Counted from the first letter of the stretch, positions 1-64,000 are shown. The stretch is DNA of 64,000 nt from Methanolobus mangrovi (GCF_031312535.1 NZ_CP133594.1:1841934-1905933), one strand, 5' to 3'. Made by a program: numbers and translations. The notes: generated by a model from the sequence alone, not told the origin.

Positions 1-525
1 ACCTCCCTTCTTGGGGTACTTTTCAGTTTTCGGTCACCCTACTAGTTCACTATCGGTCTCAAGAAGTATTTAGTTTTGGAAGTTGGTGCCTCCCAAATTC
101 ACGCGGGAATTCCGACCCACGTTACTCAGGCCACATTCCAGATCCTTTGGTTGTTATTTACGTGACTATCACACTCTTTGGTCTAACGTTCCAGAAAAGT
201 TCAATTCCAACCAAGTGGGATCTTTAGAAAAGGCCTACAACACCACATCTCCCGCACGTTACCGGCGGGATTCAGTTTGAACTGTGCCGTGTTCATTCGC
301 CATTACTAGCGGCATCTCTTCGATTTCTTTTCCTGCCCCTACTAAGATGCTTCAATTCGGGGCGTTCCCGATCATTACTGATCAACACACAAAATGTGTT
401 AGGAAGACCCATTAGGAGATCCCAGGTTCATAGGCTCCATGCACCTACCCTGGGCTTATCGCAGCTTGGCACGTCCCTCATCAGCCCTTGAGCCGAGCCA
501 TCCACCTGAAGGCATATTTACCAGA
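1..525 (-). rRNA. 23S ribosomal RNA, 5' part (cut by window edge)
   Basis: The reverse strand carries the conserved archaeal 23S 5' region, including the stretch GGTGGATGGCTCGGCTCAAG complementary to about 489-508, and the following domain I sequence runs off the window at base 1. The 5' end is approximate because processing sites cannot be read exactly. A 6-bp hairpin (532-549) lies just upstream, in the spacer to tRNA-Ala. The gene is the last visible member of a 16S - tRNA-Ala - 23S operon read right to left. Confidence 0.93.
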
Positions 526-651
526 GTCCATCTCACTTTGTCCAGTGAGCGTCTGATATATGCATGCATATACACGATCTCATTGCAGCCGTTGTTGCTT
601 CGACCACTTCATCCTTCCCCGAAAAAGTTACTTCTCGGGTGCACTAAATAA

Positions 652-724
652 TGGACTTGCTGGGATTCGAACCCAGGGCCTTCGCCTTGCAAAGGCGACG
701 ATCTCCCAACTGATCTACAAGCCC
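652..724 (-). tRNA. tRNA-Ala (anticodon TGC)
   Basis: The reverse strand folds into a full cloverleaf of 73 nt. The acceptor stem pairs GGGCTTG with CAAGTCC (one G-T pair), the anticodon loop is TTTGCAA with anticodon TGC, and the T arm contains GGTTCGAATCC. CCA is not encoded. It lies between 16S and 23S, the usual euryarchaeal position for tRNA-Ala, and is cut out of the common rRNA transcript. Confidence 0.97.
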
Positions 725-763
725 TCCTGGATTCGCCTTTTTTGAATCCATGTAGATTATTTC

Positions 764-800
764 GGATTTGACAGTTTTTCGATTTCTGACCGGTAAGTGG
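764..800 (-). other. 3' side of the 16S processing stem
   Basis: This stretch is the inverted partner of 2428-2462. The two arms share GGATTTG[A/G]CAGTT and CTGACCGGTA in the same order, so on the minus-strand transcript they pair and loop out the complete 16S. In archaea such stems hold bulge-helix-bulge motifs cut by the tRNA splicing endonuclease. The mismatched central segment (about 776-786) fits that, but the exact cut sites are inferred. Confidence 0.8.
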
Positions 801-825
801 TGATCGGCGTTGTGCCGATCTGCTT

Positions 826-2300
<1,475 letters not shown>

Positions 2301-2427
2301 TGTTAATCCACACACAAAAGTATATTATTTTGGAAGTCATTTAAGGAATCATTAGGAAAGAACTCTCACTAGAGAATTTCTTTTCACATGCACTTAGTTG
2401 GTTAATTCCAATTAGTTAGTAGTTGTT

Positions 2428-2462
2428 CACTACCGGTCAGAATTAACCGAACTGCCAAATCC
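2428..2462 (-). other. 5' side of the 16S processing stem
   Basis: This arm lies in the rRNA leader about 130 nt before the 16S 5' end. It pairs with 764-800 to close the 16S loop (shared CTGACCGGTA and GGATTTG cores). See the partner entry. The pairing is visible in the sequence; use as the splicing-endonuclease substrate follows from known archaeal rRNA processing. Confidence 0.8.
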
Positions 2463-2928
2463 AACGTCAGACAAGAAATAACTCTTGCCCCCACTTGTTA
2501 AAAGGCGGTGATTGTAAGTTCTCGCGTGATTCACGCGGACTCCTTCAAAGGTCACCATCCTATATATACCTTCCGAATCAGGAGATTCGAAGGCAAATGA
2601 GAGACCTGTTAAAGGTAGCTTATTCATCTACCACCCACTCGGAATATAACATTAGGTTTTAATCCTATATGGAATTTACGGTTGATGAATATCCGCCAAC
2701 TGAACTGGCGCTTACCCAAGTAAGCAACCACCCATATCGGACGGGATTCTATACATCCACACTATTGCATATAAACATAACGTATTTAATTAATTTTTAT
2801 ATTATAATACATGCAAATAGCCCTTCATTTAGGAATAAAAACAAACCACGGGCAGAGATACGCAAGCTTTAACAATATCAGTGACATAGCAGTACACAAA
2901 ATCATACAATTAATAAAGAGGGATTCGT
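2463..2928. promoter_or_regulatory. Divergent control region of the rRNA operon and the aIF1A operon
   Basis: This stretch of about 470 bp has no supported gene. For the rRNA side (minus strand) the best TATA box is TATATATA at 2561-2568, preceded by the purine-rich GAATTCGGAAGG-like segment expected of a BRE; transcription would start near 2535. A further AT-rich block at 2780-2810 (TATTTAATTAATTTTTATATTATAATAC) could serve the plus-strand aIF1A operon or be a second rRNA promoter. Start sites are inferred, not seen. Confidence 0.5.
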
Positions 2929-3246
2929 CTGCAATACAAAAAGAATAACAGTAATGTAGATACCACAGAGGTTTCAAGAGTTCGAACGCCCAGGAAAGAA
3001 AACAATGAAGTACTCGCCATCGTTGAAAGTATGCTTGGTGCAAATCATGTCAAACTAAGATGTTTAGACGGTGTTGTGAGAATGGGAAGAATACCCGGAT
3101 CCATGAAAAAGAGAACATGGATACGAGAGGATGATATTGTTATCGCAGTCCCGTGGGACTTCCAGAATGAAAAAGCCGACGTAATATGGAAATATACCCG
3201 CCCACAGGTAAACTGGCTTGAGCGCAAAGGGTACCTGAAAGGATAA
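2929..3246 (+). CDS. eif1A: Translation initiation factor aIF1A, probable non-AUG (CTG) start
   Basis: This is the archaeal/eukaryotic IF1A, an OB-fold factor that binds the decoding site of the small subunit and promotes initiation complex assembly. The core with [19 protein letters not shown] and the Trp-rich end are typical of the family. The first in-frame ATG (3031) would remove the first OB strand ([18 protein letters not shown]). The reading frame is open back to a TAA at 2914 and contains no ATG, GTG or TTG before 3031. AGAGGG (2917-2922) is a good ribosome binding site, and CTG at 2929 sits six bases after it, giving 105 aa, the normal family length. ATT at 2923 is a less likely start because it leaves no spacer. 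It lies 9 bp before rio1. Confidence 0.85.
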
Positions 3247-3255
3247 ACAGGAAAT

Positions 3256-4065
3256 ATGAAAAAAGAAGTAACCAATAAAGTGAAACGTATCGACACCGAA
3301 GTCGACAGGCTGCGCATGAGGCGCAAGGACACAGATACACTCAAAGTAACAGAGAATGTATTTGATGAACCTACCCTGAAAACACTTTACACCCTATCCA
3401 GCAAAGGAATACTCAAGGCAATGGGTGGACCCATCAGTACAGGAAAAGAAGCAAATGTATTTCTCGCGGAAGGAGAAGACAGGGACATTGCAGTAAAGAT
3501 ATATAGAATATCATCAAGCACCTTCAACTCAATGGAAGACTACATTCTGGGCGACCCGCGTTTCAGGAATGTGAGACATTCAAAGAGAGACATAATTTTC
3601 GCATGGACAAAAAAAGAGCAGAGAAACCTTATTCGTGCAAAAGAAGTAGGCATTCGCGTGCCAGAGCCCATAGTTGCCGAACGTAATGTCCTTGTAATGG
3701 AATTCCTGGGAGAGAATGAGAAACCATACCCCCAATTGAAGGACATCCGTCTTGATAAAGAAGTGGCTAGAGAAGCATACGACACAATCATACACTATAT
3801 AGACGTGCTGTACAAAGAAGCAAATCTAGTACATGGAGACCTGAGCGAATACAACATATTAGTAGTTCCCGAAACAAACGAACCTGTATTCATAGACATG
3901 GGCCAGTCAGTGACCAGTGAACATCCCCGCTCAAGAGATTTCCTGTTAAGAGATATAGAGAACATAGTACGTTACTTCAAAAAATACGGCATTGATGAAG
4001 ACCCCCATGGATTATATTCGTCAATCAGGGACAAAGAAGAAAAAACGCAAATTATTGATTCATAA
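3256..4065 (+). CDS. rio1: RIO1-type serine protein kinase
   Basis: This 269-aa protein is an atypical kinase/ATPase needed for late maturation of the small ribosomal subunit. The RIO-type nucleotide loop STGKEANVF is at residues 61-69, the catalytic loop HGDLSEYN near residue 195 (Asp and Asn present), and the metal-binding IDMGQ near residue 216. The first 40 residues are basic and probably contact rRNA. It starts 9 bp after aIF1A and is followed 19 bp later by a KH-domain protein, so the three form a ribosome-biogenesis operon divergent from the rRNA genes. The AGGAAAT before the ATG is the likely ribosome binding site. Confidence 0.95.
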   Translation: MKKEVTNKVKRIDTEVDRLRMRRKDTDTLKVTENVFDEPTLKTLYTLSSKGILKAMGGPISTGKEANVFLAEGEDRDIAVKIYRISSSTFNSMEDYILGDPRFRNVRHSKRDIIFAWTKKEQRNLIRAKEVGIRVPEPIVAERNVLVMEFLGENEKPYPQLKDIRLDKEVAREAYDTIIHYIDVLYKEANLVHGDLSEYNILVVPETNEPVFIDMGQSVTSEHPRSRDFLLRDIENIVRYFKKYGIDEDPHGLYSSIRDKEEKTQIIDS

Positions 4066-4084
4066 TTATCAAAGGTAGATTTAT

Positions 4085-4621
4085 ATGACACATATCAAAG
4101 TTCCCAAAGACAGGGTTGGCGCCATAATTGGACCAAAAGGCCGCGTCAAAGAAATCATAGAAAACAAATCAACAGCTAAACTGGACATAGACAGTGAAAA
4201 TGGAACTGTCGAGATAATCCCAGGAGATGACCCGGTTGGCGCAATGAAAGCAGCAGACGTAGTCAATGCAATCGCTAGAGGATTTAACCCGGACAAGACA
4301 TTTACAATGTTTGACGATGACATGCTGATGCTTGAAGTAATTGATATCTCCAAACATGCAAATACGCAAAAAGACCTCCTTCGCCTTAAAGGAAGAATCA
4401 TAGGAAAGGGCGGAAAAACAAGAGAAATAACTGAAAGGCTGATTGGCATAAAGATGTCAGTCTATGGAAAGACTGTAAGTGTAATAGGTACACCTGAACA
4501 GAACCAAATAGCAAGAACATCCATTGAAATGCTTGTAGAAGGAGCAAACCATGGAAGCGTATACAGCTATCTTGAAAAGAAGAGAAATGAGTTACTTCAA
4601 TCTCAACTTGACCATTACTAA
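4085..4621 (+). CDS. KH-domain RNA-binding protein (archaeal Dim2/Pno1-like)
   Basis: This 178-aa protein has two KH domains, each with its GxxG loop: GPKG at residues 16-19 and GKGG at residues 107-110. Length and layout match the archaeal relatives of eukaryotic Dim2/Pno1 and Krr1, which bind the 3' end of pre-16S/18S rRNA. It is the third gene of the aIF1A-rio1 operon. In eukaryotes Rio1 and Dim2 act on the same pre-40S particle, so the linkage supports a role in 16S maturation. The exact RNA target here is inferred. Confidence 0.9.
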   Translation: MTHIKVPKDRVGAIIGPKGRVKEIIENKSTAKLDIDSENGTVEIIPGDDPVGAMKAADVVNAIARGFNPDKTFTMFDDDMLMLEVIDISKHANTQKDLLRLKGRIIGKGGKTREITERLIGIKMSVYGKTVSVIGTPEQNQIARTSIEMLVEGANHGSVYSYLEKKRNELLQSQLDHY

Positions 4622-4690
4622 AATGCTATTGTAGTATATTTCACGAAAAATATTAATAGCCTTGACTCCTAATTTACCAGAGGTAAACAG

Positions 4691-5386
4691 ATGAGAGGAC
4701 ATACTAATAGTTCCGAAATAAGGACGTACGCAGCTTTTGTATTGATCTTACTCCCCACGGCTGCCCTTTGTTACAAGGAGCAGCTATCCCTCGGAACAAT
4801 TGGCCCAGTACCTCTTATGATATTTCTTTTCGCCATAATTTGTGGCTCCATCATAGAAATACCAGTAGCAAGCTTTCGGTCTAAAAAACCAGAGCAACTT
4901 TTTAAGTATGCACCTATTCTTGAAGACATCTATTCTGTGCCAATAGTAAAGGAACTGAGCATTGGAAAACAAAGAGTATTTGATACAACACTGACCATAA
5001 ATCTCGGAGGAGCAATATTACCTGCTCTTGCAATAATTTACCTATTATTGACGCAACCCAACAACACAGCCCTTGAAATAATGCTCATCGTAGTGGTTGC
5101 AGTAATTTTACTATCAGAGATAATGGCAGGAATAGGAACAGTAATGCCTGAATACATAGGGATAATAGCACTCCCCTTTGCACTCATAGTTGCACCGGAC
5201 AACGCAGCATCCGTCACCTTCATTGCCGGAGTCGGAGGCATAATTATTGGCAATATAATATCAGTTGTGACCTTTAATAAAGAAAGGACAGGTAGTGCTT
5301 TTATGAGCATCGGAGGAGCAGGCACTTTTAACTCAATATATGTAACGACAATAATTGCCAGTTTAATATCATATTTCATCCATTGA
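4691..5386 (+). CDS. Polytopic membrane protein, DUF1614 family
   Basis: This 231-aa protein has about six to seven hydrophobic segments (roughly residues 12-30, 38-58, 103-122, 127-150, 153-173, 176-200 and 208-229). The Gly-rich C-terminal part (GGAGTFNSIYVTTIIASL) and the overall pattern are those I associate with DUF1614, a family of unknown function common in methanogens. It has its own promoter (AAAATATTAATAGCC near 4645-4660) and a GAGGT ribosome binding site before the ATG. Its last 18 bp overlap the end of the convergent ATPase gene. No substrate can be named. Confidence 0.8.
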   Translation: MRGHTNSSEIRTYAAFVLILLPTAALCYKEQLSLGTIGPVPLMIFLFAIICGSIIEIPVASFRSKKPEQLFKYAPILEDIYSVPIVKELSIGKQRVFDTTLTINLGGAILPALAIIYLLLTQPNNTALEIMLIVVVAVILLSEIMAGIGTVMPEYIGIIALPFALIVAPDNAASVTFIAGVGGIIIGNIISVVTFNKERTGSAFMSIGGAGTFNSIYVTTIIASLISYFIH

Positions 5387-6277
5387 CATACCAAGTCTCT
5401 CTGCCCGACGCTTCTCAATCCTATCCTGTAAGACTTTTGAAGGGATATTAAGAGCCCTGTATTTAGCTATACCATTATTTGTGAAACGGAATGGCTGAGG
5501 AGTATGATCTACACGTGTAGCCCTCATTTTCTGAACTGCCATCACAGGCATAGGAGTCGTGTCGATATCATTTGTCTGAATGAAATCAAGAAAGATAACG
5601 CCATCACCAAGAAAATCAAAATCATCATATTCTTTTGTTTCAATGCCATGTGACTTTTCTGTTACAAGGATAGCAGTAGTCATATTCTTTTTCAGCAATC
5701 TATGAAGACCACGCCAGGATGCAGAAGTTCTAAAGTCCCCCGGAGCAGTAAGGACATTCATAGAATCAAAAACCACCCTTTCAGGTTTATGGGAGTCCAG
5801 TATTTCCATCATTTCTTCAGAAGTCAGCATGGAAATGCCAAATATCTCAAGATACCCATCATCAATATACTTGCCAACATCCCAGCCAAATCGTGCAAAA
5901 TGTTGAACCAGCTGCTGTGCCCTTTCTTCAAATGAGAAGAAAATACACCTTTCACCATTTTTCACACCATCCATCAAGTATTGCATCGACAAAGTAGTCT
6001 TCCCAGTTCCCGGAGGACCAGTCACAACTACAGCAAATCCTTTAGGAAAGCCACCTTCCAGAAAATCATCCATCCCAGGAATACCCGTCGGGACTCTTTT
6101 TATCAGGCGATCAATGCTTTGAGTATCTAGTTTGGCTTTGAAACGAGTAGAATCAAGGTTAAGAAGTGCTTTTTCCAGAACAACATTTTTAGCGCCGAGC
6201 TCTTTCTCATATCTCTCAAGAATTTTTATTGCATCTGCGCTTAATGTAGTATGAATTGGGAATTTTGTTTTCATCAC
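5369..6277 (-). CDS. KaiC-like RecA-superfamily ATPase with possible N-terminal ribbon-helix-helix
   Basis: This 302-aa protein has one KaiC domain: Walker A GPPGTGKT at residues 87-94 and a Walker B strand RVVFDSMNV near residue 170. Archaeal proteins of this group (RAD55-like ATPases) are often signalling or regulatory, and the substrate is unknown. The first 45 residues are unlike a KaiC domain: a short strand (FPIHTTLS) and two helices resemble a ribbon-helix-helix DNA-binding unit. The start is supported by GGTGGTG just upstream; a second ATG one codon later is equally possible. A TATA box reading TTTAAATATATAA on the minus strand lies near 6302-6316. It converges with the DUF1614 gene. 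Confidence 0.85.
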   Translation of the reverse strand: MMKTKFPIHTTLSADAIKILERYEKELGAKNVVLEKALLNLDSTRFKAKLDTQSIDRLIKRVPTGIPGMDDFLEGGFPKGFAVVVTGPPGTGKTTLSMQYLMDGVKNGERCIFFSFEERAQQLVQHFARFGWDVGKYIDDGYLEIFGISMLTSEEMMEILDSHKPERVVFDSMNVLTAPGDFRTSASWRGLHRLLKKNMTTAILVTEKSHGIETKEYDDFDFLGDGVIFLDFIQTNDIDTTPMPVMAVQKMRATRVDHTPQPFRFTNNGIAKYRALNIPSKVLQDRIEKRRAERLGMSMDEI

Positions 6278-6357
6278 ACCACCGTATGCACATAATATGT
6301 CATTATATATTTAAAGTGTTATGGTAATGTGGACATATATAAAATATTATGAACATG

Positions 6358-7719
6358 TCATTCCGATGCAAATCCTTTTCCAGGAAGGAAATTCCCGCGT
6401 CCCCTTGATGCCATTATATCCCCATCCCATACTACTTCACCCCTTGCTATTGTGAATTCCGGGAAAATTCCATCCATACCTTCATACGGCGTCCATCCTG
6501 CTTTGCTATGAAGATTGTCACCTTTTATCTCAGTAACATGCCCCGGGTCAACTACAATAATATCAGCATCATACCCTTCAGCAAAAACACCCTTTGAATG
6601 CTGATTGAGACCAAATATCCGTGCAGGATTCTTACTTGTCACATCTATCATGCGCCCCAGAGGAAGCAAATTCCTCTTAACTGCAACAAGCATCAGCGGC
6701 ATTAGTGTTTCCACGCCAGGGACGCCAGAAGGAGCACTCTTTATATCAACATCCTTTTCAGCCTCCGTATGTGGCGCATGGTCAGAAGCTACTACATCTA
6801 TAGTACTATCATTAAGTGCATTCAAAAGCATCTTGACACTTCTGCGATCCCTGAGAGGAGGATTCATCCTGCCAAACGAACCCAGCCTCTCCCAATCTTT
6901 GGTGGAAAGGAACAGATGATGCGGCGCAGCTTCACTTGTAATAGATGGAGACAGGCCAGCTTTTGTAGCAAAATACCGCTCCTTGCGCAAAAGTCCGACT
7001 GATTCAAAAGCACTTATATGGCAGAAATGTGCTTTAGCACCGTTCTTTTTGATTAGTTCTATGGCTTTTTCAACAGCAAAGGCCTCACAAAGATTTGGAC
7101 GGGCCTTTGAGTGAGACTCAGGCGACATGTCATTTTTTAGAAAAGCCTCACATTCAAGCCTTATTTTATCATCTTCAGCATGAATACATGCAAGTGCATC
7201 CAGCCCTTTAAGCACAGCCAGTGCCTCATCAAGACATTTCTCATCTATATTCAAAGCACCCGTAGATTCAGCCATGAAGATCTCGCCAAATGCACTTGCC
7301 CCAAGCTTCCACAACTCAGGTAACTTATCAATATTGCCCGTAACTCCCCCGTAAAGCCCGAAGTCTACAATTGAATTACGATTTGCAATCTTTCTTTTAT
7401 CCTTGAACGATTTTCTGTCGATGGTCGGAGGAATAGTATTTGGATGATCGATAACAGTGGTTATTCCGCCTGCAGCTGCCGAGCAGGAACCTGTATACCA
7501 GTCTTCTTTTTCAGTCATACCAGGGTCCCTGAAATGGACATGAACATCAATCCCCGCAGGTAGTGTCAATGCACCCTTTGCATCAATGGTCCGGTTCAAT
7601 CTCTGGGCATCGATCTCTTTAGCTATCTTTAGGATCTTCCCATCCTCTATCAGGACTTCGGCTGGCTGAAGATAATTATTGACGAAGACTTTGGTGTTCT
7701 TGATCAGAATATCAGGCAT
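6358..7719 (-). CDS. pyrC: Dihydroorotase
   Basis: This 453-aa amidohydrolase catalyses ring closure of N-carbamoyl-aspartate to dihydroorotate in pyrimidine synthesis. The metal-binding motif DVHVHFRDPG is at residues 59-67 (His60, His62), with further metal ligands in CIHAEDD and AHFCHIS and the catalytic Asp in ASDHAPHT. Length and motifs fit the class I dihydroorotases of methanogens. It stands alone, separated by 80 bp from the KaiC-like gene, and diverges from pstS across a 220-bp control region. Confidence 0.95.
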   Translation of the reverse strand: MPDILIKNTKVFVNNYLQPAEVLIEDGKILKIAKEIDAQRLNRTIDAKGALTLPAGIDVHVHFRDPGMTEKEDWYTGSCSAAAGGITTVIDHPNTIPPTIDRKSFKDKRKIANRNSIVDFGLYGGVTGNIDKLPELWKLGASAFGEIFMAESTGALNIDEKCLDEALAVLKGLDALACIHAEDDKIRLECEAFLKNDMSPESHSKARPNLCEAFAVEKAIELIKKNGAKAHFCHISAFESVGLLRKERYFATKAGLSPSITSEAAPHHLFLSTKDWERLGSFGRMNPPLRDRRSVKMLLNALNDSTIDVVASDHAPHTEAEKDVDIKSAPSGVPGVETLMPLMLVAVKRNLLPLGRMIDVTSKNPARIFGLNQHSKGVFAEGYDADIIVVDPGHVTEIKGDNLHSKAGWTPYEGMDGIFPEFTIARGEVVWDGDIMASRGRGNFLPGKGFASE

Positions 7720-7803
7720 AGTGTCCTATATTCTATTGGAGGTATATGCCTTTTATGATAGCACCTAACAAGGTAGATAAGGTCTTAGATATATAGATAT
7801 ATA

Positions 7804-7924
7804 GTTGATATATAGTTAAAGTACCCATACATAGAGAATACATGGATATATATTGTAAGGACGGAACCCTTATGTATGGATTTTGTTATTTTTCACTGAA
7901 AAGTAAACAGTACCCATTAACAAA
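7804..7924 (+). promoter_or_regulatory. pst operon promoter with inverted and direct repeats
   Basis: The region contains two TATA-like stretches (TTGATATATAG at 7804-7814 and GGATATATATTG at 7844-7855). A 9-bp inverted repeat CCATACATA (7825-7833) / TATGTATGG (7871-7879) brackets the second TATA box, and the octamer GTACCCAT occurs at 7821-7828 and 7910-7917. This arrangement would suit a phosphate-responsive repressor. The repeats are visible; the regulator is inferred. Confidence 0.5.
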
Positions 7925-7939
7925 ATGGTGAATTATAAC

Positions 7940-8833
7940 ATGATATCTGGTAAATTTTTGAAGAATATAGCAATTTATTCAGTCATATTATTGATTATTG
8001 CAATCGCATTCACAGGAATCGGTTGCGTCGATAAGGAAGAGAGCACCTCCGGTGAAACAGAAGTAACAGAAGCTGCAAGTATTATCGTAAAGGGATCAGA
8101 CACCGTACTCCCACTTTCCCAGAGAGAATCCGAAGAATTCATGCTGGCAAACCCTGAACAGAGTATCACTGTAATTGGTGGTGGATCAGGTGTAGGAATT
8201 GCAGCACTCATCGATGGAGAAGTAGAAATCGCAATGGCTTCAAGGACTATCAAAGACTCCGAGATAGAGAATGCAGAGGCTAACGGCATCAACCCTATAG
8301 AGCACGTAATTGCATGGGACGGAATAGCTGTAGTCGTCAATCCAGAGAACCCTGTAACAGAGATCACGTTTGAAGACCTTAAGGGAATCTATGACGGAAG
8401 CATCAGCAACTGGGCAGACGTTGGCGGAGATGACCTTGAGATTACAGTTATCACCCGTGACAGCAGCTCAGGAACCTACGGATACTTCCAGGAAGAAGTA
8501 CTTCTTGATGAAGAATACAGACAGGACGCACTCGTGCAGCCAGCAACCGGTGCCATAGTACAGGAAATAGCTCAGAACACAGGGGCTATCGGATACATTG
8601 GATACGCATATCTTGATGACAGTACAACTGCACTCTCACTTGATGCTGATGGAGAAGGATTTGTAGAAGCAACCCCTGAGAACATCATCAGTGGTGACTA
8701 CCCACTTGCAAGACCACTCTACTACTACACAAACGGTGAACCAGCAGGACTTGCAAAGCAATACATCGACTATGTAATGAGCTCCACTGGCCAGGATATT
8801 GTGTCAGAAGTTGGATACTTCCCGGTAAACTAA
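7940..8833 (+). CDS. pstS: Phosphate ABC transporter, substrate-binding lipoprotein
   Basis: PstS binds phosphate outside the membrane and delivers it to PstC/PstA. The N-terminal hydrophobic helix ends in a lipobox-like TGIGC with Cys at residue 29. The mature part has the phosphate-binding GSDTVLPLSQ, the GGGSGVG loop and the SRDSSSGT-type segment seen as TRDSSSGTYG. The ATG at 7940 is preceded at good distance by GGTGA (7927-7931), giving 297 aa; an in-frame ATG at 7925 would add five residues. It is first of pstSCAB-phoU, 31 bp before pstC. Confidence 0.95.
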   Translation: MISGKFLKNIAIYSVILLIIAIAFTGIGCVDKEESTSGETEVTEAASIIVKGSDTVLPLSQRESEEFMLANPEQSITVIGGGSGVGIAALIDGEVEIAMASRTIKDSEIENAEANGINPIEHVIAWDGIAVVVNPENPVTEITFEDLKGIYDGSISNWADVGGDDLEITVITRDSSSGTYGYFQEEVLLDEEYRQDALVQPATGAIVQEIAQNTGAIGYIGYAYLDDSTTALSLDADGEGFVEATPENIISGDYPLARPLYYYTNGEPAGLAKQYIDYVMSSTGQDIVSEVGYFPVN

Positions 8834-8864
8834 AGATACGCCATACTAAGTATCTGAGGAATTA

Positions 8865-9752
8865 ATGTTGAACAGACAATTCAGGGAAAAGGGTATCGAG
8901 TCATTGCTCCTTGCATCAGGAGCGGTGGCGGTAGTAGCTCTTTTCCTTCTTTGTATTTTTTTATTCCGCGACGGATTACTATTATTTGAAGATTATTCGA
9001 TAATCGACTTTTTGACCGACACTAAATGGTTCCCGACAGCAGACCCGGAACACTTCGGACTTTTGCCATTGTTACTTGGGTCATTGATAGTAACAGTAGG
9101 GGCTATATTGTTCTCCGTCCCGCTGGGGATCGCGTCTGCTATATACATATCCGAACTTGCAGACCCAAAGGTTGCCAACTATTTGAAACCCATTACAGAA
9201 ATACTGGCAGGGATCCCATCTGTAGTATATGGTTTCTTTGGCCTTGTAATACTGGTACCTCTTGTTCAGAAGACCCTCCACATACCAACAGGCCAGACAG
9301 CACTTACAGGATCCATAATGCTCGGGATAATGGCACTGCCAACGATCATATCCATTTCAGAGGATGCTATAAGCTCAGTACCAAGAACACTAAAAGAGGG
9401 ATCACTTGCACTGGGCTCCACAAAATGGCAGACCATATACAAAGTTACAGTCCCTGCGGCACTCTCCGGAATATCAGCAGCCGTTATGCTGGGAGTAGGG
9501 AGAGCAATTGGAGAGACAATGACAGTTATGATGGTCACAGGGAACTCAGCCGTAATCCCGGGATTTCCATCTGGCCTGTTTGCACCTGTAAGGACCATGA
9601 CAGCAACCATTGCACTTGAAATGGGTGAAGTACCACAAGGAAGTGATCACTTCCACGCACTGTTCGCGATCGGTTCGGTACTTTTCATTACCACTTTTAT
9701 AATCAACATAATAGCCAACTACATAAAAAGGAGGTACAGGTTCAACCTGTAA
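8865..9752 (+). CDS. pstC: Phosphate ABC transporter permease PstC
   Basis: This 295-aa integral membrane protein has about six helices. The ABC-permease coupling loop, EGSLALGSTKWQTIYKVTVPAA (split here as EGSLALGSTKW and QTIYKVTVPAA), lies near residues 180-200. It follows pstS by 31 bp and its TAA overlaps the ATG of pstA (TAATG), indicating translational coupling. With PstA it forms the phosphate channel. Confidence 0.95.
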   Translation: MLNRQFREKGIESLLLASGAVAVVALFLLCIFLFRDGLLLFEDYSIIDFLTDTKWFPTADPEHFGLLPLLLGSLIVTVGAILFSVPLGIASAIYISELADPKVANYLKPITEILAGIPSVVYGFFGLVILVPLVQKTLHIPTGQTALTGSIMLGIMALPTIISISEDAISSVPRTLKEGSLALGSTKWQTIYKVTVPAALSGISAAVMLGVGRAIGETMTVMMVTGNSAVIPGFPSGLFAPVRTMTATIALEMGEVPQGSDHFHALFAIGSVLFITTFIINIIANYIKRRYRFNL

Positions 9753-10615
9753 TGAACATGTTCTCCAATGCAAAACTCAATGAAAGAATAGCCTTTGGAC
9801 TATTAAAGCTCGCAACAGGAATGGTCGTTGTCTTTGTGCTTGTTATTCTGTACTACATAGTATCCAACGGATATAGTGCCCTTAGTATCGAATTCATTAG
9901 CGAGATGCCGAGAAAAGGGATGACAGAGGGAGGTATCTATCCGGCAATAGTAGGAACGATATATCTTATTGTCGGTTCCATAGCTGTTGCAATGCCACTT
10001 GGCATGCTGACTGCAATCTACCTTACTGAATACTCCAGACCAGGAAAGACAACATGGATCATCGAGATGGCGATCAATAATCTTGCAGGCACGCCTTCTG
10101 TGGTGTTCGGTTTGTTCGGTCTTGCAATGTTTGTGAAATACCTTGATTTTGGACCTTCAATACTTTCTGCATCTTTAACACTTGCACTGCTCATATTACC
10201 TGTAATTATAAGAGCAAGCCAGGAAGCACTTCTGACCGTCCCAAAAGATTACAGGGAAGCATCACTTGCCTTAGGAGTAACAAAATGGGAAACCATCAGA
10301 AGAGTTGTTCTTCCTGCCGCAATTCCCGGAATGATAACCGGTGCAATACTTGGTATAGGAAGAGTTGCAGGAGAGACTGCACCCATATTGCTGACAGGAG
10401 CAGCTTATTTCCTTCCAAGACTGCCGGATTCCGTATATTCACAATTCATGGCACTGCCATACCACTTGTACGTGCTTGCTACATCAGGCACCAACATTGC
10501 CCAGACAAGGCCAATACAGTACGGAACCGCCCTGGTATTGCTGATAATCATATTAGGTGTGAACCTTGTTGCAGTAACCATAAGATCACATTACAAGAAT
10601 AAAATAAAAAGATAA
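9752..10615 (+). CDS. pstA: Phosphate ABC transporter permease PstA
   Basis: This 287-aa permease with about six membrane helices is paralogous to PstC. The coupling loop reads REASLALGVTKWETIRRVVLP near residues 168-188. The start codon overlaps the pstC stop, and pstB follows after 45 bp. It completes the membrane part of the high-affinity phosphate importer. Confidence 0.95.
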   Translation: MNMFSNAKLNERIAFGLLKLATGMVVVFVLVILYYIVSNGYSALSIEFISEMPRKGMTEGGIYPAIVGTIYLIVGSIAVAMPLGMLTAIYLTEYSRPGKTTWIIEMAINNLAGTPSVVFGLFGLAMFVKYLDFGPSILSASLTLALLILPVIIRASQEALLTVPKDYREASLALGVTKWETIRRVVLPAAIPGMITGAILGIGRVAGETAPILLTGAAYFLPRLPDSVYSQFMALPYHLYVLATSGTNIAQTRPIQYGTALVLLIIILGVNLVAVTIRSHYKNKIKR

Positions 10616-10660
10616 ATTCAGCCATATTCCAATTTTACATTATATTCAAGAGGTAATTAA

Positions 10661-11431
10661 ATGCCAGAAGTTTACGATAATGGAACAGAGATAGAGGTCA
10701 GAGACCTTAACCTGTGGTACGGGGATAACCATGCCCTTCATGACATATCCATTGATATTCCAAAAAACAGTGTCACGGCACTAATAGGTCCCTCAGGTTG
10801 CGGCAAATCAACTTTCCTCAGATGCCTCAACCGGATGAACGACCTTGTGAAAAGTTGTCGTATCGAAGGGAAAATACATATTGATAACCAGGACATATAT
10901 TCAAAGGACGTTGATGTTGTAGACCTCAGAAAAAGAGTAGGGATGGTATTTCAGAAACCAAACCCATTCCCCATGTCCATCCATGACAACATTGCCTATG
11001 GACCACGTATTCATGGCATAAGCAAAAAGAATATAGATGGTATTGTTGAGGAAGCACTGAAATCAGGAGCACTTTGGGAAGAAGTATCAGAAAGGCTCGA
11101 TAAATCTGCATTGGACCTGAGTGGCGGACAGCAACAAAGGTTATGCATTGCCAGGACACTTGCAGTTAAACCGGAAGTTATATTGTTTGATGAACCTTGC
11201 AGCGCATTGGACCCCATATCTACAAGCAAGATAGAAGAGTTGATCCTTGAACTTAAGAAGGATTACACAATCGTTATCGTCACACATAATATGCAACAGG
11301 CTGCCAGGATTTCAGATTATACCGGCTTTTTTCTGACAGGAGAACTTGTGGAGTTTGACAGGACTACACAAATATTTGAAAGTCCCCAGGAGAAGGCAAC
11401 TGAGGATTATATCACAGGAAGATTTGGGTGA
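10661..11431 (+). CDS. pstB: Phosphate ABC transporter ATP-binding protein
   Basis: This 256-aa ABC ATPase has Walker [10 protein letters not shown] (about residues 43-51), signature LSGGQQQRL, Walker [14 protein letters not shown] and the switch His in VTHNMQQA. The Phe-rich Q-loop ([12 protein letters not shown]) is typical of PstB. An AAGAGGT sequence precedes the ATG. It powers phosphate import through PstC/PstA and is followed four bases later by phoU. Confidence 0.97.
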
Positions 11432-11435
11432 AGAT

Positions 11436-12086
11436 ATGACACGTACCAGGTACCAGGAAACACTTGCCATTCTAAGGAATAGCATCATACAGATGGGAAA
11501 ACTGTCCCAAAATGCCATACATAACTCCATTGAAGCTCTTAAGGATCTTGATATAGAACTTGCAGAAAGTGTTATTGAGGGAGATCAGGTAATCGATGAT
11601 TACGAATTGAGAATTGAAAAGTGTGTGGCTCAACTTATATCGTTGCAAAGTCCAACTGCAGGAGATATGAGACTTGTCACTTCCTGCCTTAAGATAGCTA
11701 TAGACCTTGAAAGAATGAGCGACTTGGCAGTAGATATCGCGCAAAGCACGAAAAAAATAGAAGGCGAACACATCAAACCCCTTATAGACATACCACATAT
11801 GGCAGAGACAGCCGAGAGCATGCTTGAGCAGGTAATGAGGGCTTTTGAAGATAATAATGTTACACTGGCAGAGTCTGTTGCCAAATTGGATGACGAGATA
11901 GACAGAAAGTTCTATGAAGTATGGAAAGAGCTTATCAGTATGATGGTACAGGATGACACCACAATCAACAATGCATCACACCTGTTGTTCGTAATCCGCT
12001 ATCTTGAAAGGATAGGAGACCACGCATGCAATGTTTGTGAGAGCGTGGTCTACATCGCATCAGGAAAAAGGGAAGACCTGAATTAG
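11436..12086 (+). CDS. phoU: Phosphate uptake regulator PhoU
   Basis: The reading frame is open upstream, but the ATG at 11436 follows GGGTG (11426-11430), gives 216 aa and starts where PhoU proteins normally do. The protein is all-helical, with two PhoU repeats (each a three-helix bundle). It carries the acidic metal-cluster residues in the E-x-x-x-D patterns around SPTAGDMRLV and in the second half. PhoU restrains Pst transport and the phosphate response. The stop codon overlaps the end of the convergent polB gene by 4 bp. Confidence 0.93.
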   Translation: MTRTRYQETLAILRNSIIQMGKLSQNAIHNSIEALKDLDIELAESVIEGDQVIDDYELRIEKCVAQLISLQSPTAGDMRLVTSCLKIAIDLERMSDLAVDIAQSTKKIEGEHIKPLIDIPHMAETAESMLEQVMRAFEDNNVTLAESVAKLDDEIDRKFYEVWKELISMMVQDDTTINNASHLLFVIRYLERIGDHACNVCESVVYIASGKREDLN

Positions 12087-14803
12087 AAGTCAAACAGGGA
12101 GCTTTGAGACTTTTTATCTTCAGATTGTTGAGGAGGTTGAACCTCCACTTCTTTTTTGCTAATACGTTTAACAGGAGAATCCTGTGGCTTGTCTGAAAAG
12201 TCAAAAAGACCCATTTGCCTAGAGTCGTAATCAAGATTTGCCATGTCAACCCCGAATACACCAAGTATCCGCTCTACAGGCGGCAACAACTGTTTCTTAA
12301 TATAATAGTCCACATCAATGGGAATATTGTTCTCTCTGACGTATTCAGGATCTTCAGCGCGATTTACAAACAGGCCCTTTCCTGCCACAATTACAAAGGG
12401 TATGCGCTCCCCCACAGGAGGAGGGGAACCAGTCCTGCGTTCTATCTTTTCTGCAACCGTCAGATGAGGTTGCTTATTCTTATAACTGGCCGCTTTTTTT
12501 GAGAACATACGAGTCATAGTAAGGTCTTCGATGATTTCAGAATCTTTCCTTACATCAATATTCCTCACACCATCGACAACGCTGCGTACATGACTGACAG
12601 CACCATCCACGTCACCGTCCTTGAGCACTAGCCCAAGAACAGTGTTTAGTGTCTTAGAGGTAAGTTCACACCAGTCCCTGCGAACAGTCTCCATACCTTT
12701 GACTTTTATATCTTCCTTCCAACCATCACCAGAGGGTTCAAACACCCATATAGCATAGCGTTTTTTGGCAATGAAAAGAGCACGCTTTGCGATAGACTCA
12801 AACTCAAGCTCCATAGGATCAGGAAGTGAGTCAGAGACCATGGCGGCTATCTTGGTGCCCACAAGTCCGGCATCATCAAGAGACACCTCCTTTTTTGAGC
12901 TGCACTGGACAAATACACTGTCCGTATCGCCATAAACTACAGATAGGGATACAATAGTATCATCCGCATTGATAGAAGACAATTCTTCAGTGAAATATGC
13001 AGAGCCATCCCGCAGTATGACCTTACTGATAGTACCATTAATAAGAGCACGAGTATTGAGAATGTTATTCCTTCCAAAACTTGTAACAGCATTTGCAAGA
13101 GCCATACTATACAATCTTGCCCGTGTATAACCGGAATAACCATAAAAACTGTTAAGTAATATCTTCAGCGCAAGCTGAGTGGCATCGAGAACGCGATATT
13201 CTGAATCACTTGCGGCGTTTTTCATCTTCTTCTTGGTTTCCACCCTTCGCTGTAGCAGACTTTCAAGAATGGATGGCATTATCCCTTTGGAAACTTCAGC
13301 AGGCACAAATTCCCCCCCCGAAGGAGGCTTTATTGTTTCTGCATCAGGACGGTCCTGCTCCACCACAGTAGTGTAACAGAGGTTATGTGCCATCATAATA
13401 GTTGGATAAAGTGATTTGTAATCCAGAATCACGACATTTTCAAGAAGGCCCCTCTTAGGGTCAAGAACCTCGCCACCTTTGAGTCCCTCACTACTGCGAT
13501 TTCTCATAGCAACCAGTTCGTCACTGGGTTTTGGAGGGATGACACGATCCTGTTTCCCATATTCCCTGAGAAGCAGATTATCAACCATCGAGGTTTGCCC
13601 ACCATCCACTACCTCCTGAAGAAGAGAACCGCTCACCTGAGCTATAGCAATATGCTTGTCAAGAAGCTGAAGCTTCAGGAAAAGTTCCATGGCAAGTTCG
13701 GAGTCCCTGCGCGCGTAATCTATGAACTTTAGCAATTTTTCACCGGAGTCGTTCCAGTATTCTTCCATCTCAGATGGTGCCACATCGAGTTTCTCTCTAT
13801 CAAGGAGTTCTTTTGCGACATTCCTTAAAGTATAGCGCTTAAGGCTGTATTGACTCCTTATCAGAGGTAGCGCATCTACGACAACCCTTCCAGGAATGGA
13901 GACCATGGTCCTATTGCCAATCTTACGATAACTCAGAATCCTTCCGTCACGACCTACCGTCGATCTTACATTATCCCCAGAACCGGAAAGGATGGTGACC
14001 CTGTCTGCAATGTAAGGAATATCAAAACCATTGATATTGTATCCTGATATTACATCAGCATCATATTCCTGAAAAATCTCAAAAAAGCGATTCAACATTA
14101 AAGTTTCAGAATCAAAACATTCAACATCATCACCTGTCCCTTCAACTTTCTTTGCAACAACAACAATTGTATCATGACCCTTGAATGCAGGACTGAATGA
14201 CATACTTATCATTATCACCGGGGAACTTTCCGGAACAGGCATTGAACCTTCGAGTGGAAGGCATTCAATATCAAATGAAAAGTACTTAAGAGGAGCAATA
14301 GACAATTTTTCTATTTCTTCAAAGGAATCAGCGGTAAAAACCGAATCACAGTATATTTTTTCACTGGAATAAGGACTATCAGATACAGGTTCTACACTAA
14401 CCCATCCCATCCCATGCAGACCCTTGTCTATCAGAAATCTATTTCTGAAAAGTATATCGGTTTCATATACTTCTTTTACACCCGGAAGCGTAAGCACATC
14501 ATCACGTATTTCAGGAACGTTACGCGGTTCCATAGTAGTCACCCGTAACATGGGCTTCCTTGAGAGCTGGAATCCAATGGGTTCGAATTTTGGAACAATT
14601 TCCACCTTTTTGATGACATCGAACTGCTCCGTAAGCATGGTGGAAAGTTTATCAAGCTCTCCTTCAGCATTGATAAAGAAATACGGTTCAAATCCCGGTA
14701 CAAAACAACAGACGCTTTTACCATCTTCGGCTCTTCCGAAAAGACGTATCACAGGACCACTTTCATGCCCTATGTAATCAGCGTCCAGTATCTGGAAGTT
14801 CAT
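12083..14803 (-). CDS. polB: Family B DNA polymerase
   Basis: This 906-aa replicative-type polymerase has a 3'-5' exonuclease domain with FSFDIECLP (Exo I, near residue 175). Polymerase motif A is DYKSLYPTI, motif B has NSFYGY, and motif C is YGDTDSVF with both catalytic Asp. It is longer than the roughly 780-aa PolBs of Thermococcales because of an insert before motif C and a C-terminal tail. The tail holds two PCNA-binding (PIP-like) peptides: QMGLFDF (residues 863-869) and QSSLFDF (900-906, the very C-terminus). A TATA box (minus strand TATATTTATC, 14852-14861) lies directly after tRNA-Met, and AAGGTAG precedes the ATG. Confidence 0.95.
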   Translation of the reverse strand: MNFQILDADYIGHESGPVIRLFGRAEDGKSVCCFVPGFEPYFFINAEGELDKLSTMLTEQFDVIKKVEIVPKFEPIGFQLSRKPMLRVTTMEPRNVPEIRDDVLTLPGVKEVYETDILFRNRFLIDKGLHGMGWVSVEPVSDSPYSSEKIYCDSVFTADSFEEIEKLSIAPLKYFSFDIECLPLEGSMPVPESSPVIMISMSFSPAFKGHDTIVVVAKKVEGTGDDVECFDSETLMLNRFFEIFQEYDADVISGYNINGFDIPYIADRVTILSGSGDNVRSTVGRDGRILSYRKIGNRTMVSIPGRVVVDALPLIRSQYSLKRYTLRNVAKELLDREKLDVAPSEMEEYWNDSGEKLLKFIDYARRDSELAMELFLKLQLLDKHIAIAQVSGSLLQEVVDGGQTSMVDNLLLREYGKQDRVIPPKPSDELVAMRNRSSEGLKGGEVLDPKRGLLENVVILDYKSLYPTIMMAHNLCYTTVVEQDRPDAETIKPPSGGEFVPAEVSKGIMPSILESLLQRRVETKKKMKNAASDSEYRVLDATQLALKILLNSFYGYSGYTRARLYSMALANAVTSFGRNNILNTRALINGTISKVILRDGSAYFTEELSSINADDTIVSLSVVYGDTDSVFVQCSSKKEVSLDDAGLVGTKIAAMVSDSLPDPMELEFESIAKRALFIAKKRYAIWVFEPSGDGWKEDIKVKGMETVRRDWCELTSKTLNTVLGLVLKDGDVDGAVSHVRSVVDGVRNIDVRKDSEIIEDLTMTRMFSKKAASYKNKQPHLTVAEKIERRTGSPPPVGERIPFVIVAGKGLFVNRAEDPEYVRENNIPIDVDYYIKKQLLPPVERILGVFGVDMANLDYDSRQMGLFDFSDKPQDSPVKRISKKEVEVQPPQQSEDKKSQSSLFDF

Positions 14804-14823
14804 GAACTACCTTACAGATTTGC

Positions 14824-14835
14824 AGCATATATGCT
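14824..14835. promoter_or_regulatory. 12-bp palindrome at the expected polB start site
   Basis: AGCATATATGCT is a perfect palindrome centred about 25 bp downstream of the putative polB TATA box (14852-14861), where transcription should start. It could be a repressor site or a chance feature of AT-rich DNA. Confidence 0.3.
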
Positions 14836-14871
14836 TTGCGTTGAAGTTTGGATAAATATAAAAAAAATGAA

Positions 14872-14981
14872 TGCCCGGAGCGTGACTCGAACACGCGACC
14901 TCCAGATATCTCAGGAGATTTGGACGCACGGAATTTTATTCCCTATGAGTCTGGCGCCCCAACCAACTAGGCTATCCGGGC
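14872..14981 (-). tRNA. Elongator tRNA-Met (anticodon CAT) with 36-nt intron
   Basis: On the minus strand the acceptor stem is GCCCGGA/TCCGGGC, the D arm follows, and the anticodon stem is CCAGA/TCTGG. The anticodon CAT is at 14947-14945. A 36-nt insert (14908-14943) sits at the canonical 37/38 position; removing it gives the loop CTCATAA. The T arm is GCGTG TTCGAGT CACGC. Discriminator A; CCA not encoded. The A-free acceptor start and the arms match elongator rather than initiator tRNA-Met of methanogens. The intron should be removed by the same endonuclease that cuts the 16S stem. Confidence 0.93.
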
Positions 14982-15070
14982 AGTGCAGCACCTAAAAGGA
15001 TTAAGTCATATTAAAGCATATCGATTGAAATCGCAACCTTCTACAAGTAAATCAAAAAAATTGGCACGGG

Positions 15071-15640
15071 TTAATACCCGGTTGCTTCAGCCAATGTACT
15101 CAAAACAACATAATCGTCTGTTGCGCCACCCACAACAAAGACAAAGTTACCATTGTTCCATATGTAAGTGTATCGAGGAGTTTTATCTTTATCGACTGTC
15201 ACATATTCAAGTATTCTCACGGCAGAGTGACCATTTATGATCTCTTCTGTAAAGCGTGAGCCTGAAGATAATTCCCTGAAGCCTGCTTTATACTGAACTA
15301 TGAAATCTTCCGCTGAAACTGAACTATCCATCTCTATAACATCAACATAAACATCTGTTGAATCTAAATACATGTACAGACCTTCCGAGCCTGCTACAAA
15401 GCCTTCCACTGAAACATATTCATTTTCTACCTTTTCAGCAGACAGCTCACGTGAGCCAAGGAACTCATAACTCTCAGGAAGATCATCAACTGGCATAAGA
15501 CTCTGGCCACTGGCACCTTCTGAGATTGTATTTATGATATCTGTATTTTCAGGAGTTTCCTCAACAACCTCATCCGTGCAACCGGAGATAGATAACATGA
15601 AAACACAGATTATTAAAACCAAAATAATCTTTTTAAACAT
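15071..15640 (-). CDS. Uncharacterised secreted lipoprotein
   Basis: This 189-aa protein has an N-terminal helix (residues 3-19) ending in the lipobox-like SISGC (Cys21), so it is probably anchored by a lipid outside the membrane. An acidic, Thr/Glu-rich linker follows (residues 22-50), then a folded domain of alternating strands ending with YIWNNGNFVFVVGG. I recognise no named family; the domain looks like small methanogen surface proteins of unknown role. It lies just downstream of the S-layer gene, with a terminator between them, so it probably has its own promoter. Confidence 0.75.
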   Translation of the reverse strand: MFKKIILVLIICVFMLSISGCTDEVVEETPENTDIINTISEGASGQSLMPVDDLPESYEFLGSRELSAEKVENEYVSVEGFVAGSEGLYMYLDSTDVYVDVIEMDSSVSAEDFIVQYKAGFRELSSGSRFTEEIINGHSAVRILEYVTVDKDKTPRYTYIWNNGNFVFVVGGATDDYVVLSTLAEATGY

Positions 15641-15681
15641 GGTTACACCTCTTTGAAAAAATCAATCAGAAAAAAGATAGT

Positions 15682-15702
15682 AAGAAGGGATTAACCCTTC
15701 TT
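15682..15702 (-). terminator. Terminator hairpin after the S-layer gene
   Basis: AAGAAGGG ATTAA CCCTTCTT forms an 8-bp stem with a 5-nt loop starting 13 bases after the S-layer stop codon. On the minus strand it is followed by ACTATCTTTTTT. An intrinsic-like hairpin with a T-run suits a highly transcribed gene. Confidence 0.7.
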
Positions 15703-15714
15703 TATTTTAAATAT

Positions 15715-17736
15715 TTAGTTTCTTCTAACAAGGTATGCTACTGCAAGGAGACCAGCTACTGCGAATACTGCTTCAAATCCTGGGGATTCTTCTTCAGCAG
15801 TTTCTTCTGCAGGCTCTTCTTCTTCTTCTTCAGCAGGCATTTCCTCAGTTACTTCTTCCTCGGAAGGTACTTCTTCAGTTACTTCTTCCTCAGCAGGCAT
15901 TTCTTCGGTTACTTCTTCGCCGACACCAGAGTCATCAACTACCATTTCTTCACCGATTGTTCTCTCGACGAATGGGTAGAATCTGACAGTACTGTTGTCT
16001 GCAGTCTTGAGCATCATGCCTTCTGCAAGGTCGATTTCCTTGTCTGCGGACAGAGTAATTGTACCGGAATTGAACATTGAGATGGTTGAGGAAACTGCAT
16101 CGACCTCAAGTTCTCCGAATTCATCAGAGGTTTCGATTTCAAGAATATTCTCGTAATCAAGGAGCCAGAGACCTTCAACAACTGCAAGGCTGTCTACCTG
16201 ACCCTGGAATACATCGGTGATGAGTACTCTGAAGACGATTACATCATCCTGGTCGCCGACATCTACATCATAATCCCAGGTTGCTTCGCCGCCTGTTACA
16301 TCAATGACTTCATCCTCTACGAATTCTCCGTCCTTGGAGAGCTCCATCCAGACCTTGTCACCTTCTACATCGATCTGCTTTGCGGTAAGTTCATAGCCGC
16401 CAGCGAGCTCGAGTGCAGAGCCAGTCCTGAGTGTGTACTTGTCATCGGTGTCAAGAAGAAGCTTTACAAGTTCACTTGCATCAGCATCGTCTGTTGCAAC
16501 ATATTCTTGTGCAAAGAGACCGATAATTGGGAAAGTTGTGTTAGCTGAACCAGTAACGTCTGCCTCAGCAGCGAAGTCTGCCTCATAGTCTGTCTGAACA
16601 ATAGTTGTGTTGTACCAGAGACCACCTTCATCTGCAACGGTAGTACCACTTACAGTGATGTTAAGTGATTCTGAACCAGTATTATCATCGATATCATACC
16701 AGAAACCTGCAAAGTTGCTTGGAGTCCATGTGTGGAGTCCATTGCCTTCTGCAACACTACCTCTTACCTCGTAAGTTCCTGCGTCAGTATATTCCTTTAC
16801 AAGAGCAAATCTAAGATCATCATTTGCATCATCTGCAGTCACAAGTTTCATGCCTTCTGCAAGGTCGATATCCTTGTCAACTGAAAGAGTAAGTGTGCCG
16901 GAATTGAACATTGCGATGACGTTGGAAACTGCATCGACCTCAAGTTCTCCGAATTCATCAGAGGTTTCGATTTCAAGAATATTCTCGTAATCAAGGAGCC
17001 AGAGACCTTCAACAACTGCAAGGCTGTCTACCTGACCCTGGAATACATCGGTGATGAGTACTCTGAAGACGATTACATCATCCTGGTCGCCGACATCTAC
17101 ATCATAATCCCAGGTTGCTTCGCCGCCTGTTACATCAATGACTTCATCCTCTACGAATTCTCCGTCCTTGGAGAGCTCCATCCAGACCTTGTCACCTTCT
17201 ACATCGATCTGCTTTGCGGTAAGTTCATAGCCGCCAGCGAGCTCGAGTGCAGAGCCAGTCCTGAGTGTGTACTTGTCATCGGTGTCAAGAAGAAGCTTTA
17301 CAAGTTCACTTGCATCAGCATCGTCTGTAGGGACATACTTCTCAGCGAAGAGTCCAATTAGTGGGAAAGTTGTGTTATCTGAACCAGTAACGTCTGCCTC
17401 AGCAGCGAAGTCTCCAGTATAGTTTGCCTGTACAATAGATGCATTGTACCAGAGGCCGCCTTCCTGAATAGCATTTCCGCTTACGTAAGCAGAGTTATTT
17501 AGGATTGTAAGTTCTTCACTTTTAAGGTTATCATCGATATCATACCAGAAACCTGCAAAGTTTGTAGTGTTGATAACAATGTTACCTACTGTTACATTGT
17601 TTAAAATGTCAGCAAAGTCTGTACCGTTGAAGACCTCACTGCGCACTTCTACAGTTGCTTCTACAGCGCTTACAGGCACGATTAATGCTGCAAGAGCAAT
17701 GAGAGCAACTAATGCGATAGTTGTAAATCTTTTCAT
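15715..17736 (-). CDS. Major S-layer protein with two duplicated S-layer domains and PGF-type anchor
   Basis: This 673-aa protein matches the Methanosarcina-type S-layer layout. A signal peptide (residues 1-24, ending VSA) comes first, then two copies of the duplicated S-layer domain (about 35-310 and 318-590; each contains NFAGFWYDIDD and GGLWYN). A Glu/Pro/Thr linker follows with repeats of the type EEVTEEMPAEE, then SPGFEAVFAVAGLL-VRRN, a PGF-type sorting signal with a membrane helix and basic end. The two domains share 135 identical residues (about 137-271 and 415-549). GGAGGAAAA directly precedes the ATG. It is expected to form the cell's outer lattice and to be very highly expressed. 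Confidence 0.95.
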   Translation of the reverse strand: MKRFTTIALVALIALAALIVPVSAVEATVEVRSEVFNGTDFADILNNVTVGNIVINTTNFAGFWYDIDDNLKSEELTILNNSAYVSGNAIQEGGLWYNASIVQANYTGDFAAEADVTGSDNTTFPLIGLFAEKYVPTDDADASELVKLLLDTDDKYTLRTGSALELAGGYELTAKQIDVEGDKVWMELSKDGEFVEDEVIDVTGGEATWDYDVDVGDQDDVIVFRVLITDVFQGQVDSLAVVEGLWLLDYENILEIETSDEFGELEVDAVSNVIAMFNSGTLTLSVDKDIDLAEGMKLVTADDANDDLRFALVKEYTDAGTYEVRGSVAEGNGLHTWTPSNFAGFWYDIDDNTGSESLNITVSGTTVADEGGLWYNTTIVQTDYEADFAAEADVTGSANTTFPIIGLFAQEYVATDDADASELVKLLLDTDDKYTLRTGSALELAGGYELTAKQIDVEGDKVWMELSKDGEFVEDEVIDVTGGEATWDYDVDVGDQDDVIVFRVLITDVFQGQVDSLAVVEGLWLLDYENILEIETSDEFGELEVDAVSSTISMFNSGTITLSADKEIDLAEGMMLKTADNSTVRFYPFVERTIGEEMVVDDSGVGEEVTEEMPAEEEVTEEVPSEEEVTEEMPAEEEEEEPAEETAEEESPGFEAVFAVAGLLAVAYLVRRN
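16090..16494 (-). repeat. 405-bp perfect direct repeat, copy in second S-layer domain
   Basis: Reading base by base, this block is identical to 16924-17328, offset by 834 bp (278 codons, one domain unit). Identity stops sharply on both sides; flanking parts of the two domains differ at many positions. The pattern suggests recent gene conversion or recombination inside the gene. Confidence 0.9.
16924..17328 (-). repeat. 405-bp perfect direct repeat, copy in first S-layer domain
   Basis: Identical partner of 16090-16494 in the first S-layer domain. See that entry for limits and interpretation. Confidence 0.9.
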
Positions 17737-18236
17737 TATTTTCCTCCGAATTTAATTATATGATATAAGAGTGAGAATCAAAAATAAAGCATATTATTGC
17801 TCTATGAACTTCAGACAAAAGAACCATCACAAAGATTCGTCCATTGCCGAAGGAGACTTCATCACCCTCCTAATCCCGTCATATTGGATTACAAGTGTTC
17901 TATTAATCAATTGCCGTATTAAATCTTTTGTGGTCCAATTAGAAACAATTATCGCATTGCATTGGCAAACATCGATGCAATTGACGGTAAATGTCGAAGT
18001 TAACCAATCAAATTAGATAAAAAGACAGATGAATGTCGCGATAATGTTTACAGATTGTCGATGTGATCTTGTAGTAAAAACAACCATATCCCTTATATTC
18101 ACTTTCATTGGAACAGGAATAATTCAACATATTTATATATATGATAACATAAAATGAACATCAAATAAAAGTAATACTGTAAAAATACAATTTGCTTTAC
18201 CAGAGAATTACTAATCACAAGGAGTGAAATAATAAG
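17737..18236. promoter_or_regulatory. 500-bp intergenic region between S-layer gene and KaiC-like gene
   Basis: I see no supported gene here. For the plus-strand ATPase there is a clear TATA box (ATATTTATATATATG, 18129-18143) and a ribosome binding site GGAGTGA (18221-18227). The S-layer side has a ribosome binding site at 17739-17746; its promoter is not certain (AT-rich candidates at 17754-17770), which implies a leader of unknown length. An inverted repeat ATTGCAT (17956-17962) / ATGCAAT (17975-17981) lies mid-region. Confidence 0.5.
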
Positions 18237-19016
18237 ATGTACGATGGTGCAGTTTCTGAAGAGATATCAATGGAAGATGAGGCAAATCGTGTCAAAACGG
18301 GTATTCCAGGATTTGATGAGTTATGTGGTGGAGGACTCATTCGCGACAGGACATACCTCATATCAGGCACATCAGGTGCCGGTAAAACTAATTTCTCTAT
18401 TCAATTCATATACAACGGAATTACCAAATATGGCGAGAACGGGATAATTGTCGCAACTGAAGAAAGACCCGAGCAAATTAGAGAAAACGTTCTCAAATTA
18501 GGATGGGATCTGCAAGCACTCGAAGATGAGAACAAGCTTGTTATCATTGATGCTTGCTCCACTAAAATAGGCATACCTTCACAGGAAAAGTACGTCGATG
18601 TACGACCTTTTGACATCAGGTCAATGATGGACCAGATCATAGCCACCCAGGAGGAGATAAATGCCAAACGCGCCCTTATTGATTCAACCACATCTGTTAG
18701 TTTCTACCTCCAGGATCCGGCAAAAATTAGAATAGAACTCCTGAAGCTCAGTACTACACTTGAAGTTATAGGCCTGACATCAATGATGACATGTGAGCTT
18801 ATAGACGAATCCAAACCGTCTAGGTTCGGAGTTGAGAACTTTGTAACAGACGGTACTATAGTACTGTACTACAAAAGACATGAAAATGTAAGGATGAGAA
18901 GTATGGAAATATACAAAATGAGAGGATCAGACCATAGTAAGAAGATCCACCCCTACGATATAACACCCAATGGGTTTGTTATTCATCCGCACGAGGAAGT
19001 ATACTCAATGTTCTAA
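18237..19016 (+). CDS. KaiC-like RecA-superfamily ATPase (single domain)
   Basis: This 259-aa protein has Walker A GTSGAGKT near residue 42, an RALIDSTTSVSF Walker B strand near residue 143, and KaiC-type ends (IYKMRGSDHS). It belongs to the archaeal RAD55/KaiC group, whose members are regulatory or signalling ATPases rather than recombinases. It is followed, 231 bp later, by a two-domain relative on the same strand; a small zinc ribbon gene is antisense between them and overlaps its stop by 4 bp. No substrate can be named. Confidence 0.88.
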   Translation: MYDGAVSEEISMEDEANRVKTGIPGFDELCGGGLIRDRTYLISGTSGAGKTNFSIQFIYNGITKYGENGIIVATEERPEQIRENVLKLGWDLQALEDENKLVIIDACSTKIGIPSQEKYVDVRPFDIRSMMDQIIATQEEINAKRALIDSTTSVSFYLQDPAKIRIELLKLSTTLEVIGLTSMMTCELIDESKPSRFGVENFVTDGTIVLYYKRHENVRMRSMEIYKMRGSDHSKKIHPYDITPNGFVIHPHEEVYSMF

Positions 19017-19174
19017 ATATCAGGACATGCCCATTCATGGCCGCATTCCACGCATTTATATATTGCAAGTGTGCGGTCAAAATTATTAGATCTTTTGAGC
19101 ACAGGATACATCCAACGATTCATTTTCCCCTTACAAACCGGACATCTGCAGCCCGTATTTCCACCAAACCGCAA
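19013..19174 (-). CDS. Small zinc-ribbon protein (53 aa, TTG start)
   Basis: The minus strand encodes a 53-aa protein with two Cys pairs: CRCPVCKGK near residues 8-16 and YKCVECGHEW near residues 38-47. These are spaced as in a zinc ribbon. The frame is open from TTG (19174) to TAG (19013); the only internal ATGs would remove the first Cys pair, so TTG is the likely start. No clear ribosome binding site is visible and an AT-rich, TATA-like stretch (19175-19195) lies directly before it, so a leaderless or unusual start is possible. It sits between two KaiC-like ATPases and overlaps the end of the first. Function unknown. Confidence 0.6.
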   Translation of the reverse strand: MRFGGNTGCRCPVCKGKMNRWMYPVLKRSNNFDRTLAIYKCVECGHEWACPDI

Positions 19175-19247
19175 TTATATAAAATATATTTTATTTACGA
19201 ATAGAAAATTGCCAAACCAATTTAACCATAAATAAAAAGAAGATAGA

Positions 19248-20624
19248 ATGAACAGGTTAAAAAACATCTCATGTGGTGTCAAAGGACTTGATGAAATATT
19301 GGGCGGAATGGTATCACCCTCAACAATCCTGGTAGCCGGAACAGCAGGAGTAGGGAAGACTATAATGTCACTCCAGATGTTATCAAATTCATCCAAAAAT
19401 GGAGAGAAGGCACTATATATACCCATTACAACAGAAAGTACTGATAAACTAAAGATGTACAATTCAACACTTGATTTTTTTGATGATTCCTTTGAAGTAC
19501 ATGCAATAAACAGGCAACTTGCAGAAAAGGATCCATTGACAACTTTGATCGAGATTGGAAATATAATAGAGTCCATCAAACCGGACAGACTGGTAATTGA
19601 TCCCATTACACCACTTGGTTATGGATTCATCGAACAGGAAAAAAGGAGATTTTTCTATACACTTGATTCTATGCTTCAAGAAAGGAACATGCTTACATTC
19701 CTTGTAGGAGAACTTTTGAAGACAGAGCTGCATAACTCAGTAGTAAGCCACCTCTCAGACGGCATTATATACCTTACAAGAGAAGACAGGAATTCAAGAG
19801 CCGACCATCGCATGGAATTCATTAAAATGAGAGGAATCGACCCAGGAATACGCTCAGAGATAACATCCCGCAAATACCTGTACAACGTAAATTCAGCAGG
19901 TTTTACTGTCTATCCACACCTTAAACCTGAAACGGAGCTGGCATTGGATGATTCCAGGGTTGAAACAGGAGTCCCGGGACTGGATAGCATGTTCGATGGA
20001 GGTCTTTTGAGATACAACAGCCTTCTTGTAGCCGGAACACCAGGAACCGGGAAGAAAATATTCGGTTTGCAGTTCATATTGCAAGGACTTGAAAATAATG
20101 AATCCGGAATAGTAATTACATTCGAAGATACACCCCACCAGATGATACTTGATGCAAAAAGAATGGGATGGGATCTGGAAAAATATGTCGCTAACGGGCT
20201 TTTACATTTCATCTGCAATAACCCTAGCGAGATATACACAGGGGAGCATGCTGCAAATATAAAGGAAATCATTGAAACAAATCATATTAGAAGAGTATTC
20301 TTTGACGGAACCAATCATCTTGAATTGTCCATACCTGACAACTTGGAACTTCGAGGATACCTATATTCAATAACAAGTTACCTTAAAAGCCGCAACATTA
20401 CGTCATTATTTACAACAGATATAGCTCCCTCTGAATGCCCTGGAAATGAAAAAATTGATGCGGCACCAATTATGGATTCAGTCCTTGTTTTACATAATTC
20501 CCGTGCAAGAGATCGCAGATACATGTGTGTTACCAAATCCAGAGGAACAAAACACAAGCGAACAGTAAAAGAATATGCGATCACAGAAAGCGGAATTAAA
20601 CTTAGAATTGACACTTTGATATAA
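19248..20624 (+). CDS. Two-domain KaiC-like ATPase
   Basis: This 458-aa protein has two KaiC/RecA domains in tandem. Domain 1 (about residues 1-235) has Walker A GTAGVGKT and Walker B RLVIDPITP. Domain 2 (about 240-458) has GTPGTGKK, where the usual Thr/Ser after GK is Lys, and RRVFFDGTNHL. This resembles the CI/CII layout of KaiC, but no autophosphorylation site can be shown. Both domains end with the KSRGT/KMRG-type basic segment. It lies downstream of a single-domain relative and converges on a small winged-helix gene 18 bp away. Function unknown. Confidence 0.87.
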   Translation: MNRLKNISCGVKGLDEILGGMVSPSTILVAGTAGVGKTIMSLQMLSNSSKNGEKALYIPITTESTDKLKMYNSTLDFFDDSFEVHAINRQLAEKDPLTTLIEIGNIIESIKPDRLVIDPITPLGYGFIEQEKRRFFYTLDSMLQERNMLTFLVGELLKTELHNSVVSHLSDGIIYLTREDRNSRADHRMEFIKMRGIDPGIRSEITSRKYLYNVNSAGFTVYPHLKPETELALDDSRVETGVPGLDSMFDGGLLRYNSLLVAGTPGTGKKIFGLQFILQGLENNESGIVITFEDTPHQMILDAKRMGWDLEKYVANGLLHFICNNPSEIYTGEHAANIKEIIETNHIRRVFFDGTNHLELSIPDNLELRGYLYSITSYLKSRNITSLFTTDIAPSECPGNEKIDAAPIMDSVLVLHNSRARDRRYMCVTKSRGTKHKRTVKEYAITESGIKLRIDTLI

Positions 20625-20642
20625 AAAATAAAAAAGAATAAA

Positions 20643-20882
20643 TCAAATGTTATGGACCTTGCGTTCCAGAGTCTCCCCTAACTCAGTCAGCTTGTAAACA
20701 TCACATTCCTGTTCTATCAATTCTTTCTCAATGAGTTCTTCCACGATCTTATCGACAGAAGGACGAGCAATATGCATGTTCTTTGCCAGTTTAGATGCAT
20801 CCAGCTGATGTTTGGAACCCAACAAAGCAAGTAATTTCTGGCGGTTTTTATTACCGGTTACAAATCCTATCAATTCTTCCAT
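20643..20882 (-). CDS. Small winged-helix DNA-binding protein
   Basis: This 79-aa protein has a helix-turn-helix at about residues 26-50 (LDASKLAKNMHIARPSVDKIV) and a short wing with YKLTELGETL, as in ArsR/MarR-like regulators. There is no ligand domain, so it is either a minimal repressor or works with a partner. Being convergent with the two-domain ATPase and upstream of the 7S RNA promoter on the opposite strand, its targets cannot be deduced. An AGGCAGAAT-like sequence precedes the ATG. Confidence 0.8.
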   Translation of the reverse strand: MEELIGFVTGNKNRQKLLALLGSKHQLDASKLAKNMHIARPSVDKIVEELIEKELIEQECDVYKLTELGETLERKVHNI

Positions 20883-21011
20883 ATTCTGCCTCTACTACAC
20901 TATTGTGTTGCATGCTATAACTACTTTTACATATTTTATCGCAATGTGGAAGTAAACACTTTCTGCGAGAGACCATACAAAGGATACTTTTATTACCTGT
21001 AATGCATATGT

Positions 21012-21337
21012 AAGGGTGGCAGGCTAGTCTGGGTAGGCCGGCGTTACCTGTAACCCGAAATCGCCGATATGCGGGAGACGAAGCCTGAAGAAGATGTTTG
21101 GACCATTTTCAAACCTGTAATTTCAACTGAGAAACCTCGTCCTGCTTGGATAATGTTGATATATGTGCTTGTTGGAGAACTTGTTCGTATATCTTAACTG
21201 TGAGAACCAGTCCAGGCCCGGAAGGGAGCAGACCAACCGCAGACAATTGTCGCTTGGAGGGTTGCGGGGTGGAGAAGAGATTGCAGACCACCTGAAAGTG
21301 GAAAAGATGACGACTTCAGGCGTGCCTGTCACTTTAA
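21012..21337 (+). ncRNA. ffs: Signal recognition particle 7S RNA
   Basis: The ends pair as helix 1/5 (AGGGTGGCAGGC at 21013-21024 with GCCTGTCACT at 21324-21333). The S domain contains the helix 8 core CCAGGCCCGGAAGGGAGCAG with its GGAA tetraloop and asymmetric loop, the SRP54 binding site. A length of about 326 nt suits archaeal 7S RNA. A TATA-like GGATACTTTTATTA at 20982-20995 fits a start near 21012. tRNA-Ser follows closely on the same strand. Confidence 0.93.
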
Positions 21338-21389
21338 TCTGGAAAAACGTTAAATAGCTGAATTGCGTTAAGGAACGAACACTAATTGT

Positions 21390-21474
21390 GACGAGATAGC
21401 CAAGCCCGGTATGGCGCAGGATTGCTAATCCTGTGATGCTATGCATCTCGGGGGTTCGAATCCCCCTCTCGTCG
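21390..21474 (+). tRNA. tRNA-Ser (anticodon GCT)
   Basis: The tRNA is 85 nt with a long variable arm typical of serine tRNAs. The acceptor stem is GACGAGA/TCTCGTC, the anticodon loop TTGCTAA (GCT, reading AGC/AGT), the variable arm TGATGCTATGCATC, and the T arm GGGGG TTCGAAT CCCCC. Discriminator G, as expected for Ser. CCA is not encoded. A T-run (21479-21485) follows. Confidence 0.96.
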
Positions 21475-21546
21475 TACTCTTTTTTGATATTGTTTTTGCC
21501 CGTTGTAGCAAAGAATCTAATAATATAAGGAGCAAGTGATACTACG

Positions 21547-21777
21547 ATGTCCAAAAAAACGATTATTCCAGTCTTAAGTAATAGAGAAGCGGAAACAAAA
21601 AAAGAGAGTGCATGCACATCCTGTGGAGCAGGCGGGTGCTGCGGCGGTTTTGGAATTAAAGCAGGTTCTGAAAAAGATGTTGTTTTCAGAAACATATTTG
21701 TTTACATGACAATGGGAATACTAATGTTCACCGTAGCCTACCTAATAATGAGATTCATGACATGGATCAACGGATAA
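21547..21777 (+). CDS. Small Cys-rich single-span membrane protein
   Basis: This 76-aa protein has a Cys cluster CTSCGAGGCCGG at residues 23-34 (four Cys) followed by one membrane helix (about residues 50-70). I do not recognise a family. The Cys cluster could bind a metal or Fe-S cluster at the membrane face. AAGGAGC is present ahead of the ATG, which supports translation. It ends exactly where the convergent RNase P gene ends. Confidence 0.7.
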   Translation: MSKKTIIPVLSNREAETKKESACTSCGAGGCCGGFGIKAGSEKDVVFRNIFVYMTMGILMFTVAYLIMRFMTWING

Positions 21778-22104
21778 TCATTTTGTTTCTGACGACTTAA
21801 AAGGATACCTTTTAATCCCACCGCATTCAAGGCACGTGATAGTAATGCATCCATTTTTAAGCCGGATTCTTGAGTTTTGACCGGGCATGAGTAATGACCC
21901 GCAGTCCTTACAAAAATTACGTTTGAAATCTGCAGGTATACTCACACGGTGGCGCATACCTATTTTTCTTGCTAGCGAAACATACCGTTCACTCTTTCCA
22001 GTACCCAGGGAAAGCTCATTCCTTGCGAGTTCAAAGAGATACTGGATACGTTCCTGAGCAATATTCTTAGATATAGCTTTGTTTTTCTTTCTGGATTTTG
22101 CCAT
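21778..22104 (-). CDS. rnp4: RNase P protein component 4 (Rpp21/Rpr2 family)
   Basis: This 108-aa zinc-ribbon protein of archaeal RNase P works with Rpp29 on the specificity domain in tRNA 5' maturation. An N-terminal basic helical part is followed by CKDC (near residue 65) and CLEC (near residue 94) zinc ligands. The ATG at 22104 follows GGTG at ideal distance; a GTG three codons upstream (22113) lies within the ribosome binding site and is less likely. It is downstream of, and probably co-transcribed with, the MBL-fold gene (17 bp gap). Confidence 0.92.
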   Translation of the reverse strand: MAKSRKKNKAISKNIAQERIQYLFELARNELSLGTGKSERYVSLARKIGMRHRVSIPADFKRNFCKDCGSLLMPGQNSRIRLKNGCITITCLECGGIKRYPFKSSETK

Positions 22105-22121
22105 TAAAGACACCGCTTAAA

Positions 22122-22778
22122 TTAAAGAATAACTACTTTGGTAGAGGGAGATTTTTCTTTGACCATGTCCACAAATGCATCGGGACTTATGCCATCAATT
22201 CCATCCAAATCATAAGTTATCGGAATTACAACCCGCGGAGATAACAAGGTTACTGCATTTATTGCCTGGACCTCATCCATAACCTGAGGACTACCAATAG
22301 GCAAGATAGCAACATCAGGAGAAGTAAATTCCCACCCAGGGAGAGTACACGTATGTCCTGCATGATATATATTCAATCCACCTAATACAAAGAAGTACCC
22401 TACACCATCCCCTGAACAACGTGAGCCATCACAGGAATCGTATGCAGGAACAACTTCAATATCCACACTTTTAATGCTTAGGTCGCCTGTAAGAGAATCA
22501 CCTTTGATAACTCTTCTTGCATCCCCCCTGAACTGCAAACCCATGTTCTCAGGGATTAGAGTAGTACAGTCGGATTTACGGACTTTGCGGATAGACTCAG
22601 GATCACAATGCCCAAAGTGTTCATGAGTAATAAAGAGCAGGTCTGCCATATCTTCTTCAGGAACGTTACCAGGAATATTGACAGGATCTATATAGAGAAC
22701 CATACCATCCCCTTTTATCATAAAACCGGAGTTCCCAAGCCATTTGATCAAAATACCATCAATTGTTACGCTACTCAA
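22122..22778 (-). CDS. Metallo-beta-lactamase-fold protein with altered metal motif
   Basis: This 218-aa protein belongs to the UPF0173/beta-lactamase-like group. The beta strands and loops (IKWLGNSGFMI, LYIDP, GYFFVLGGLNIYHAGHT, DVAILPIG) are those of the fold. The normal T-H-x-H-x-D-H reads THEHFGHCD, with Gly in place of the first Asp and the Asp two places further on. Catalysis may be altered, or Asp may still reach the metal. No substrate is known for these archaeal members. It precedes rnp4 by 17 bp and diverges from dtdA. Confidence 0.82.
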   Translation of the reverse strand: MSSVTIDGILIKWLGNSGFMIKGDGMVLYIDPVNIPGNVPEEDMADLLFITHEHFGHCDPESIRKVRKSDCTTLIPENMGLQFRGDARRVIKGDSLTGDLSIKSVDIEVVPAYDSCDGSRCSGDGVGYFFVLGGLNIYHAGHTCTLPGWEFTSPDVAILPIGSPQVMDEVQAINAVTLLSPRVVIPITYDLDGIDGISPDAFVDMVKEKSPSTKVVIL

Positions 22779-22941
22779 AATATTGCACCTCTGATTATTG
22801 AATTCATACCAAATATCTCATACCTAAATACCAGATGATAACATAATAGGCATTAAAACTACTGAGGGAATTCAGCATCAAAGATAGCAAAAGATAGTAC
22901 ATATACATATATCTGTAAAAGAAAACAGGAATTCAGACGAG

Positions 22942-24351
22942 ATGAACATGAAAGAGAAGAAGACCAATATACTTTGTTCAGCTTCAGACAGAGCCAGCCA
23001 GAACATAAAAGAACATTTGATCCAGAATGAACAATGGGAAAAGCTCGACAAGCTCCCAGCTGGATGGGATGGTTTGTTATCTGTTTATGAAAATCCAAGA
23101 TACAGAATAATAGAGATCAAAGATCATCACATATATCAGGATAGAATTGATGAAAAAATGATATCTTTTGGATTTGATACCGACTTAATAATAGTAGCTT
23201 CCAAACATAAGAGCAAGGATGGAAGATCAGTCCTTACGGCACATTTTACAGGAAACCCAAATGATGCTGATTTTGGAGGGCGTCCACGCGAGTTATCGAT
23301 ACCAGCAACCCAAATAATGAGTTCCATACTTAATAATATGGATCAAATGGCAGAGAATACATGCTATTCGGCCAACATGGAATCGACTCACCATGGCCCT
23401 ACTGATATGAGAACAGCTATGGTGTACGCAGAGATAGGTAGTTCGGAAGAACAATGGATCGATCCAGTTGCAGGAGACATTGTTGCAAGAGCCATACTGA
23501 AAGCACGGCCTAAAAATATTCCTGTTGCCATTGGTTTTGGAGGAGGACATTATGCTTCAAGACAAACAGAACTGATACTGGAAACAGATGTAACATTCGG
23601 ACATAATTTCCCTGACTATCAATTGCCTTATGTTGACAAAGATATGATCGTGCAGGCCTATGAAAAATCAAAGGCCGATTTTGTTTATCTTGACAGGAAA
23701 TCCATGAATTCCAAAGAAAGAGAAAGACTCCACGGAATCATAAGAGAACTTGGATACCCACACTTAAGAGAAAGTGAAATTAAAGAAATAAAAGGACTTC
23801 CTTGGAATTGTTTTTTAAAAATTAAAGCAATAAGTGATGAACTCTGCCCGGATGGGAAATTTAAGATCACTGAATTGTTCAGGTCATCTTTTGATAAAAC
23901 ATATAGACCCATAGAAAATGGAAAGGAAGTGGAATTTTTTACATGTAACATCAACGAAGAACTACTCAAAGAAACAATTAATGCAGACAGAAACAAAACA
24001 ATATCCGTGCTTAATGAGTATGCCCCCATTTATATGGAGATGAAAAATGGGACCATATCAAACTGCATCATGGGAATAGGAAAAGATACTAAAACTGCTA
24101 TGCAGAACGTCACAAATGAATGCATTAAAATACTAAAAGAGCATTATGAAATTAAATATATTCCTGATGAGAATATACTATACATAATAAGTAATAGATT
24201 CGATCCAAAAGCAGCAAAGGAATTTGGTATCCCACCAGGACCAATGTTATCCGAACTGGCAAAAGGCAATTCTGTTGTTGTGAATGGAAGGACAATTGAA
24301 TCCTATATGGTCCATAAAAGGATGATTAAGGAAATTCTACTGTCTTACTAA
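22942..24351 (+). CDS. dtdA: D-aminoacyl-tRNA deacylase (archaeal/plant type)
   Basis: This 469-aa protein hydrolyses D-aminoacyl-tRNA to keep D-amino acids out of protein synthesis. Family motifs are present: HHGPTDMRTAMVYAEIGSSEE near residue 150 and GFGGGHYASRQTE near residue 195 with the His residues of the zinc site, plus TFGHNFPDYQL. The part after about residue 290 is an extra C-terminal region seen in methanogen members but not in the short Pyrococcus protein. A second ATG two codons in could be the start. It shares a divergent control region (22779-22941) with the MBL gene. Confidence 0.92.
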   Translation: MNMKEKKTNILCSASDRASQNIKEHLIQNEQWEKLDKLPAGWDGLLSVYENPRYRIIEIKDHHIYQDRIDEKMISFGFDTDLIIVASKHKSKDGRSVLTAHFTGNPNDADFGGRPRELSIPATQIMSSILNNMDQMAENTCYSANMESTHHGPTDMRTAMVYAEIGSSEEQWIDPVAGDIVARAILKARPKNIPVAIGFGGGHYASRQTELILETDVTFGHNFPDYQLPYVDKDMIVQAYEKSKADFVYLDRKSMNSKERERLHGIIRELGYPHLRESEIKEIKGLPWNCFLKIKAISDELCPDGKFKITELFRSSFDKTYRPIENGKEVEFFTCNINEELLKETINADRNKTISVLNEYAPIYMEMKNGTISNCIMGIGKDTKTAMQNVTNECIKILKEHYEIKYIPDENILYIISNRFDPKAAKEFGIPPGPMLSELAKGNSVVVNGRTIESYMVHKRMIKEILLSY

Positions 24352-24407
24352 TATAAATGATCATACCTGTAATCCAATATACGATTTTCATTTGAGGGAG
24401 AAAAAGA

Positions 24408-25517
24408 ATGAGATCCATAGTAGAAGAAGCACTGGCAAGATCTGAACAGGAAGCACGCATTCGCAGTTCAGACGTTAATCCAGGGCTAAAAGACATAGAC
24501 GCAGAGTTAGAGGAGATGCTACGCCAATTACACACCAACATCAAAGTAATTGGTTGTGGTGGCGGCGGTTCAAATAGTACACAGAGAATGCTCGATGAAG
24601 GAATAAAAGGTGCTGAATTCATTGCTGTGAATACTGATGCACAACATCTCCTTACTATTAAAACAGACCAGAAGATCCTCATTGGCAGGAAAAAGACAAG
24701 AGGACTTGGAGCAGGCAGTCTCCCCCAGATTGGAGAAGATGCAGCCCTTGAAAGTGTAGATGAGATAGCTGCAGTAGTCAATGGCAGCGACATGGTGTTC
24801 ATCACATGCGGCCTTGGCGGAGGAACCGGAACAGGTTCAGCCCCAATTGTAGCGGAAGCAGCAAGAGATGCAGGAGCACTTACTATTGCAGTTGTAACCT
24901 TACCGTTCAGCGTAGAAGGTCAGGTAAGAAGAACAAATGCAGAAGCAGGTCTTGAACGATTAAGAGAGGTAGCGGACACAGTAATTGTCGTGCCAAACGA
25001 CAAGCTTCTTGAAGTTGTCCCAAGGCTTCCATTAGCAGCGGCATTTAAAGTATCAGACGAAGTCCTTATGAGAGCTGTGAAGGGAATTACCGAACTCATC
25101 ACAAAACCAGGACTTGTAAACCTTGACTTTGCAGACGTAAGAACGGTCATGCAGAATGGTGGTGTCGCAATGATAGGGCTTGGAGAAGCAGAAGGAGAAC
25201 TAAAAGCAGTTGAATCTGTGCAGAAAGCACTTCGCAGTCCACTTCTGGACGTAGATATCTCCGGAGCGACATCCGCACTGGTCAATGTAATTGGCGGACC
25301 CGATATGACAATTGCTGAAGCAGAGAGTGTTGTACAGGAAGTATACAGCAGAATCGATCCTGAAGCAAGACTTATATGGGGAGCACAGGTCAATGACGAG
25401 CTTGAGAATACAGTGCGTACTATGATCGTTGTGACTGGAGTGAAATCACCCCAGATATATGGCCATGGTGGAGCCAAAACCGTAACAAGAAAATACGGAA
25501 TTGATTTCGTTAAATAG
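24408..25517 (+). CDS. ftsZ: Cell division protein FtsZ (FtsZ1 type)
   Basis: This 369-aa tubulin-like GTPase has the glycine-rich GTP loop [12 protein letters not shown] near residues 137-148, the N-terminal CGGGGSNS loop near residue 49 and the T7 loop [10 protein letters not shown] near residue 240. The N-terminal extension (residues 1-45) and the short C-terminal end ([11 protein letters not shown]) fit FtsZ1 of methanogens. GAGGGAG precedes the ATG. In the same direction, 180 bp later, comes secE-spt5, as in other Methanosarcinales. Confidence 0.97.
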
Positions 25518-25544
25518 AATTCCTATTTTTAACAAGGCCTTTGG

Positions 25545-25568
25545 TTGGATTATATATAGACAATCCAA
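25545..25568 (+). promoter_or_regulatory. secE operon promoter flanked by an inverted repeat
   Basis: A TATA box (TTATATATAG, 25550-25559) is bracketed exactly by TTGGATT (25545-25551) and AATCCAA (25562-25568). A protein bound to this repeat would block TBP. A separate 14-bp palindrome TATAATCGATTATA lies at 25667-25680, near the secE start. The rest of the 180-bp gap has no gene. Confidence 0.5.
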
Positions 25569-25697
25569 TCGAAAGGTATTTTATTAAAGACGTGGTTTAA
25601 ATGCCGCTACATATTAGCAGACAATAAGTTCTGACATCATTAATGACTTCAAAATATACGTATGCATATAATCGATTATAACCGGTTGTGAAGTACT

Positions 25698-25910
25698 TTG
25701 GCAGAAGATTCATTCGATCTAAGTAAAATCAATAGCACTAGCATAAACCAATCCTTGAAGACATATTTAAGGGTACTCAAACTTACAAAGAAACCATCCA
25801 GAGAGGAATTTCTAACCATAGCAAAAGTTGCTGGGCTGGGAATTCTTGCAATTGGTTTTGCCGGGTTCCTTATATATGTGTTATTGGTAGAGATGCCGCA
25901 ATGGGTGTAA
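25698..25910 (+). CDS. secE: Protein translocase subunit SecE (Sec61 gamma)
   Basis: This 70-aa protein with an amphipathic helix (about residues 15-40, SLKTYLRVLKLTKKPSREEF) and one C-terminal membrane helix (about 46-66) is the normal archaeal SecE layout. It clamps SecY in the membrane. The start is TTG; there is no ATG alternative that keeps the conserved part. The neighbour spt5 starts 2 bp after its stop, the classic secE-spt5 (nusG) pair. Confidence 0.93.
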   Translation: MAEDSFDLSKINSTSINQSLKTYLRVLKLTKKPSREEFLTIAKVAGLGILAIGFAGFLIYVLLVEMPQWV

Positions 25911-25912
25911 TC

Positions 25913-26380
25913 ATGACTGATGAGTCTGTGATATTCGTAGTCAAAACAACTGCGAATCAGGAACGTTCCGTCGCAAATATGATAACACAAGTTGTAAGGA
26001 AAGAACATCTGGACATCAGAGCTATTCTTGCTCCTGATGAACTGAAAGGATATGTGCTTATAGAAGGAACTAACCCCGGAGATGTTGAGCAGGCCATACA
26101 GACTGTTCCACACGCAAGGGCGCTGGTTAAAGGGCAATCCTCCATAGAAGAGATATCACATTTCCTTACACCAAAACCGACTGTAACAGGAATATCCGAA
26201 GGCGCGATCATTGAGATCACTTCCGGCCCATTCAAGGGTGAAAAAGCTCGTGTAAAGAGGGTCGATGAAGGCCATGAGGAAATAACTGTAGAGTTGTTCG
26301 ATGCAGTTGTACCGATACCTATAACTATCCGTGGAGATACTGTAAGGGTTCTCAGGAAAGATGAGGAAGGAAATTCCTGA
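25913..26380 (+). CDS. spt5: Transcription elongation factor Spt5 (NusG-like)
   Basis: This 155-aa protein has an N-terminal NGN domain (FVVKTTANQERSVANMI) and a C-terminal KOW domain (residues about 95-150, GAIIEITSGPFKGEKARV). It binds RNA polymerase with Spt4 and raises processivity. The ATG at 25913 has GGGTG (25903-25907) in front and is preferred over the ATG at 25901, which lies inside secE. It is followed by rpl11 after 37 bp. Confidence 0.95.
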   Translation: MTDESVIFVVKTTANQERSVANMITQVVRKEHLDIRAILAPDELKGYVLIEGTNPGDVEQAIQTVPHARALVKGQSSIEEISHFLTPKPTVTGISEGAIIEITSGPFKGEKARVKRVDEGHEEITVELFDAVVPIPITIRGDTVRVLRKDEEGNS

Positions 26381-26417
26381 AATATTAATATTTATTCAAT
26401 TCAATGGTGATATTCAA

Positions 26418-26903
26418 ATGGCAAATGTTGTTGAAGCATTGGTCCCAGGAGGAAAAGCAAACCCAGGACCACCACTCGGTCCAGCTCTGGGCCCTCTTGG
26501 AATTAACATAAAAGACGTAATCGAAAAGATTAACGAAAAGACGAAAGATTACAACGGGATGCAAGTCCCTGTTAAAGTAATAGTAGCAGACGATAAGAGT
26601 TTTGAGATAGAAGTCGGAACTCCACCAACGTCAGCACTTATACTCCAAGAAGTTGGAATTCAGAAGGGATCTGGAGAACCAAATAAAGTGATTGTAGGAA
26701 ACCTCACAATCCCACAGGCAGCAAAAGTTGCTCGTATGAAGAAAGATGATATCTTATCATACGATCTGAAAGCTGCTGTGAAAGAGGTACTCGGATCCTG
26801 CGTCCCCATGGGTGTTACAGCTGAAGGCATGACTGCAAAGGAATGCCAGAAAGCCATCGATGAGGGCAAATTTGACGATGTGCTGGCACAAGAAACATGG
26901 TAA
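26418..26903 (+). CDS. rpl11: Large ribosomal subunit protein uL11
   Basis: This 161-aa protein begins MANVVEALVPGGKANPGPP, the strongly conserved uL11 start, with the proline-rich linker and the C-terminal rRNA-binding domain that contacts the GTPase centre. The ATG at 26418 follows GGTGAT; the longer open frame from 26361 overlaps spt5 and is not needed. It is last in secE-spt5-rpl11; the L1 leader starts behind it. Confidence 0.97.
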   Translation: MANVVEALVPGGKANPGPPLGPALGPLGINIKDVIEKINEKTKDYNGMQVPVKVIVADDKSFEIEVGTPPTSALILQEVGIQKGSGEPNKVIVGNLTIPQAAKVARMKKDDILSYDLKAAVKEVLGSCVPMGVTAEGMTAKECQKAIDEGKFDDVLAQETW

Positions 26904-26966
26904 CCCCATGTTTTAACCAATAAGTTTAAAATTGATACATAATATTGGTGTGCCCACTAATAGAAA

Positions 26967-26994
26967 GAGTAAAGGCCTTTAAGGCCTAATACTC
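26967..26994 (+). promoter_or_regulatory. Hairpin between rpl11 and rpl1
   Basis: GAGTA (26967-26971) pairs with TACTC (26990-26994), and inside AGGCC (26973-26977) pairs with GGCCT (26983-26987), giving a strong stem with a 5-nt loop. There is no T-run after it, so it looks more like an mRNA leader element or processing site than a terminator. It may act with the three-way junction just downstream. Confidence 0.55.
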
Positions 26995-27003
26995 TAAACA
27001 AAA

Positions 27004-27053
27004 CCGTAGTAGACCGAAGCGGTCCTGCCTGAACATTAAGTTCGACACTACGG
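27004..27053 (+). promoter_or_regulatory. Three-way-junction leader before rpl1 (candidate L1 autoregulation site)
   Basis: CCGTAGT (27004-27010) pairs with ACTACGG (27047-27053). Inside it lie two hairpins, GACCG/CGGTC (27012-27024) and GAAC/GTTC (27031-27043). The closing stem ends inside the ribosome binding site GGGAGGT (27052-27058), so folding could control access to the L1 start codon at 27064. L1 of methanogens is known to repress its own operon by binding an mRNA copy of its 23S site; that this fold is such a site here is inferred. Confidence 0.6.
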
Positions 27054-27063
27054 GAGGTAAAGA

Positions 27064-27705
27064 ATGGCAGACGAAAGCGTAATACAAGCTATAGAAAGGT
27101 TATTAGCGGAGTCACCTGAGAGGAAATTCCCAGAAAGTGTAGACTTGGCTATAAACTTAAAGAATCTGGATATGAGTCAGCCTAAAAACCGTATTGATGA
27201 AGAGATATTACTTCCAAACGGTCGAGGAAAAAACCTTAAGATCGCAGTCTTTGCGAAAGGTGAGGTTGGACTCCAAGCTAAAGAAGCTGGCGCAGACTAT
27301 GTCTTTTCAGAAGAAGATCTCGCAGAGATCGGAGGAGACAAAGCACGTGCAAGAACACTTGCTAATGAATGTGATTTCTTTGTTGCAGAAGTTCAGTACA
27401 TGGCACAGATTGGTAAGAACCTTGGTGCAATTTTAGGTCCAAGGGGAAAGATGCCAACTCCACTGCCACCAGGAAAGAACGTGGCTGATCTGATCAACAG
27501 TGCAAGAAGCTCAATCAGAGTAAGATCAAAGGATAAGCTCACATTCCACGTATCTGTTGGTCGTAGGGATATGGACATCGAGAAACTCGCAGGTAACATT
27601 GAAACAGTCCTTAGTAGAGTAGAACACTCACTCGAAAAAGGCAAGCATAACATTAAAGCTATTTATGTTACAACCACTATGGGTAAATCAGTGAGGGTGC
27701 TATAA
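27064..27705 (+). CDS. rpl1: Large ribosomal subunit protein uL1
   Basis: This 213-aa protein of the L1 stalk helps release deacylated tRNA from the E site. Conserved segments GPRGKMPTPLPPGKNVADLI and GRRDMDIEKLAGNI are present. The ribosome binding site GGGAGGT lies at the foot of the leader stem. The stop overlaps the rplP0 start (TAATG), and rpl12 follows, giving the archaeal L1-P0-L12 operon. Confidence 0.97.
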   Translation: MADESVIQAIERLLAESPERKFPESVDLAINLKNLDMSQPKNRIDEEILLPNGRGKNLKIAVFAKGEVGLQAKEAGADYVFSEEDLAEIGGDKARARTLANECDFFVAEVQYMAQIGKNLGAILGPRGKMPTPLPPGKNVADLINSARSSIRVRSKDKLTFHVSVGRRDMDIEKLAGNIETVLSRVEHSLEKGKHNIKAIYVTTTMGKSVRVL

Positions 27706-28724
27706 TGGAAGAAAACCACCACACAAGCCACATCCCACAGTGGAAAAAAGATGAAGTTGAGGACATAAAGGAACTCATCAAGAAATACCCAATATTTGGT
27801 GTAGTAGGTATTGGTGGAATTCCTGCAAAGCAACTTCAGAAGATGAGAAGAGACCTTAAAGGCAGCGCTGTTTTGAAAGTCTCGAGGAACACCCTGATAA
27901 GAAGAGCACTCGAAGAGTCTGGTGATGTAAAGGAGATGGAGCAGTACGTAGACGTACAGACAGCCCTCATATTTACCGAACAGAATCCTTTCAAGTTATA
28001 CAAATCACTTGAAAAGAGTAAGAGCCCTTCCCCTATCAAAGCCGGCGGTATTGCACCCCGCGACATTATAGTTGAAAAGGGACCAACATCATTCCCACCA
28101 GGACCTATACTTGGAGATATGCAAGCTGCAGGCATACCTGCTGCAATCGACAAGGGTAAAGTGGTAATAAAGGAAACAAAAACCGTTGCTAAAGAAGGAG
28201 AAGCAGTTTCTCAAAAGCTGGCAGCAATGCTTACAAGACTTGAGATCTACCCAATGGAAGTGGGTCTTGACTTAAGAGCAGCCCTTGAAAACGGATTAAC
28301 CTTTACACCCGATGTACTGGCTATTGATGAAGGCAAATTCTTCTCAGATATCGTATTGGCAACACAGCAGGCATTCAACATGTCAGTCTTTGCAGCATAT
28401 CCAACTGCAGAGAATATCAAGACACTCATTACAAAGGCTGCAACAGAATCACGCAACCTCGGTGTCAATGCAGTTGTTCTTGAGCCGGGCGTTATCGACG
28501 CATTGCTTGGAAAAGCACAGTCACAGATGTTTTCAGTTGCATCAGCAGCTTCTGCAGTTAATGAAGAAGCAGTGGATGATGAACTGAAGGAAGCACTTGG
28601 TGCAGCAGCATCTGCAGCAGCAGTCACAGCAGTTCCTGAAGAGGAAGTTGCTGAAGAGAAGGAAGAAGAAGAAGAGGCAGCAGAAGAGGACGGCATGGCC
28701 GGTCTTGGAGCACTTTTCGGATGA
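27705..28724 (+). CDS. rplP0: Large ribosomal subunit protein uL10 (P0)
   Basis: This 339-aa stalk base protein has the N-terminal rRNA-binding domain, the central archaeal/eukaryotic insertion (about residues 110-185), the helices that carry L12 dimers (about 260-310), and an acidic Ala/Glu tail ending MAGLGALFG. The same nine residues end rpl12, as expected because both tails recruit translation factors. It is translationally coupled to rpl1. Confidence 0.97.
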   Translation: MEENHHTSHIPQWKKDEVEDIKELIKKYPIFGVVGIGGIPAKQLQKMRRDLKGSAVLKVSRNTLIRRALEESGDVKEMEQYVDVQTALIFTEQNPFKLYKSLEKSKSPSPIKAGGIAPRDIIVEKGPTSFPPGPILGDMQAAGIPAAIDKGKVVIKETKTVAKEGEAVSQKLAAMLTRLEIYPMEVGLDLRAALENGLTFTPDVLAIDEGKFFSDIVLATQQAFNMSVFAAYPTAENIKTLITKAATESRNLGVNAVVLEPGVIDALLGKAQSQMFSVASAASAVNEEAVDDELKEALGAAASAAAVTAVPEEEVAEEKEEEEEAAEEDGMAGLGALFG

Positions 28725-28777
28725 TCAGGATTACAAACTACATAAATTACATTTGATAAAATAAAAGGTGATATTAC

Positions 28778-29077
28778 ATGGAATACATATATGCAGCACT
28801 CTTACTGTTCAAAGCAGGTAAAGACATATCAGAAGAAACAGTCACTGCCGTACTTCAGGCAGCAGGCGTAGAAGTCAGCGATGCACGTGCAAAGGCACTT
28901 GTCGCAGCTCTTGATGGCGTAGACATCGAGGAAGCAATGGCAACCGCAGCAGTCGCAGCAGCTCCAGCAGCAGCAGCAGCTCCAGCAGCAGCAGCAGCAG
29001 TAGAAGAAGAAGCACCAGAAGAAGAAGACAAGTCAGAAGAGAGCGGCATGGCTGGTCTCGGAGCACTCTTCGGATAA
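28778..29077 (+). CDS. rpl12: Large ribosomal subunit protein P1 (L12)
   Basis: This 99-aa stalk protein has an N-terminal helical dimerisation domain ([17 protein letters not shown]), an Ala-rich hinge (about residues 62-80) and an acidic end with MAGLGALFG. It is last of the L1-P0-L12 operon and is followed at once by a strong terminator (29089-29124). GGTGAT is placed correctly before the ATG. Confidence 0.97.
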
Positions 29078-29088
29078 ACATAAATCCC

Positions 29089-29124
29089 TTTGTTCGCCAC
29101 TTCGGCGGACAAATTCTTTTTTTT
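29089..29124 (+). terminator. Terminator of the L1-P0-L12 operon
   Basis: TTTGTTCGCC pairs with GGCGGACAAA around the loop ACTTC (one G-T pair), followed by TTCTTTTTTTT. The stem and T-run begin 11 bases after the rpl12 stop. On the other strand the T-run lies over the end of the methyltransferase gene. Confidence 0.8.
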
Positions 29125-29761
29125 AATCAGCTTTTCTGAAAAGCTGGCACTTAACATAGGATTTTAAGTATACATCTTTTTCAAGGACCAGATTGTTCTC
29201 TATGCAAATATCAGGATAATGATTATTCCAGCTATCTGCATTTTCCTTGAACATGAAAAAAGGGAGCATCATTACAGTATCCATTCCAAGAAGCGGTTTT
29301 GCACAATCAATAATTGCAAAATAAGCATTATCCTTTAATACGCGGGATACTTCCCCTATAGCACCTTTGCGTACGTCTGATGTTGTTTCACAAAATGCTA
29401 CTGAGGTCACAACAAGGTCAAATACCCTATTTTTGAACGGCAGCATATCCATCGAACCTTTATAGAGATGTAGAGACACTCCTGCCTTTTTCCCCTTGTC
29501 AGTCGCATATCCTAACTGTACACCGGATAGATCCAGACCATGTACACTTACATCCCCACCCATAAGCTCTGAGACTGCAATCCCCACAGATTCAGTCCCA
29601 CATCCTATATCCAGAACAGACATTCCATTCTCCAGAGGAAGAGTAGATGCTACCTGCTCATAATAAGAATGTCCGAAGCCAAGGATTGTAGCAAAAAAAT
29701 CATAATGCCTCCCACCAAAGAACCAACCGAAATTATTTCCTTTTTTATGATTGATCTTCAA
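29123..29761 (-). CDS. Class I SAM-dependent methyltransferase
   Basis: This 212-aa protein has the SAM motif VLDIGCGTESVG near residue 50 and motif post-I VHGLDLSGVQ, with the acidic loop and later strands (FDLVVTSVAFCE) of a Rossmann-fold methyltransferase. The N-terminal GWFFGGRHYDFFA resembles UbiE/ArsM-like proteins acting on small molecules or lipids. The substrate is not recognisable. It lies downstream of, and on the same strand as, the UbiB-type kinase gene (40-bp gap); both could act on an isoprenoid lipid or methanophenazine-type quinone, which is an inference. Confidence 0.85.
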   Translation of the reverse strand: MKINHKKGNNFGWFFGGRHYDFFATILGFGHSYYEQVASTLPLENGMSVLDIGCGTESVGIAVSELMGGDVSVHGLDLSGVQLGYATDKGKKAGVSLHLYKGSMDMLPFKNRVFDLVVTSVAFCETTSDVRKGAIGEVSRVLKDNAYFAIIDCAKPLLGMDTVMMLPFFMFKENADSWNNHYPDICIENNLVLEKDVYLKSYVKCQLFRKAD

Positions 29762-29801
29762 ACCCCCAGTTAAAGATATTATATTGATAATTCAATCCAT
29801 C

Positions 29802-31433
29802 TTAAGACCTTCTCAGGAACATCAGCCCAAAAAGGAAGATGGCACTAACAAATCCTACAGTACCCATCGCAGGCAAATAGCCTTCACCATTTATAGCCAG
29901 ATAAGTTGAAGATATAAAGATTACCAGAAGGAAAGCATACTTTGTAATGGAATCGATTGTCCTGTACTTCCTTATCTCATCGGTTTTCTTTTCCAGCCTC
30001 TCGATCCTGTACCCCCTTATTGTCTCAATGACATCATTTACTCCTTCGGGCAGGTTCTTCACTATCTCCAGATATCGATCACCCTCCAGTTGCAGGTATT
30101 CGAATGCCTCAAAAGGTGAATAGCGCTTCATCAAAACCCTCGTAATGACAGGTTTTGCATTTTCAAGCAGATTGAACCGAGGATCGAGCTCAAGGCAATT
30201 TGCCTCAATAAGTATCAGTGCCCTTTCAAGAGTTGAGAACTCACTTGGAAGAGACAGGTTATATTTCAATGCCAGTGTTGCATAATTATCACTTTGCCTT
30301 TCACCAGCCGAATAATTTTGTTTGGATATAATGTCATCAAGGTCTATCTTAAACCGACGTACATCAATATCTTCCTTATTGATACCGGTAATTTTCATGA
30401 ATGCTTCGAAAACAACATCAACCCTTTTCTTGTAAATACCATAGAAAAGGTTCAGCATATTGCGACGTAATTCATCATCGATTGTTCCTACTGCTCCAAA
30501 GTCAATATAAGCGATACCATCTTCCTGAATTATTATGTTAGAACTGTGAGGATCAGCATGATAAAAACCATCAAGGTAAACCTGCTTCAAATAGCTGGTA
30601 CTAATTATCTTTGCATACCATTTTTTCTTTTCTGCAGATGTCTCTGAAAGCTTTCTTATAGTGACACCTTCCATGTAATCCATGATCAGAACATTCTCGT
30701 TGGAATATTCATCATGAACATTGGGAACATGCACCTCTTTTACATCTGCAAAATTCTCCTGGAAGCGTTTGATATTCCTTGCCTCATTGCTCAAATCAAG
30801 TTCACGGTTCAGCAGGTCCCTGAACTCATAAAGAAAGGCATCGATATCAAAATTACTTCCAAGTCCAATAACTTTTACAATAAGAGATTTCAGGTCATCA
30901 AGTATTGCCAGGTCAAGGTTAATAGTATCTATTAGATTAGGCCTTGTTATCTTTACAGCAACTTTCTTTCCATTGAGCACAGCAGCATAGACCTGAGCAA
31001 TTGAAGCACATGCCAGTGGCTCAGTATTAAATTCATCAAATATCTCTAGTATGTTAAAATCCGAAGTCTCAAAGCTCCCGGTAATTTTCTCATTCCCAAT
31101 ACTGCATCTGTAACCTTCAAACGCAACTTTCATCTTATCGAATTCAAGAGGATTAACATTATCCTGAAGATTACCAAGTTCCTCGATATAGATACCAGGA
31201 ACAATGTCCGGTCTTTTGCTCAGTATCTGACCCAGCTTTATGAACGTAGGACCAAGTTCTTCCAGAGCCTTTCTTAATTTAACTGCTTTTTCCCGGTTCT
31301 TAATGTCCAATCCACAAGGAGTTTTCTTGTTAGAAACATAATATTGATTAACCTCACTATAAAGAAGACTGAAAAGATTATATTTTGAAAATACTCTGAA
31401 AATAGTAATGTACCTGCGGATTTTTCTGAACAT
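29802..31433 (-). CDS. UbiB/ABC1/AarF-family atypical kinase
   Basis: This 543-aa protein has the UbiB signature KLGQ (in GPTFIKLGQILSKRPD, near residue 62), the Ala-rich loop ACASIAQVYAA, the catalytic HADPHSSN and metal-binding YIDFGAVG. Two membrane helices end the protein (about residues 500-517 and 522-540). Members support isoprenoid quinone synthesis as ATPases rather than protein kinases; in a methanogen the target could be methanophenazine, which is inferred. It forms a pair with the methyltransferase gene downstream. Confidence 0.93.
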   Translation of the reverse strand: MFRKIRRYITIFRVFSKYNLFSLLYSEVNQYYVSNKKTPCGLDIKNREKAVKLRKALEELGPTFIKLGQILSKRPDIVPGIYIEELGNLQDNVNPLEFDKMKVAFEGYRCSIGNEKITGSFETSDFNILEIFDEFNTEPLACASIAQVYAAVLNGKKVAVKITRPNLIDTINLDLAILDDLKSLIVKVIGLGSNFDIDAFLYEFRDLLNRELDLSNEARNIKRFQENFADVKEVHVPNVHDEYSNENVLIMDYMEGVTIRKLSETSAEKKKWYAKIISTSYLKQVYLDGFYHADPHSSNIIIQEDGIAYIDFGAVGTIDDELRRNMLNLFYGIYKKRVDVVFEAFMKITGINKEDIDVRRFKIDLDDIISKQNYSAGERQSDNYATLALKYNLSLPSEFSTLERALILIEANCLELDPRFNLLENAKPVITRVLMKRYSPFEAFEYLQLEGDRYLEIVKNLPEGVNDVIETIRGYRIERLEKKTDEIRKYRTIDSITKYAFLLVIFISSTYLAINGEGYLPAMGTVGFVSAIFLFGLMFLRRS

Positions 31434-31565
31434 CAGTACTATGTTTGTCCTGGTAGTAGATATAGATTGGTATCATTCTAATAATTCTTCTTTCCATATA
31501 GAAACAAGTAATCTGCATCCTGAAATATTAACAAAATTCATGGAATAAAAAAATATGCCAGTTTG

Positions 31566-31594
31566 GTAACACTAAACAAGTATTTATAACAGGA
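31566..31594 (+). promoter_or_regulatory. cbiO promoter with element shared with cbiM
   Basis: GTAACACT (31566-31573), then 10 bases, then TTATAACAGGA (31584-31594). The second half includes the probable TATA box (TATTTATAA, 31581-31589), placing transcription start near 31612. The same GTAACACT-N10-TTATA-GGA order is found at 34374-34399 in front of cbiM. Shared control by a nickel or cobalt regulator is inferred. Confidence 0.4.
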
Positions 31595-31618
31595 TTCTTA
31601 TGTAGAATGAAAACTCTC

Positions 31619-31639
31619 CCTGTCAAAAACAGGCTTTTT
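31619..31639 (+). promoter_or_regulatory. Terminator-like hairpin in the cbiO leader
   Basis: CCTGT-CAAAA-ACAGG followed by CTTTTT lies between the expected transcription start and the cbiO ATG. The stem is only 5 bp, so it could be a weak attenuator or chance. Confidence 0.35.
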
Positions 31640-31671
31640 GGCCGGTTGTAAAATCAGCGAGTGACTCTATA

Positions 31672-32517
31672 ATGACCGAGAAACCTATCGTCCAGCTAAA
31701 AGGGGTATCCTATTTCTACGCAAGCAGCAAGACAAGAGCTCTTGATAGCATCGATCTTGACATATACCCCGGAGAAAAAATAGCCATTCTTGGAGCAAAT
31801 GGAGCAGGCAAATCAACACTCTTCAAACACCTTAATGGCATACTCAAACCTGCATCAGGCGAAGTGCTTGTAAAAGGAGAGCCCATTTCAAGGAAAAATA
31901 TCAGAAGCGTTCGCCAAACTGTGGGAATTGTCTTCCAGAATCCTGATGACCAGATACTTGCACCTACTATCGAGCAGGACGTGGCATTCGGTCCGATCAA
32001 TATGGGACTGACTGAAGAAGAAGTTGAAAGAAGAGTTAAGACAGCACTGGAGCTTGTGAACCTTTCAGGATATGAAGAGCGTTCACCCCATCATCTCAGC
32101 GGAGGACAGAAAAAACTCGTTGCCATTGCAGGAGTGCTTGCAATGCAACCTGAAGTAGTTGTTCTTGATGAACCTACTGCAGGACTTGATCCGTTCAGTG
32201 CTGAAAAAATAATGGAGATAATAGACGGGATGAACAAAAAATTTGGGATCACTGTTATCCTGTCCACCCATGATGTCGATATAGTCCCTCTTTTTGCGGA
32301 TGTCGTTTACATCCTCCACCACGGAAAAATAGAAGCCAGTGGCACAGCTAAAGAGATATTCAAAAAGCATTCAATACTTGAAAATGCACACCTGAGAATG
32401 CCACGAATAGCAGAGGTATTCGAGTTACTTCAGGATTCTGGCCTTGATGCTGATATAAAGATAACACCCCAGGATGCAAGGGATGAGATCATACGACTTG
32501 TAGAAAATAATAACTAA
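31672..32517 (+). CDS. cbiO: Nickel/cobalt ECF transporter ATPase
   Basis: This 281-aa ABC ATPase has Walker A GANGAGKST (near residues 41-49), Q-loop VFQNPDDQI, signature HLSGGQKKLVAIAG, Walker B VVVLDEPTAGLDP and the switch His in STHDVD. The Q-loop NPDDQ is typical of ECF-type CbiO/EcfA. It energises uptake through CbiQ and CbiM. cbiQ follows 11 bp later on the same strand; the substrate-specific parts (cbiM, cbiN) converge from the other side. Confidence 0.93.
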   Translation: MTEKPIVQLKGVSYFYASSKTRALDSIDLDIYPGEKIAILGANGAGKSTLFKHLNGILKPASGEVLVKGEPISRKNIRSVRQTVGIVFQNPDDQILAPTIEQDVAFGPINMGLTEEEVERRVKTALELVNLSGYEERSPHHLSGGQKKLVAIAGVLAMQPEVVVLDEPTAGLDPFSAEKIMEIIDGMNKKFGITVILSTHDVDIVPLFADVVYILHHGKIEASGTAKEIFKKHSILENAHLRMPRIAEVFELLQDSGLDADIKITPQDARDEIIRLVENNN

Positions 32518-32528
32518 AAGGCCTGCTC

Positions 32529-33335
32529 ATGGAGATCACACTTACTGATATTGAAAGGGAAGCATACAAGGACAGCCCTGTCCACAGGCTTGACGGAAGA
32601 GTAAAGATACTTGCGACCATTGCCATCATTATTTTTGCTGTAAGTCTCCCACGCATGGATGAAGCAAACTTCATGAAACTGGCCATCATTGAATCATACC
32701 TTATATCACTCCTCGCAATTGCAAAACTCAACCCCTTATATACCCTCATGAGGTTTCTTTCGACATTACCATTTGGACTTGCCATAGTCATTGTACAACC
32801 TTTTGTAAGGCAGCCGTTTATAGATTCCTTTACAGTATACCCGCTTGAACTGCCACTTGGCCTCACACTAACATACGAGGGTATATTTTTCGGCATGGTG
32901 CTCCTTGCAAAATACATTGTTTGCATAACCGCTATTGTACTCATGTCCTCGACCATGAAGATGAGCGACATGGTAACTTCTGCAAGACGTCTTGGAATGC
33001 CGGCTGAATTCACCCTTATACTTTCAATGATGGTAAGATACCTATTTGTATTCTGGATAATCCTCAAACGCATAAGAGTTGCACAAAAAACACGCCTGTT
33101 CCACATATGGAACAAGGACGTACCGCGAAGATGGATCCTTGAACAGGTTGCATATACAATAAGCTCGCTGTTCATTCGTTCTTATGAACAGGGAGAAAGG
33201 ACATACATAAGCATGCTCTGCAGAGGATATTCCAGTGCAAATAACATCTATATGCACAAAAATAAAATAAAGACCAGTGATGTCTTTTTCTTAATAGTAA
33301 CAGCAGGGATATTAGTCTTGTCTGTTGTTGTATGA
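32529..33335 (+). CDS. cbiQ: Nickel/cobalt ECF transporter transmembrane coupling protein
   Basis: This 268-aa EcfT-type protein has about five membrane helices and the two cytoplasmic coupling motifs with Ala-Arg-Gly type residues. These appear here as SARRLGMPAEF (near residue 155) and SMLCRGY (near residue 238). It links the CbiO ATPase to the metal-binding CbiM. The gene ends 29 bp from the end of the convergent PDGLE gene. Confidence 0.93.
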   Translation: MEITLTDIEREAYKDSPVHRLDGRVKILATIAIIIFAVSLPRMDEANFMKLAIIESYLISLLAIAKLNPLYTLMRFLSTLPFGLAIVIVQPFVRQPFIDSFTVYPLELPLGLTLTYEGIFFGMVLLAKYIVCITAIVLMSSTMKMSDMVTSARRLGMPAEFTLILSMMVRYLFVFWIILKRIRVAQKTRLFHIWNKDVPRRWILEQVAYTISSLFIRSYEQGERTYISMLCRGYSSANNIYMHKNKIKTSDVFFLIVTAGILVLSVVV

Positions 33336-33364
33336 AAATAAAAAAAAATGAAGGAAGAAAAGAA

Positions 33365-33676
33365 TTATTTCTTTGCAGCTTTTCCAAGAGCAAAACTAAT
33401 CCCCAGAACAAGAAGAGTGCCTGCTACAATTGCAATTACCTCACCCATCTTACCCTGACCTTCAATTGAGTAATCAGGCATTGGTGATTCCACAAAAGGT
33501 TCGGCCCCTTCTAATTCAGAGAGCGTTTTCTCATCAACAACTCCACCGGCAGCACTTTCCAGTCCGTCAGGATCAGGAGAAGCAAGGAATGGAGCAAGGA
33601 CCGATATAAGCAAAGCAATTGCGATTCCTGCATAAAGGAATTTCATATTTATGCCAGAGCTGACGTTCACGCTCAT
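33365..33676 (-). CDS. cbiN: PDGLE-domain accessory protein of the nickel/cobalt transporter
   Basis: This 103-aa protein has two membrane helices (about residues 12-28 and 78-98) and the ASPDPDGLE motif (residues 28-36) that names the PDGLE domain, the CbiN/NikN-type partner of CbiM. The start codon overlaps the cbiM stop by 4 bp, so the two are coupled. It is needed for metal movement into the S component in related systems. Confidence 0.88.
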   Translation of the reverse strand: MSVNVSSGINMKFLYAGIAIALLISVLAPFLASPDPDGLESAAGGVVDEKTLSELEGAEPFVESPMPDYSIEGQGKMGEVIAIVAGTLLVLGISFALGKAAKK

Positions 33677-34323
33677 ACCCCTACCCCTTTGGTGTTTGTA
33701 AGAGATGAATCCAGCAGATCAGGTCTTGATTTTTCGATTGCTGTGATAACTACAGCAGTTATGAGACCTTCACCAACGAATCCGATTATCAGGTGATATA
33801 ATCCCATTGTTGCGAGTCCTGCCATCAGAGGGAATGTACCTGCAATTGACATCTGAACAGCACACACAATTGCAGACATGAACAAACCAAACCAAGCTCC
33901 AATAAAGGATGCGCCTTTGATTCCTGCTTTATTCCTTAGAGCTGCGAACGTGTAATATCCTATAAAACCGGAAATAACTCCCATATTCAGGATATTGGCA
34001 CCCATTGTTGTAATTCCGCCATCACCGAAGACAAAGCCCTGAACAAGAAGCACAAGTGTGAGTACAAGAACACCAGCCATTGGACTTCCGAATATGATAG
34101 CAACAAGAGTTGCACCAACCATATGCCCACTTGTCCCCATACCTATGGGAATATTGAGCGCCTGTATAGCAAATATTCCTGCAGCAAGTGCTGCCAGAAT
34201 AGGTACTTTCATGTCATCAAGTTCTTTCCTTGCCCATTTAAGGGACAGAAATACGAAAGGCAGAGCGATCAACCAGTAGATGATTGCCTGACTCATAGGT
34301 ATGAATGAATCTGGTATATGCAT
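33673..34323 (-). CDS. cbiM: Nickel/cobalt ECF transporter substrate-binding membrane protein
   Basis: This 216-aa S component begins MHIPDSFIP; His2 and the free N-terminus form the metal site of CbiM/NikM. There are about seven hydrophobic helices, and MGTSGHMVG in the third supplies further ligands. Nickel (for F430 and hydrogenases) or cobalt (for corrinoids) are both possible; the sequence alone does not separate them. The minus-strand TATA box lies at about 34402-34412, with the shared GTAACACT element between it and the gene. Confidence 0.93.
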   Translation of the reverse strand: MHIPDSFIPMSQAIIYWLIALPFVFLSLKWARKELDDMKVPILAALAAGIFAIQALNIPIGMGTSGHMVGATLVAIIFGSPMAGVLVLTLVLLVQGFVFGDGGITTMGANILNMGVISGFIGYYTFAALRNKAGIKGASFIGAWFGLFMSAIVCAVQMSIAGTFPLMAGLATMGLYHLIIGFVGEGLITAVVITAIEKSRPDLLDSSLTNTKGVGV

Positions 34324-34373
34324 TTTAAGTCCTCATAAAGTTATAATTGCCAATATGAAAATTAAAGATTTTC

Positions 34374-34399
34374 GTAACACTTGTGGATACGTTATAGGA
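34374..34399 (-). promoter_or_regulatory. Putative operator upstream of cbiM
   Basis: GTAACACT (34374-34381), 10 bases, TTATA-GGA (34392-34399), positioned between the minus-strand TATA box (AAGTATATATAG, complement of about 34401-34412) and the expected start near 34380. It matches the element before cbiO in sequence and spacing, in opposite orientation relative to its gene. Confidence 0.4.
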
Positions 34400-34516
34400 A
34401 CTATATATACTTAATGAATTAAGAACATCAAAAATCGTATTACACAACTGAAGGATCCTAAGACCAAGATATATAAAAGAGAAAGTGATAGAGCAAGTTA
34501 AACGGATTGAAACATT

Positions 34517-35491
34517 ATGAGCAAATATTCCCCCATTATTGCTGCAAAGGCTGTCTGGCAGATGCGGATAAGAAAACGCCCTTTTGTACTATCACACGCC
34601 ATCAACTCCAGATGCAACATGAAATGCTCTTTTTGCGAATACTGGAAAAACGAAGGCAAGGAAATGGAACTAAATGATATATTCAAACTCCTTGAAGAAG
34701 CAAGAGCTTTTGGAATACTTGTTTATAATGCGTGGACAGTAGAACCACTCCTGAGAAAAGACCTCCCTGAAATACTGGCTTATGCAAAACAACTTGGCAT
34801 GGTCACTTCACTCATAACAAATGGCCTTTTGCTGGAAAAGAGAATAGATGAGCTAGAGAATCTGGATTATCTCTCTGTATCTGTGGACGGGACTTCCAGC
34901 TATGAAAATATAAGAGGAATAAGTCTGGACAGGATAATGCCGGGCATAATCAAAGCAAAGAACATGATCAAAAATCCTCTCCTGATGAACTGCGTGATAA
35001 GCGGAAAAAACCTTGATGATATAGAGGAACTTATCATCATGGCAAAAGATATGGATGTGAAAATATCTTTTGAGCCTATGTACGAATTCCAGGGAATAGA
35101 AAATGACACCTGGAATGATATGGGAATACGGGATATGGGCAAATATCGCAGGACAGTGGACAGGATAATCGAGATGAAACAAGAAGGATATCCCATCATC
35201 AATTCCTATACATACCTGAAAATGGTTAGGGATCTGCGGACGGAATTTGTTTGCCATGCCAATGATATAATTCTGGATGTGACAGCAGATGGGAACATTG
35301 AGAACTGCAGAGTTCACCGTAAGCCCATAGGCAATATCAGTGAAGGTATTGAGAATGTATGGGAGAATACAAGGAAGCTCAGAAAGAATACGGCACGTAA
35401 TTGCCAGAAATGTCTTTTCTTTGGTTATGTTGAGAACAGCCTGATGTACAATTTTAACCTTGAAGTGGCACAACATTACGAATGGATGTAA
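34517..35491 (+). CDS. Radical SAM protein with SPASM-like C-terminal Cys cluster
   Basis: This 324-aa protein has the [4Fe-4S] motif CNMKCSFC (Cys33, Cys37, Cys40) after a short basic N-terminus. The C-terminal part has further Cys residues (NCRVHRKPIGNI and NCQKCLFFGYVE) that could hold an auxiliary cluster. Layout is like the radical SAM enzymes that modify lipids, peptides or cofactors. The substrate is not recognisable and no partner gene is adjacent; the next gene encodes an exported cohesin-domain protein. Confidence 0.85.
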   Translation: MSKYSPIIAAKAVWQMRIRKRPFVLSHAINSRCNMKCSFCEYWKNEGKEMELNDIFKLLEEARAFGILVYNAWTVEPLLRKDLPEILAYAKQLGMVTSLITNGLLLEKRIDELENLDYLSVSVDGTSSYENIRGISLDRIMPGIIKAKNMIKNPLLMNCVISGKNLDDIEELIIMAKDMDVKISFEPMYEFQGIENDTWNDMGIRDMGKYRRTVDRIIEMKQEGYPIINSYTYLKMVRDLRTEFVCHANDIILDVTADGNIENCRVHRKPIGNISEGIENVWENTRKLRKNTARNCQKCLFFGYVENSLMYNFNLEVAQHYEWM

Positions 35492-35572
35492 CGTCTGCCA
35501 GAATGAAATTGGCAGGCTATACATTTAATATATTACTACTATATTATAATAATACTAATAAAAGGTGGTAAC

Positions 35573-36193
35573 GTGTCAGATAAGAGAAATTGTAGTGTAT
35601 TTACAACTATTTTTTTATTCACATTAATCGCCCTATTCTTAACAGGGCTTGCAAGTGCTGAGACAGTTATTGGGTTTTCACCAGCCCAGCTAAGTGTTCA
35701 AGAGAACGAGGAATTCACACTCGCAATTACGATAGAAACCGATACCAACGTATCCGGGGCAGAGCTTGAACTCTCATATGACCCTTCACTTGTTAACATA
35801 GCATCCATAACTGAAGGAGATTTTTTCAAGCAGGGAGGAATGAATACAATATTCTCAAGAGGGAATATTGATAATGAGCTTGGCACTGTTAGCGGCATAT
35901 ATTCTGTTATAATGGGAGATGACATGCTTCTTGCCCCGGGTAATTTTGCAACCATCACCCTCAGCTCAAAAGGAGTAGCAGGAATCACATATATAGAAAT
36001 GAAGAACGTGATCATAACTAATTCTACTGGAGCCAGCCTGCCGGTGACCATTAACAATGCAAAAGTGATCATTGGTGATGTCGAGACTTCTACAGCCAAT
36101 GAGGAGACGACTCAGAGTCAGCAATCCGGACAGAATACGATCATACCTCTTGTATTTGCAATAATGTGCCTGTATTTTGTAAAAAGGAAATGA
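35573..36193 (+). CDS. Exported cohesin-domain protein with C-terminal membrane anchor
   Basis: This 206-aa protein has a GTG start with GGTGGT ahead of it. The signal peptide (residues 8-29, ending ASA) is followed by a cohesin/BT-type domain (about 30-155; typical segments ELELSYDPSLVNI and GNFATITLSSKGVAGITYI). A polar Thr/Gln linker and a short C-terminal helix with basic end (FAIMCLYFVKRK) complete it. Cohesins bind dockerins; no dockerin gene is visible here. It could be a surface scaffold. The end converges on a DUF62 gene. Confidence 0.82.
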   Translation: MSDKRNCSVFTTIFLFTLIALFLTGLASAETVIGFSPAQLSVQENEEFTLAITIETDTNVSGAELELSYDPSLVNIASITEGDFFKQGGMNTIFSRGNIDNELGTVSGIYSVIMGDDMLLAPGNFATITLSSKGVAGITYIEMKNVIITNSTGASLPVTINNAKVIIGDVETSTANEETTQSQQSGQNTIIPLVFAIMCLYFVKRK

Positions 36194-36215
36194 AAATCAA
36201 TAATTATAGTGGGAA

Positions 36216-36995
36216 TTATTGGCTACTCATAATTCCTATCCTTATTTCATTCCCGTTGTTCAAATGTAGCAATTTAGAGGCACTACCCTGATTTACTGCT
36301 ATCTCGAAAAAACCGTGACTTCCTATGAGAGACAACATCCTGCCTTTTGGAACCTCTCCATAAGTTCTCAAAAAAGGCATCTGTCTTCCTGCAATTGAAA
36401 GAACAGTTCCCTTAAGCACATCTTTAACGATCTGCTCTTGGGGAATATTAGTAACTATGTTACCAAACTTATCGACGTATATCACTTTTGCCTCAATGAA
36501 GTCCTTTTCTATCACATAACCTGAGAAGTCAAGGTCAATATATTCATCCGTACTATTGCCGATATCCTCCAGATCCATGCCCCGCGAGATATGCGCAGCT
36601 ACCGGGGCAAAAATATCTCTGCCCTGGAAAGTTGAAGAAACATCGCCCAGAATGTCCTGATTCTTAATTTCAAATACCTCTATATCCCCAAGTAAAGATG
36701 CGGCAGGAATAAGAACACCATTATCCGGACCTATGAAATAATGCTCCCCTGAGCGCACGACTATAGCTTTTCTTTCTGTGCCCACACCAGGATCGATCAC
36801 AGCGACATGGATGGTCCCAGGTGGAAAATAGGTAACAGCAGAGTACAACGCAAATGCACCCGCCCTGATATCCATAGGTGGTATCGAATGAGTGATATCG
36901 ACTATTGTTACATCCGGATCGATACCAAGCATAACGCCTTTCATGGAGGCAGGGTAGAGAGAACCGAAATCTGTTGTAAGAGTGATTACTGCCAT
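36216..36995 (-). CDS. SAM hydroxide adenosyltransferase (DUF62 family)
   Basis: This 259-aa enzyme of the fluorinase-like family hydrolyses S-adenosyl-methionine to adenosine and methionine. It has TTDFGSLYPASMKGVM at the start, HSIPPMDIRAGA, DPGVGTERK, GPDNGVL and the C-terminal SIGR/GSHGFFEIAVN segments. Length and motifs are those of the archaeal enzymes. The biological purpose (SAM removal or adenosine supply) is not known. It stands alone between the cohesin gene and the PAS kinase. Confidence 0.9.
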   Translation of the reverse strand: MAVITLTTDFGSLYPASMKGVMLGIDPDVTIVDITHSIPPMDIRAGAFALYSAVTYFPPGTIHVAVIDPGVGTERKAIVVRSGEHYFIGPDNGVLIPAASLLGDIEVFEIKNQDILGDVSSTFQGRDIFAPVAAHISRGMDLEDIGNSTDEYIDLDFSGYVIEKDFIEAKVIYVDKFGNIVTNIPQEQIVKDVLKGTVLSIAGRQMPFLRTYGEVPKGRMLSLIGSHGFFEIAVNQGSASKLLHLNNGNEIRIGIMSSQ

Positions 36996-37065
36996 AATAT
37001 GATTTTTGTAAGTTTCAATATAAATACAATACTCTGGAGACTCCGATTAAACCATATTTGAGATA

Positions 37066-38220
37066 TCAGACCGGAGTTTTGAACTGTCCCTGAGAGAAAA
37101 CCAGCTCGAATCTGGCCCCTTTGCCTGACATACCAGTTTCCCTGATTCCAATACCGGTTATAGACAGGATCTCTTTTGAAAGGAAAAGTCCGTAGCCAGA
37201 ACTGGAACCACCTTTTTTGAACAATTTGCTCTTATCCATGATCCCAATACCGTCATCCTGAAATACCACCAATAATTGATTTTCTTCTTCCTCTGTAGTG
37301 ATAGTGAGGTTTGTGGCCTCGCTGTGCTTGATCACATTATTAACCAGATTATAGAACACTTTTCCTATCATCGGATCACTGAATATCAAATAATCCCCTA
37401 CATCTATTCGGATATTTATTAATGCTTTATCCACAGGAACCATAGCACTGGTCAGTGCATCCAGGAGATTGACCCACTGTGGAGCCTGAATGCCGATTTC
37501 CTGATAATCTGTGGCGAACATAATATGCCTTTCAATGGACATCACGTTCGCCTCCATCCTCTGCAGCAGCCTGAGTTCTTCAGGATCCTTTATCTGCTCC
37601 ATCACCAGATACAGATATCCTTCCAGGAGCATTACCTGATTGATTATATCATGGCGGGTGATGGAGTTAAGGAGACTAAGTTTGTTATTAGCCTGCTTGA
37701 GGGCTTCAGACCTCCTCTCTTTCTCAGTTATGTCTTCAACCACACCGTCCATGAGAATCATGTTACCATTAGGATCATACTCTGTTGAAAGAGTGATAGA
37801 ACATAGAATTGTGGTTCCATCCCTAACCTTGAACACTATCTTACGGTCCTTGATCTTGCCAGTCTGCCTCAGCTCACCCAATAACTCAAGCCGGTCTTCA
37901 GGATAAAGGTATAGGTCTGCCGCAGATATATCCAGGAGTTCTTTTTCATCATTGAACCCCAGCATTTTGCAAAATGCCGGATTCACCTGAATTATATGGC
38001 CGCCCTCCCATGGCTCACTCCTGACAATACCGATATTGACATTCTCTACCAGGGTGCGGTACTTCTTCTCACTTTCCTGTAATGCACGCATGGCCAGGTT
38101 AAGCTCATTTATCTGTCCCTTTAGTTGAGGATAATAGCTCTTGCGATGTGAGGTTTCACCCAATCCGATAATCTTCTTCCGAAGATCACTCAGCCTGTTG
38201 TCATCTTCAGAGTGCACCAT
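37066..38220 (-). CDS. PAS-domain sensor histidine kinase
   Basis: This 384-aa protein has a coiled N-terminus (residues 1-60), a PAS domain with PAC (about 58-175), and a phospho-acceptor helix with TRHDIINQV (His near residue 193). A C-terminal HATPase domain has the N box NLVNNVIKHS and G box DDGIGIMDKSKLF followed by GYGLFL. There are no membrane segments, so it is a cytoplasmic sensor. No response regulator is adjacent. The start lies 14 bp inside the end of the alcohol dehydrogenase gene, so they are co-transcribed. Confidence 0.88.
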   Translation of the reverse strand: MVHSEDDNRLSDLRKKIIGLGETSHRKSYYPQLKGQINELNLAMRALQESEKKYRTLVENVNIGIVRSEPWEGGHIIQVNPAFCKMLGFNDEKELLDISAADLYLYPEDRLELLGELRQTGKIKDRKIVFKVRDGTTILCSITLSTEYDPNGNMILMDGVVEDITEKERRSEALKQANNKLSLLNSITRHDIINQVMLLEGYLYLVMEQIKDPEELRLLQRMEANVMSIERHIMFATDYQEIGIQAPQWVNLLDALTSAMVPVDKALINIRIDVGDYLIFSDPMIGKVFYNLVNNVIKHSEATNLTITTEEEENQLLVVFQDDGIGIMDKSKLFKKGGSSSGYGLFLSKEILSITGIGIRETGMSGKGARFELVFSQGQFKTPV

Positions 38221-39364
38221 GGTAAAGTCCCTCTATGTCTTCTATTGTAGCAGGACGAGGGTTAGTAGCAAGACAGGGGTCCAGGAATGCATTCTCGCTG
38301 AGATACTTAATGTCCTTCTCTTTTACCCCCATATTTGATAAGCCAGGCTTTATCCCCATCTGGTCGGTCATATTTCGCAACTCGTGTATCAGGTCATCAG
38401 GTCCGCTTTTCTTTTGCGGCGTCTTTTCATACATAATACCCTCAAGGATCCGGTATTTGTCCGGTGCCCGCGAATAATTAAAGGCAACGACATGTTCCAG
38501 AAGCTGCGCGTTACATTCGCCGTGAGGAGAATCCAGGTAACCCCCCAGACTATGCGCCATGGCATGCACTAACCCCAGACTGGCGTTGGAAAATGCCAGG
38601 CCAGCATACATGCTTCCCAGCATGACCTTGTTCCTGAACATGATGTCATCAGGGTCAGTATATGCTTTGGGCAGATATTCCACCAATAGTTTAGTGGCCT
38701 CTAAAGCAAACATGTCGGTCATGACAGAGGATGCATTCGAAACATAAGATTCAAAAGCATGACAGAGAGCATCCATACCCGTAGATGCGGTCAGTTCGGG
38801 ACTCATGGTAACAGTAGTCTCAGGATCTATGAGTGTAATGTCTGGCAGCATGGTCTTGCTAATTATAGCGAACTTGCGTTTTTTCTGCTCATCAGTGATT
38901 ATAGCAAATTGGGATACATCGGCAGAGGAACCGGCTGTCGTAGGAATACATATTATAGGAGAAGCAGGCAGAGCCACCTCGTCTACCCCTTCCAGCTCCA
39001 GAACGCTGCACCGGTTAGATGCTACCGCACCTATCGCCTTGCCACAGTCCATAGAACTACCGCCACCCACGGCTACGATAAGATCACAACCATTCTCCGC
39101 ATAAAGTTCCGCTCCTCGCATGACCTCAGTTGATCGTGGATTTGGAGATACATCGTCATAGATGACAACATCCAGACCTGCATTCTTCAGATTATCCTCT
39201 ACTTCCTCAGCCCAACCTGCTTTAAAGATGCCAGGATCGCTGACTAAAAACACATTCCTGCCAGACAGACTGAGAACGTATTGAGCTATGAGACTTCGGG
39301 AACCATCACCTAAGATAATCTCAGGTGCCAGGAATTTACGGAGAGGAAGACTGCCAGACACCAT
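38207..39364 (-). CDS. Iron-containing alcohol dehydrogenase
   Basis: This group III alcohol dehydrogenase has an N-terminal Rossmann-like part (GGGSSMDCGKAIG near residue 95) and an all-helical part with metal ligands in TGMDALCHAFE, HAMAHSLGG and SPHGECNAQL. GGAGTG six bases before the ATG at 39364 gives 385 aa, the usual length; the ATG at 39397 would add 11 residues. It could oxidise or reduce small alcohols such as ethanol or propanol. Coupling to a sensor kinase gene is unusual. The TATA box is near 39431-39440 (minus strand). Confidence 0.9.
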   Translation of the reverse strand: MVSGSLPLRKFLAPEIILGDGSRSLIAQYVLSLSGRNVFLVSDPGIFKAGWAEEVEDNLKNAGLDVVIYDDVSPNPRSTEVMRGAELYAENGCDLIVAVGGGSSMDCGKAIGAVASNRCSVLELEGVDEVALPASPIICIPTTAGSSADVSQFAIITDEQKKRKFAIISKTMLPDITLIDPETTVTMSPELTASTGMDALCHAFESYVSNASSVMTDMFALEATKLLVEYLPKAYTDPDDIMFRNKVMLGSMYAGLAFSNASLGLVHAMAHSLGGYLDSPHGECNAQLLEHVVAFNYSRAPDKYRILEGIMYEKTPQKKSGPDDLIHELRNMTDQMGIKPGLSNMGVKEKDIKYLSENAFLDPCLATNPRPATIEDIEGLYHGAL

Positions 39365-39397
39365 ATTATTCACTCCATTAGTGTATGCTCCGTTCAT

Positions 39398-39717
39398 GCT
39401 ACCACATCTCCCTGCCTAAAAAGCTTTTCAGCATTTATAAGTGCACAAGGAACCCTATGTGTATTATTGATCATACAATACCCCCATAGTATACTGTGAG
39501 GTATAATTATTAAAGTATTATCTTGCTGACACTAATTTGAACAATAATATAGAACGTAGTCAATGAGGTAAATACATACGATTAGGGGTGTTCAAAAATA
39601 ATATTCACTGCTTACAGTTTAATTAAAAAAGACCAGAACCTTGTATCAAATAAAACAGAGAAACTAAAACTGAGATAATTGAAGAAAAATAAAAGGAATG
39701 AAGTAATGCCATAGGCA
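39398..39717. other. 320-bp intergenic region between adh and thiC
   Basis: No gene is seen. The right-hand end holds the thiC terminator hairpin (39703-39721). The left-hand end holds the alcohol dehydrogenase promoter: minus-strand CTTATAAATGC at about 39431-39440, with a start near 39408. The middle is AT-rich without clear repeats. Confidence 0.5.
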
Positions 39718-39721
39718 TTAC
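39703..39721 (-). terminator. Terminator hairpin overlapping the thiC stop codon
   Basis: GTAATGCC-ATA-GGCATTAC is a perfect 8-bp stem with a 3-nt loop. On the minus strand it starts at the last bases of thiC (the TAA is inside the stem) and is followed by TTCATTCCTTTTATTTTTC. Confidence 0.7.
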
Positions 39722-41004
39722 TTGCAAAGATCGTAGTTCTGGTTTACGATCTTGAGTGCGCAGAAGTCACCGCACATGGTACATGCGTCTTCATCGCCTG
39801 GTGCTCTGCTGTCCCTGATGCTCTTTGCAAGCTCTGGGTCGAGTGCCAGCTTGTACATCTCCTTCCAGTCGAGTTTTGCACGTGCCCTGCCCATTGCAAG
39901 GTCCCATTCACGGGTTTCTGGGTACTTGACAGTGTCACCGACGTGAGCTGCGATCTTAGCGGTCTTGACACCTTCAATGATGTCCTGGAGGTTTGGAAGT
40001 GCAAGGTGTTCTGCAGGTGTTACATTACAGAGGAAGTCACAGCCTGCTGCTGCGGATGCTGCTGCACCGATAGCTGTTACGATGTGGTCGCGACCTGCGC
40101 CGATGTCGGATACAAGAGGACCGAGCATGTAGAATGGTTTTCCATCACTCATTGCTTTCATGAGCTTGACATTTGTTTCTACCTGGTCCAGTGGTACGTG
40201 ACCTGGTCCCTCAACGATTACCTGAAGGTCGTATTTGTCGTGTGCTTTCTGTGCGCATTCGGAGTTGATGATGAGTTCCTGAACCTGTGCCCTGTCGGTT
40301 GCATCAGCTATTGCACCTGCGCGCATTCCGTTACCTGTTGAAAGGGTAACTTCGTGCTCCTTGAGGATCTCACAGAGATAATCGAAGTCCTGGTAAAGTG
40401 GGTTTTCCTTCTCGTTGTGAAGCATCCATGTGCTCATGAATGCACCACCACGGGAACAGAGACCACCGTATCTGCCGTGTGCCTTCAACCTGTCAAGGAC
40501 AATGTTGTTGATACCTGTGTGGATAGCCATGAAGTTTGTACCGAGCTTTGCCTGTTCCTCGGTTGCATACCAGAGGTCGTCCTCTGTCATGTGGACAATG
40601 GAACCGTCTCTCTTTGCTGCTGTGATGAATGCCTGGTAGAGTGGTACTGAACCTACTGAAAGTGAAACTGCGTCACATACCTTTTTCCTGATACCAAGGA
40701 AGTCTCCGCCGGTTCCGAGCTCCATGAGTGTGTCTGCACCTGCTGCCTCTGCTGCCTTTGCCTTTGCGACCTCAGCCTCTTCATCAATGATATCTGAGGA
40801 TGAACCGATGGAAGAGTTGACTTTTGTCCTGAGACCTTCACCAATACCACATACCCTGATATCCCTGTATGGGGTCATTGGGATGACGATCCTTCCGGAA
40901 GCAATTCCACGTCTTATGAATTCAGGGTCTTTACCTTCGTCCTTGGCGACAATCTTCATCTCTTCTGTGATCTTACCATTTTTTGCATCTGTTACTATTG
41001 TCAT
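39718..41004 (-). CDS. thiC: Phosphomethylpyrimidine synthase
   Basis: This 428-aa radical SAM enzyme converts aminoimidazole ribotide to the pyrimidine part of thiamine. The C-terminal cluster motif reads CTMCGDFC (near residues 408-415), the short-spaced CxxCx3C form. Conserved segments MELGTGGD, SRGGAFMSTWM, EGPGHVPLDQ and GPLVSDIGAGRDH are present. No TPP riboswitch is visible upstream; instead there are protein-type repeats at 41069-41098. It is transcribed alone. Confidence 0.95.
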   Translation of the reverse strand: MTIVTDAKNGKITEEMKIVAKDEGKDPEFIRRGIASGRIVIPMTPYRDIRVCGIGEGLRTKVNSSIGSSSDIIDEEAEVAKAKAAEAAGADTLMELGTGGDFLGIRKKVCDAVSLSVGSVPLYQAFITAAKRDGSIVHMTEDDLWYATEEQAKLGTNFMAIHTGINNIVLDRLKAHGRYGGLCSRGGAFMSTWMLHNEKENPLYQDFDYLCEILKEHEVTLSTGNGMRAGAIADATDRAQVQELIINSECAQKAHDKYDLQVIVEGPGHVPLDQVETNVKLMKAMSDGKPFYMLGPLVSDIGAGRDHIVTAIGAAASAAAGCDFLCNVTPAEHLALPNLQDIIEGVKTAKIAAHVGDTVKYPETREWDLAMGRARAKLDWKEMYKLALDPELAKSIRDSRAPGDEDACTMCGDFCALKIVNQNYDLCK

Positions 41005-41068
41005 TATTGAACCTCAAGCTTTGATGTACCATACAAGAACCAAATCGTATATAATATTTGTCGAAAAA

Positions 41069-41098
41069 TTAACTTTAGATAAAGTCAAGTTAACTTTA
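41069..41098 (-). promoter_or_regulatory. Repeats upstream of the thiC promoter
   Basis: TTAACTTTA occurs at 41069-41077 and again at 41090-41098, 21 bp apart (two helical turns). The first copy is part of the palindrome ACTTTA-GA-TAAAGT (41072-41085). The probable minus-strand TATA box (AATATTATATACG, 41048-41060) lies just downstream in the direction of transcription. A thiamine-responsive regulator is a possible reader. Confidence 0.45.
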
Positions 41099-41297
41099 TA
41101 GGTGTTATTTTAGATTGAATCCCGGTGGATGAATATCCAATACATTCAAATAAAAAACAGATAGAGTGGACTCCATAAATAAAATAGATACATTCATACC
41201 CAAATTGGACACCATATATGGAGTACAACTAAATTTGTCTTATGGAACAACAAAAATGATTCAATATTACTGGTAAAGGAAAAGTGAAAATATAGGA

Positions 41298-42218
41298 TCA
41301 CTCTTTTTTCTCTTCACTGAGCTTCCTGAGCATACGCATGTTTTCCCTATGAAGGGAAACTACAAGATCACTCAGCATTCCAAAAACGAACATCTGGAAA
41401 CCTGCGATGATAAGCAAAGTCGTGAGAATGGTCATTGGGATACGTGTTACCCCATGGAACCATTCGATAACAACATAAGTGCCAGTGATCAATCCTGACA
41501 AAATTAAAGATCCGCCAATTATACCAAAATAGAACATAGGGTTATGCATCTTCGCCATTTTGTAAATGGTAGAGCCTATCCTGAAACCATCCTTTAGAGG
41601 ATTTAACTTTGTGGCGCCTTCCGAATGTCTTGCCAGATAGGTGGTTGGAACTTCAACTATCCTCAGGTCTTTCTTTACACTCTCAATGGTTATCTCGGAT
41701 TCAATCTCAAATCCTAATTTTTTCAATTCAAATGATTTGATAGCCTTCCTGTTGAAAGCCCTGTATCCTGTGAGAATATCATCGAGCCATACGCCGTAGG
41801 CCAGACCGAAAAGCTTGTTGATTATTTTGTTTCCTATAAGATTAAGCCTGGTAAATGCTCCTTTTTCATAGTCCACAAGCCTGTTGCCCATAACATGGTC
41901 TGCTTTCCCTTCAAGAACTGGAGCAAGGACCACATGCACATCTTTGGCCAGATTGGTACCGTCACCATCTGCCATTACGATATAGTCTTCCTCGATAAAA
42001 TCAAACGCCTGCTTAATAGCCTGTCCCTTTCCTTTTCCGGTCTGGACTATGACCCGGGCACCTTCGGCTTCCGCTATCTCGCGGGTCCTGTCCTTGCTGT
42101 TGCCATCTATAACAAGTATGTTATCAAAGCCTTCTGAGCGGAAGTCCCTGATAACCGGGCCTATGGTAGCCTCTTCGTTAAGAGTAGGCAACAAAATGCA
42201 GACATTCTCGTTTGTCAT
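41298..42218 (-). CDS. Glycosyltransferase family 2 with C-terminal membrane helices
   Basis: From the ATG at 42218 (306 aa) the protein begins with the GT2 strand NVCILLPTLNEEATIG. It has the DxD-type VMADGDGTN near residue 85 and ends with two membrane helices (about residues 225-250 and 260-285) and a basic tail. It resembles dolichol-phosphate mannose/glucose synthases that feed protein N-glycosylation or S-layer decoration. The longer frame from 42266 overlaps tbp and is unlikely. It follows tbp by 25 bp on the same strand. Confidence 0.9.
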   Translation of the reverse strand: MTNENVCILLPTLNEEATIGPVIRDFRSEGFDNILVIDGNSKDRTREIAEAEGARVIVQTGKGKGQAIKQAFDFIEEDYIVMADGDGTNLAKDVHVVLAPVLEGKADHVMGNRLVDYEKGAFTRLNLIGNKIINKLFGLAYGVWLDDILTGYRAFNRKAIKSFELKKLGFEIESEITIESVKKDLRIVEVPTTYLARHSEGATKLNPLKDGFRIGSTIYKMAKMHNPMFYFGIIGGSLILSGLITGTYVVIEWFHGVTRIPMTILTTLLIIAGFQMFVFGMLSDLVVSLHRENMRMLRKLSEEKKE

Positions 42219-42243
42219 TTCTAGAAAAAAGAAATAATAGGCC

Positions 42244-42795
42244 TTAAAGCAGACCCATGCTGTCAAGCTGCTGTCTTACGACCTCAACACCCTGCTCACA
42301 GTTCTCAGGGGATTTACCGCCAGTGACCACAAGCTTTCCTGAACTGAAAATAAGCACAACGACCTTAGGATCGTCTATACGGTAAACAAGACCAGGGAAC
42401 TGCTCCGGTTCGTATTCAATGTTCTCAAGACCAAGACCAATAGCAATTGCATTAAGGTTCAGTACTGCCTTAAGATCTGCAGAAGCTACAATATTCTGAA
42501 CAGTTATCTCAGGGTCCTCTATGGTCTTTATTCCAATACCATTGAGCTTCTTTGCCATGTTGCCTATGACAGTATGAACATCAGCTACATTCTTTGCGCC
42601 GGTACAGACTACCTTACCGGAAGTGAACACCAGAAATGCGGCTTTAGGATCAGTTACACGGTAAACAAGACCAGGGAATTTCTGTTTGTTATATTCCGCA
42701 CCCTCAAACTCAGCTTCTATCTTTGTAAGGTCGAACTCCTCTGCAAGCTTGGTAGATGCAACCACATTTTCAATTTTGATGTTATAATCTGACAT
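42244..42795 (-). CDS. tbp: TATA-box-binding protein
   Basis: This 183-aa archaeal TBP is built of two direct repeats of the saddle fold. The repeats start at [16 protein letters not shown] (residue 7) and [16 protein letters not shown] (near residue 100); each carries a LVYR strand and an FSSGK/FTSGK strand. It recruits TFB and RNA polymerase to TATA boxes. The upstream gap to scpB contains an AT-rich promoter with TTTATATAAG near 42876. Confidence 0.97.
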
Positions 42796-42934
42796 AGTAT
42801 AATCCTCATATTAAAAGCATTTAAAGCGGGTTGGTTATATTCAACAATTCAATATATAAAGTTATACCCTCTAGTTTATATAAGTATTTAAAGAAATCAT
42901 AAAATTTCACTTTTTTGAAGCATTTTTCAATAAA

Positions 42935-42953
42935 ACAGCTTATTTTCAGCTGT
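42935..42953 (-). terminator. Hairpin at the end of the smc-scpA-scpB operon
   Basis: ACAGCT-TATTTTC-AGCTGT forms a 6-bp stem overlapping the last codons of scpB, followed on the minus strand by GTTTTATTG. It is a weak terminator candidate. Confidence 0.4.
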
Positions 42954-44052
42954 CTTCAAACTTCTTAAGTCCGTTTATAACAGCTTCATACTTATTGCAA
43001 ACCCTTTCCAGCAAGTCACCATCCATAGCCTTATGAGTAGGTATAAGAATGTCAGCGCCTTCAGAAACTTCAACACCTTCAGTTGATCTTCCATAATCAG
43101 GAGCTATCATAATTCCCGTAGATGATACACCCAGACGCAGGTCACTGACGATGCGCGCAACCATCTCGGTAGCAGGCTGGACTTTCTTACTGATGACAAG
43201 GGCCTTCGACACATAGCGCCCCTTGAGATCATTTATTGCCTCAATACTTGATTCGGACCTCTCAGTATCAGCTACGTTCTCAAGAAGTCTGATAGAATCA
43301 ATAAGATCATCAAACGTTGTAGAACTCACCTCAATTATTTCCCCGTCATAGTATTTACTGACTTTTTCAAGGTAGCCTTTGGAGATAACAAGTTTATACA
43401 CATCTTCAAGCTCATCCAGCTCCTCCTCGGTCGGATCATATGCATTGATGACCTTGTAGTCCCTGATACCACACATCCCCATAAGGGACTCATACATAGG
43501 AGTAACACCAACAAATCTCCTTCCAAGCCACTTGTTAAGACCACTCTGCCCGCTTTGAAGACGGGAAAGTTCAACTATCTTCTTCTTCACCAGGTCAGGG
43601 TCATCGGATTCAAGACCGAAATAATCCGCAAACAGGGAAGTAGTACGAAGCAGTTTTGTTCTTCCGTGTGGCACAGCTTCAACAAACCCCCGGTCCTTCA
43701 GTTCCCTTATGTGGTCATAAGCAGAATTACCCCTCATGTCCACAAGGTCTGACTGGATAAGTGGCTGATGATATGCTATCATTGAAAGTGTACGCAACAT
43801 GGGCGCACTCAGTTCCTTTGGAGCAAGTGGCCTCACCACATCAGTATATTTTGGCTTCACCTGCATAACATAACGTTCACCAAGATCTATTATCTCAATA
43901 CCCGTTTCTCTGGAAGAGTATTCCTTTAAAAGATCAAGCGCAACAGAAATAACATGTTTTTTTGGCTTGCCTAGCAGTTTTCCGAGGGTTAATGCATCAA
44001 GTGCCCCTCCGGCAGCAAAAAGGGCTGCCTCCATAACTTCCCGGTCACTCAT
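42946..44052 (-). CDS. scpB: Segregation and condensation protein B with long C-terminal extension
   Basis: The first about 185 residues are ScpB: two winged-helix domains (KPKKHVISVALDLL, LRTLSMIAYHQPLIQSDLV, RGNSAYDHIRELKDRGFV). They form the kleisin-binding dimer of the SMC complex. From the ATG at 44052 the protein has 368 aa, about twice a bacterial ScpB; a GTG at 44064 is an alternative. The extra part (about 186-368) has alternating strands and helices, including KALVISKKVQPATEMVARIV and GIMIAPDYGR, and no recognised function. It follows scpA closely in the smc operon. Confidence 0.88.
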   Translation of the reverse strand: MSDREVMEAALFAAGGALDALTLGKLLGKPKKHVISVALDLLKEYSSRETGIEIIDLGERYVMQVKPKYTDVVRPLAPKELSAPMLRTLSMIAYHQPLIQSDLVDMRGNSAYDHIRELKDRGFVEAVPHGRTKLLRTTSLFADYFGLESDDPDLVKKKIVELSRLQSGQSGLNKWLGRRFVGVTPMYESLMGMCGIRDYKVINAYDPTEEELDELEDVYKLVISKGYLEKVSKYYDGEIIEVSSTTFDDLIDSIRLLENVADTERSESSIEAINDLKGRYVSKALVISKKVQPATEMVARIVSDLRLGVSSTGIMIAPDYGRSTEGVEVSEGADILIPTHKAMDGDLLERVCNKYEAVINGLKKFEDS

Positions 44053-44069
44053 AACTGTAAACACACCCC

Positions 44070-44903
44070 TTAAACAGCCTCATAAGCAGTTCTGGCAGGA
44101 TAAACATACAATTCCCCAAATAGCTCTTCCTGAGTCAACCATACCTGTTTTTCAGTTGCAAGAAATAGCAACGAAACATAAGTCATAATGTTCTCAGACC
44201 TATCATCGGTCATCAGGTCAGAAAGCGGGACAAATTCATGCTCATTAAAGCATTCCTTTAACATTGCGGCCATGTCCCTGACACGCCCTAGTATGTCTTC
44301 CTCGTGAGCGATTCCCAGAACATCATCTGTCGTCACTAAAGACCGTTCTTCCAGTTTACGGTAAACACTGCGATCTTTCCTGCGTGTTTCAACCTTCTCG
44401 GCTTTGCGCAACTCAACAATAAGCTCATGAAGTGTAACCGGACGTGTAGCCCTGCGCCGGATTGGGAGTTTTGGAACTGGATATTCGTCAACCTCATAGA
44501 AATCCAGTTCATCATCCATCATTTCAAAACAGTCATCCACCTCTTCTTCCAAGACGATTCCAGTGGATTTCATACGGAGTAGAATCGCCGCATAGAGAAG
44601 TGTCCTGCCGGAGATGCGAAGATCCATCATCTGCATCACTTCGATACGCTCAAGGAACATATCAGTCACATTGACAAGGTCTATATCCCACGGGTTGATC
44701 GCACCGTCCTTTGCAAGATTCATGAGAATTTCCACAGGTTCACTAAGTACGTCTTCCGTGAACTCCAGATGGGATTCATCAACACCAAGCCCCCTTAAAG
44801 TGTCAACAAATGCTGAATCAATAGTATACGGTAACGAAACATTAGCTTTCAGCGCAATATCCGGTGCCTGGACCATTTCTATGTCTTCTGCCATTTCGTT
44901 CAA
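44070..44903 (-). CDS. scpA: Segregation and condensation protein A (kleisin)
   Basis: This 277-aa protein has the kleisin N-terminal helical domain (EILMNLAKDGAINPWDIDLVNVTDMFLERI) that contacts the SMC neck, and the LRISGRTLLYAAILLRMKS segment. A central acidic part and a C-terminal winged helix (LFLATEKQVWLTQEELFGELYV) bind the second SMC head. The frame starts with TTG overlapping the smc stop; an ATG three codons later (44894) is equally possible. It bridges Smc and ScpB. Confidence 0.92.
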   Translation of the reverse strand: MNEMAEDIEMVQAPDIALKANVSLPYTIDSAFVDTLRGLGVDESHLEFTEDVLSEPVEILMNLAKDGAINPWDIDLVNVTDMFLERIEVMQMMDLRISGRTLLYAAILLRMKSTGIVLEEEVDDCFEMMDDELDFYEVDEYPVPKLPIRRRATRPVTLHELIVELRKAEKVETRRKDRSVYRKLEERSLVTTDDVLGIAHEEDILGRVRDMAAMLKECFNEHEFVPLSDLMTDDRSENIMTYVSLLFLATEKQVWLTQEELFGELYVYPARTAYEAV

Positions 44904-47900
44904 CGTAATTTCACACCCGTAATACTTGTAATATTATTTTCCTGCATTGCAACTCCAATTGTACGCTCAGCAGCCTCTATCATCGGTTTTCTGAGAGAGA
45001 CAACTATGAACTGTGCATTGGCAACTGCCGTTTTAACTCTCTGCGCAACCTTTCCGGCATTGGATCCATCAAGGAACATGTCAATCTCATCGAATGCATA
45101 GAAAGGTGCAGGCCTGTACTGCTGGATAGCGAAAACAAATGAAAGGGCAGTAAGACTCTTCTCACCACCGGACATGGCTTCCAGACGCTGCAGGGTCTTT
45201 TCTTTTGGCTGTGCCTTCAGTGTCATGCCACCTGCAAAAGGATCGTCATAATTATCGAGAACCAGCTCACCGATACCATCAGAAAGTTCATTGAATATTT
45301 CCTTGAAAGGCCCGTTTATACCATCATAGGTTTCCATGAAAGTATCTTTTTTGAGCTGCTCATATTGTGTTATGCGCTCAAGTATCTGCTCCCTTTCCGA
45401 GGACAGAGTGTCACGCCTTGTAACAAGTTCATCGAGCCTTGCCTCAACCTCGTCATATTCATCTATTGCACGCATGTTAACAGGTTCAAGACGCTCCATT
45501 GCCTTCTCGATAGAACCTATCCTTGTGCGTACGGTTTCATAATTAGGAACTTCTTCAGATTCCTCGATTCCACGCCTCTGGATCTCTTCTGCAAGTTCAA
45601 CAACCTGCTCCTCAAGAGCATCCTTTGTGGCTTTCAGGGCCATCATCTGGCGATTGCCTTCATCGAACCTGAGCCTTATCTTCTCAAACTCTTTCTTAAC
45701 AGAAACATGTTCTTCATGCAGTTGGGCACGTTCCAATTGCAGTTCCTTTAATTTTTCAGCAAGCTCTGTTTCACGCTGCTGTTTTTCAAGGAGAGATGCC
45801 TCAAGTTCAGTTATCTTGACCCTGAGATCGGCCACACGTTGCTTATGTGTGGCTTTCTTCTCATCCATTGATTTGATAAGTTCCCTGTTTTCCTCGATCT
45901 TTGAAGACGCGTAATTGCGATCAAGATTAAGCGCATTCAGTGTGGAATCAATGTCACGAACACGGCCATCCAGACGCCTGATCTCTTCATCAAGCTGTTC
46001 TGCCTGCCTGTTAAGTTCCGGAACTTCAGAACCTTCTAGTTTCTTTTCCAGTACCTCTATATCCTTTTCAAGTGACTGGACAAGTTCTTCCTTTTCCTGC
46101 TTCTGGACAACTGTCTGGTCCATCTCATCCCTGAGCACCTTGCGTGACTCTTCTATCTCTGCAAGTTCCTGAGCTTTTGCTTCAATTAACTGGGTAAGAC
46201 GTTCACTCCTACCTGATATCTCTTCAAACTGCATCTGCTTCTTGGAGATCTCCTTATCGTGCTCATGAATCTCACGGTTGACCTGAGAGAGATGCCCTTC
46301 TACCTGATCCAGCTTCTTGATAGCATTGCTGCGTCTGGAATCATACTCGGTTATCTTTTCAGCAATCTTTACAAGCTTATCTTTCTCAGAAGCAGCGAAC
46401 GAAAGACCAGTATTCTGCTGCTGGGAACCGCCCACCATTGCACCGCTCTTTTCAATGACCTCACCTTCAAGAGTGACCATCCGCAGACCACCCATAAGAC
46501 GACGTGCATTTGTCAGGGTATCCACAATGAGAGTGTCCCTGAACACATACCAGAAAGCAGCTTCGAATTTCTTATCAAAATCTATAAGGTCGATGGCATA
46601 GCCCACCACACCGTCCCTGTCAGAAAGGTCTTTGTACGGCCTGCGGGCTTCCATTTTGTTCAATGGAAGGAATGTAGCCCTGCCACCTCTTCTTTGTTTG
46701 AGGAAAGCTATTGCCCGGGCAGCATCTTCATCATTTTCGACAACAACTGCCTGCATACGTCCACCAGCGGCAATTCCAAGGGCATTGGAATATTTCTGGT
46801 CAACACTGCCGAGTTCTGCTATAGTACCATATATGCCTGGTAAGCCATGGTGTTTTTTCTCATTCATCACCATGTCCACTGATTTGGAATACTTGCTGTG
46901 GTCCTCTGCCGCACGAACACGGACCTCTATCCTGGCATAATCATTCTCATACTTGCGAAGCTCGTCTTCAATTTCCTTTACTATGACCTTTAACTGGGAA
47001 CGGTTGAGCTCAAGGTCGTCAATATCCTTGGTAAGAACATCTATCTTCTCATTGAGCTTCTCTATATCATATTGAACAGAAAGTGTGTCACTTCCAGAGG
47101 ATTCCGATTTTGATTTGGCATCTGCGATCTCACTCTCGATATCACGGACTTCCGCAGACTTTCGCCTCAGAGAATCAAGCAAGCGGTCTTCCTGACGCAT
47201 CAGCTCATTTTTCTCATTCTTCAATGTCTCAAGTTTAGACTTAAGAGTACTGAGCTCGTCCCTTGTCTGGGCAAATTTGGCATCGACATCTGCGATCTTA
47301 CTCTGGAGAAGCATGCGCTCAGTCTTGCGCTCGGACATTTCGGACAGGATGCTTTCCTTTCTCATTGATTCTTCTGAGATATTGGAATCCAGCCCTTCAA
47401 GCTTACCTTTTATCTCATCGATCTCAACAAAGATCTTCCTTCGCCTTGATTCGACATCCTCCATTTCCTTTTCAGAAAGTTCAATGGTGTCAACACACCT
47501 TGAAACTTCACCCCTGATACCTTCGATATCCTTTTTTATCTGGATCTGCTCATCTTCACCCATTCTCTGGATGTTCAGGGTCATTTCCTCAAGATCCTGT
47601 TCAAGCTTCTCCACACTAAGCCTTTTGGCATCAAGGTCAAGTTCCAGTTTTCCAAGAACATCATCCTTGGCCAGGATATCATCAGCAACAGACGACAGTT
47701 CTACCTTAGCATCCTTGAGCTTTGCAAGCAGGACAAAGCCCTCGAATTTCATTTTTTCTTCTTTGAGAGATTGATATTTCAGGGCCTGGTCACGCTCTGT
47801 TTTGAGTTTCTCAAGTTGCTGGCCAACCTCATCGATGATTATATCTACTCTTTCAACCCGCTCTCGTACGATCTCAAGCTCACTCAGTGCCCTGTCCCTT

Positions 47901-48424
47901 TTACTGTCAAACTCAGCAACACCGGCGATCTCATCGATGATCTTACGTCTCTCGGTAGGAGTCATATTGATGATGCGTGTAACGTCACCCTGCATCACAA
48001 CATTATAACCTTCAGGAGTAACCCGGGCTTTTGCAAGATAGTTATGGACATCCGTAAGACTTGCGGCTTTCCCGTTGAAATAGAAATAACTGTAATATCC
48101 GGAATCGGTCTCACGAATCTTCCTTGTGATTGTGATCTCGTCTGCATCATATGGCATTTCACGATCAGTATTATCGAAACGAATCGTCACCTGTGCAAAA
48201 TCTGGCTTCTTCGAGCTTTCGCCATTGTATATAAGATCAGTAAGCTTTTCAGCCCTCATAGTCCTGGAACTTGATAATCCCAGCACAAAGAGAATACCAT
48301 CTATGATATTCGATTTACCACTGCCGTTTGGACCCGAAATTGTGGTAAAACCATCAAAAAAAGGTATTTTTACCTTTTTCCCGAAGGATTTGAAGTTTAT
48401 AAACTCAAGTTCCTTTATATGCAC
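44900..48424 (-). CDS. smc: Chromosome segregation ATPase SMC
   Basis: This 1174-aa protein has an N-terminal head with Walker A GPNGSGKSNI (near residues 32-41), and two long coiled coils (about 165-500 and 680-1020). The hinge lies at about 510-660, with GIYGTIAEL and AAGGRMQAVVV. The C-terminal head has signature MSGGEKSLTAL, Walker B PFYAFDEIDMFLD and a D loop. GTG start with GAGG ahead. With ScpA and ScpB it forms the condensin-like complex. The scpA start overlaps its stop. Confidence 0.97.
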   Translation of the reverse strand: MHIKELEFINFKSFGKKVKIPFFDGFTTISGPNGSGKSNIIDGILFVLGLSSSRTMRAEKLTDLIYNGESSKKPDFAQVTIRFDNTDREMPYDADEITITRKIRETDSGYYSYFYFNGKAASLTDVHNYLAKARVTPEGYNVVMQGDVTRIINMTPTERRKIIDEIAGVAEFDSKRDRALSELEIVRERVERVDIIIDEVGQQLEKLKTERDQALKYQSLKEEKMKFEGFVLLAKLKDAKVELSSVADDILAKDDVLGKLELDLDAKRLSVEKLEQDLEEMTLNIQRMGEDEQIQIKKDIEGIRGEVSRCVDTIELSEKEMEDVESRRRKIFVEIDEIKGKLEGLDSNISEESMRKESILSEMSERKTERMLLQSKIADVDAKFAQTRDELSTLKSKLETLKNEKNELMRQEDRLLDSLRRKSAEVRDIESEIADAKSKSESSGSDTLSVQYDIEKLNEKIDVLTKDIDDLELNRSQLKVIVKEIEDELRKYENDYARIEVRVRAAEDHSKYSKSVDMVMNEKKHHGLPGIYGTIAELGSVDQKYSNALGIAAGGRMQAVVVENDEDAARAIAFLKQRRGGRATFLPLNKMEARRPYKDLSDRDGVVGYAIDLIDFDKKFEAAFWYVFRDTLIVDTLTNARRLMGGLRMVTLEGEVIEKSGAMVGGSQQQNTGLSFAASEKDKLVKIAEKITEYDSRRSNAIKKLDQVEGHLSQVNREIHEHDKEISKKQMQFEEISGRSERLTQLIEAKAQELAEIEESRKVLRDEMDQTVVQKQEKEELVQSLEKDIEVLEKKLEGSEVPELNRQAEQLDEEIRRLDGRVRDIDSTLNALNLDRNYASSKIEENRELIKSMDEKKATHKQRVADLRVKITELEASLLEKQQRETELAEKLKELQLERAQLHEEHVSVKKEFEKIRLRFDEGNRQMMALKATKDALEEQVVELAEEIQRRGIEESEEVPNYETVRTRIGSIEKAMERLEPVNMRAIDEYDEVEARLDELVTRRDTLSSEREQILERITQYEQLKKDTFMETYDGINGPFKEIFNELSDGIGELVLDNYDDPFAGGMTLKAQPKEKTLQRLEAMSGGEKSLTALSFVFAIQQYRPAPFYAFDEIDMFLDGSNAGKVAQRVKTAVANAQFIVVSLRKPMIEAAERTIGVAMQENNITSITGVKLR

Positions 48425-48451
48425 GCGATTCCTCTGTTTTTATAAAAATGA

Positions 48452-49294
48452 TTATTTTCTTCGTGTAACTATCACGACAGCATCTTCATCTTCGCGCGCC
48501 TCAATTGTCTCATATTTAGAGGATACGGCTTCTGTTTGTTCTTCGCATGAGGATTCACCTTCCTCTGCAACAATATATTTACAGGAATCCCTATCCTGGC
48601 GTGAGGTCCTGTCAATCCGAAGTTTGCGCTCATCATCTGTTTCTGCGATGATGTATTCAGACCTGCGGTCGGGTTCAGGCATTTCAGGTTGCTTTACAGA
48701 AGGAACTTCCCTTACATTGAAACGCAGATTTGGAGACGAGGCGGGCTGAACATTTCCCGATGAAGGCTCTGATTCATCAGACCTGATCGAAACCTTTGTG
48801 TTGAATGGTTTTGCTGAAGGTGACGTTTCAGCCGAAACTGAACGAAAAGAAGGAGAAGGCGATGAAGGAATCGCTGATAATGGGGATACGGGCTTTGGTT
48901 GTGAGGTAGTTACTGAAGGTGCGACCGGTTTAGGTTCTGGTCTGTAAACTTTAGGAGTTGCTGTTGGAACTGCTGATTCCTTTACAGGTTCAACTGAAGA
49001 TTTCTGCTCCACTTTATTTTCGCGGGGAACAGGTACCTCCTTCATGGAACGGATCATTGACTTTTGATCAAGGAGTTCATCCATGACACCATTAAGATTG
49101 CTGCTAAGAGTCTGAACTTTACGTTCGAGTTGCGCAATTCGATTATTGAAATCAAGATCGTTCTTAAGGTCACTTCTAATCTCCCGTAATATAGATTCAC
49201 GGAGATTATTCTTGATATCATCTAATTCTGTTTCTTTTTCCTTGAGCTGCCGCTCAAGGCGTTCAATCACAAAGTCCCTGTTTTCAGTATTCAT
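48452..49294 (-). CDS. Uncharacterised coiled-coil protein with disordered Pro/Ser-rich region
   Basis: From the ATG at 49294 (GAGG seven bases ahead) this is a 280-aa protein. Residues 1-85 form a highly charged coiled coil (heptads such as IERLERQLKEKETELDDIK and RIAQLERKVQTLSSNLN). Residues 86-190 are rich in Pro, Ser and Val and look disordered; the rest is charged (RRSEYIIAETDDERK, KYIVAEEGE) without a fold I recognise. An in-frame GTG at 49348 is less likely. It sits between rad50 and smc, 27 bp before smc, so it is probably co-expressed with smc-scpA-scpB. It could tether or regulate that complex; this is inference from position only. Confidence 0.75.
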   Translation of the reverse strand: MNTENRDFVIERLERQLKEKETELDDIKNNLRESILREIRSDLKNDLDFNNRIAQLERKVQTLSSNLNGVMDELLDQKSMIRSMKEVPVPRENKVEQKSSVEPVKESAVPTATPKVYRPEPKPVAPSVTTSQPKPVSPLSAIPSSPSPSFRSVSAETSPSAKPFNTKVSIRSDESEPSSGNVQPASSPNLRFNVREVPSVKQPEMPEPDRRSEYIIAETDDERKLRIDRTSRQDRDSCKYIVAEEGESSCEEQTEAVSSKYETIEAREDEDAVVIVTRRK

Positions 49295-49431
49295 GAAAAG
49301 CCTCGCAAATCCATTCAGTCCCTCATCGCTGCTATACGACAATACCACTTTAATATATGAGTAAAAGTATAATATATCTTATGGTCGCTAGATGTATTTT
49401 TTTCAAGTATTAAATAAGTATTCACTTCAAC

Positions 49432-52092
49432 TCATCTTGCATATATTGCCGAATTATTGGTGACAGGGTCCTTCTCTACAGCAAATACATGATCAGCCGA
49501 GTCAATAAGTGATTCGTCATGAGAAACTATGAGAATTTGTGCAACCCCTATATCCCGCATCATATCTATGAGCTTTATCAACTGATGCACATGTCCCCTG
49601 TCAAGGAACACTGTCGGTTCATCCATGATAAGAGGCGGAAGCCCTGCACCATCATGAGATGATGTGCCCAGTGAAAGCAGGCGGTATATGGCGCAGCGAA
49701 GTACAAGATTAAACAAAGCACGTTCTCCACCACTTAGGAGCTTTGGTTCAAGGGCAGTGCCATCCTTTTCAAACACTGTCAGATTGTAATCAGCATCCAG
49801 CATCACATGAGAGTATGCATTATTGGAATACATAAAAGAGAATATCTCGTTGATCAGCCGGTCAAGTGTCTGTATGTTACTGGAACGCAGTTGTGCGCGT
49901 ATGCGCATATACATGCTCTCAAGGTTCTCAGCATCAGAGTAAACGGCATTGAGATACTCAGCCCTATTCTTCAGAACATTGAGATTCTTCTTAAGGTCTG
50001 AAAGCCGCACCCTGTCATTTTCAGCCATTCCGGCCTTCTTCATGACATCATCTTTTTCAAGCTTCAGCCGGTCAATTTCCGAATTGATCTTTCCAAATGC
50101 AAAACCATAGTCCCTGTTAAGGGATTCAAGTTCTGTTTTATTGAACTTGCCTATTTTATCCTCAATTTCCTTCAGGGATTCTTTCTTCTCACCAATCTGT
50201 CCGTCAAAGAGCAAAACCATTTCCTGAATGCTTTTTATTTTGTCATTCATCTGCCTTATTTCTGAATTGATCTTTTCAAACTCACCCAGTATCTTCTGCA
50301 TTTCCCGGGCAAGACCAAGACTTTCAAGGAACTTTGAATGTTCTTTCAGGACAGATTCTTCATCCTGCCTTATCTGCATGACCTTTGCTTTTGTCTCATC
50401 AAGGGACTTCTCCAGAGACTCTTTACCGGACAACAGTTCCTTGATCTTCAGTTCATCTTCCTTTAAGCGCAGGCCATACTCTTCAATTCTCTTATTATCC
50501 CTCTCAATAGCCTCTTTTGCAGAATCAATACCCCTTACAACAGTATCGATCTCTGATTTACAACCACGGGCTAACCTGACCTTATTCACCCTGCCTTCGG
50601 CTTCAGTCTGTTTGACCTTGAGTTCGGATAATTCAGTTTCCAATTTCTTTACTGTTTCATTATCAGAAGCGGTTGATTCTTCTACACAGGAACCTTTCAG
50701 ATCCTGACCGCATGTAGGGCACTTACCGGCTTCCAGTAGCTGTTTTGAGCGTTCCAGCCGGGTCTTGATTTCGGAAATTTTCACCTTCAGCTCAGCATCC
50801 CTGCCATGGAATCTCTTCTGCTGGTCATTAACAAGGTCGAGAACTTCATCAATGTTTTCAAGTTTTTCAAGACTGAAACCCAGAGACACTATCTTAGATA
50901 CGATATTCTTGTGTTCACCTTCAAGTTCTTCAATGCGGACCTTGTGAGTTCCAATCTCAGAAAGAACACTTTTTATTTTGGATTCGACATCCTTCGCCGC
51001 ATATTCAATGGATTTTGCCTGTTTCTCCAGATCTTTCACAGACTGACCCATGTTAAGGAGGTCCTTTTCATAAACTGCCCTTTTACTTTTCAGATCGCTC
51101 AGCGAGTCCCTCAAAGAACGCTCTTCTCCATCCAGCTTCGCAACCAGAGACTCAACATCTTTTGAATCGGCTTTTAACTGTGACCCTATTTCGGATACTC
51201 TGACCTGTTTTGATTCAAGAAGGTCTTTGTGGGTATGTATGTTCTTTGAAAGAGAATCTATAGAAACGTATGATTGTGATTTTCTGTCAGTCAGGTCCTT
51301 TATCTGTTGCTGCACAGATCCTTTCCTGACGGAAAGTTCGTTTAATTCAGATATCTTTTTTGTAACATCATCTATGAGAGAACGTGTCCGGTCCCTCTTT
51401 TCATTCAGAGAGGAAACTTCAGCATCAATTTCCCCGGACCTTGTCCTGAGAGCTGACAGCCTTCCAGCCGGATCAGTATCCTCGATGAGCTTGATTTCAC
51501 TGGCAACTTCTTTACTACGCCTTTCGTTATCCCTCTGATGACGCCCTACACCTACTCTGGCACTTGAAGCTCGTTCCCGGTACTCTTCCAGTTTACCGAG
51601 CTGCAGAAGACCATCTATCATTTTCTGGCGGTCCTTTGGCTTGGAATTTATCAGGACATCAATTTCACCCTGACGTATGTAAACACAGTTCCGGTAAGCC
51701 TCTTCATCCATATTCAGAAGAGATGTTACTGCTTCGTAGGTTCGTGTTGCCTGATCGAATATTATTTCCCCGTCCTTCATAAAGACAGATTTAGTATTGG
51801 AAGCGCGCCCTTTTTCCGGGTCATTCCGGAAAGATTGTTCCACAGAATAATTATGACCGCTCTGCTCGAATTCAAGTGAGATAGATGCCTTTGAAGCACC
51901 TTTGGTAATGATATCGGAAAGTACAAAATCCCTATCCAGCGTCTTGCTTCCGAAAAGTCCTGTAAAACATGCTTCAAGAAGACTGGACTTGCCACTGCCA
52001 TTAACACCTGAAACAACTGTAACACCGCTCTTAAATGAAAGATCAAGCTGCTCATAGCTTCTGATATTATCAACTTTCAGTCGTTTTAACAT
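49432..52092 (-). CDS. rad50: DNA double-strand break repair ATPase Rad50
   Basis: This 886-aa protein has an N-terminal head with Walker [11 protein letters not shown] (near residue 33) and an antiparallel coiled coil interrupted by the zinc hook CPTC (near residue 458, in [11 protein letters not shown]). The C-terminal head has signature [12 protein letters not shown] and Walker [13 protein letters not shown]. The ATG at 52092 overlaps the mre11 stop (TGATG). With Mre11 it tethers and processes DNA ends. Confidence 0.97.
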
Positions 52093-53576
52093 CACAGGTA
52101 ATCACCCAGATTGTACTGGCGGGGTTTTACAGAGTCCTGAGTCTTTTTATCCTTACTCTCTGACTCTTTTTCATCCTTTTTGATTTCTGAAGGAATTTCA
52201 GCGTTGACTTTCGCATCTTCTGCCACAGACATTTCAGCAGTATCTTTGCCAGTTATATTTTCAACAACAACATCTGCCATTTCAGAAACAACGGTCTTTG
52301 GCACTTCACTTACTAAGTTCTTGTTTAATGTGTCTTCTTTTGATTCTTCCATATCTGCCATGATATTTACTTCAGCTAACTGAAATGTCTCAACTTCTTG
52401 TACATCTGCAGAGAGAACATAGGGAATATCACTAGGAACAGATTCAGTAAAATCAATCTTTTCAAGCAACTGCCCTAATTTGGTTTCAGCTTCATCATCC
52501 ACTTTTGTCTTCACAATCTGTGGATCCCGTATTATATCATCAAGAAGCAAGCCGCCAGCTGTAAGATCCATTTTTTTGATCTCTTCCTTGACAACATCAT
52601 CCGGGTCGGAAAAAGATACTTTCAAAGAAGCATCATCCAGTGTATCGACCCCTGTACGAAGGTCTTTTATCCCCGGCACCAGTGCACCTCTTGCCAGAAG
52701 GAACTTCTCTATTTCACTGAAATCCAGCTTTGCTTTAACGTCACCCGAAATCTCTACGAAGACAACTTTCTGAGCAATATCATATTCCATTACTGTGGAA
52801 AATACATCATCGTGAGCATTCGGAGCTTCTGTGAGCGTGACAGGTATGAATACAAATTCACGTGTTGGAATTACACGTTTGCTTATCTCGATCCCGCCCT
52901 CTCCAATAGTGACGATGTTATACGCTCGTGGTTCACGTTCGGAAGTACTGTTCCTTTCAGTACTGCCACAGTAGGTAACCCATGCATCACTAACTGTTAT
53001 GACCTCGTTCTTGTGATTGTCTCCAAGAAGAACTGCATGAACATCAAAAGGAATTGATTCAATTACATCTTTAATATCCCAGTCACCGAAGGCGAAAGGC
53101 TTTACCAGCTGGTGCATTGCAAGAAGATTGTACCGTGCATCAGTTGCTTTGCCTTCAAATACAGAATAATCGAATAAAGGTATCTTTGTCCTGGGCACAC
53201 TATCAATACCATATAATGCAACCTCACCAAGCCTGTAAGGCTCAGTGCCAAGACGAGTCACAAGACCAAGGCTGCTGTAAAGATCAAGCCACTGAGTACT
53301 CTGCTTGCTCTCATGATTACCAACAATTGCAAGAAGCGGGATTCCTGCACTTTTCAGCCTTGAGAACAGCCCCATGGCATCAAGAATATCGTCAAGTGTG
53401 GGATTCCTGGAATCAAACAGGTCACCTGCATGCACCACGGCATCCACGTTCATACTAATAGCATCATCTACAACAGTGGAAAAAGCATTGAGAAAATCCT
53501 GCCGGCGCACATCACTGTGATACTGCCGGTATCCAAGATGGGTATCCCCTGTGTGGACTATCCTTATCTCATCCAT
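52092..53576 (-). CDS. mre11: DNA double-strand break repair nuclease Mre11
   Basis: This 494-aa protein has a metallophosphoesterase domain (residues 1-220) with the metal motifs GDTHLG (D11, H13), GDLFD (D52), GNHE (N87, H88) and MHQ (H155). The fifth motif is GDNH (D186, H188) where other Mre11 proteins have GHxH. A capping domain follows (about 225-300). The Rad50-binding region (about 310-385) leads into a 110-residue acidic Glu/Asp/Lys/Val-rich tail, probably disordered. Coupled to rad50; the pair heads the block of chromosome-maintenance genes on this strand. Confidence 0.94.
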
Positions 53577-53683
53577 CAGGGACTATGATATGTATTTCCA
53601 GTTTTTAATTGTTTGGGCTCAGGACTTCAATGCATATATGAGAAACAAAATAGAGAAATATAAAATAGATTCTACAATTATTT

Positions 53684-53692
53684 TTTATATAA
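53684..53692 (+). promoter_or_regulatory. Promoter of the first pilin-like cassette
   Basis: TTTATATAA, inside TACAATTATTTTTTATATAAT. The same string, with two base changes (TACAATTATCCTTTTATATAAT), precedes the second cassette at 58462-58483. Transcription would start near 53712, leaving a very short leader before the ATG at 53719. Confidence 0.6.
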
Positions 53693-53718
53693 TTAGCTAC
53701 TAATTATAATGGGACATT

Positions 53719-54186
53719 ATGGATAGCAAAGGCCAGATAACTATAGACTACCTGATCAGCATAACTGTTTTTATGTTCGCAGTTATTTTTGTGTTCAACT
53801 ACACTACAGGAATATTTACACCATTCCATTCTAATTCTGATGAAGTTACATTAGTTGCTGACAGAACCTCAACTGTCCTTGTAGAAAAAGTGCTGAATGA
53901 AGGCGATGAAACAGTCCCTAACATGGTTAATTCAGCAAAGGTTGATGATTTCTTTGAAGACCTGGATGATAACTATGAAAATACCGTATATCAGCTTGGC
54001 CTGGAAGGATCATACCTCAGGTATGACCTCAACGTTACATTAGAGAATGAAACCGGAATGATCAATATGACTGGTAAGACAATACCATCCGGTGTCAATG
54101 TAGGCCAGACAAAACGAATAGTCTTACTGAAAGATGCAGGTACAGGAAGCACAGAAGTTGCAATAATGTCATTCAGGGTGTGGTAA
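53719..54186 (+). CDS. Pilin-like protein A1 (first gene of cassette A)
   Basis: This 155-aa protein begins MDSKGQITIDYLI, a short basic leader with Lys-Gly followed by Q-x-T-x-D, close to the archaeal class III (type IV pilin/archaellin) processing site. One hydrophobic helix (residues 9-29) comes next. The exported part contains TPF[H/Q]SNSDEVTL, several Asn-x-Ser/Thr sites and ends VRVW/FRVW as in its paralog B1 at 58510. I associate this family with the small membrane proteins encoded near pil-type genes in haloarchaea (DUF72xx group; from memory, not checked). Function unknown; probably a minor subunit of a surface filament or a pseudopilin-like complex. Confidence 0.8.
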   Translation: MDSKGQITIDYLISITVFMFAVIFVFNYTTGIFTPFHSNSDEVTLVADRTSTVLVEKVLNEGDETVPNMVNSAKVDDFFEDLDDNYENTVYQLGLEGSYLRYDLNVTLENETGMINMTGKTIPSGVNVGQTKRIVLLKDAGTGSTEVAIMSFRVW

Positions 54187-54187
54187 T

Positions 54188-54802
54188 GTGATCTGGAGAT
54201 TATTTGGAGAAAAAGAGAGCACGCATGCCCAGATGCATACCCTTGAAGCTATGATGGCAGCACTGATCATGATAGGAGTGATAGTGTTTGCCGTAGAGGC
54301 AACCTCACTCACACCCCTGACATCATCAACTGCAAACGCACATATTGAAGCCCAGTTACAGACCATGGGGCAGGATATGCTGAATGTACTATCCTACACT
54401 TCTTCCGGCCAGGACTCTGCTCTCAAGAACGATGTGAAGAATTGGAACGGGACGGAATTCGTATGGAACGGAACAGAATACAGGTCGACAGATTCCAGTA
54501 ACACCACTCTGGTAAATAGTTCCCTTGCTGACATATTTTCGTTTATCGCAATTCCAAGAGGAATTGCACATAATGTCCATTTTACGTGGACAAATGATGA
54601 TGGTGTCACAATATCAAGATCTTATATCTACAATGGCGACCCATCCGATAACGCAGTAATTGTCTCAAAAAAAATACTCCTGTCTGACCCTGATATCGGA
54701 AATACATCATCATTCATGGTAAATACAGGCATACCTGATGCAGACAATACTAGTGATTTTTACAACATTGTCAATGTTAAAATGACACTCTGGAGAATGT
54801 GA
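54188..54802 (+). CDS. Pilin-like protein A2 (second gene of cassette A)
   Basis: This 204-aa protein has a GTG start placed one base after the A1 stop; the ribosome binding site AGGGTG lies in the end of A1, the same junction as between B1 and B2. A short charged leader with HAQMHTLEAMM is followed by a hydrophobic helix (about 18-37). The exported domain has conserved TSLTPLTSSTANAHIEAQL and GIAHNV, YIYNG[D/E]PSDNAV blocks shared with B2 (58988). Four or more N-glycosylation sequons. Function unknown. Confidence 0.8.
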   Translation: MIWRLFGEKESTHAQMHTLEAMMAALIMIGVIVFAVEATSLTPLTSSTANAHIEAQLQTMGQDMLNVLSYTSSGQDSALKNDVKNWNGTEFVWNGTEYRSTDSSNTTLVNSSLADIFSFIAIPRGIAHNVHFTWTNDDGVTISRSYIYNGDPSDNAVIVSKKILLSDPDIGNTSSFMVNTGIPDADNTSDFYNIVNVKMTLWRM

Positions 54803-55677
54803 GAACATTGAAACGTGATGGAATAAAAGAACTTGATGAAAGAGCACAGTTGCTCCTGATAGCAGGATTTGCAGTAGGAGTAGGTATAGTAGTGCTCACT
54901 ATCATGTTGAACAACGTAATATATGCCAGTAACATCGCCTCAGAATCAAGCATTGACACTTCACGTTATGACATGGCAAATACAGTTCAGATGACATCAG
55001 AAGCTTATGAGGATGCTTACAGATATGCCATAGAAGGTACAAATCTGAACTCTACAAAATTTGAGCAGTATCTGGACGAATATTCAGAAACCGCATCCAA
55101 AAATTATGCACTATCGGGATTGACCTTTAGCTTTGAGAATAATACATTATATGAACCATACTTCAGTCAGAATGGACTTGTGGATGGAAATCATGACTGG
55201 ACAGTTATCAGTAATGTCAATACCACTGATGTATTCCTATTGGACATACCAGACCCTGCTAAATTAGGAAATAGTTCTAACAGCTTGTTAGTGACAATTG
55301 ATAATGAATCGGAAACTATCTGGTCTATGGAACTGTACAACTCCAATGGAACCATCAACATCAATGTTTCATACCAGTCATCAATACTAACATATACAGC
55401 CTCCAATTACACTTCTATCAACGTGACCGGTAATGAAATCAACAACGTTAATAAGGTATTCCATTTTGAAGATAATACAGAAGGAACTGATTATTCGATA
55501 AATATCTTCAATGGTAGCAACACTGTAGGATACTGCACCTTTTCAGGAAACCTGACATCAGGAGAAGAATTTGTATTTGCAAGGCATAGTGTTGTCAATC
55601 CTACAGTTACCATGTCATCCAGTGAGATGAGCGTTACCCGCAATCTGCCAATATCTTTGCCAGGGAGGAACATATGA
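54799..55677 (+). CDS. Pilin-like protein A3 (third gene of cassette A)
   Basis: This 292-aa protein from GTG (54799), overlapping the A2 stop by 4 bp; TTG at 54808 would align better with its paralog B3 (289 aa). Leader ERAQLLLIAGF, one membrane helix (about 20-42), then an exported domain with YASN[I/T]ASESSI shared with B3 and many Asn-Ser/Thr sites. The leader has A-Q instead of G-Q at the expected cleavage point. Ends overlapping A4 (ATGA). Function unknown. Confidence 0.8.
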   Translation: MRTLKRDGIKELDERAQLLLIAGFAVGVGIVVLTIMLNNVIYASNIASESSIDTSRYDMANTVQMTSEAYEDAYRYAIEGTNLNSTKFEQYLDEYSETASKNYALSGLTFSFENNTLYEPYFSQNGLVDGNHDWTVISNVNTTDVFLLDIPDPAKLGNSSNSLLVTIDNESETIWSMELYNSNGTININVSYQSSILTYTASNYTSINVTGNEINNVNKVFHFEDNTEGTDYSINIFNGSNTVGYCTFSGNLTSGEEFVFARHSVVNPTVTMSSSEMSVTRNLPISLPGRNI

Positions 55678-56153
55678 AACTACGGAACCTGAGTAATGAT
55701 GAGAACGCGGTGTCCATCACCATCGGATTCATACTTACCTTTTCAATCACAGTCCTCATGCTTGTGACAATACTCAGCTCATTCTATTCGCTCATGGACC
55801 AGGCAGAGCAAACGGTCATGCGTGATGAATTTGAGATACATGGAAATGATATTGCTGTACGTATTGCAAACATGGACACAATGGTCGGAAATGCAGCAAA
55901 TTCAGGATCAGAGGTCGATGAAATAAGGTACGAACTGTCCCTTCCGGACAGGATTGCAGGAAAACCATATTCTGTAGAGTTTGACAACAGTAGCAAAGAC
56001 ATTGTATTCGTATCCGAAGAAAGAGACAACACGATAGTAAAAGTACCATATTATGCAGAAAATACAGTAGTCCTTTCAACCACATTGTACAGCCAAAAGG
56101 GAGAGTTTATGATGACATACACACCCGGAACAAATGCCATAGAGATATCCTGA
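55674..56153 (+). CDS. Pilin-like protein A4 (fourth gene of cassette A)
   Basis: This 159-aa protein begins with the leader NDENAVSITIGF, resembling the AVS[P/x] start of archaeal pilins, and a hydrophobic helix (about 15-38). A highly conserved block shared with B4 follows (MDQAEQTVMRDEFEIHGND and RADEIA-type segments), then a beta-rich part with LPDRIAGK. The start overlaps the A3 stop as ATGA. B4 (60472) has the same overlap. Function unknown. Confidence 0.8.
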   Translation: MKLRNLSNDENAVSITIGFILTFSITVLMLVTILSSFYSLMDQAEQTVMRDEFEIHGNDIAVRIANMDTMVGNAANSGSEVDEIRYELSLPDRIAGKPYSVEFDNSSKDIVFVSEERDNTIVKVPYYAENTVVLSTTLYSQKGEFMMTYTPGTNAIEIS

Positions 56154-56169
56154 GAATACGGAAGGTCAC

Positions 56170-56952
56170 ATGAAAATTACAGGAAGAAAAAGGTTGTTCC
56201 ATTCCGATGATGCAGTATCGGAAGTTGTAGACTTCACAATAACACTCGGACTGATGCTACTGGCAATTAGCATCATAGGTATTGCAGGATATCCCATGAT
56301 CGAGCACATGAAAGAATCTGGACATGAGGAGAATATCCGGCAAAGTTTCGCAGTCCTTACCCCCAACATGAACAAAATAGTGTTTGGTAAAGCCCCCTCC
56401 CAATCTGTAGAATTAAAACTGCATGGCGGCCTGGTCTCTGTCACAGGTAACAGCTACATGAACGTCACAATGGACACATGGAATCAATCGAGTTCCTCAA
56501 ACGAAACGGTTTCTTTTGAAAGACAGCTGCGCATGATAGAAAATGAATACAAGGACGCATCCTTTGCTTATGAGAACACAGGAGCATGGGCTAAATACCC
56601 ACAGGGAAGGGCTGTAGCAGTGGAAAAACCTGTTTTTGCATATGATGACAGTTCATTGGTAATACCCATGGTTACAATCACAGGTACTAAAGGAATAGCA
56701 GGAGAAGGACTTATCCGTGTTGTATCAGATGGTGGTCAGCTTTCAGTTGAGATGTACGAAAATGTGTCAAGAGTGGAAATAGCAATCTCAAGTGATTACT
56801 ACGAAGCATGGGAAAAGTACCTGGATAATTCAATTGGAATGCAGATACTGGATGTTAATACGAGTTCCAGAACCGTACGTGCAGAAAAAGATTACAATCC
56901 AAATATAGACGTCTTCATTTCAACATCCCCTATGAGTGTGACCGTTGAGTAA
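56170..56952 (+). CDS. Pilin-like protein A5 (fifth gene of cassette A)
   Basis: This 260-aa protein has leader SDDAVSEVVDF followed by a membrane helix (about 25-45). The exported domain shares with A6 a Q[S/A]F.V...K(V/I)..G.(A/S)PSQ pattern (FGKAPSQSVELK here; LGESPSQTTS in A6) and a later GxWxKYPxG segment. So genes 5 and 6 descend from one ancestor. It carries GGAAGGT before the ATG. The paralog in cassette B is at 60965. Function unknown. Confidence 0.8.
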   Translation: MKITGRKRLFHSDDAVSEVVDFTITLGLMLLAISIIGIAGYPMIEHMKESGHEENIRQSFAVLTPNMNKIVFGKAPSQSVELKLHGGLVSVTGNSYMNVTMDTWNQSSSSNETVSFERQLRMIENEYKDASFAYENTGAWAKYPQGRAVAVEKPVFAYDDSSLVIPMVTITGTKGIAGEGLIRVVSDGGQLSVEMYENVSRVEIAISSDYYEAWEKYLDNSIGMQILDVNTSSRTVRAEKDYNPNIDVFISTSPMSVTVE

Positions 56953-56966
56953 AAAATGGTGATATA

Positions 56967-58439
56967 ATGAGTGCCTGTCTCTTGAAAAAGTTCATAGAAT
57001 CTGAAAAAGCCGTTTCACCCATAGTAGGAATGATAATAATACTTGCAATGACGATCACATCTGTCAGTGTGATTTTCCTTTATGGAGTTCCTACCATATA
57101 TGAAATGCAGGACATGGCAAATGCCCAGAAAGTGGAGCAAGCCTTCACAGTATTCGATTCAAGGACAAGCAAAGTCGCACTGGGAGAATCCCCTAGCCAG
57201 ACAACATCATTTTCCATGATGGATGGAGACATAATAGTAAAGGGAGATAACGCATCATATGAAGAAAGCCGGATAGTCATTATATCTGTGGATATTAACG
57301 CATCATGGTACGACGGTTTCAAACAGCAAAGATATAGATGGAAAGGATGGGAGGACTATGTCGGCAATGAAAGTATGAATGAGTTCAATGCTTCCATGGG
57401 AAGTATCGTCTACACCAATAATGACAGGATAATTGGGTATGAAGGAGGAGGAGTATGGTCCAAATACCCAAATGGTAAATCAGTAATGATATCTCCGCCG
57501 GAATTCCACTACAATGGTGAAACTTTGACACTTCCCATCATGAAGATAGAAGGAGATGCAGTATACAGTGGGAAATCTGATGTTAGGATTACAATAAGCT
57601 CCGATAATCTTCCCGCAGTATTGTATCCAAACCCTTCCTCAGATTCAAGAAGAACTAATCCACTTACATCCGATAAAGTAATGATCTACATTAAGAGTGA
57701 GTTCTACAATGCATGGGCAGATTATGCAAATTCACTTGCATATGCCAGCGCTGAAACAGATGATGCAAACCAGACAGCCATCGTTGAACTGGAAGTTATT
57801 CCTGCCATGGGAAAAGATACATTGAAAACAGCTTTCAAAATAGGTTCAGTTAATCAGGACAATTCTACACCAATGGGGAAATTCTCTTTTGATCTTGAAG
57901 CAAGGGCATCCCAAGGACTCAACCCCAGTAACTATCAAATCACTGCAACATCAGGAACAAGGACATTAACATACACACTTGCAAAGAAAGGTGGGAATGA
58001 TCAGCTCGAAATAGGCCTTATTTATGAAGATGTTGCTCCGGGCGGAGGAATTGAGACATGGGAAGGAGATGGTGAATTTGATGTAAGTGGCGCAAATGAA
58101 GAACAATCAGCTACTGTAGACCTACTTTCCACAACAATGACAATGAAGTATGATGCCAAGGATGGCGAAGAATTCTCATGGGGAAACAATACATCCATTA
58201 GTATCACACCTGATGTTGATTATAGCAATGATGCACCCGAATCCCTATTCATCTTGACGCAACATTACATGAAACTCCTAACAATGGAGGGATCAGTAGT
58301 CTTTAACCTCATACAGCCCGGAAATTCAGATCCTGTAGATTATGATGAATCCAGCCTCACATTATACTATGACGGTATGCCAGGAAGTATAACATATCTT
58401 CATGTCAGCAGAAATGACCTTACAGCTACTCTAAACTGA
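56967..58439 (+). CDS. Pilin-like protein A6 (sixth gene of cassette A)
   Basis: This 490-aa protein is the largest of the cassette. It has leader SEKAVSPIVGMIIILAMTITS, the classic archaeal pilin start (AVSPIVG) and a hydrophobic helix (about 17-38). A long exported region follows: first part paralogous to A5, then a C-terminal domain of about 200 residues that ends YLHVSRNDLTATLN. GGTGATATA precedes the ATG. Its paralog is B6 (61756). The size suggests a surface-exposed tip or adhesin-like subunit, which is inference. Confidence 0.8.
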   Translation: MSACLLKKFIESEKAVSPIVGMIIILAMTITSVSVIFLYGVPTIYEMQDMANAQKVEQAFTVFDSRTSKVALGESPSQTTSFSMMDGDIIVKGDNASYEESRIVIISVDINASWYDGFKQQRYRWKGWEDYVGNESMNEFNASMGSIVYTNNDRIIGYEGGGVWSKYPNGKSVMISPPEFHYNGETLTLPIMKIEGDAVYSGKSDVRITISSDNLPAVLYPNPSSDSRRTNPLTSDKVMIYIKSEFYNAWADYANSLAYASAETDDANQTAIVELEVIPAMGKDTLKTAFKIGSVNQDNSTPMGKFSFDLEARASQGLNPSNYQITATSGTRTLTYTLAKKGGNDQLEIGLIYEDVAPGGGIETWEGDGEFDVSGANEEQSATVDLLSTTMTMKYDAKDGEEFSWGNNTSISITPDVDYSNDAPESLFILTQHYMKLLTMEGSVVFNLIQPGNSDPVDYDESSLTLYYDGMPGSITYLHVSRNDLTATLN

Positions 58440-58473
58440 TGCGCAGAAAACACAATGTATTTACAATTATCCT

Positions 58474-58482
58474 TTTATATAA
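58474..58482 (+). promoter_or_regulatory. Promoter of the second pilin-like cassette
   Basis: TTTATATAA in a context almost identical to the first cassette's promoter (see 53684). A start near 58502 precedes GAGG (58502-58505) and the ATG at 58510. The 70 bp between the A6 stop and B1 hold nothing else. Confidence 0.6.
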
Positions 58483-58509
58483 TAACTAATGTATATATTG
58501 TGAGGAATT

Positions 58510-58986
58510 ATGATTGATACCCGTGGCCAGATGCACATAGATTACCTTATAGGCATCGCTATTTTCCTGACAAGTGTCATATTTGTTTTTTCATATACTA
58601 CAGGGCTTTTCACCCCTTTCCAGTCTAACTCGGATGAAGTGACGCTCATAGCCGATAGAATCTCAACAAACCTGATAGAGCAGAATATGAGTGCTGGAAA
58701 TCCCCGAACACCTAGTCTGCTCAATGGTACAAAAGTTAATGATTTCTTTTATCAATCAAGTACCAATTATGAAAGTACCATTGATTACTATGGAATGCGT
58801 AGTTCCTATTTACGGTATGACTTCAACATCACATTAGAGAACATCGCATCAAACTCACTCATTTATTCTTCTGGCAAACCGTTGCCAACACAGGGAAACA
58901 TAGGTCAGACTAAAAGAATAGTCATTGTCCGGAATGAAAATAACGGGAATGAAACCCAGAGAATTCTATCTGTGAGGGTGTGGTAA
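58510..58986 (+). CDS. Pilin-like protein B1 (first gene of cassette B)
   Basis: This 158-aa paralog of A1, with about half of the residues alike by eye, starts MIDTRGQMHIDYLI: Arg-Gly then Q-x-x-x-D, again a class III-like processing site, then a hydrophobic helix. SNSDEVTL, SSYLRYD, GQTKRIV and the VRVW end are kept, while the central part has diverged with new sequons. GAGG ribosome binding site before the ATG. Confidence 0.8.
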   Translation: MIDTRGQMHIDYLIGIAIFLTSVIFVFSYTTGLFTPFQSNSDEVTLIADRISTNLIEQNMSAGNPRTPSLLNGTKVNDFFYQSSTNYESTIDYYGMRSSYLRYDFNITLENIASNSLIYSSGKPLPTQGNIGQTKRIVIVRNENNGNETQRILSVRVW

Positions 58987-58987
58987 T

Positions 58988-59599
58988 ATGAACCCGAAAA
59001 TAACCACACAGGTATTTAAAACAGATTCATGCGCCCAATTACACACACTTGAAGCCTTAATGGCCCTCATAATAATAACGGGAATAATAATCTTCACAGT
59101 ACAGGCAACTTCACTTACTCCCCTTACATCCTCAACGGCAAATGCACACATAGAAGCACAGCTTCAGACCCTGGCACAGGATATGCTAACCGTGCTCGAC
59201 CACTCCCAATCAGGACATAATTCCAGTCTCAAAGAAGACATATTGAACTGGGATGGAGATGAGTATGCCTGGAATTCTACGGCATATCATTCAGAGCTAA
59301 ACAATACCCTTACGAGCAGTTCAACTGAAATACTAAAATCTGTGATCGTTCCCAAAGGTATAGCACATAATGTGGAATTTGCTGTGATCAATGATGCAGG
59401 AGCCGTAATGACCCTGCCTTACATCTACAATGGTGAACCCTCTGATAACGCTGTAACAGTATCCAGAAGGATATTGCTATCTAATTCAGACATATCAAAT
59501 TCTTCCCAATTCCAATCATATACAGGCATAGCAGATGCCGATACAAGTACGGATTTCTATAACCTCATTGACGTTAAAATGACTTTATGGAGAATGTAA
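58988..59599 (+). CDS. Pilin-like protein B2 (second gene of cassette B)
   Basis: This 203-aa paralog of A2 starts at ATG one base after the B1 stop, with GAGGGTG inside B1, the same junction as in cassette A. The leader contains CAQLHTLEAL, where a Cys precedes the Ala; the helix is at about 22-40. A 21-residue block around SSTANAHIEAQLQT is unchanged between A2 and B2, as are YIYNGEPSDNAV and the end DVKMTLWRM. Confidence 0.8.
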   Translation: MNPKITTQVFKTDSCAQLHTLEALMALIIITGIIIFTVQATSLTPLTSSTANAHIEAQLQTLAQDMLTVLDHSQSGHNSSLKEDILNWDGDEYAWNSTAYHSELNNTLTSSSTEILKSVIVPKGIAHNVEFAVINDAGAVMTLPYIYNGEPSDNAVTVSRRILLSNSDISNSSQFQSYTGIADADTSTDFYNLIDVKMTLWRM

Positions 59600-59614
59600 A
59601 AAGACGGTGCTAAC

Positions 59615-60475
59615 ATGAAAAGACTGAACGAATCCGGACAGATGATATTGATTGCCGGTTTTATAATCGGCATAGGCATCGTAGTCCTGACTGTCATGCT
59701 TAACAACATCGTCTATGCAAGCAATACAGCCTCAGAATCCAGTATTGAGACAAATGTCTTTGATTTTTCCAATGTTGTGCAGACAACTACAGAAGCTTAT
59801 GAAAAGGCTTACGCAGACTCAAATGGAGGAGTGGACAATGCAACATTTGATGCCTATATGGCGAAATATTCAGAGAAGATGATAGAGAGTTATTCGCTTT
59901 CAGGTTTTATATTCTCTCTTGACTCTGGTGTATTGCAGGATACCTATTTCACAGAAAATGGACTCGCAGACGGGAACGACAACTGGGTTGTTATTGAAAG
60001 AGTCAATTACACCGATTATTTCCTGCTATCCAGACTCAATGCATCAACTCTTGGAAATGAGTCAAACAAGTTTGTGATAGAAGTCAATAATCAGTCAGGC
60101 AGCACAATCTGGTCAGCCAGTCTTTTCAATTCAAGCGGGAATATCAATGTAACTGTCTACGACAGTAGCAATACACCACACTACAACAATGATAGTGCTA
60201 CTATCTATGACTTCAACGTCACCAGTAATCAACTGGAAGGAGGTTACTTCGAGTATTTCTTCAATAACCAGACTGCTGAGGAGACTTACAGCATCAAATT
60301 CATAAATGGTAGTCAGGCCATGGGCACTTTCCTGATATCAGGAGATCTTGTTAACTGGGACCCATTCTACATTGAAAGAGTAGAGGTCGTCAATAGCACC
60401 ATGAAACTGAACAAGAACGGCCATCTTGAGATCAATGTGACAATACCCATTACACTACCGAGGGGACACATATGA
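59615..60475 (+). CDS. Pilin-like protein B3 (third gene of cassette B)
   Basis: This 286-aa paralog of A3 begins MKRLNESGQMILIAGF, with S-G-Q at the processing point, closer to the canonical Gly than A3's A-Q, then a helix (about 10-32). YASNTASESSIE and the general exported pattern are shared with A3. GGTG before the ATG. It ends overlapping B4 (ATGA). Many Asn-x-Ser/Thr sites suggest heavy glycosylation. Confidence 0.8.
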   Translation: MKRLNESGQMILIAGFIIGIGIVVLTVMLNNIVYASNTASESSIETNVFDFSNVVQTTTEAYEKAYADSNGGVDNATFDAYMAKYSEKMIESYSLSGFIFSLDSGVLQDTYFTENGLADGNDNWVVIERVNYTDYFLLSRLNASTLGNESNKFVIEVNNQSGSTIWSASLFNSSGNINVTVYDSSNTPHYNNDSATIYDFNVTSNQLEGGYFEYFFNNQTAEETYSIKFINGSQAMGTFLISGDLVNWDPFYIERVEVVNSTMKLNKNGHLEINVTIPITLPRGHI

Positions 60476-60948
60476 TACAGCGATTCAAAGATGATGAAAG
60501 GGCCGTATCCATATCAGTGGGTTTCATATTGACCCTCTCAATAACTGTGATAACTATGATGGTTGTCATCAGCTCATTCTATACCATGATGGACAGGGCA
60601 GAACAAACCATAATGCGGGATGAGTTTGAGATACACGGTAACGATATGGCATTGCAGATATCCAATATTGACACTGCGGTGCAGATTACCAGAAATGCAG
60701 GTGGCGAAGTAGGTAGCTTTTTCTTTAAATTACCACTTCCGGATGAGATTGCAGGTCAGCAATACTCGATGGAGTTATCGAATCAGACCAATGAGATCAT
60801 ATTTGAATCCCATGGAAAAGAGGCAACACGGGTAAAAGTACCCTACAATGTACATGAAACTGAAGTCGCATCAGTAAAATTGTTCAGTGGCTCAGATGAG
60901 TTCATGTTGTACTACAATCCGGCCTCAAATATGATAGAAATATATTAA
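60472..60948 (+). CDS. Pilin-like protein B4 (fourth gene of cassette B)
   Basis: This 158-aa paralog of A4 has leader DDERAVSISVGF and a hydrophobic helix (about 16-39). It keeps the strongly conserved AEQTIMRDEFEIHGNDMA block and LPDEIAGQ. The A4/B4 pair looks the most conserved of the six by eye, suggesting a structural contact. The start overlaps the B3 stop as in cassette A. Confidence 0.8.
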   Translation: MIQRFKDDERAVSISVGFILTLSITVITMMVVISSFYTMMDRAEQTIMRDEFEIHGNDMALQISNIDTAVQITRNAGGEVGSFFFKLPLPDEIAGQQYSMELSNQTNEIIFESHGKEATRVKVPYNVHETEVASVKLFSGSDEFMLYYNPASNMIEIY

Positions 60949-60964
60949 AAACAGAGGGAGTTGC

Positions 60965-61735
60965 ATGAAAATGAATTTTACGAAATCGGATGATGCAGTA
61001 TCAGAAATGGTAGATTACAGCATCATTTTAAGTATTATACTTCTTGCAACCGGAATCATCGTAGTAGCTGGTGTGCCGATGTTAGAACATATACAGGAAA
61101 CCCAGCACACTGATAATATAAAGCAGAGTTTTCAGGTGCTTGCACCAAATGTGAATAAAGTTGTATTTGGAAATGCTCCTGCTCAATCAGTTGAACTGAA
61201 AATGTACGGTGGCTCGCTTTCTGTTACAAAGGATAATTACATCAATATAAGCATGCAGGTATGGAACAATTCAGCAGGCTCCCCTGAAACAGTATCTTTT
61301 GGAAGGCAGATGGGAAATATAGAGAATGATTTCCAGAATACTTTAATTTGTTATGAAAATAGTGGCGTATGGGCCAAATACGCATCCGGAGATTCTGTTA
61401 TGGTCGCTGAGCCACGTTTTACCTATGCAAATAATGTACTTGTGATACCCGATGCAAGTGTTTCAGGCAGCAGTTCGGTGTCTGGATCAGGACTTGTACG
61501 TGTGACCGCTGATGCAGGAAGAAGATCCATTGAAAGCTACCGGAATGTATCACAGGTCAATGTAACGGTAACAAGCGATTACTTTAAAGCATGGGAAAAG
61601 TTCCTGAACGAACGTCTGGAGATGTCAACTATAGATATTAACGAGACGACTCAAACTGTTTTAGCAGGTAAGAGTTATACCGAAAATATAGATGTATACA
61701 TCATCAAGGCAGCCATGGATGTAACTATCGATTAA
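60965..61735 (+). CDS. Pilin-like protein B5 (fifth gene of cassette B)
   Basis: This 256-aa paralog of A5 has leader SDDAVSEMVDY, a hydrophobic helix (about 18-40), the QSFQVLAPNVNKVVFGNAPAQS block and the later GVWAKYASGDS segment. A second ATG two codons on could be the start; GAGGGAG lies ahead of both. Its TAA overlaps an ATG of B6. Confidence 0.8.
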   Translation: MKMNFTKSDDAVSEMVDYSIILSIILLATGIIVVAGVPMLEHIQETQHTDNIKQSFQVLAPNVNKVVFGNAPAQSVELKMYGGSLSVTKDNYINISMQVWNNSAGSPETVSFGRQMGNIENDFQNTLICYENSGVWAKYASGDSVMVAEPRFTYANNVLVIPDASVSGSSSVSGSGLVRVTADAGRRSIESYRNVSQVNVTVTSDYFKAWEKFLNERLEMSTIDINETTQTVLAGKSYTENIDVYIIKAAMDVTID

Positions 61736-61755
61736 TGAACATGTGGAGTGAAAAA

Positions 61756-63219
61756 ATGGGAAAGAACCTGTCAGGGAATAAACTTGCTGTTTCATCGGTT
61801 GTAGGAATCGTAGTAATGCTGGCAATCACTCTCCTGTCAATAGGGATAATGATACTCTACACCATGCCTGCAATAGACAGCATGCAAGACATGGCTAAAG
61901 CCCAGAAGATTGAGCAGGCTTTTACGGTTTTTGACTCAAGAACAAGTAAGGCAGCCCTTGGAGAATCCCCTCTTCAGACAACTGAACTTTCCCTCATGGG
62001 CGGCAACATTGAAGTGATGGGGGACGATGATGCCTACAATGAAAGCCGGATAATGATCATAGGACTTTCATCAAACTCGACATGGTATAATGATTTTTAC
62101 CAGAATCGTAGCTATTGGAATGCATGGGCAGACTATGAGAATAAGACAGACTTTGCAGGATTTAACGCATCAATGGGAAAGATAGTATACACATACAATG
62201 ATCGCATAATTGCCTATGAGGGTGGAGGTGTCTGGTCCAGATATCCCACAGGCGGAACAATAATGATATCTCCTCCGGAGTTTCATTTCAATGGAGAAAC
62301 ATTGACACTTCCAATCATGCAGATAATAGGGAATACTTCCGTTGCAGGAACCACTGATGCATCAATCACCGTTGAATCCTCCAATGACCCTGAGATATTA
62401 TTCCCGAATACCAACCTCAACAGTATTTTTGTCAATCCTCTTGATCTTGACAAGATAATCATTTACATCCAGAGTGAGTTCTATGATGGATGGGCAGACT
62501 ATGCAGAAACCCTCATATCCACCACAGCAACTCTGGACCATGCGAACAGGACAGCTATACTGGACCTTGATACAGTGCCTGAAATGGGCACATTCCCACT
62601 AATCCAGCACTTTAAAATCCAACAACTGAACGAATCCAATCCAGAACCGATCTACAATTTCTCATTTTACATTGATGTAATAACACAAGATGCATCGAAT
62701 TTCAATTCTGTTGATATGACACTCAAAGCCACATCTGGAGGGAAATATCTGGAATACAATACCAAGAAGACCACTATCCAGTATATTATATACACTGATT
62801 CTGCGGTAAATCCCCCCGTTCAGGAGACCTGGGTGGATGCTGGCAGTGAATTTACAGAATATGAAGATCCTGACAGCAATAAACATTCAAACTGCACCTT
62901 TGACCTTCTTAATGAGACATATCTTATGAAATATGATGATGCTGATGGTGAGGAATACTCTTGGGACCTAACAAGCCCAACAACAATGATACCAAATGCA
63001 ACTATCGAAGAAGATGATCTGCAGTCCCTAAACAATATAACTCAGCACTACTTCAAACTCATGGCACAGGAAGGAACAATTGACTGTACCTGGGAACAGA
63101 GTACAAACAATAAAGTGGAGGAAATAGATTCCGAATACACCCTCATATACGACGGAGGAGGAGCACTCATTACCTTCCTTCACGTTACCACCAACGAACT
63201 TGAAGCAACAGTAGATTGA
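61756..63219 (+). CDS. Pilin-like protein B6 (sixth gene of cassette B)
   Basis: This 487-aa paralog of A6 starts at 61756 after GGAGTG; ATGs at 61735 and 61741 are upstream alternatives. The leader GNKLAVSSVVGIVVML has AVSS instead of AVSP. The first part matches A6 closely (FDSRTSKAALGESP, EGGGVWSRYPTGG, ISPPEFHFNGETLTLPIM), while the C-terminal 200 residues diverge more, ending FLHVTTNELEATVD. Last gene of cassette B; 80 bp later a cyclophilin gene begins. Confidence 0.8.
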   Translation: MGKNLSGNKLAVSSVVGIVVMLAITLLSIGIMILYTMPAIDSMQDMAKAQKIEQAFTVFDSRTSKAALGESPLQTTELSLMGGNIEVMGDDDAYNESRIMIIGLSSNSTWYNDFYQNRSYWNAWADYENKTDFAGFNASMGKIVYTYNDRIIAYEGGGVWSRYPTGGTIMISPPEFHFNGETLTLPIMQIIGNTSVAGTTDASITVESSNDPEILFPNTNLNSIFVNPLDLDKIIIYIQSEFYDGWADYAETLISTTATLDHANRTAILDLDTVPEMGTFPLIQHFKIQQLNESNPEPIYNFSFYIDVITQDASNFNSVDMTLKATSGGKYLEYNTKKTTIQYIIYTDSAVNPPVQETWVDAGSEFTEYEDPDSNKHSNCTFDLLNETYLMKYDDADGEEYSWDLTSPTTMIPNATIEEDDLQSLNNITQHYFKLMAQEGTIDCTWEQSTNNKVEEIDSEYTLIYDGGGALITFLHVTTNELEATVD

Positions 63220-63300
63220 GTGCTTTGATAAATCCTAATAGCCTTACAGAAACACTTAAATTAGGCACACTCATTAACCAATCTCATTAAGGTGAAACTC

Positions 63301-63732
63301 ATGAAGAAAGCAATCATCGAGACTGATAAAGGAAATATTGTTCTGGAACTGTTCGAAAAGGATGCACCAAAGACCGTGGCAAACTTTGAGAAACTCATCA
63401 AGGAAGGATTCTATGACGGACTTACTTTCCACAGAGTAATCCCAAACTTTGTCATCCAGGGTGGATGCCCAAAAGGCAACGGTACAGGCGGCCCAGGATA
63501 CACAATAAAGTGTGAGACAAGAAATAATCCACAGAAACACGGCACAGGTGCACTTTCAATGGCACATGCAGGAAAGGATACCGGCGGAAGCCAGTTCTTC
63601 ATCACACACTCACCACAGCCACACCTTGATGGCGTACACACTGTCTTCGGTAAGGTAATTGAAGGCATGGAAGTCGTCAACAAGATCAAAGCAAAAGATG
63701 TGATGAGAAAAGTCACTGTTGTTGAAGAATAA
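63301..63732 (+). CDS. Peptidyl-prolyl cis-trans isomerase, cyclophilin type
   Basis: This 143-aa cyclophilin has [27 protein letters not shown] and [22 protein letters not shown] with the active-site Arg, Gln, Phe and His of the family. There is no signal peptide, so it acts in the cytoplasm on proline peptide bonds. The ATG at 63301 follows GGTG (63291-63294); the GTG nine bases earlier lies inside that site. It has its own promoter region (AAACACTTAAATTAGG) after cassette B. Confidence 0.95.
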
Positions 63733-63937
63733 ACCAGTATTAACTTATTTTTGCAGCATCTTTGGTGCTGCTATTTTCTGTTTTTTAAGCATACCTTTTT
63801 AATGTCCTGAATTCTTTTTGTATTGCCTGCAGAAGATTCCGCAGGAATAATTCGGATATCTGCTAATCAGGAAAGATACTTATATCAAAAGGCTGAACAA
63901 TAGCGTTGTGTGCAGTTGAACATAACGGTTGAAGAGT

Positions 63938-64000
63938 ATGCCTTCACAACAAAGTCCAACTGACCAAATATGGAACGGTAATAATTATGGAACAAAGCAA
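63938..64000 (+). CDS. Start of an unidentified gene (cut by window edge)
   Basis: From the ATG at 63938 a frame is open to the window end (21 codons, ending NGNNYGTKQ). A TATA-like CTTATATCAAAAG (63879-63891) lies about 50 bp upstream, giving a start near 63905, and GAAGAG precedes the ATG. The NGNNYGTK piece would suit a methyltransferase N-terminus, but 21 residues are too few to say. Confidence 0.4.
   Translation, partial: MPSQQSPTDQIWNGNNYGTKQ

Follow-up and report, generated by a model that had tools for sequence, protein, structure and literature searches.

Methanolobus mangrovi (GCF_031312535.1) carries two diverged copies of a whole operon of pilin-like genes one after the other, which raises the question of what two such sets are for and why both have been kept. 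The window analysed here is a stretch of 64,000 nucleotides (NZ_CP133594.1:1841934-1905933), in which operon A spans 53719-58439 and operon B 58510-63219. The twelve ORFs were found where the original prediction had placed them, with the same sizes for genes 1 to 6 in A and B (155/158, 204/203, 292/286, 159/158, 260/256 and 490/487 aa), and its central claim, a duplication of the whole six-gene operon, was confirmed. The features of the locus, in window coordinates, are as follows (percentages are amino acid identities).

49432-53576, minus strand: Rad50 and Mre11, which form the left border of the pilin island, fixed across the genus
53682-53693, plus strand: TATA-like promoter element of operon A (TTTTTATATAAT), from the sequence
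53719-54186, plus strand: A1, DUF7287 pilin-like (PF23958, E 2.5e-34)
54188-54802, plus strand: A2, DUF7288 pilin-like, GTG start (PF23959, E 4e-47; AlphaFold)
54799-55677, plus strand: A3, DUF7261 pilin-like, GTG start, overlapping A2 (PF23922, E 3.7e-06)
55674-56153, plus strand: A4, DUF7266 pilin-like (PF23928, E 5.6e-13)
56170-56952, plus strand: A5, DUF7289 pilin-like (PF23960, E 5.5e-24)
56967-58439, plus strand: A6, large DUF7289+DUF7308 pilin-like subunit (PF23985, E 3.5e-23; PF23960, E 1.3e-22; AlphaFold)
58472-58483, plus strand: TATA-like promoter element of operon B (CTTTTATATAAT), inside the 70-nt A/B spacer, from the sequence
58510-58986, plus strand: B1, DUF7287 pilin-like (PF23958, E 4.4e-36; 51.6% to A1)
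58988-59599, plus strand: B2, DUF7288 pilin-like (PF23959, E 4.4e-44; 58.3% to A2)
59615-60475, plus strand: B3, DUF7261-like (24.3 bits, just below the Pfam cut-off of 27; 42.9% to A3)
60472-60948, plus strand: B4, DUF7266 pilin-like (PF23928, E 3.4e-11; 50.6% to A4)
60965-61735, plus strand: B5, DUF7289 pilin-like (PF23960, E 7e-28; 50.0% to A5)
61756-63219, plus strand: B6, large DUF7289+DUF7308 pilin-like subunit (profile match; 47.5% to A6)
63307-63732, plus strand: peptidyl-prolyl isomerase of the cyclophilin type, which forms the fixed right border (PF00160, E 1.7e-48)

Pairwise alignment gives each gene of A one clear partner in B, in the same order, and the identities of 43-58% agree with the estimate that about half of the residues have diverged. 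Scores of the matched pairs range from 420 to 1098 and all others are at most 50, save those between genes 5 and 6 (230-274), so the one-to-one match is far beyond chance. Genes 5 and 6 are old paralogues of each other, with 26-29% identity between copies, the sole other relationship among the twelve. The junctions are alike in A and B between genes 1 and 2 (1-nt gap) and between genes 3 and 4 (4-nt overlap), as had been noticed, and also between genes 4 and 5 (16-nt gap); the likeness fails between genes 2 and 3, where A has a 4-nt overlap and B a 15-nt gap. For B6, an in-frame ATG also lies upstream at 61735, but the start at 61756 is preceded by a GGAG site and agrees with A6. Each operon has a TATA-like box (TTTTATATAAT) about 25-27 nt upstream of its first ATG; across the genus, about half of the A copies and most of the B copies have the same box at an equal distance.

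The six Pfam families are, in gene order, DUF7287, DUF7288, DUF7261, DUF7266, DUF7289 and DUF7289 with DUF7308; for DUF7261, DUF7266, DUF7287, DUF7288 and DUF7289 we found no mention in the literature collection searched. Genes 4 and 6 show additional weak similarity to Pilin_N, the archaeal pilin N-terminus. Structure prediction covered A2 and A6, and the pilin-like helices set beforehand as a test were present in both AlphaFold models, with lengths of 54-58 residues: residues 12-69 in A2 (mean pLDDT 90.1, alignment of 82 sequences) and 18-71 in A6 (mean pLDDT 88.7, 57 sequences), each followed by a beta-rich head. Neither Foldseek against the PDB nor sequence search revealed a significant match of these two models among solved structures, and the top PDB matches of the A6 head, a laminin fragment and galectin domains, were rejected as relatives with TM-scores below 0.3. 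The weak Pilin_N similarity and the predicted helix-and-head models thus bear out the claim of pilin-like proteins, and it is well supported, as far as the models go, that these families are type IV pilin-like by architecture, without a matched head fold. The exported parts were also correctly described as rich in Asn, Ser and Thr, which make up 21-37% of the heads versus 15-18% of Rad50, Mre11 and the isomerase.

In all twelve proteins, a short leader precedes the hydrophobic helix, together with a [GA][QV] core. The archaeal class III signal motif, taken here as [DERK][GA][ALIFQMVED][ILMVTAS], fits 7 of the 12 in its strict form. The genome contains a single match to the prepilin peptidase family (PF01478, 1769991-1770332) and three stand-alone Pilin_N genes away from A and B. 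An acidic residue near the start of the mature helix is kept in gene 1 (Asp at position 5 in 52 of 55 homologues), gene 2 (E6) and gene 5 (E3); in gene 3, none of 57 homologues has an acid at positions 3-8, and one near position 5 is mostly absent from genes 4 and 6 too, as from many archaeal pilins.

The trees place the duplication far back. When the pairing of the genes was put to the test, B formed a clade in all 6 gene trees (support 0.967-1.0), and A and B were reciprocally monophyletic in the concatenated tree (0.996 and 1.0), each with members from Methanomethylovorans; in the gene 6 tree alone, A was not recovered as a clade. These supports are FastTree SH-like values, and an additional tree run gave the same topology. 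Since both clades include Methanomethylovorans, the duplication is older than the split between this genus and Methanolobus; a duplication private to the M. mangrovi genome is rejected by the trees. The dN/dS values between orthologues are 0.05-0.22 in both copies, that is, purifying selection, in line with the claim of long retention by selection.

Across Methanolobus, the operons occupy an island bordered on the left by Mre11/Rad50 in 21 of 21 loci examined and on the right by the isomerase in 20; in the remaining one (G114), a ModA-like gene, the next gene along, was seen instead. Nine of the 21 genomes, M. mangrovi included, have A followed by B, 7 have A and a short set, 4 have A, a short set and B or a longer series, and one has a short set alone. 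Copy number at the island thus varies, with A lost in one genome (G133) and B missing from the site in several species, as would be expected if the duplication were neutral or transient and B were decaying or redundant. We consider this very improbable, however, given a split between A and B that predates that of Methanomethylovorans, twelve intact frames and purifying selection on both copies.

A motor gene beside the operons was looked for and rejected in M. mangrovi: the set is at none of the 5 T4P-type ATPase loci of its genome, one of which (L138), as the only such case, has a DUF7289-like gene. In haloarchaea, on the other hand, the set adjoins one ATPase/TadC type in 12 of 12 named loci, and its best match in M. 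mangrovi is the pair at L136, at about 950.2-954.6 kb, far from A and B. TadC orthologues of this pair were called at an identity of at least 53%, with a clear gap above paralogues at 35-39%. Among 118 good genomes of the order, 79 have the TadC orthologue together with DUF7288 and 35 have neither, with 2 + 2 exceptions; these counts ignore kinship, and most of the genomes with neither belong to one genus (g13). The control TadC of the L138 type showed no association with DUF7288 (41/81 versus 14/37, Fisher p 0.24). G147 has kept the pilins but has four stops in TadC, and G049 and G009 are without a TadC orthologue, which speaks against the proposed pairing of set and motor.

Of the 186 genomes of the order, 116 have DUF7288, as do 193 of 295 genomes sampled across the phylum; none of the 116 positive genomes belongs to genus g13, and the named control Methanosarcina acetivorans was also negative. 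The view that the system is undescribed is not supported, given this range and the PilB4-type pilus, a euryarchaeal pilin set with its motor that was described in outline by Makarova, Koonin and Albers in 2016 (PMC4858521). A and B are, in outline, pilin sets of this type; the pair is called PilB4/PilC4 by that description and not by comparison with HVO_1160. The likeness lies in the haloarchaeal ATPase/TadC pair beside its own multi-pilin set, and in a large pilin (250-550 aa) with a tendency to duplicate, a trait described for arCOG02911 (PMC4858521) and shown likewise by the DUF7289 genes 5 and 6. In M. mangrovi, in contrast, the motor is encoded in trans, and the whole six-gene set stands in two tandem copies within an exchangeable island. 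What is new is therefore the paired, exchangeable whole-operon layout within a known, uncharacterised type of archaeal pilus.

We suggest that A and B are paralogous complete PilB4-type sets, most likely alternative minor-pilin (tip or initiation) complexes for one motor, to which we give a probability of about 0.55. Identity between A and B is 60-80% at mature residues 26-60 in 5 of 6 genes and only 37-55% further on in all six, which fits shared packing into one machine with exposed, divergent heads. Cleavage of the pre-pilins would fall to the one prepilin peptidase detected, and a single ATPase/TadC motor acting in trans would assemble both sets. Each set would form a heteromeric minor-pilin complex, its conserved helices plugging into the shared machine and its divergent beta-rich heads, that of the sixth subunit above all, facing outside. 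Transcribed from separate promoters, the two operons could provide two alternative working ends of one pilus.

In relatives, the same pilins are fused to adhesin-type domains, with which genes 2, 3 and 4 reach lengths of up to 1,511 aa: VWA on gene 4 (L129, L130), FG-GAP repeats on gene 2 (L231) and Big_7 on genes 3 or 4 (L124, L133). The fused domain types in other lineages are VWA, PKD, FG-GAP and bacterial Ig, and an adhesive role of the heads would be consistent with them. In bacteria, minor-pilin tip complexes start assembly, with a cap subunit without Glu5 (PMC10191384), and in Myxococcus xanthus a single T4aP is served by three minor-pilin/PilY1 clusters (PMC13190605). Its clusters 1-3 are likewise paralogous multi-pilin operons for one machine, one of them with a tip-linked VWA, whereas their families are different, with four minor pilins plus PilY1, and their function is proven where ours is argued from comparison. 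The Myxococcus Kil (Tad) pilus has four interchangeable tips (PMC12075869), that is, four paralogous minor-pilin sets as exchangeable tips of one pilus; these have three pilins per set, belong to a bacterial Tad system at separate loci and were tested genetically. Because of the contrast between helices and heads, the fused adhesin domains, the bacterial tip complexes and the multiple Myxococcus sets, alternative tip complexes are favoured. The original prediction had offered a minor-pilin complex or two versions of an appendage, of which the first is preferred as the more probable.

In a competing explanation, each operon would encode a complete pilus with its own major pilin, for which gene 4, a small one, or gene 1 would be the probable candidate, and A and B would be two filaments driven by one motor. 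For the PilB4-type system, a major pilin of its own (arCOG03926) was predicted in the locus and all locus pilins were suggested to be structural (PMC4858521), and the weak Pilin_N similarity of gene 4 and the separate promoters of A and B point the same way. The canonical PilA-type gene, however, stands alone in the genome (L237 2153-2641, VSPVIGVILMVAITVIL), and no gene of the sets has the codon bias typical of a very abundant protein: the twelve are average in codon adaptation (0.49-0.61, versus 0.607 for the PilA-type gene) and none stands out as a major pilin, but since the measure does not set them apart from the PilA-type gene it is of little help in choosing between the readings. A filament built of thousands of copies would also leave little room for the long adhesin fusions on genes 2, 3 and 4, and we regard two complete filaments as unlikely, if the most serious of the competing explanations.

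The short set of the island has five genes, with a long gene 1 (about 320 aa), shorter genes 2-5 and no counterpart of gene 6. After it, in Methanolobus, comes a gene on the opposite strand for a giant protein, 1,842-2,021 aa in complete copies, with a Sec-type start. Scanning of two giants, from Methanolobus and Methanococcoides respectively, showed Big_1 and VWA domains (PF00092, E 1.3e-39 and 8.2e-33) and no propeller family. PilY1, by comparison, has a beta-propeller, plus a VWA domain in about one third of cases, and is combined with the minor-pilin tip of T4aP (PMC13190605); the archaeal giants share with it the VWA domain, next to Big_1, but a beta-propeller was not detected. A search without positive control found no detectable copy of the giant in the M. 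mangrovi genome, and on that basis the idea that A and B require it was rejected.

The giants next to the short sets could be cargo, if the sets, instead of being pilus parts, worked as a secretion piston of the pseudopilin kind or as a surface-protein complex bound to the membrane, exporting through the PilB4-type motor, a reading that would also accommodate six distinct one-helix exported proteins with no obvious highly expressed filament gene. But the giants come with a Sec-type start of their own, and M. mangrovi, in which no giant was detected, still has both operons. To our knowledge, archaea of this kind have neither an outer membrane nor a secretin, and we find an export role quite improbable.

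Sets at the island appear to have moved between species. The Mre11 plus Rad50 tree conflicts strongly with those of A and B, with rejection in both directions. Genomes G119 and G137 are 92% identical in the flank and only 59% in A and 79% in B, while G137 and G126 share 56% in the flank and 75% in A. Two TadC genes far from the island agree with the flank, being near those of M. mangrovi in G119 and G137 and far in G126. In G136, gene 1 resembles that of its relative G135 (89%) and genes 2-6 those of G124, as expected for a recombination junction near the operon start, and the nearest partner of gene 6 is often other than that of genes 1-5. These comparisons suggest that whole operons or their 3' parts have been exchanged among Methanolobus species at the island.

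The region between Mre11/Rad50 and the isomerase may thus be a replacement site. Replacement flexible genomic islands have, at the same site, a similar function with different genes per strain, and involve homologous recombination (PMC4033161). One site, similar function and differing genes are common to both; those islands were described for strains of aquatic prokaryotes, and here whole pilin operons would be exchanged across the species of an archaeal genus. Taking the tip-complex reading further, the locus could be an interchangeable pilus-tip island with one motor, in which A, B and, in some species, a third, five-gene set with a giant secreted VWA/Big_1 adhesin would sit next to one another and be traded between species by recombination, an archaeal counterpart of the Myxococcus tips built from unrelated subunits. 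We put this forward tentatively, at somewhat less than even odds.

PilB4-type pilin sets are among the most widespread unexplained surface genes of archaea, with six Pfam models of unknown function, for which the locus offers a concrete and testable function: they would be alternative working ends of the same pilus. The whole operon would be the unit kept and exchanged, with gene 6 and the heads as its variable parts, and the swapping of whole sets among related Methanolobus species suggests that these archaea alter the working end of a single pilus machine through the exchange of entire sets. If true, the swapping of surface gear by interspecies recombination and a convergent use of VWA/propeller pilus tips would reach methanogens.

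The original prediction was correct in its observation, which is stronger than had been stated, and right in kind in its interpretation. Other genomes were needed to recognize the motor in trans, the island and its borders, the short set with its VWA-bearing giant and operon exchange, all of which it missed. In one Methanomethylovorans genome (G139), the two sets are about 60 kb apart, A beside Mre11 and B beside the isomerase.

The two paralogous six-gene pilin-like operons of Methanolobus mangrovi are not equally distant from their counterparts in the compared genome G132, with synonymous divergence of 0.40-0.76 for operon B (58510-63219) and 1.07-1.46 for operon A (53719-58439), so that B shows about half the divergence of A. 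This difference looks as if either A or B had passed from one lineage to another by exchange.

Whole six-gene sets also occur as a tandem pair far outside Methanolobus, in G193, from another family of the phylum (locus L121, 3939-14546), which is possibly an independent duplication. In other loci, gene 6 alone has a tandem duplicate behind the six-gene set (Methanococcoides L047, L048 and L049; Methanohalophilus L060).

In Methanolobus (L095, L098, L099, L111, L112, L114), the gene after the short set, which has five genes and lacks gene 6, is convergent with it and encodes a giant secreted protein, and the same layout is found in Methanococcoides (L051) and Methanohalophilus (L059, L060). These proteins have about 1,750-2,020 aa in complete copies, and the two scanned contain Big_1 and VWA domains.

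Outside the Methanolobus lineage, pilins of the same families are joined to VWA, PKD, FG-GAP or bacterial Ig domains, reaching up to 1,511 aa:

Fused pilin genes in other lineages
L129, 5387-7759, fused pilin
L130, 4934-7477, fused pilin
L231, 3004-7539, fused pilin
L124, 5683-8070, fused pilin
L133, 11905-13722, fused pilin

In the haloarchaeal genome G428 (L132, 2240-16687), a 2,267-aa protein with CARDB repeats and a pilin-like start has a pilin set on either side; these two sets are divergent and lie on opposite strands.

The TadC of the ATPase/TadC motor pair located away from operons A and B (L136) has a counterpart with four stops in G147 (C1:487522-488853) and one matched only in part in G139 (C2:1050015-1050938), with pilin sets still present in both; in G139, gene 1 of operon A is split and gene 5 is short. 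Against the co-occurrence of motor and pilins, TadC is present without DUF7288, the gene 2 family, in G098 and G072, and DUF7288 without TadC in G049 and G009. These four exceptions could be gaps, divergence or true losses. In M. mangrovi itself, a single DUF7289-like pilin gene, related to genes 5 and 6, is found immediately 3' of another ATPase/TadC pair (L138, 10689-11579; ~362.7 kb).
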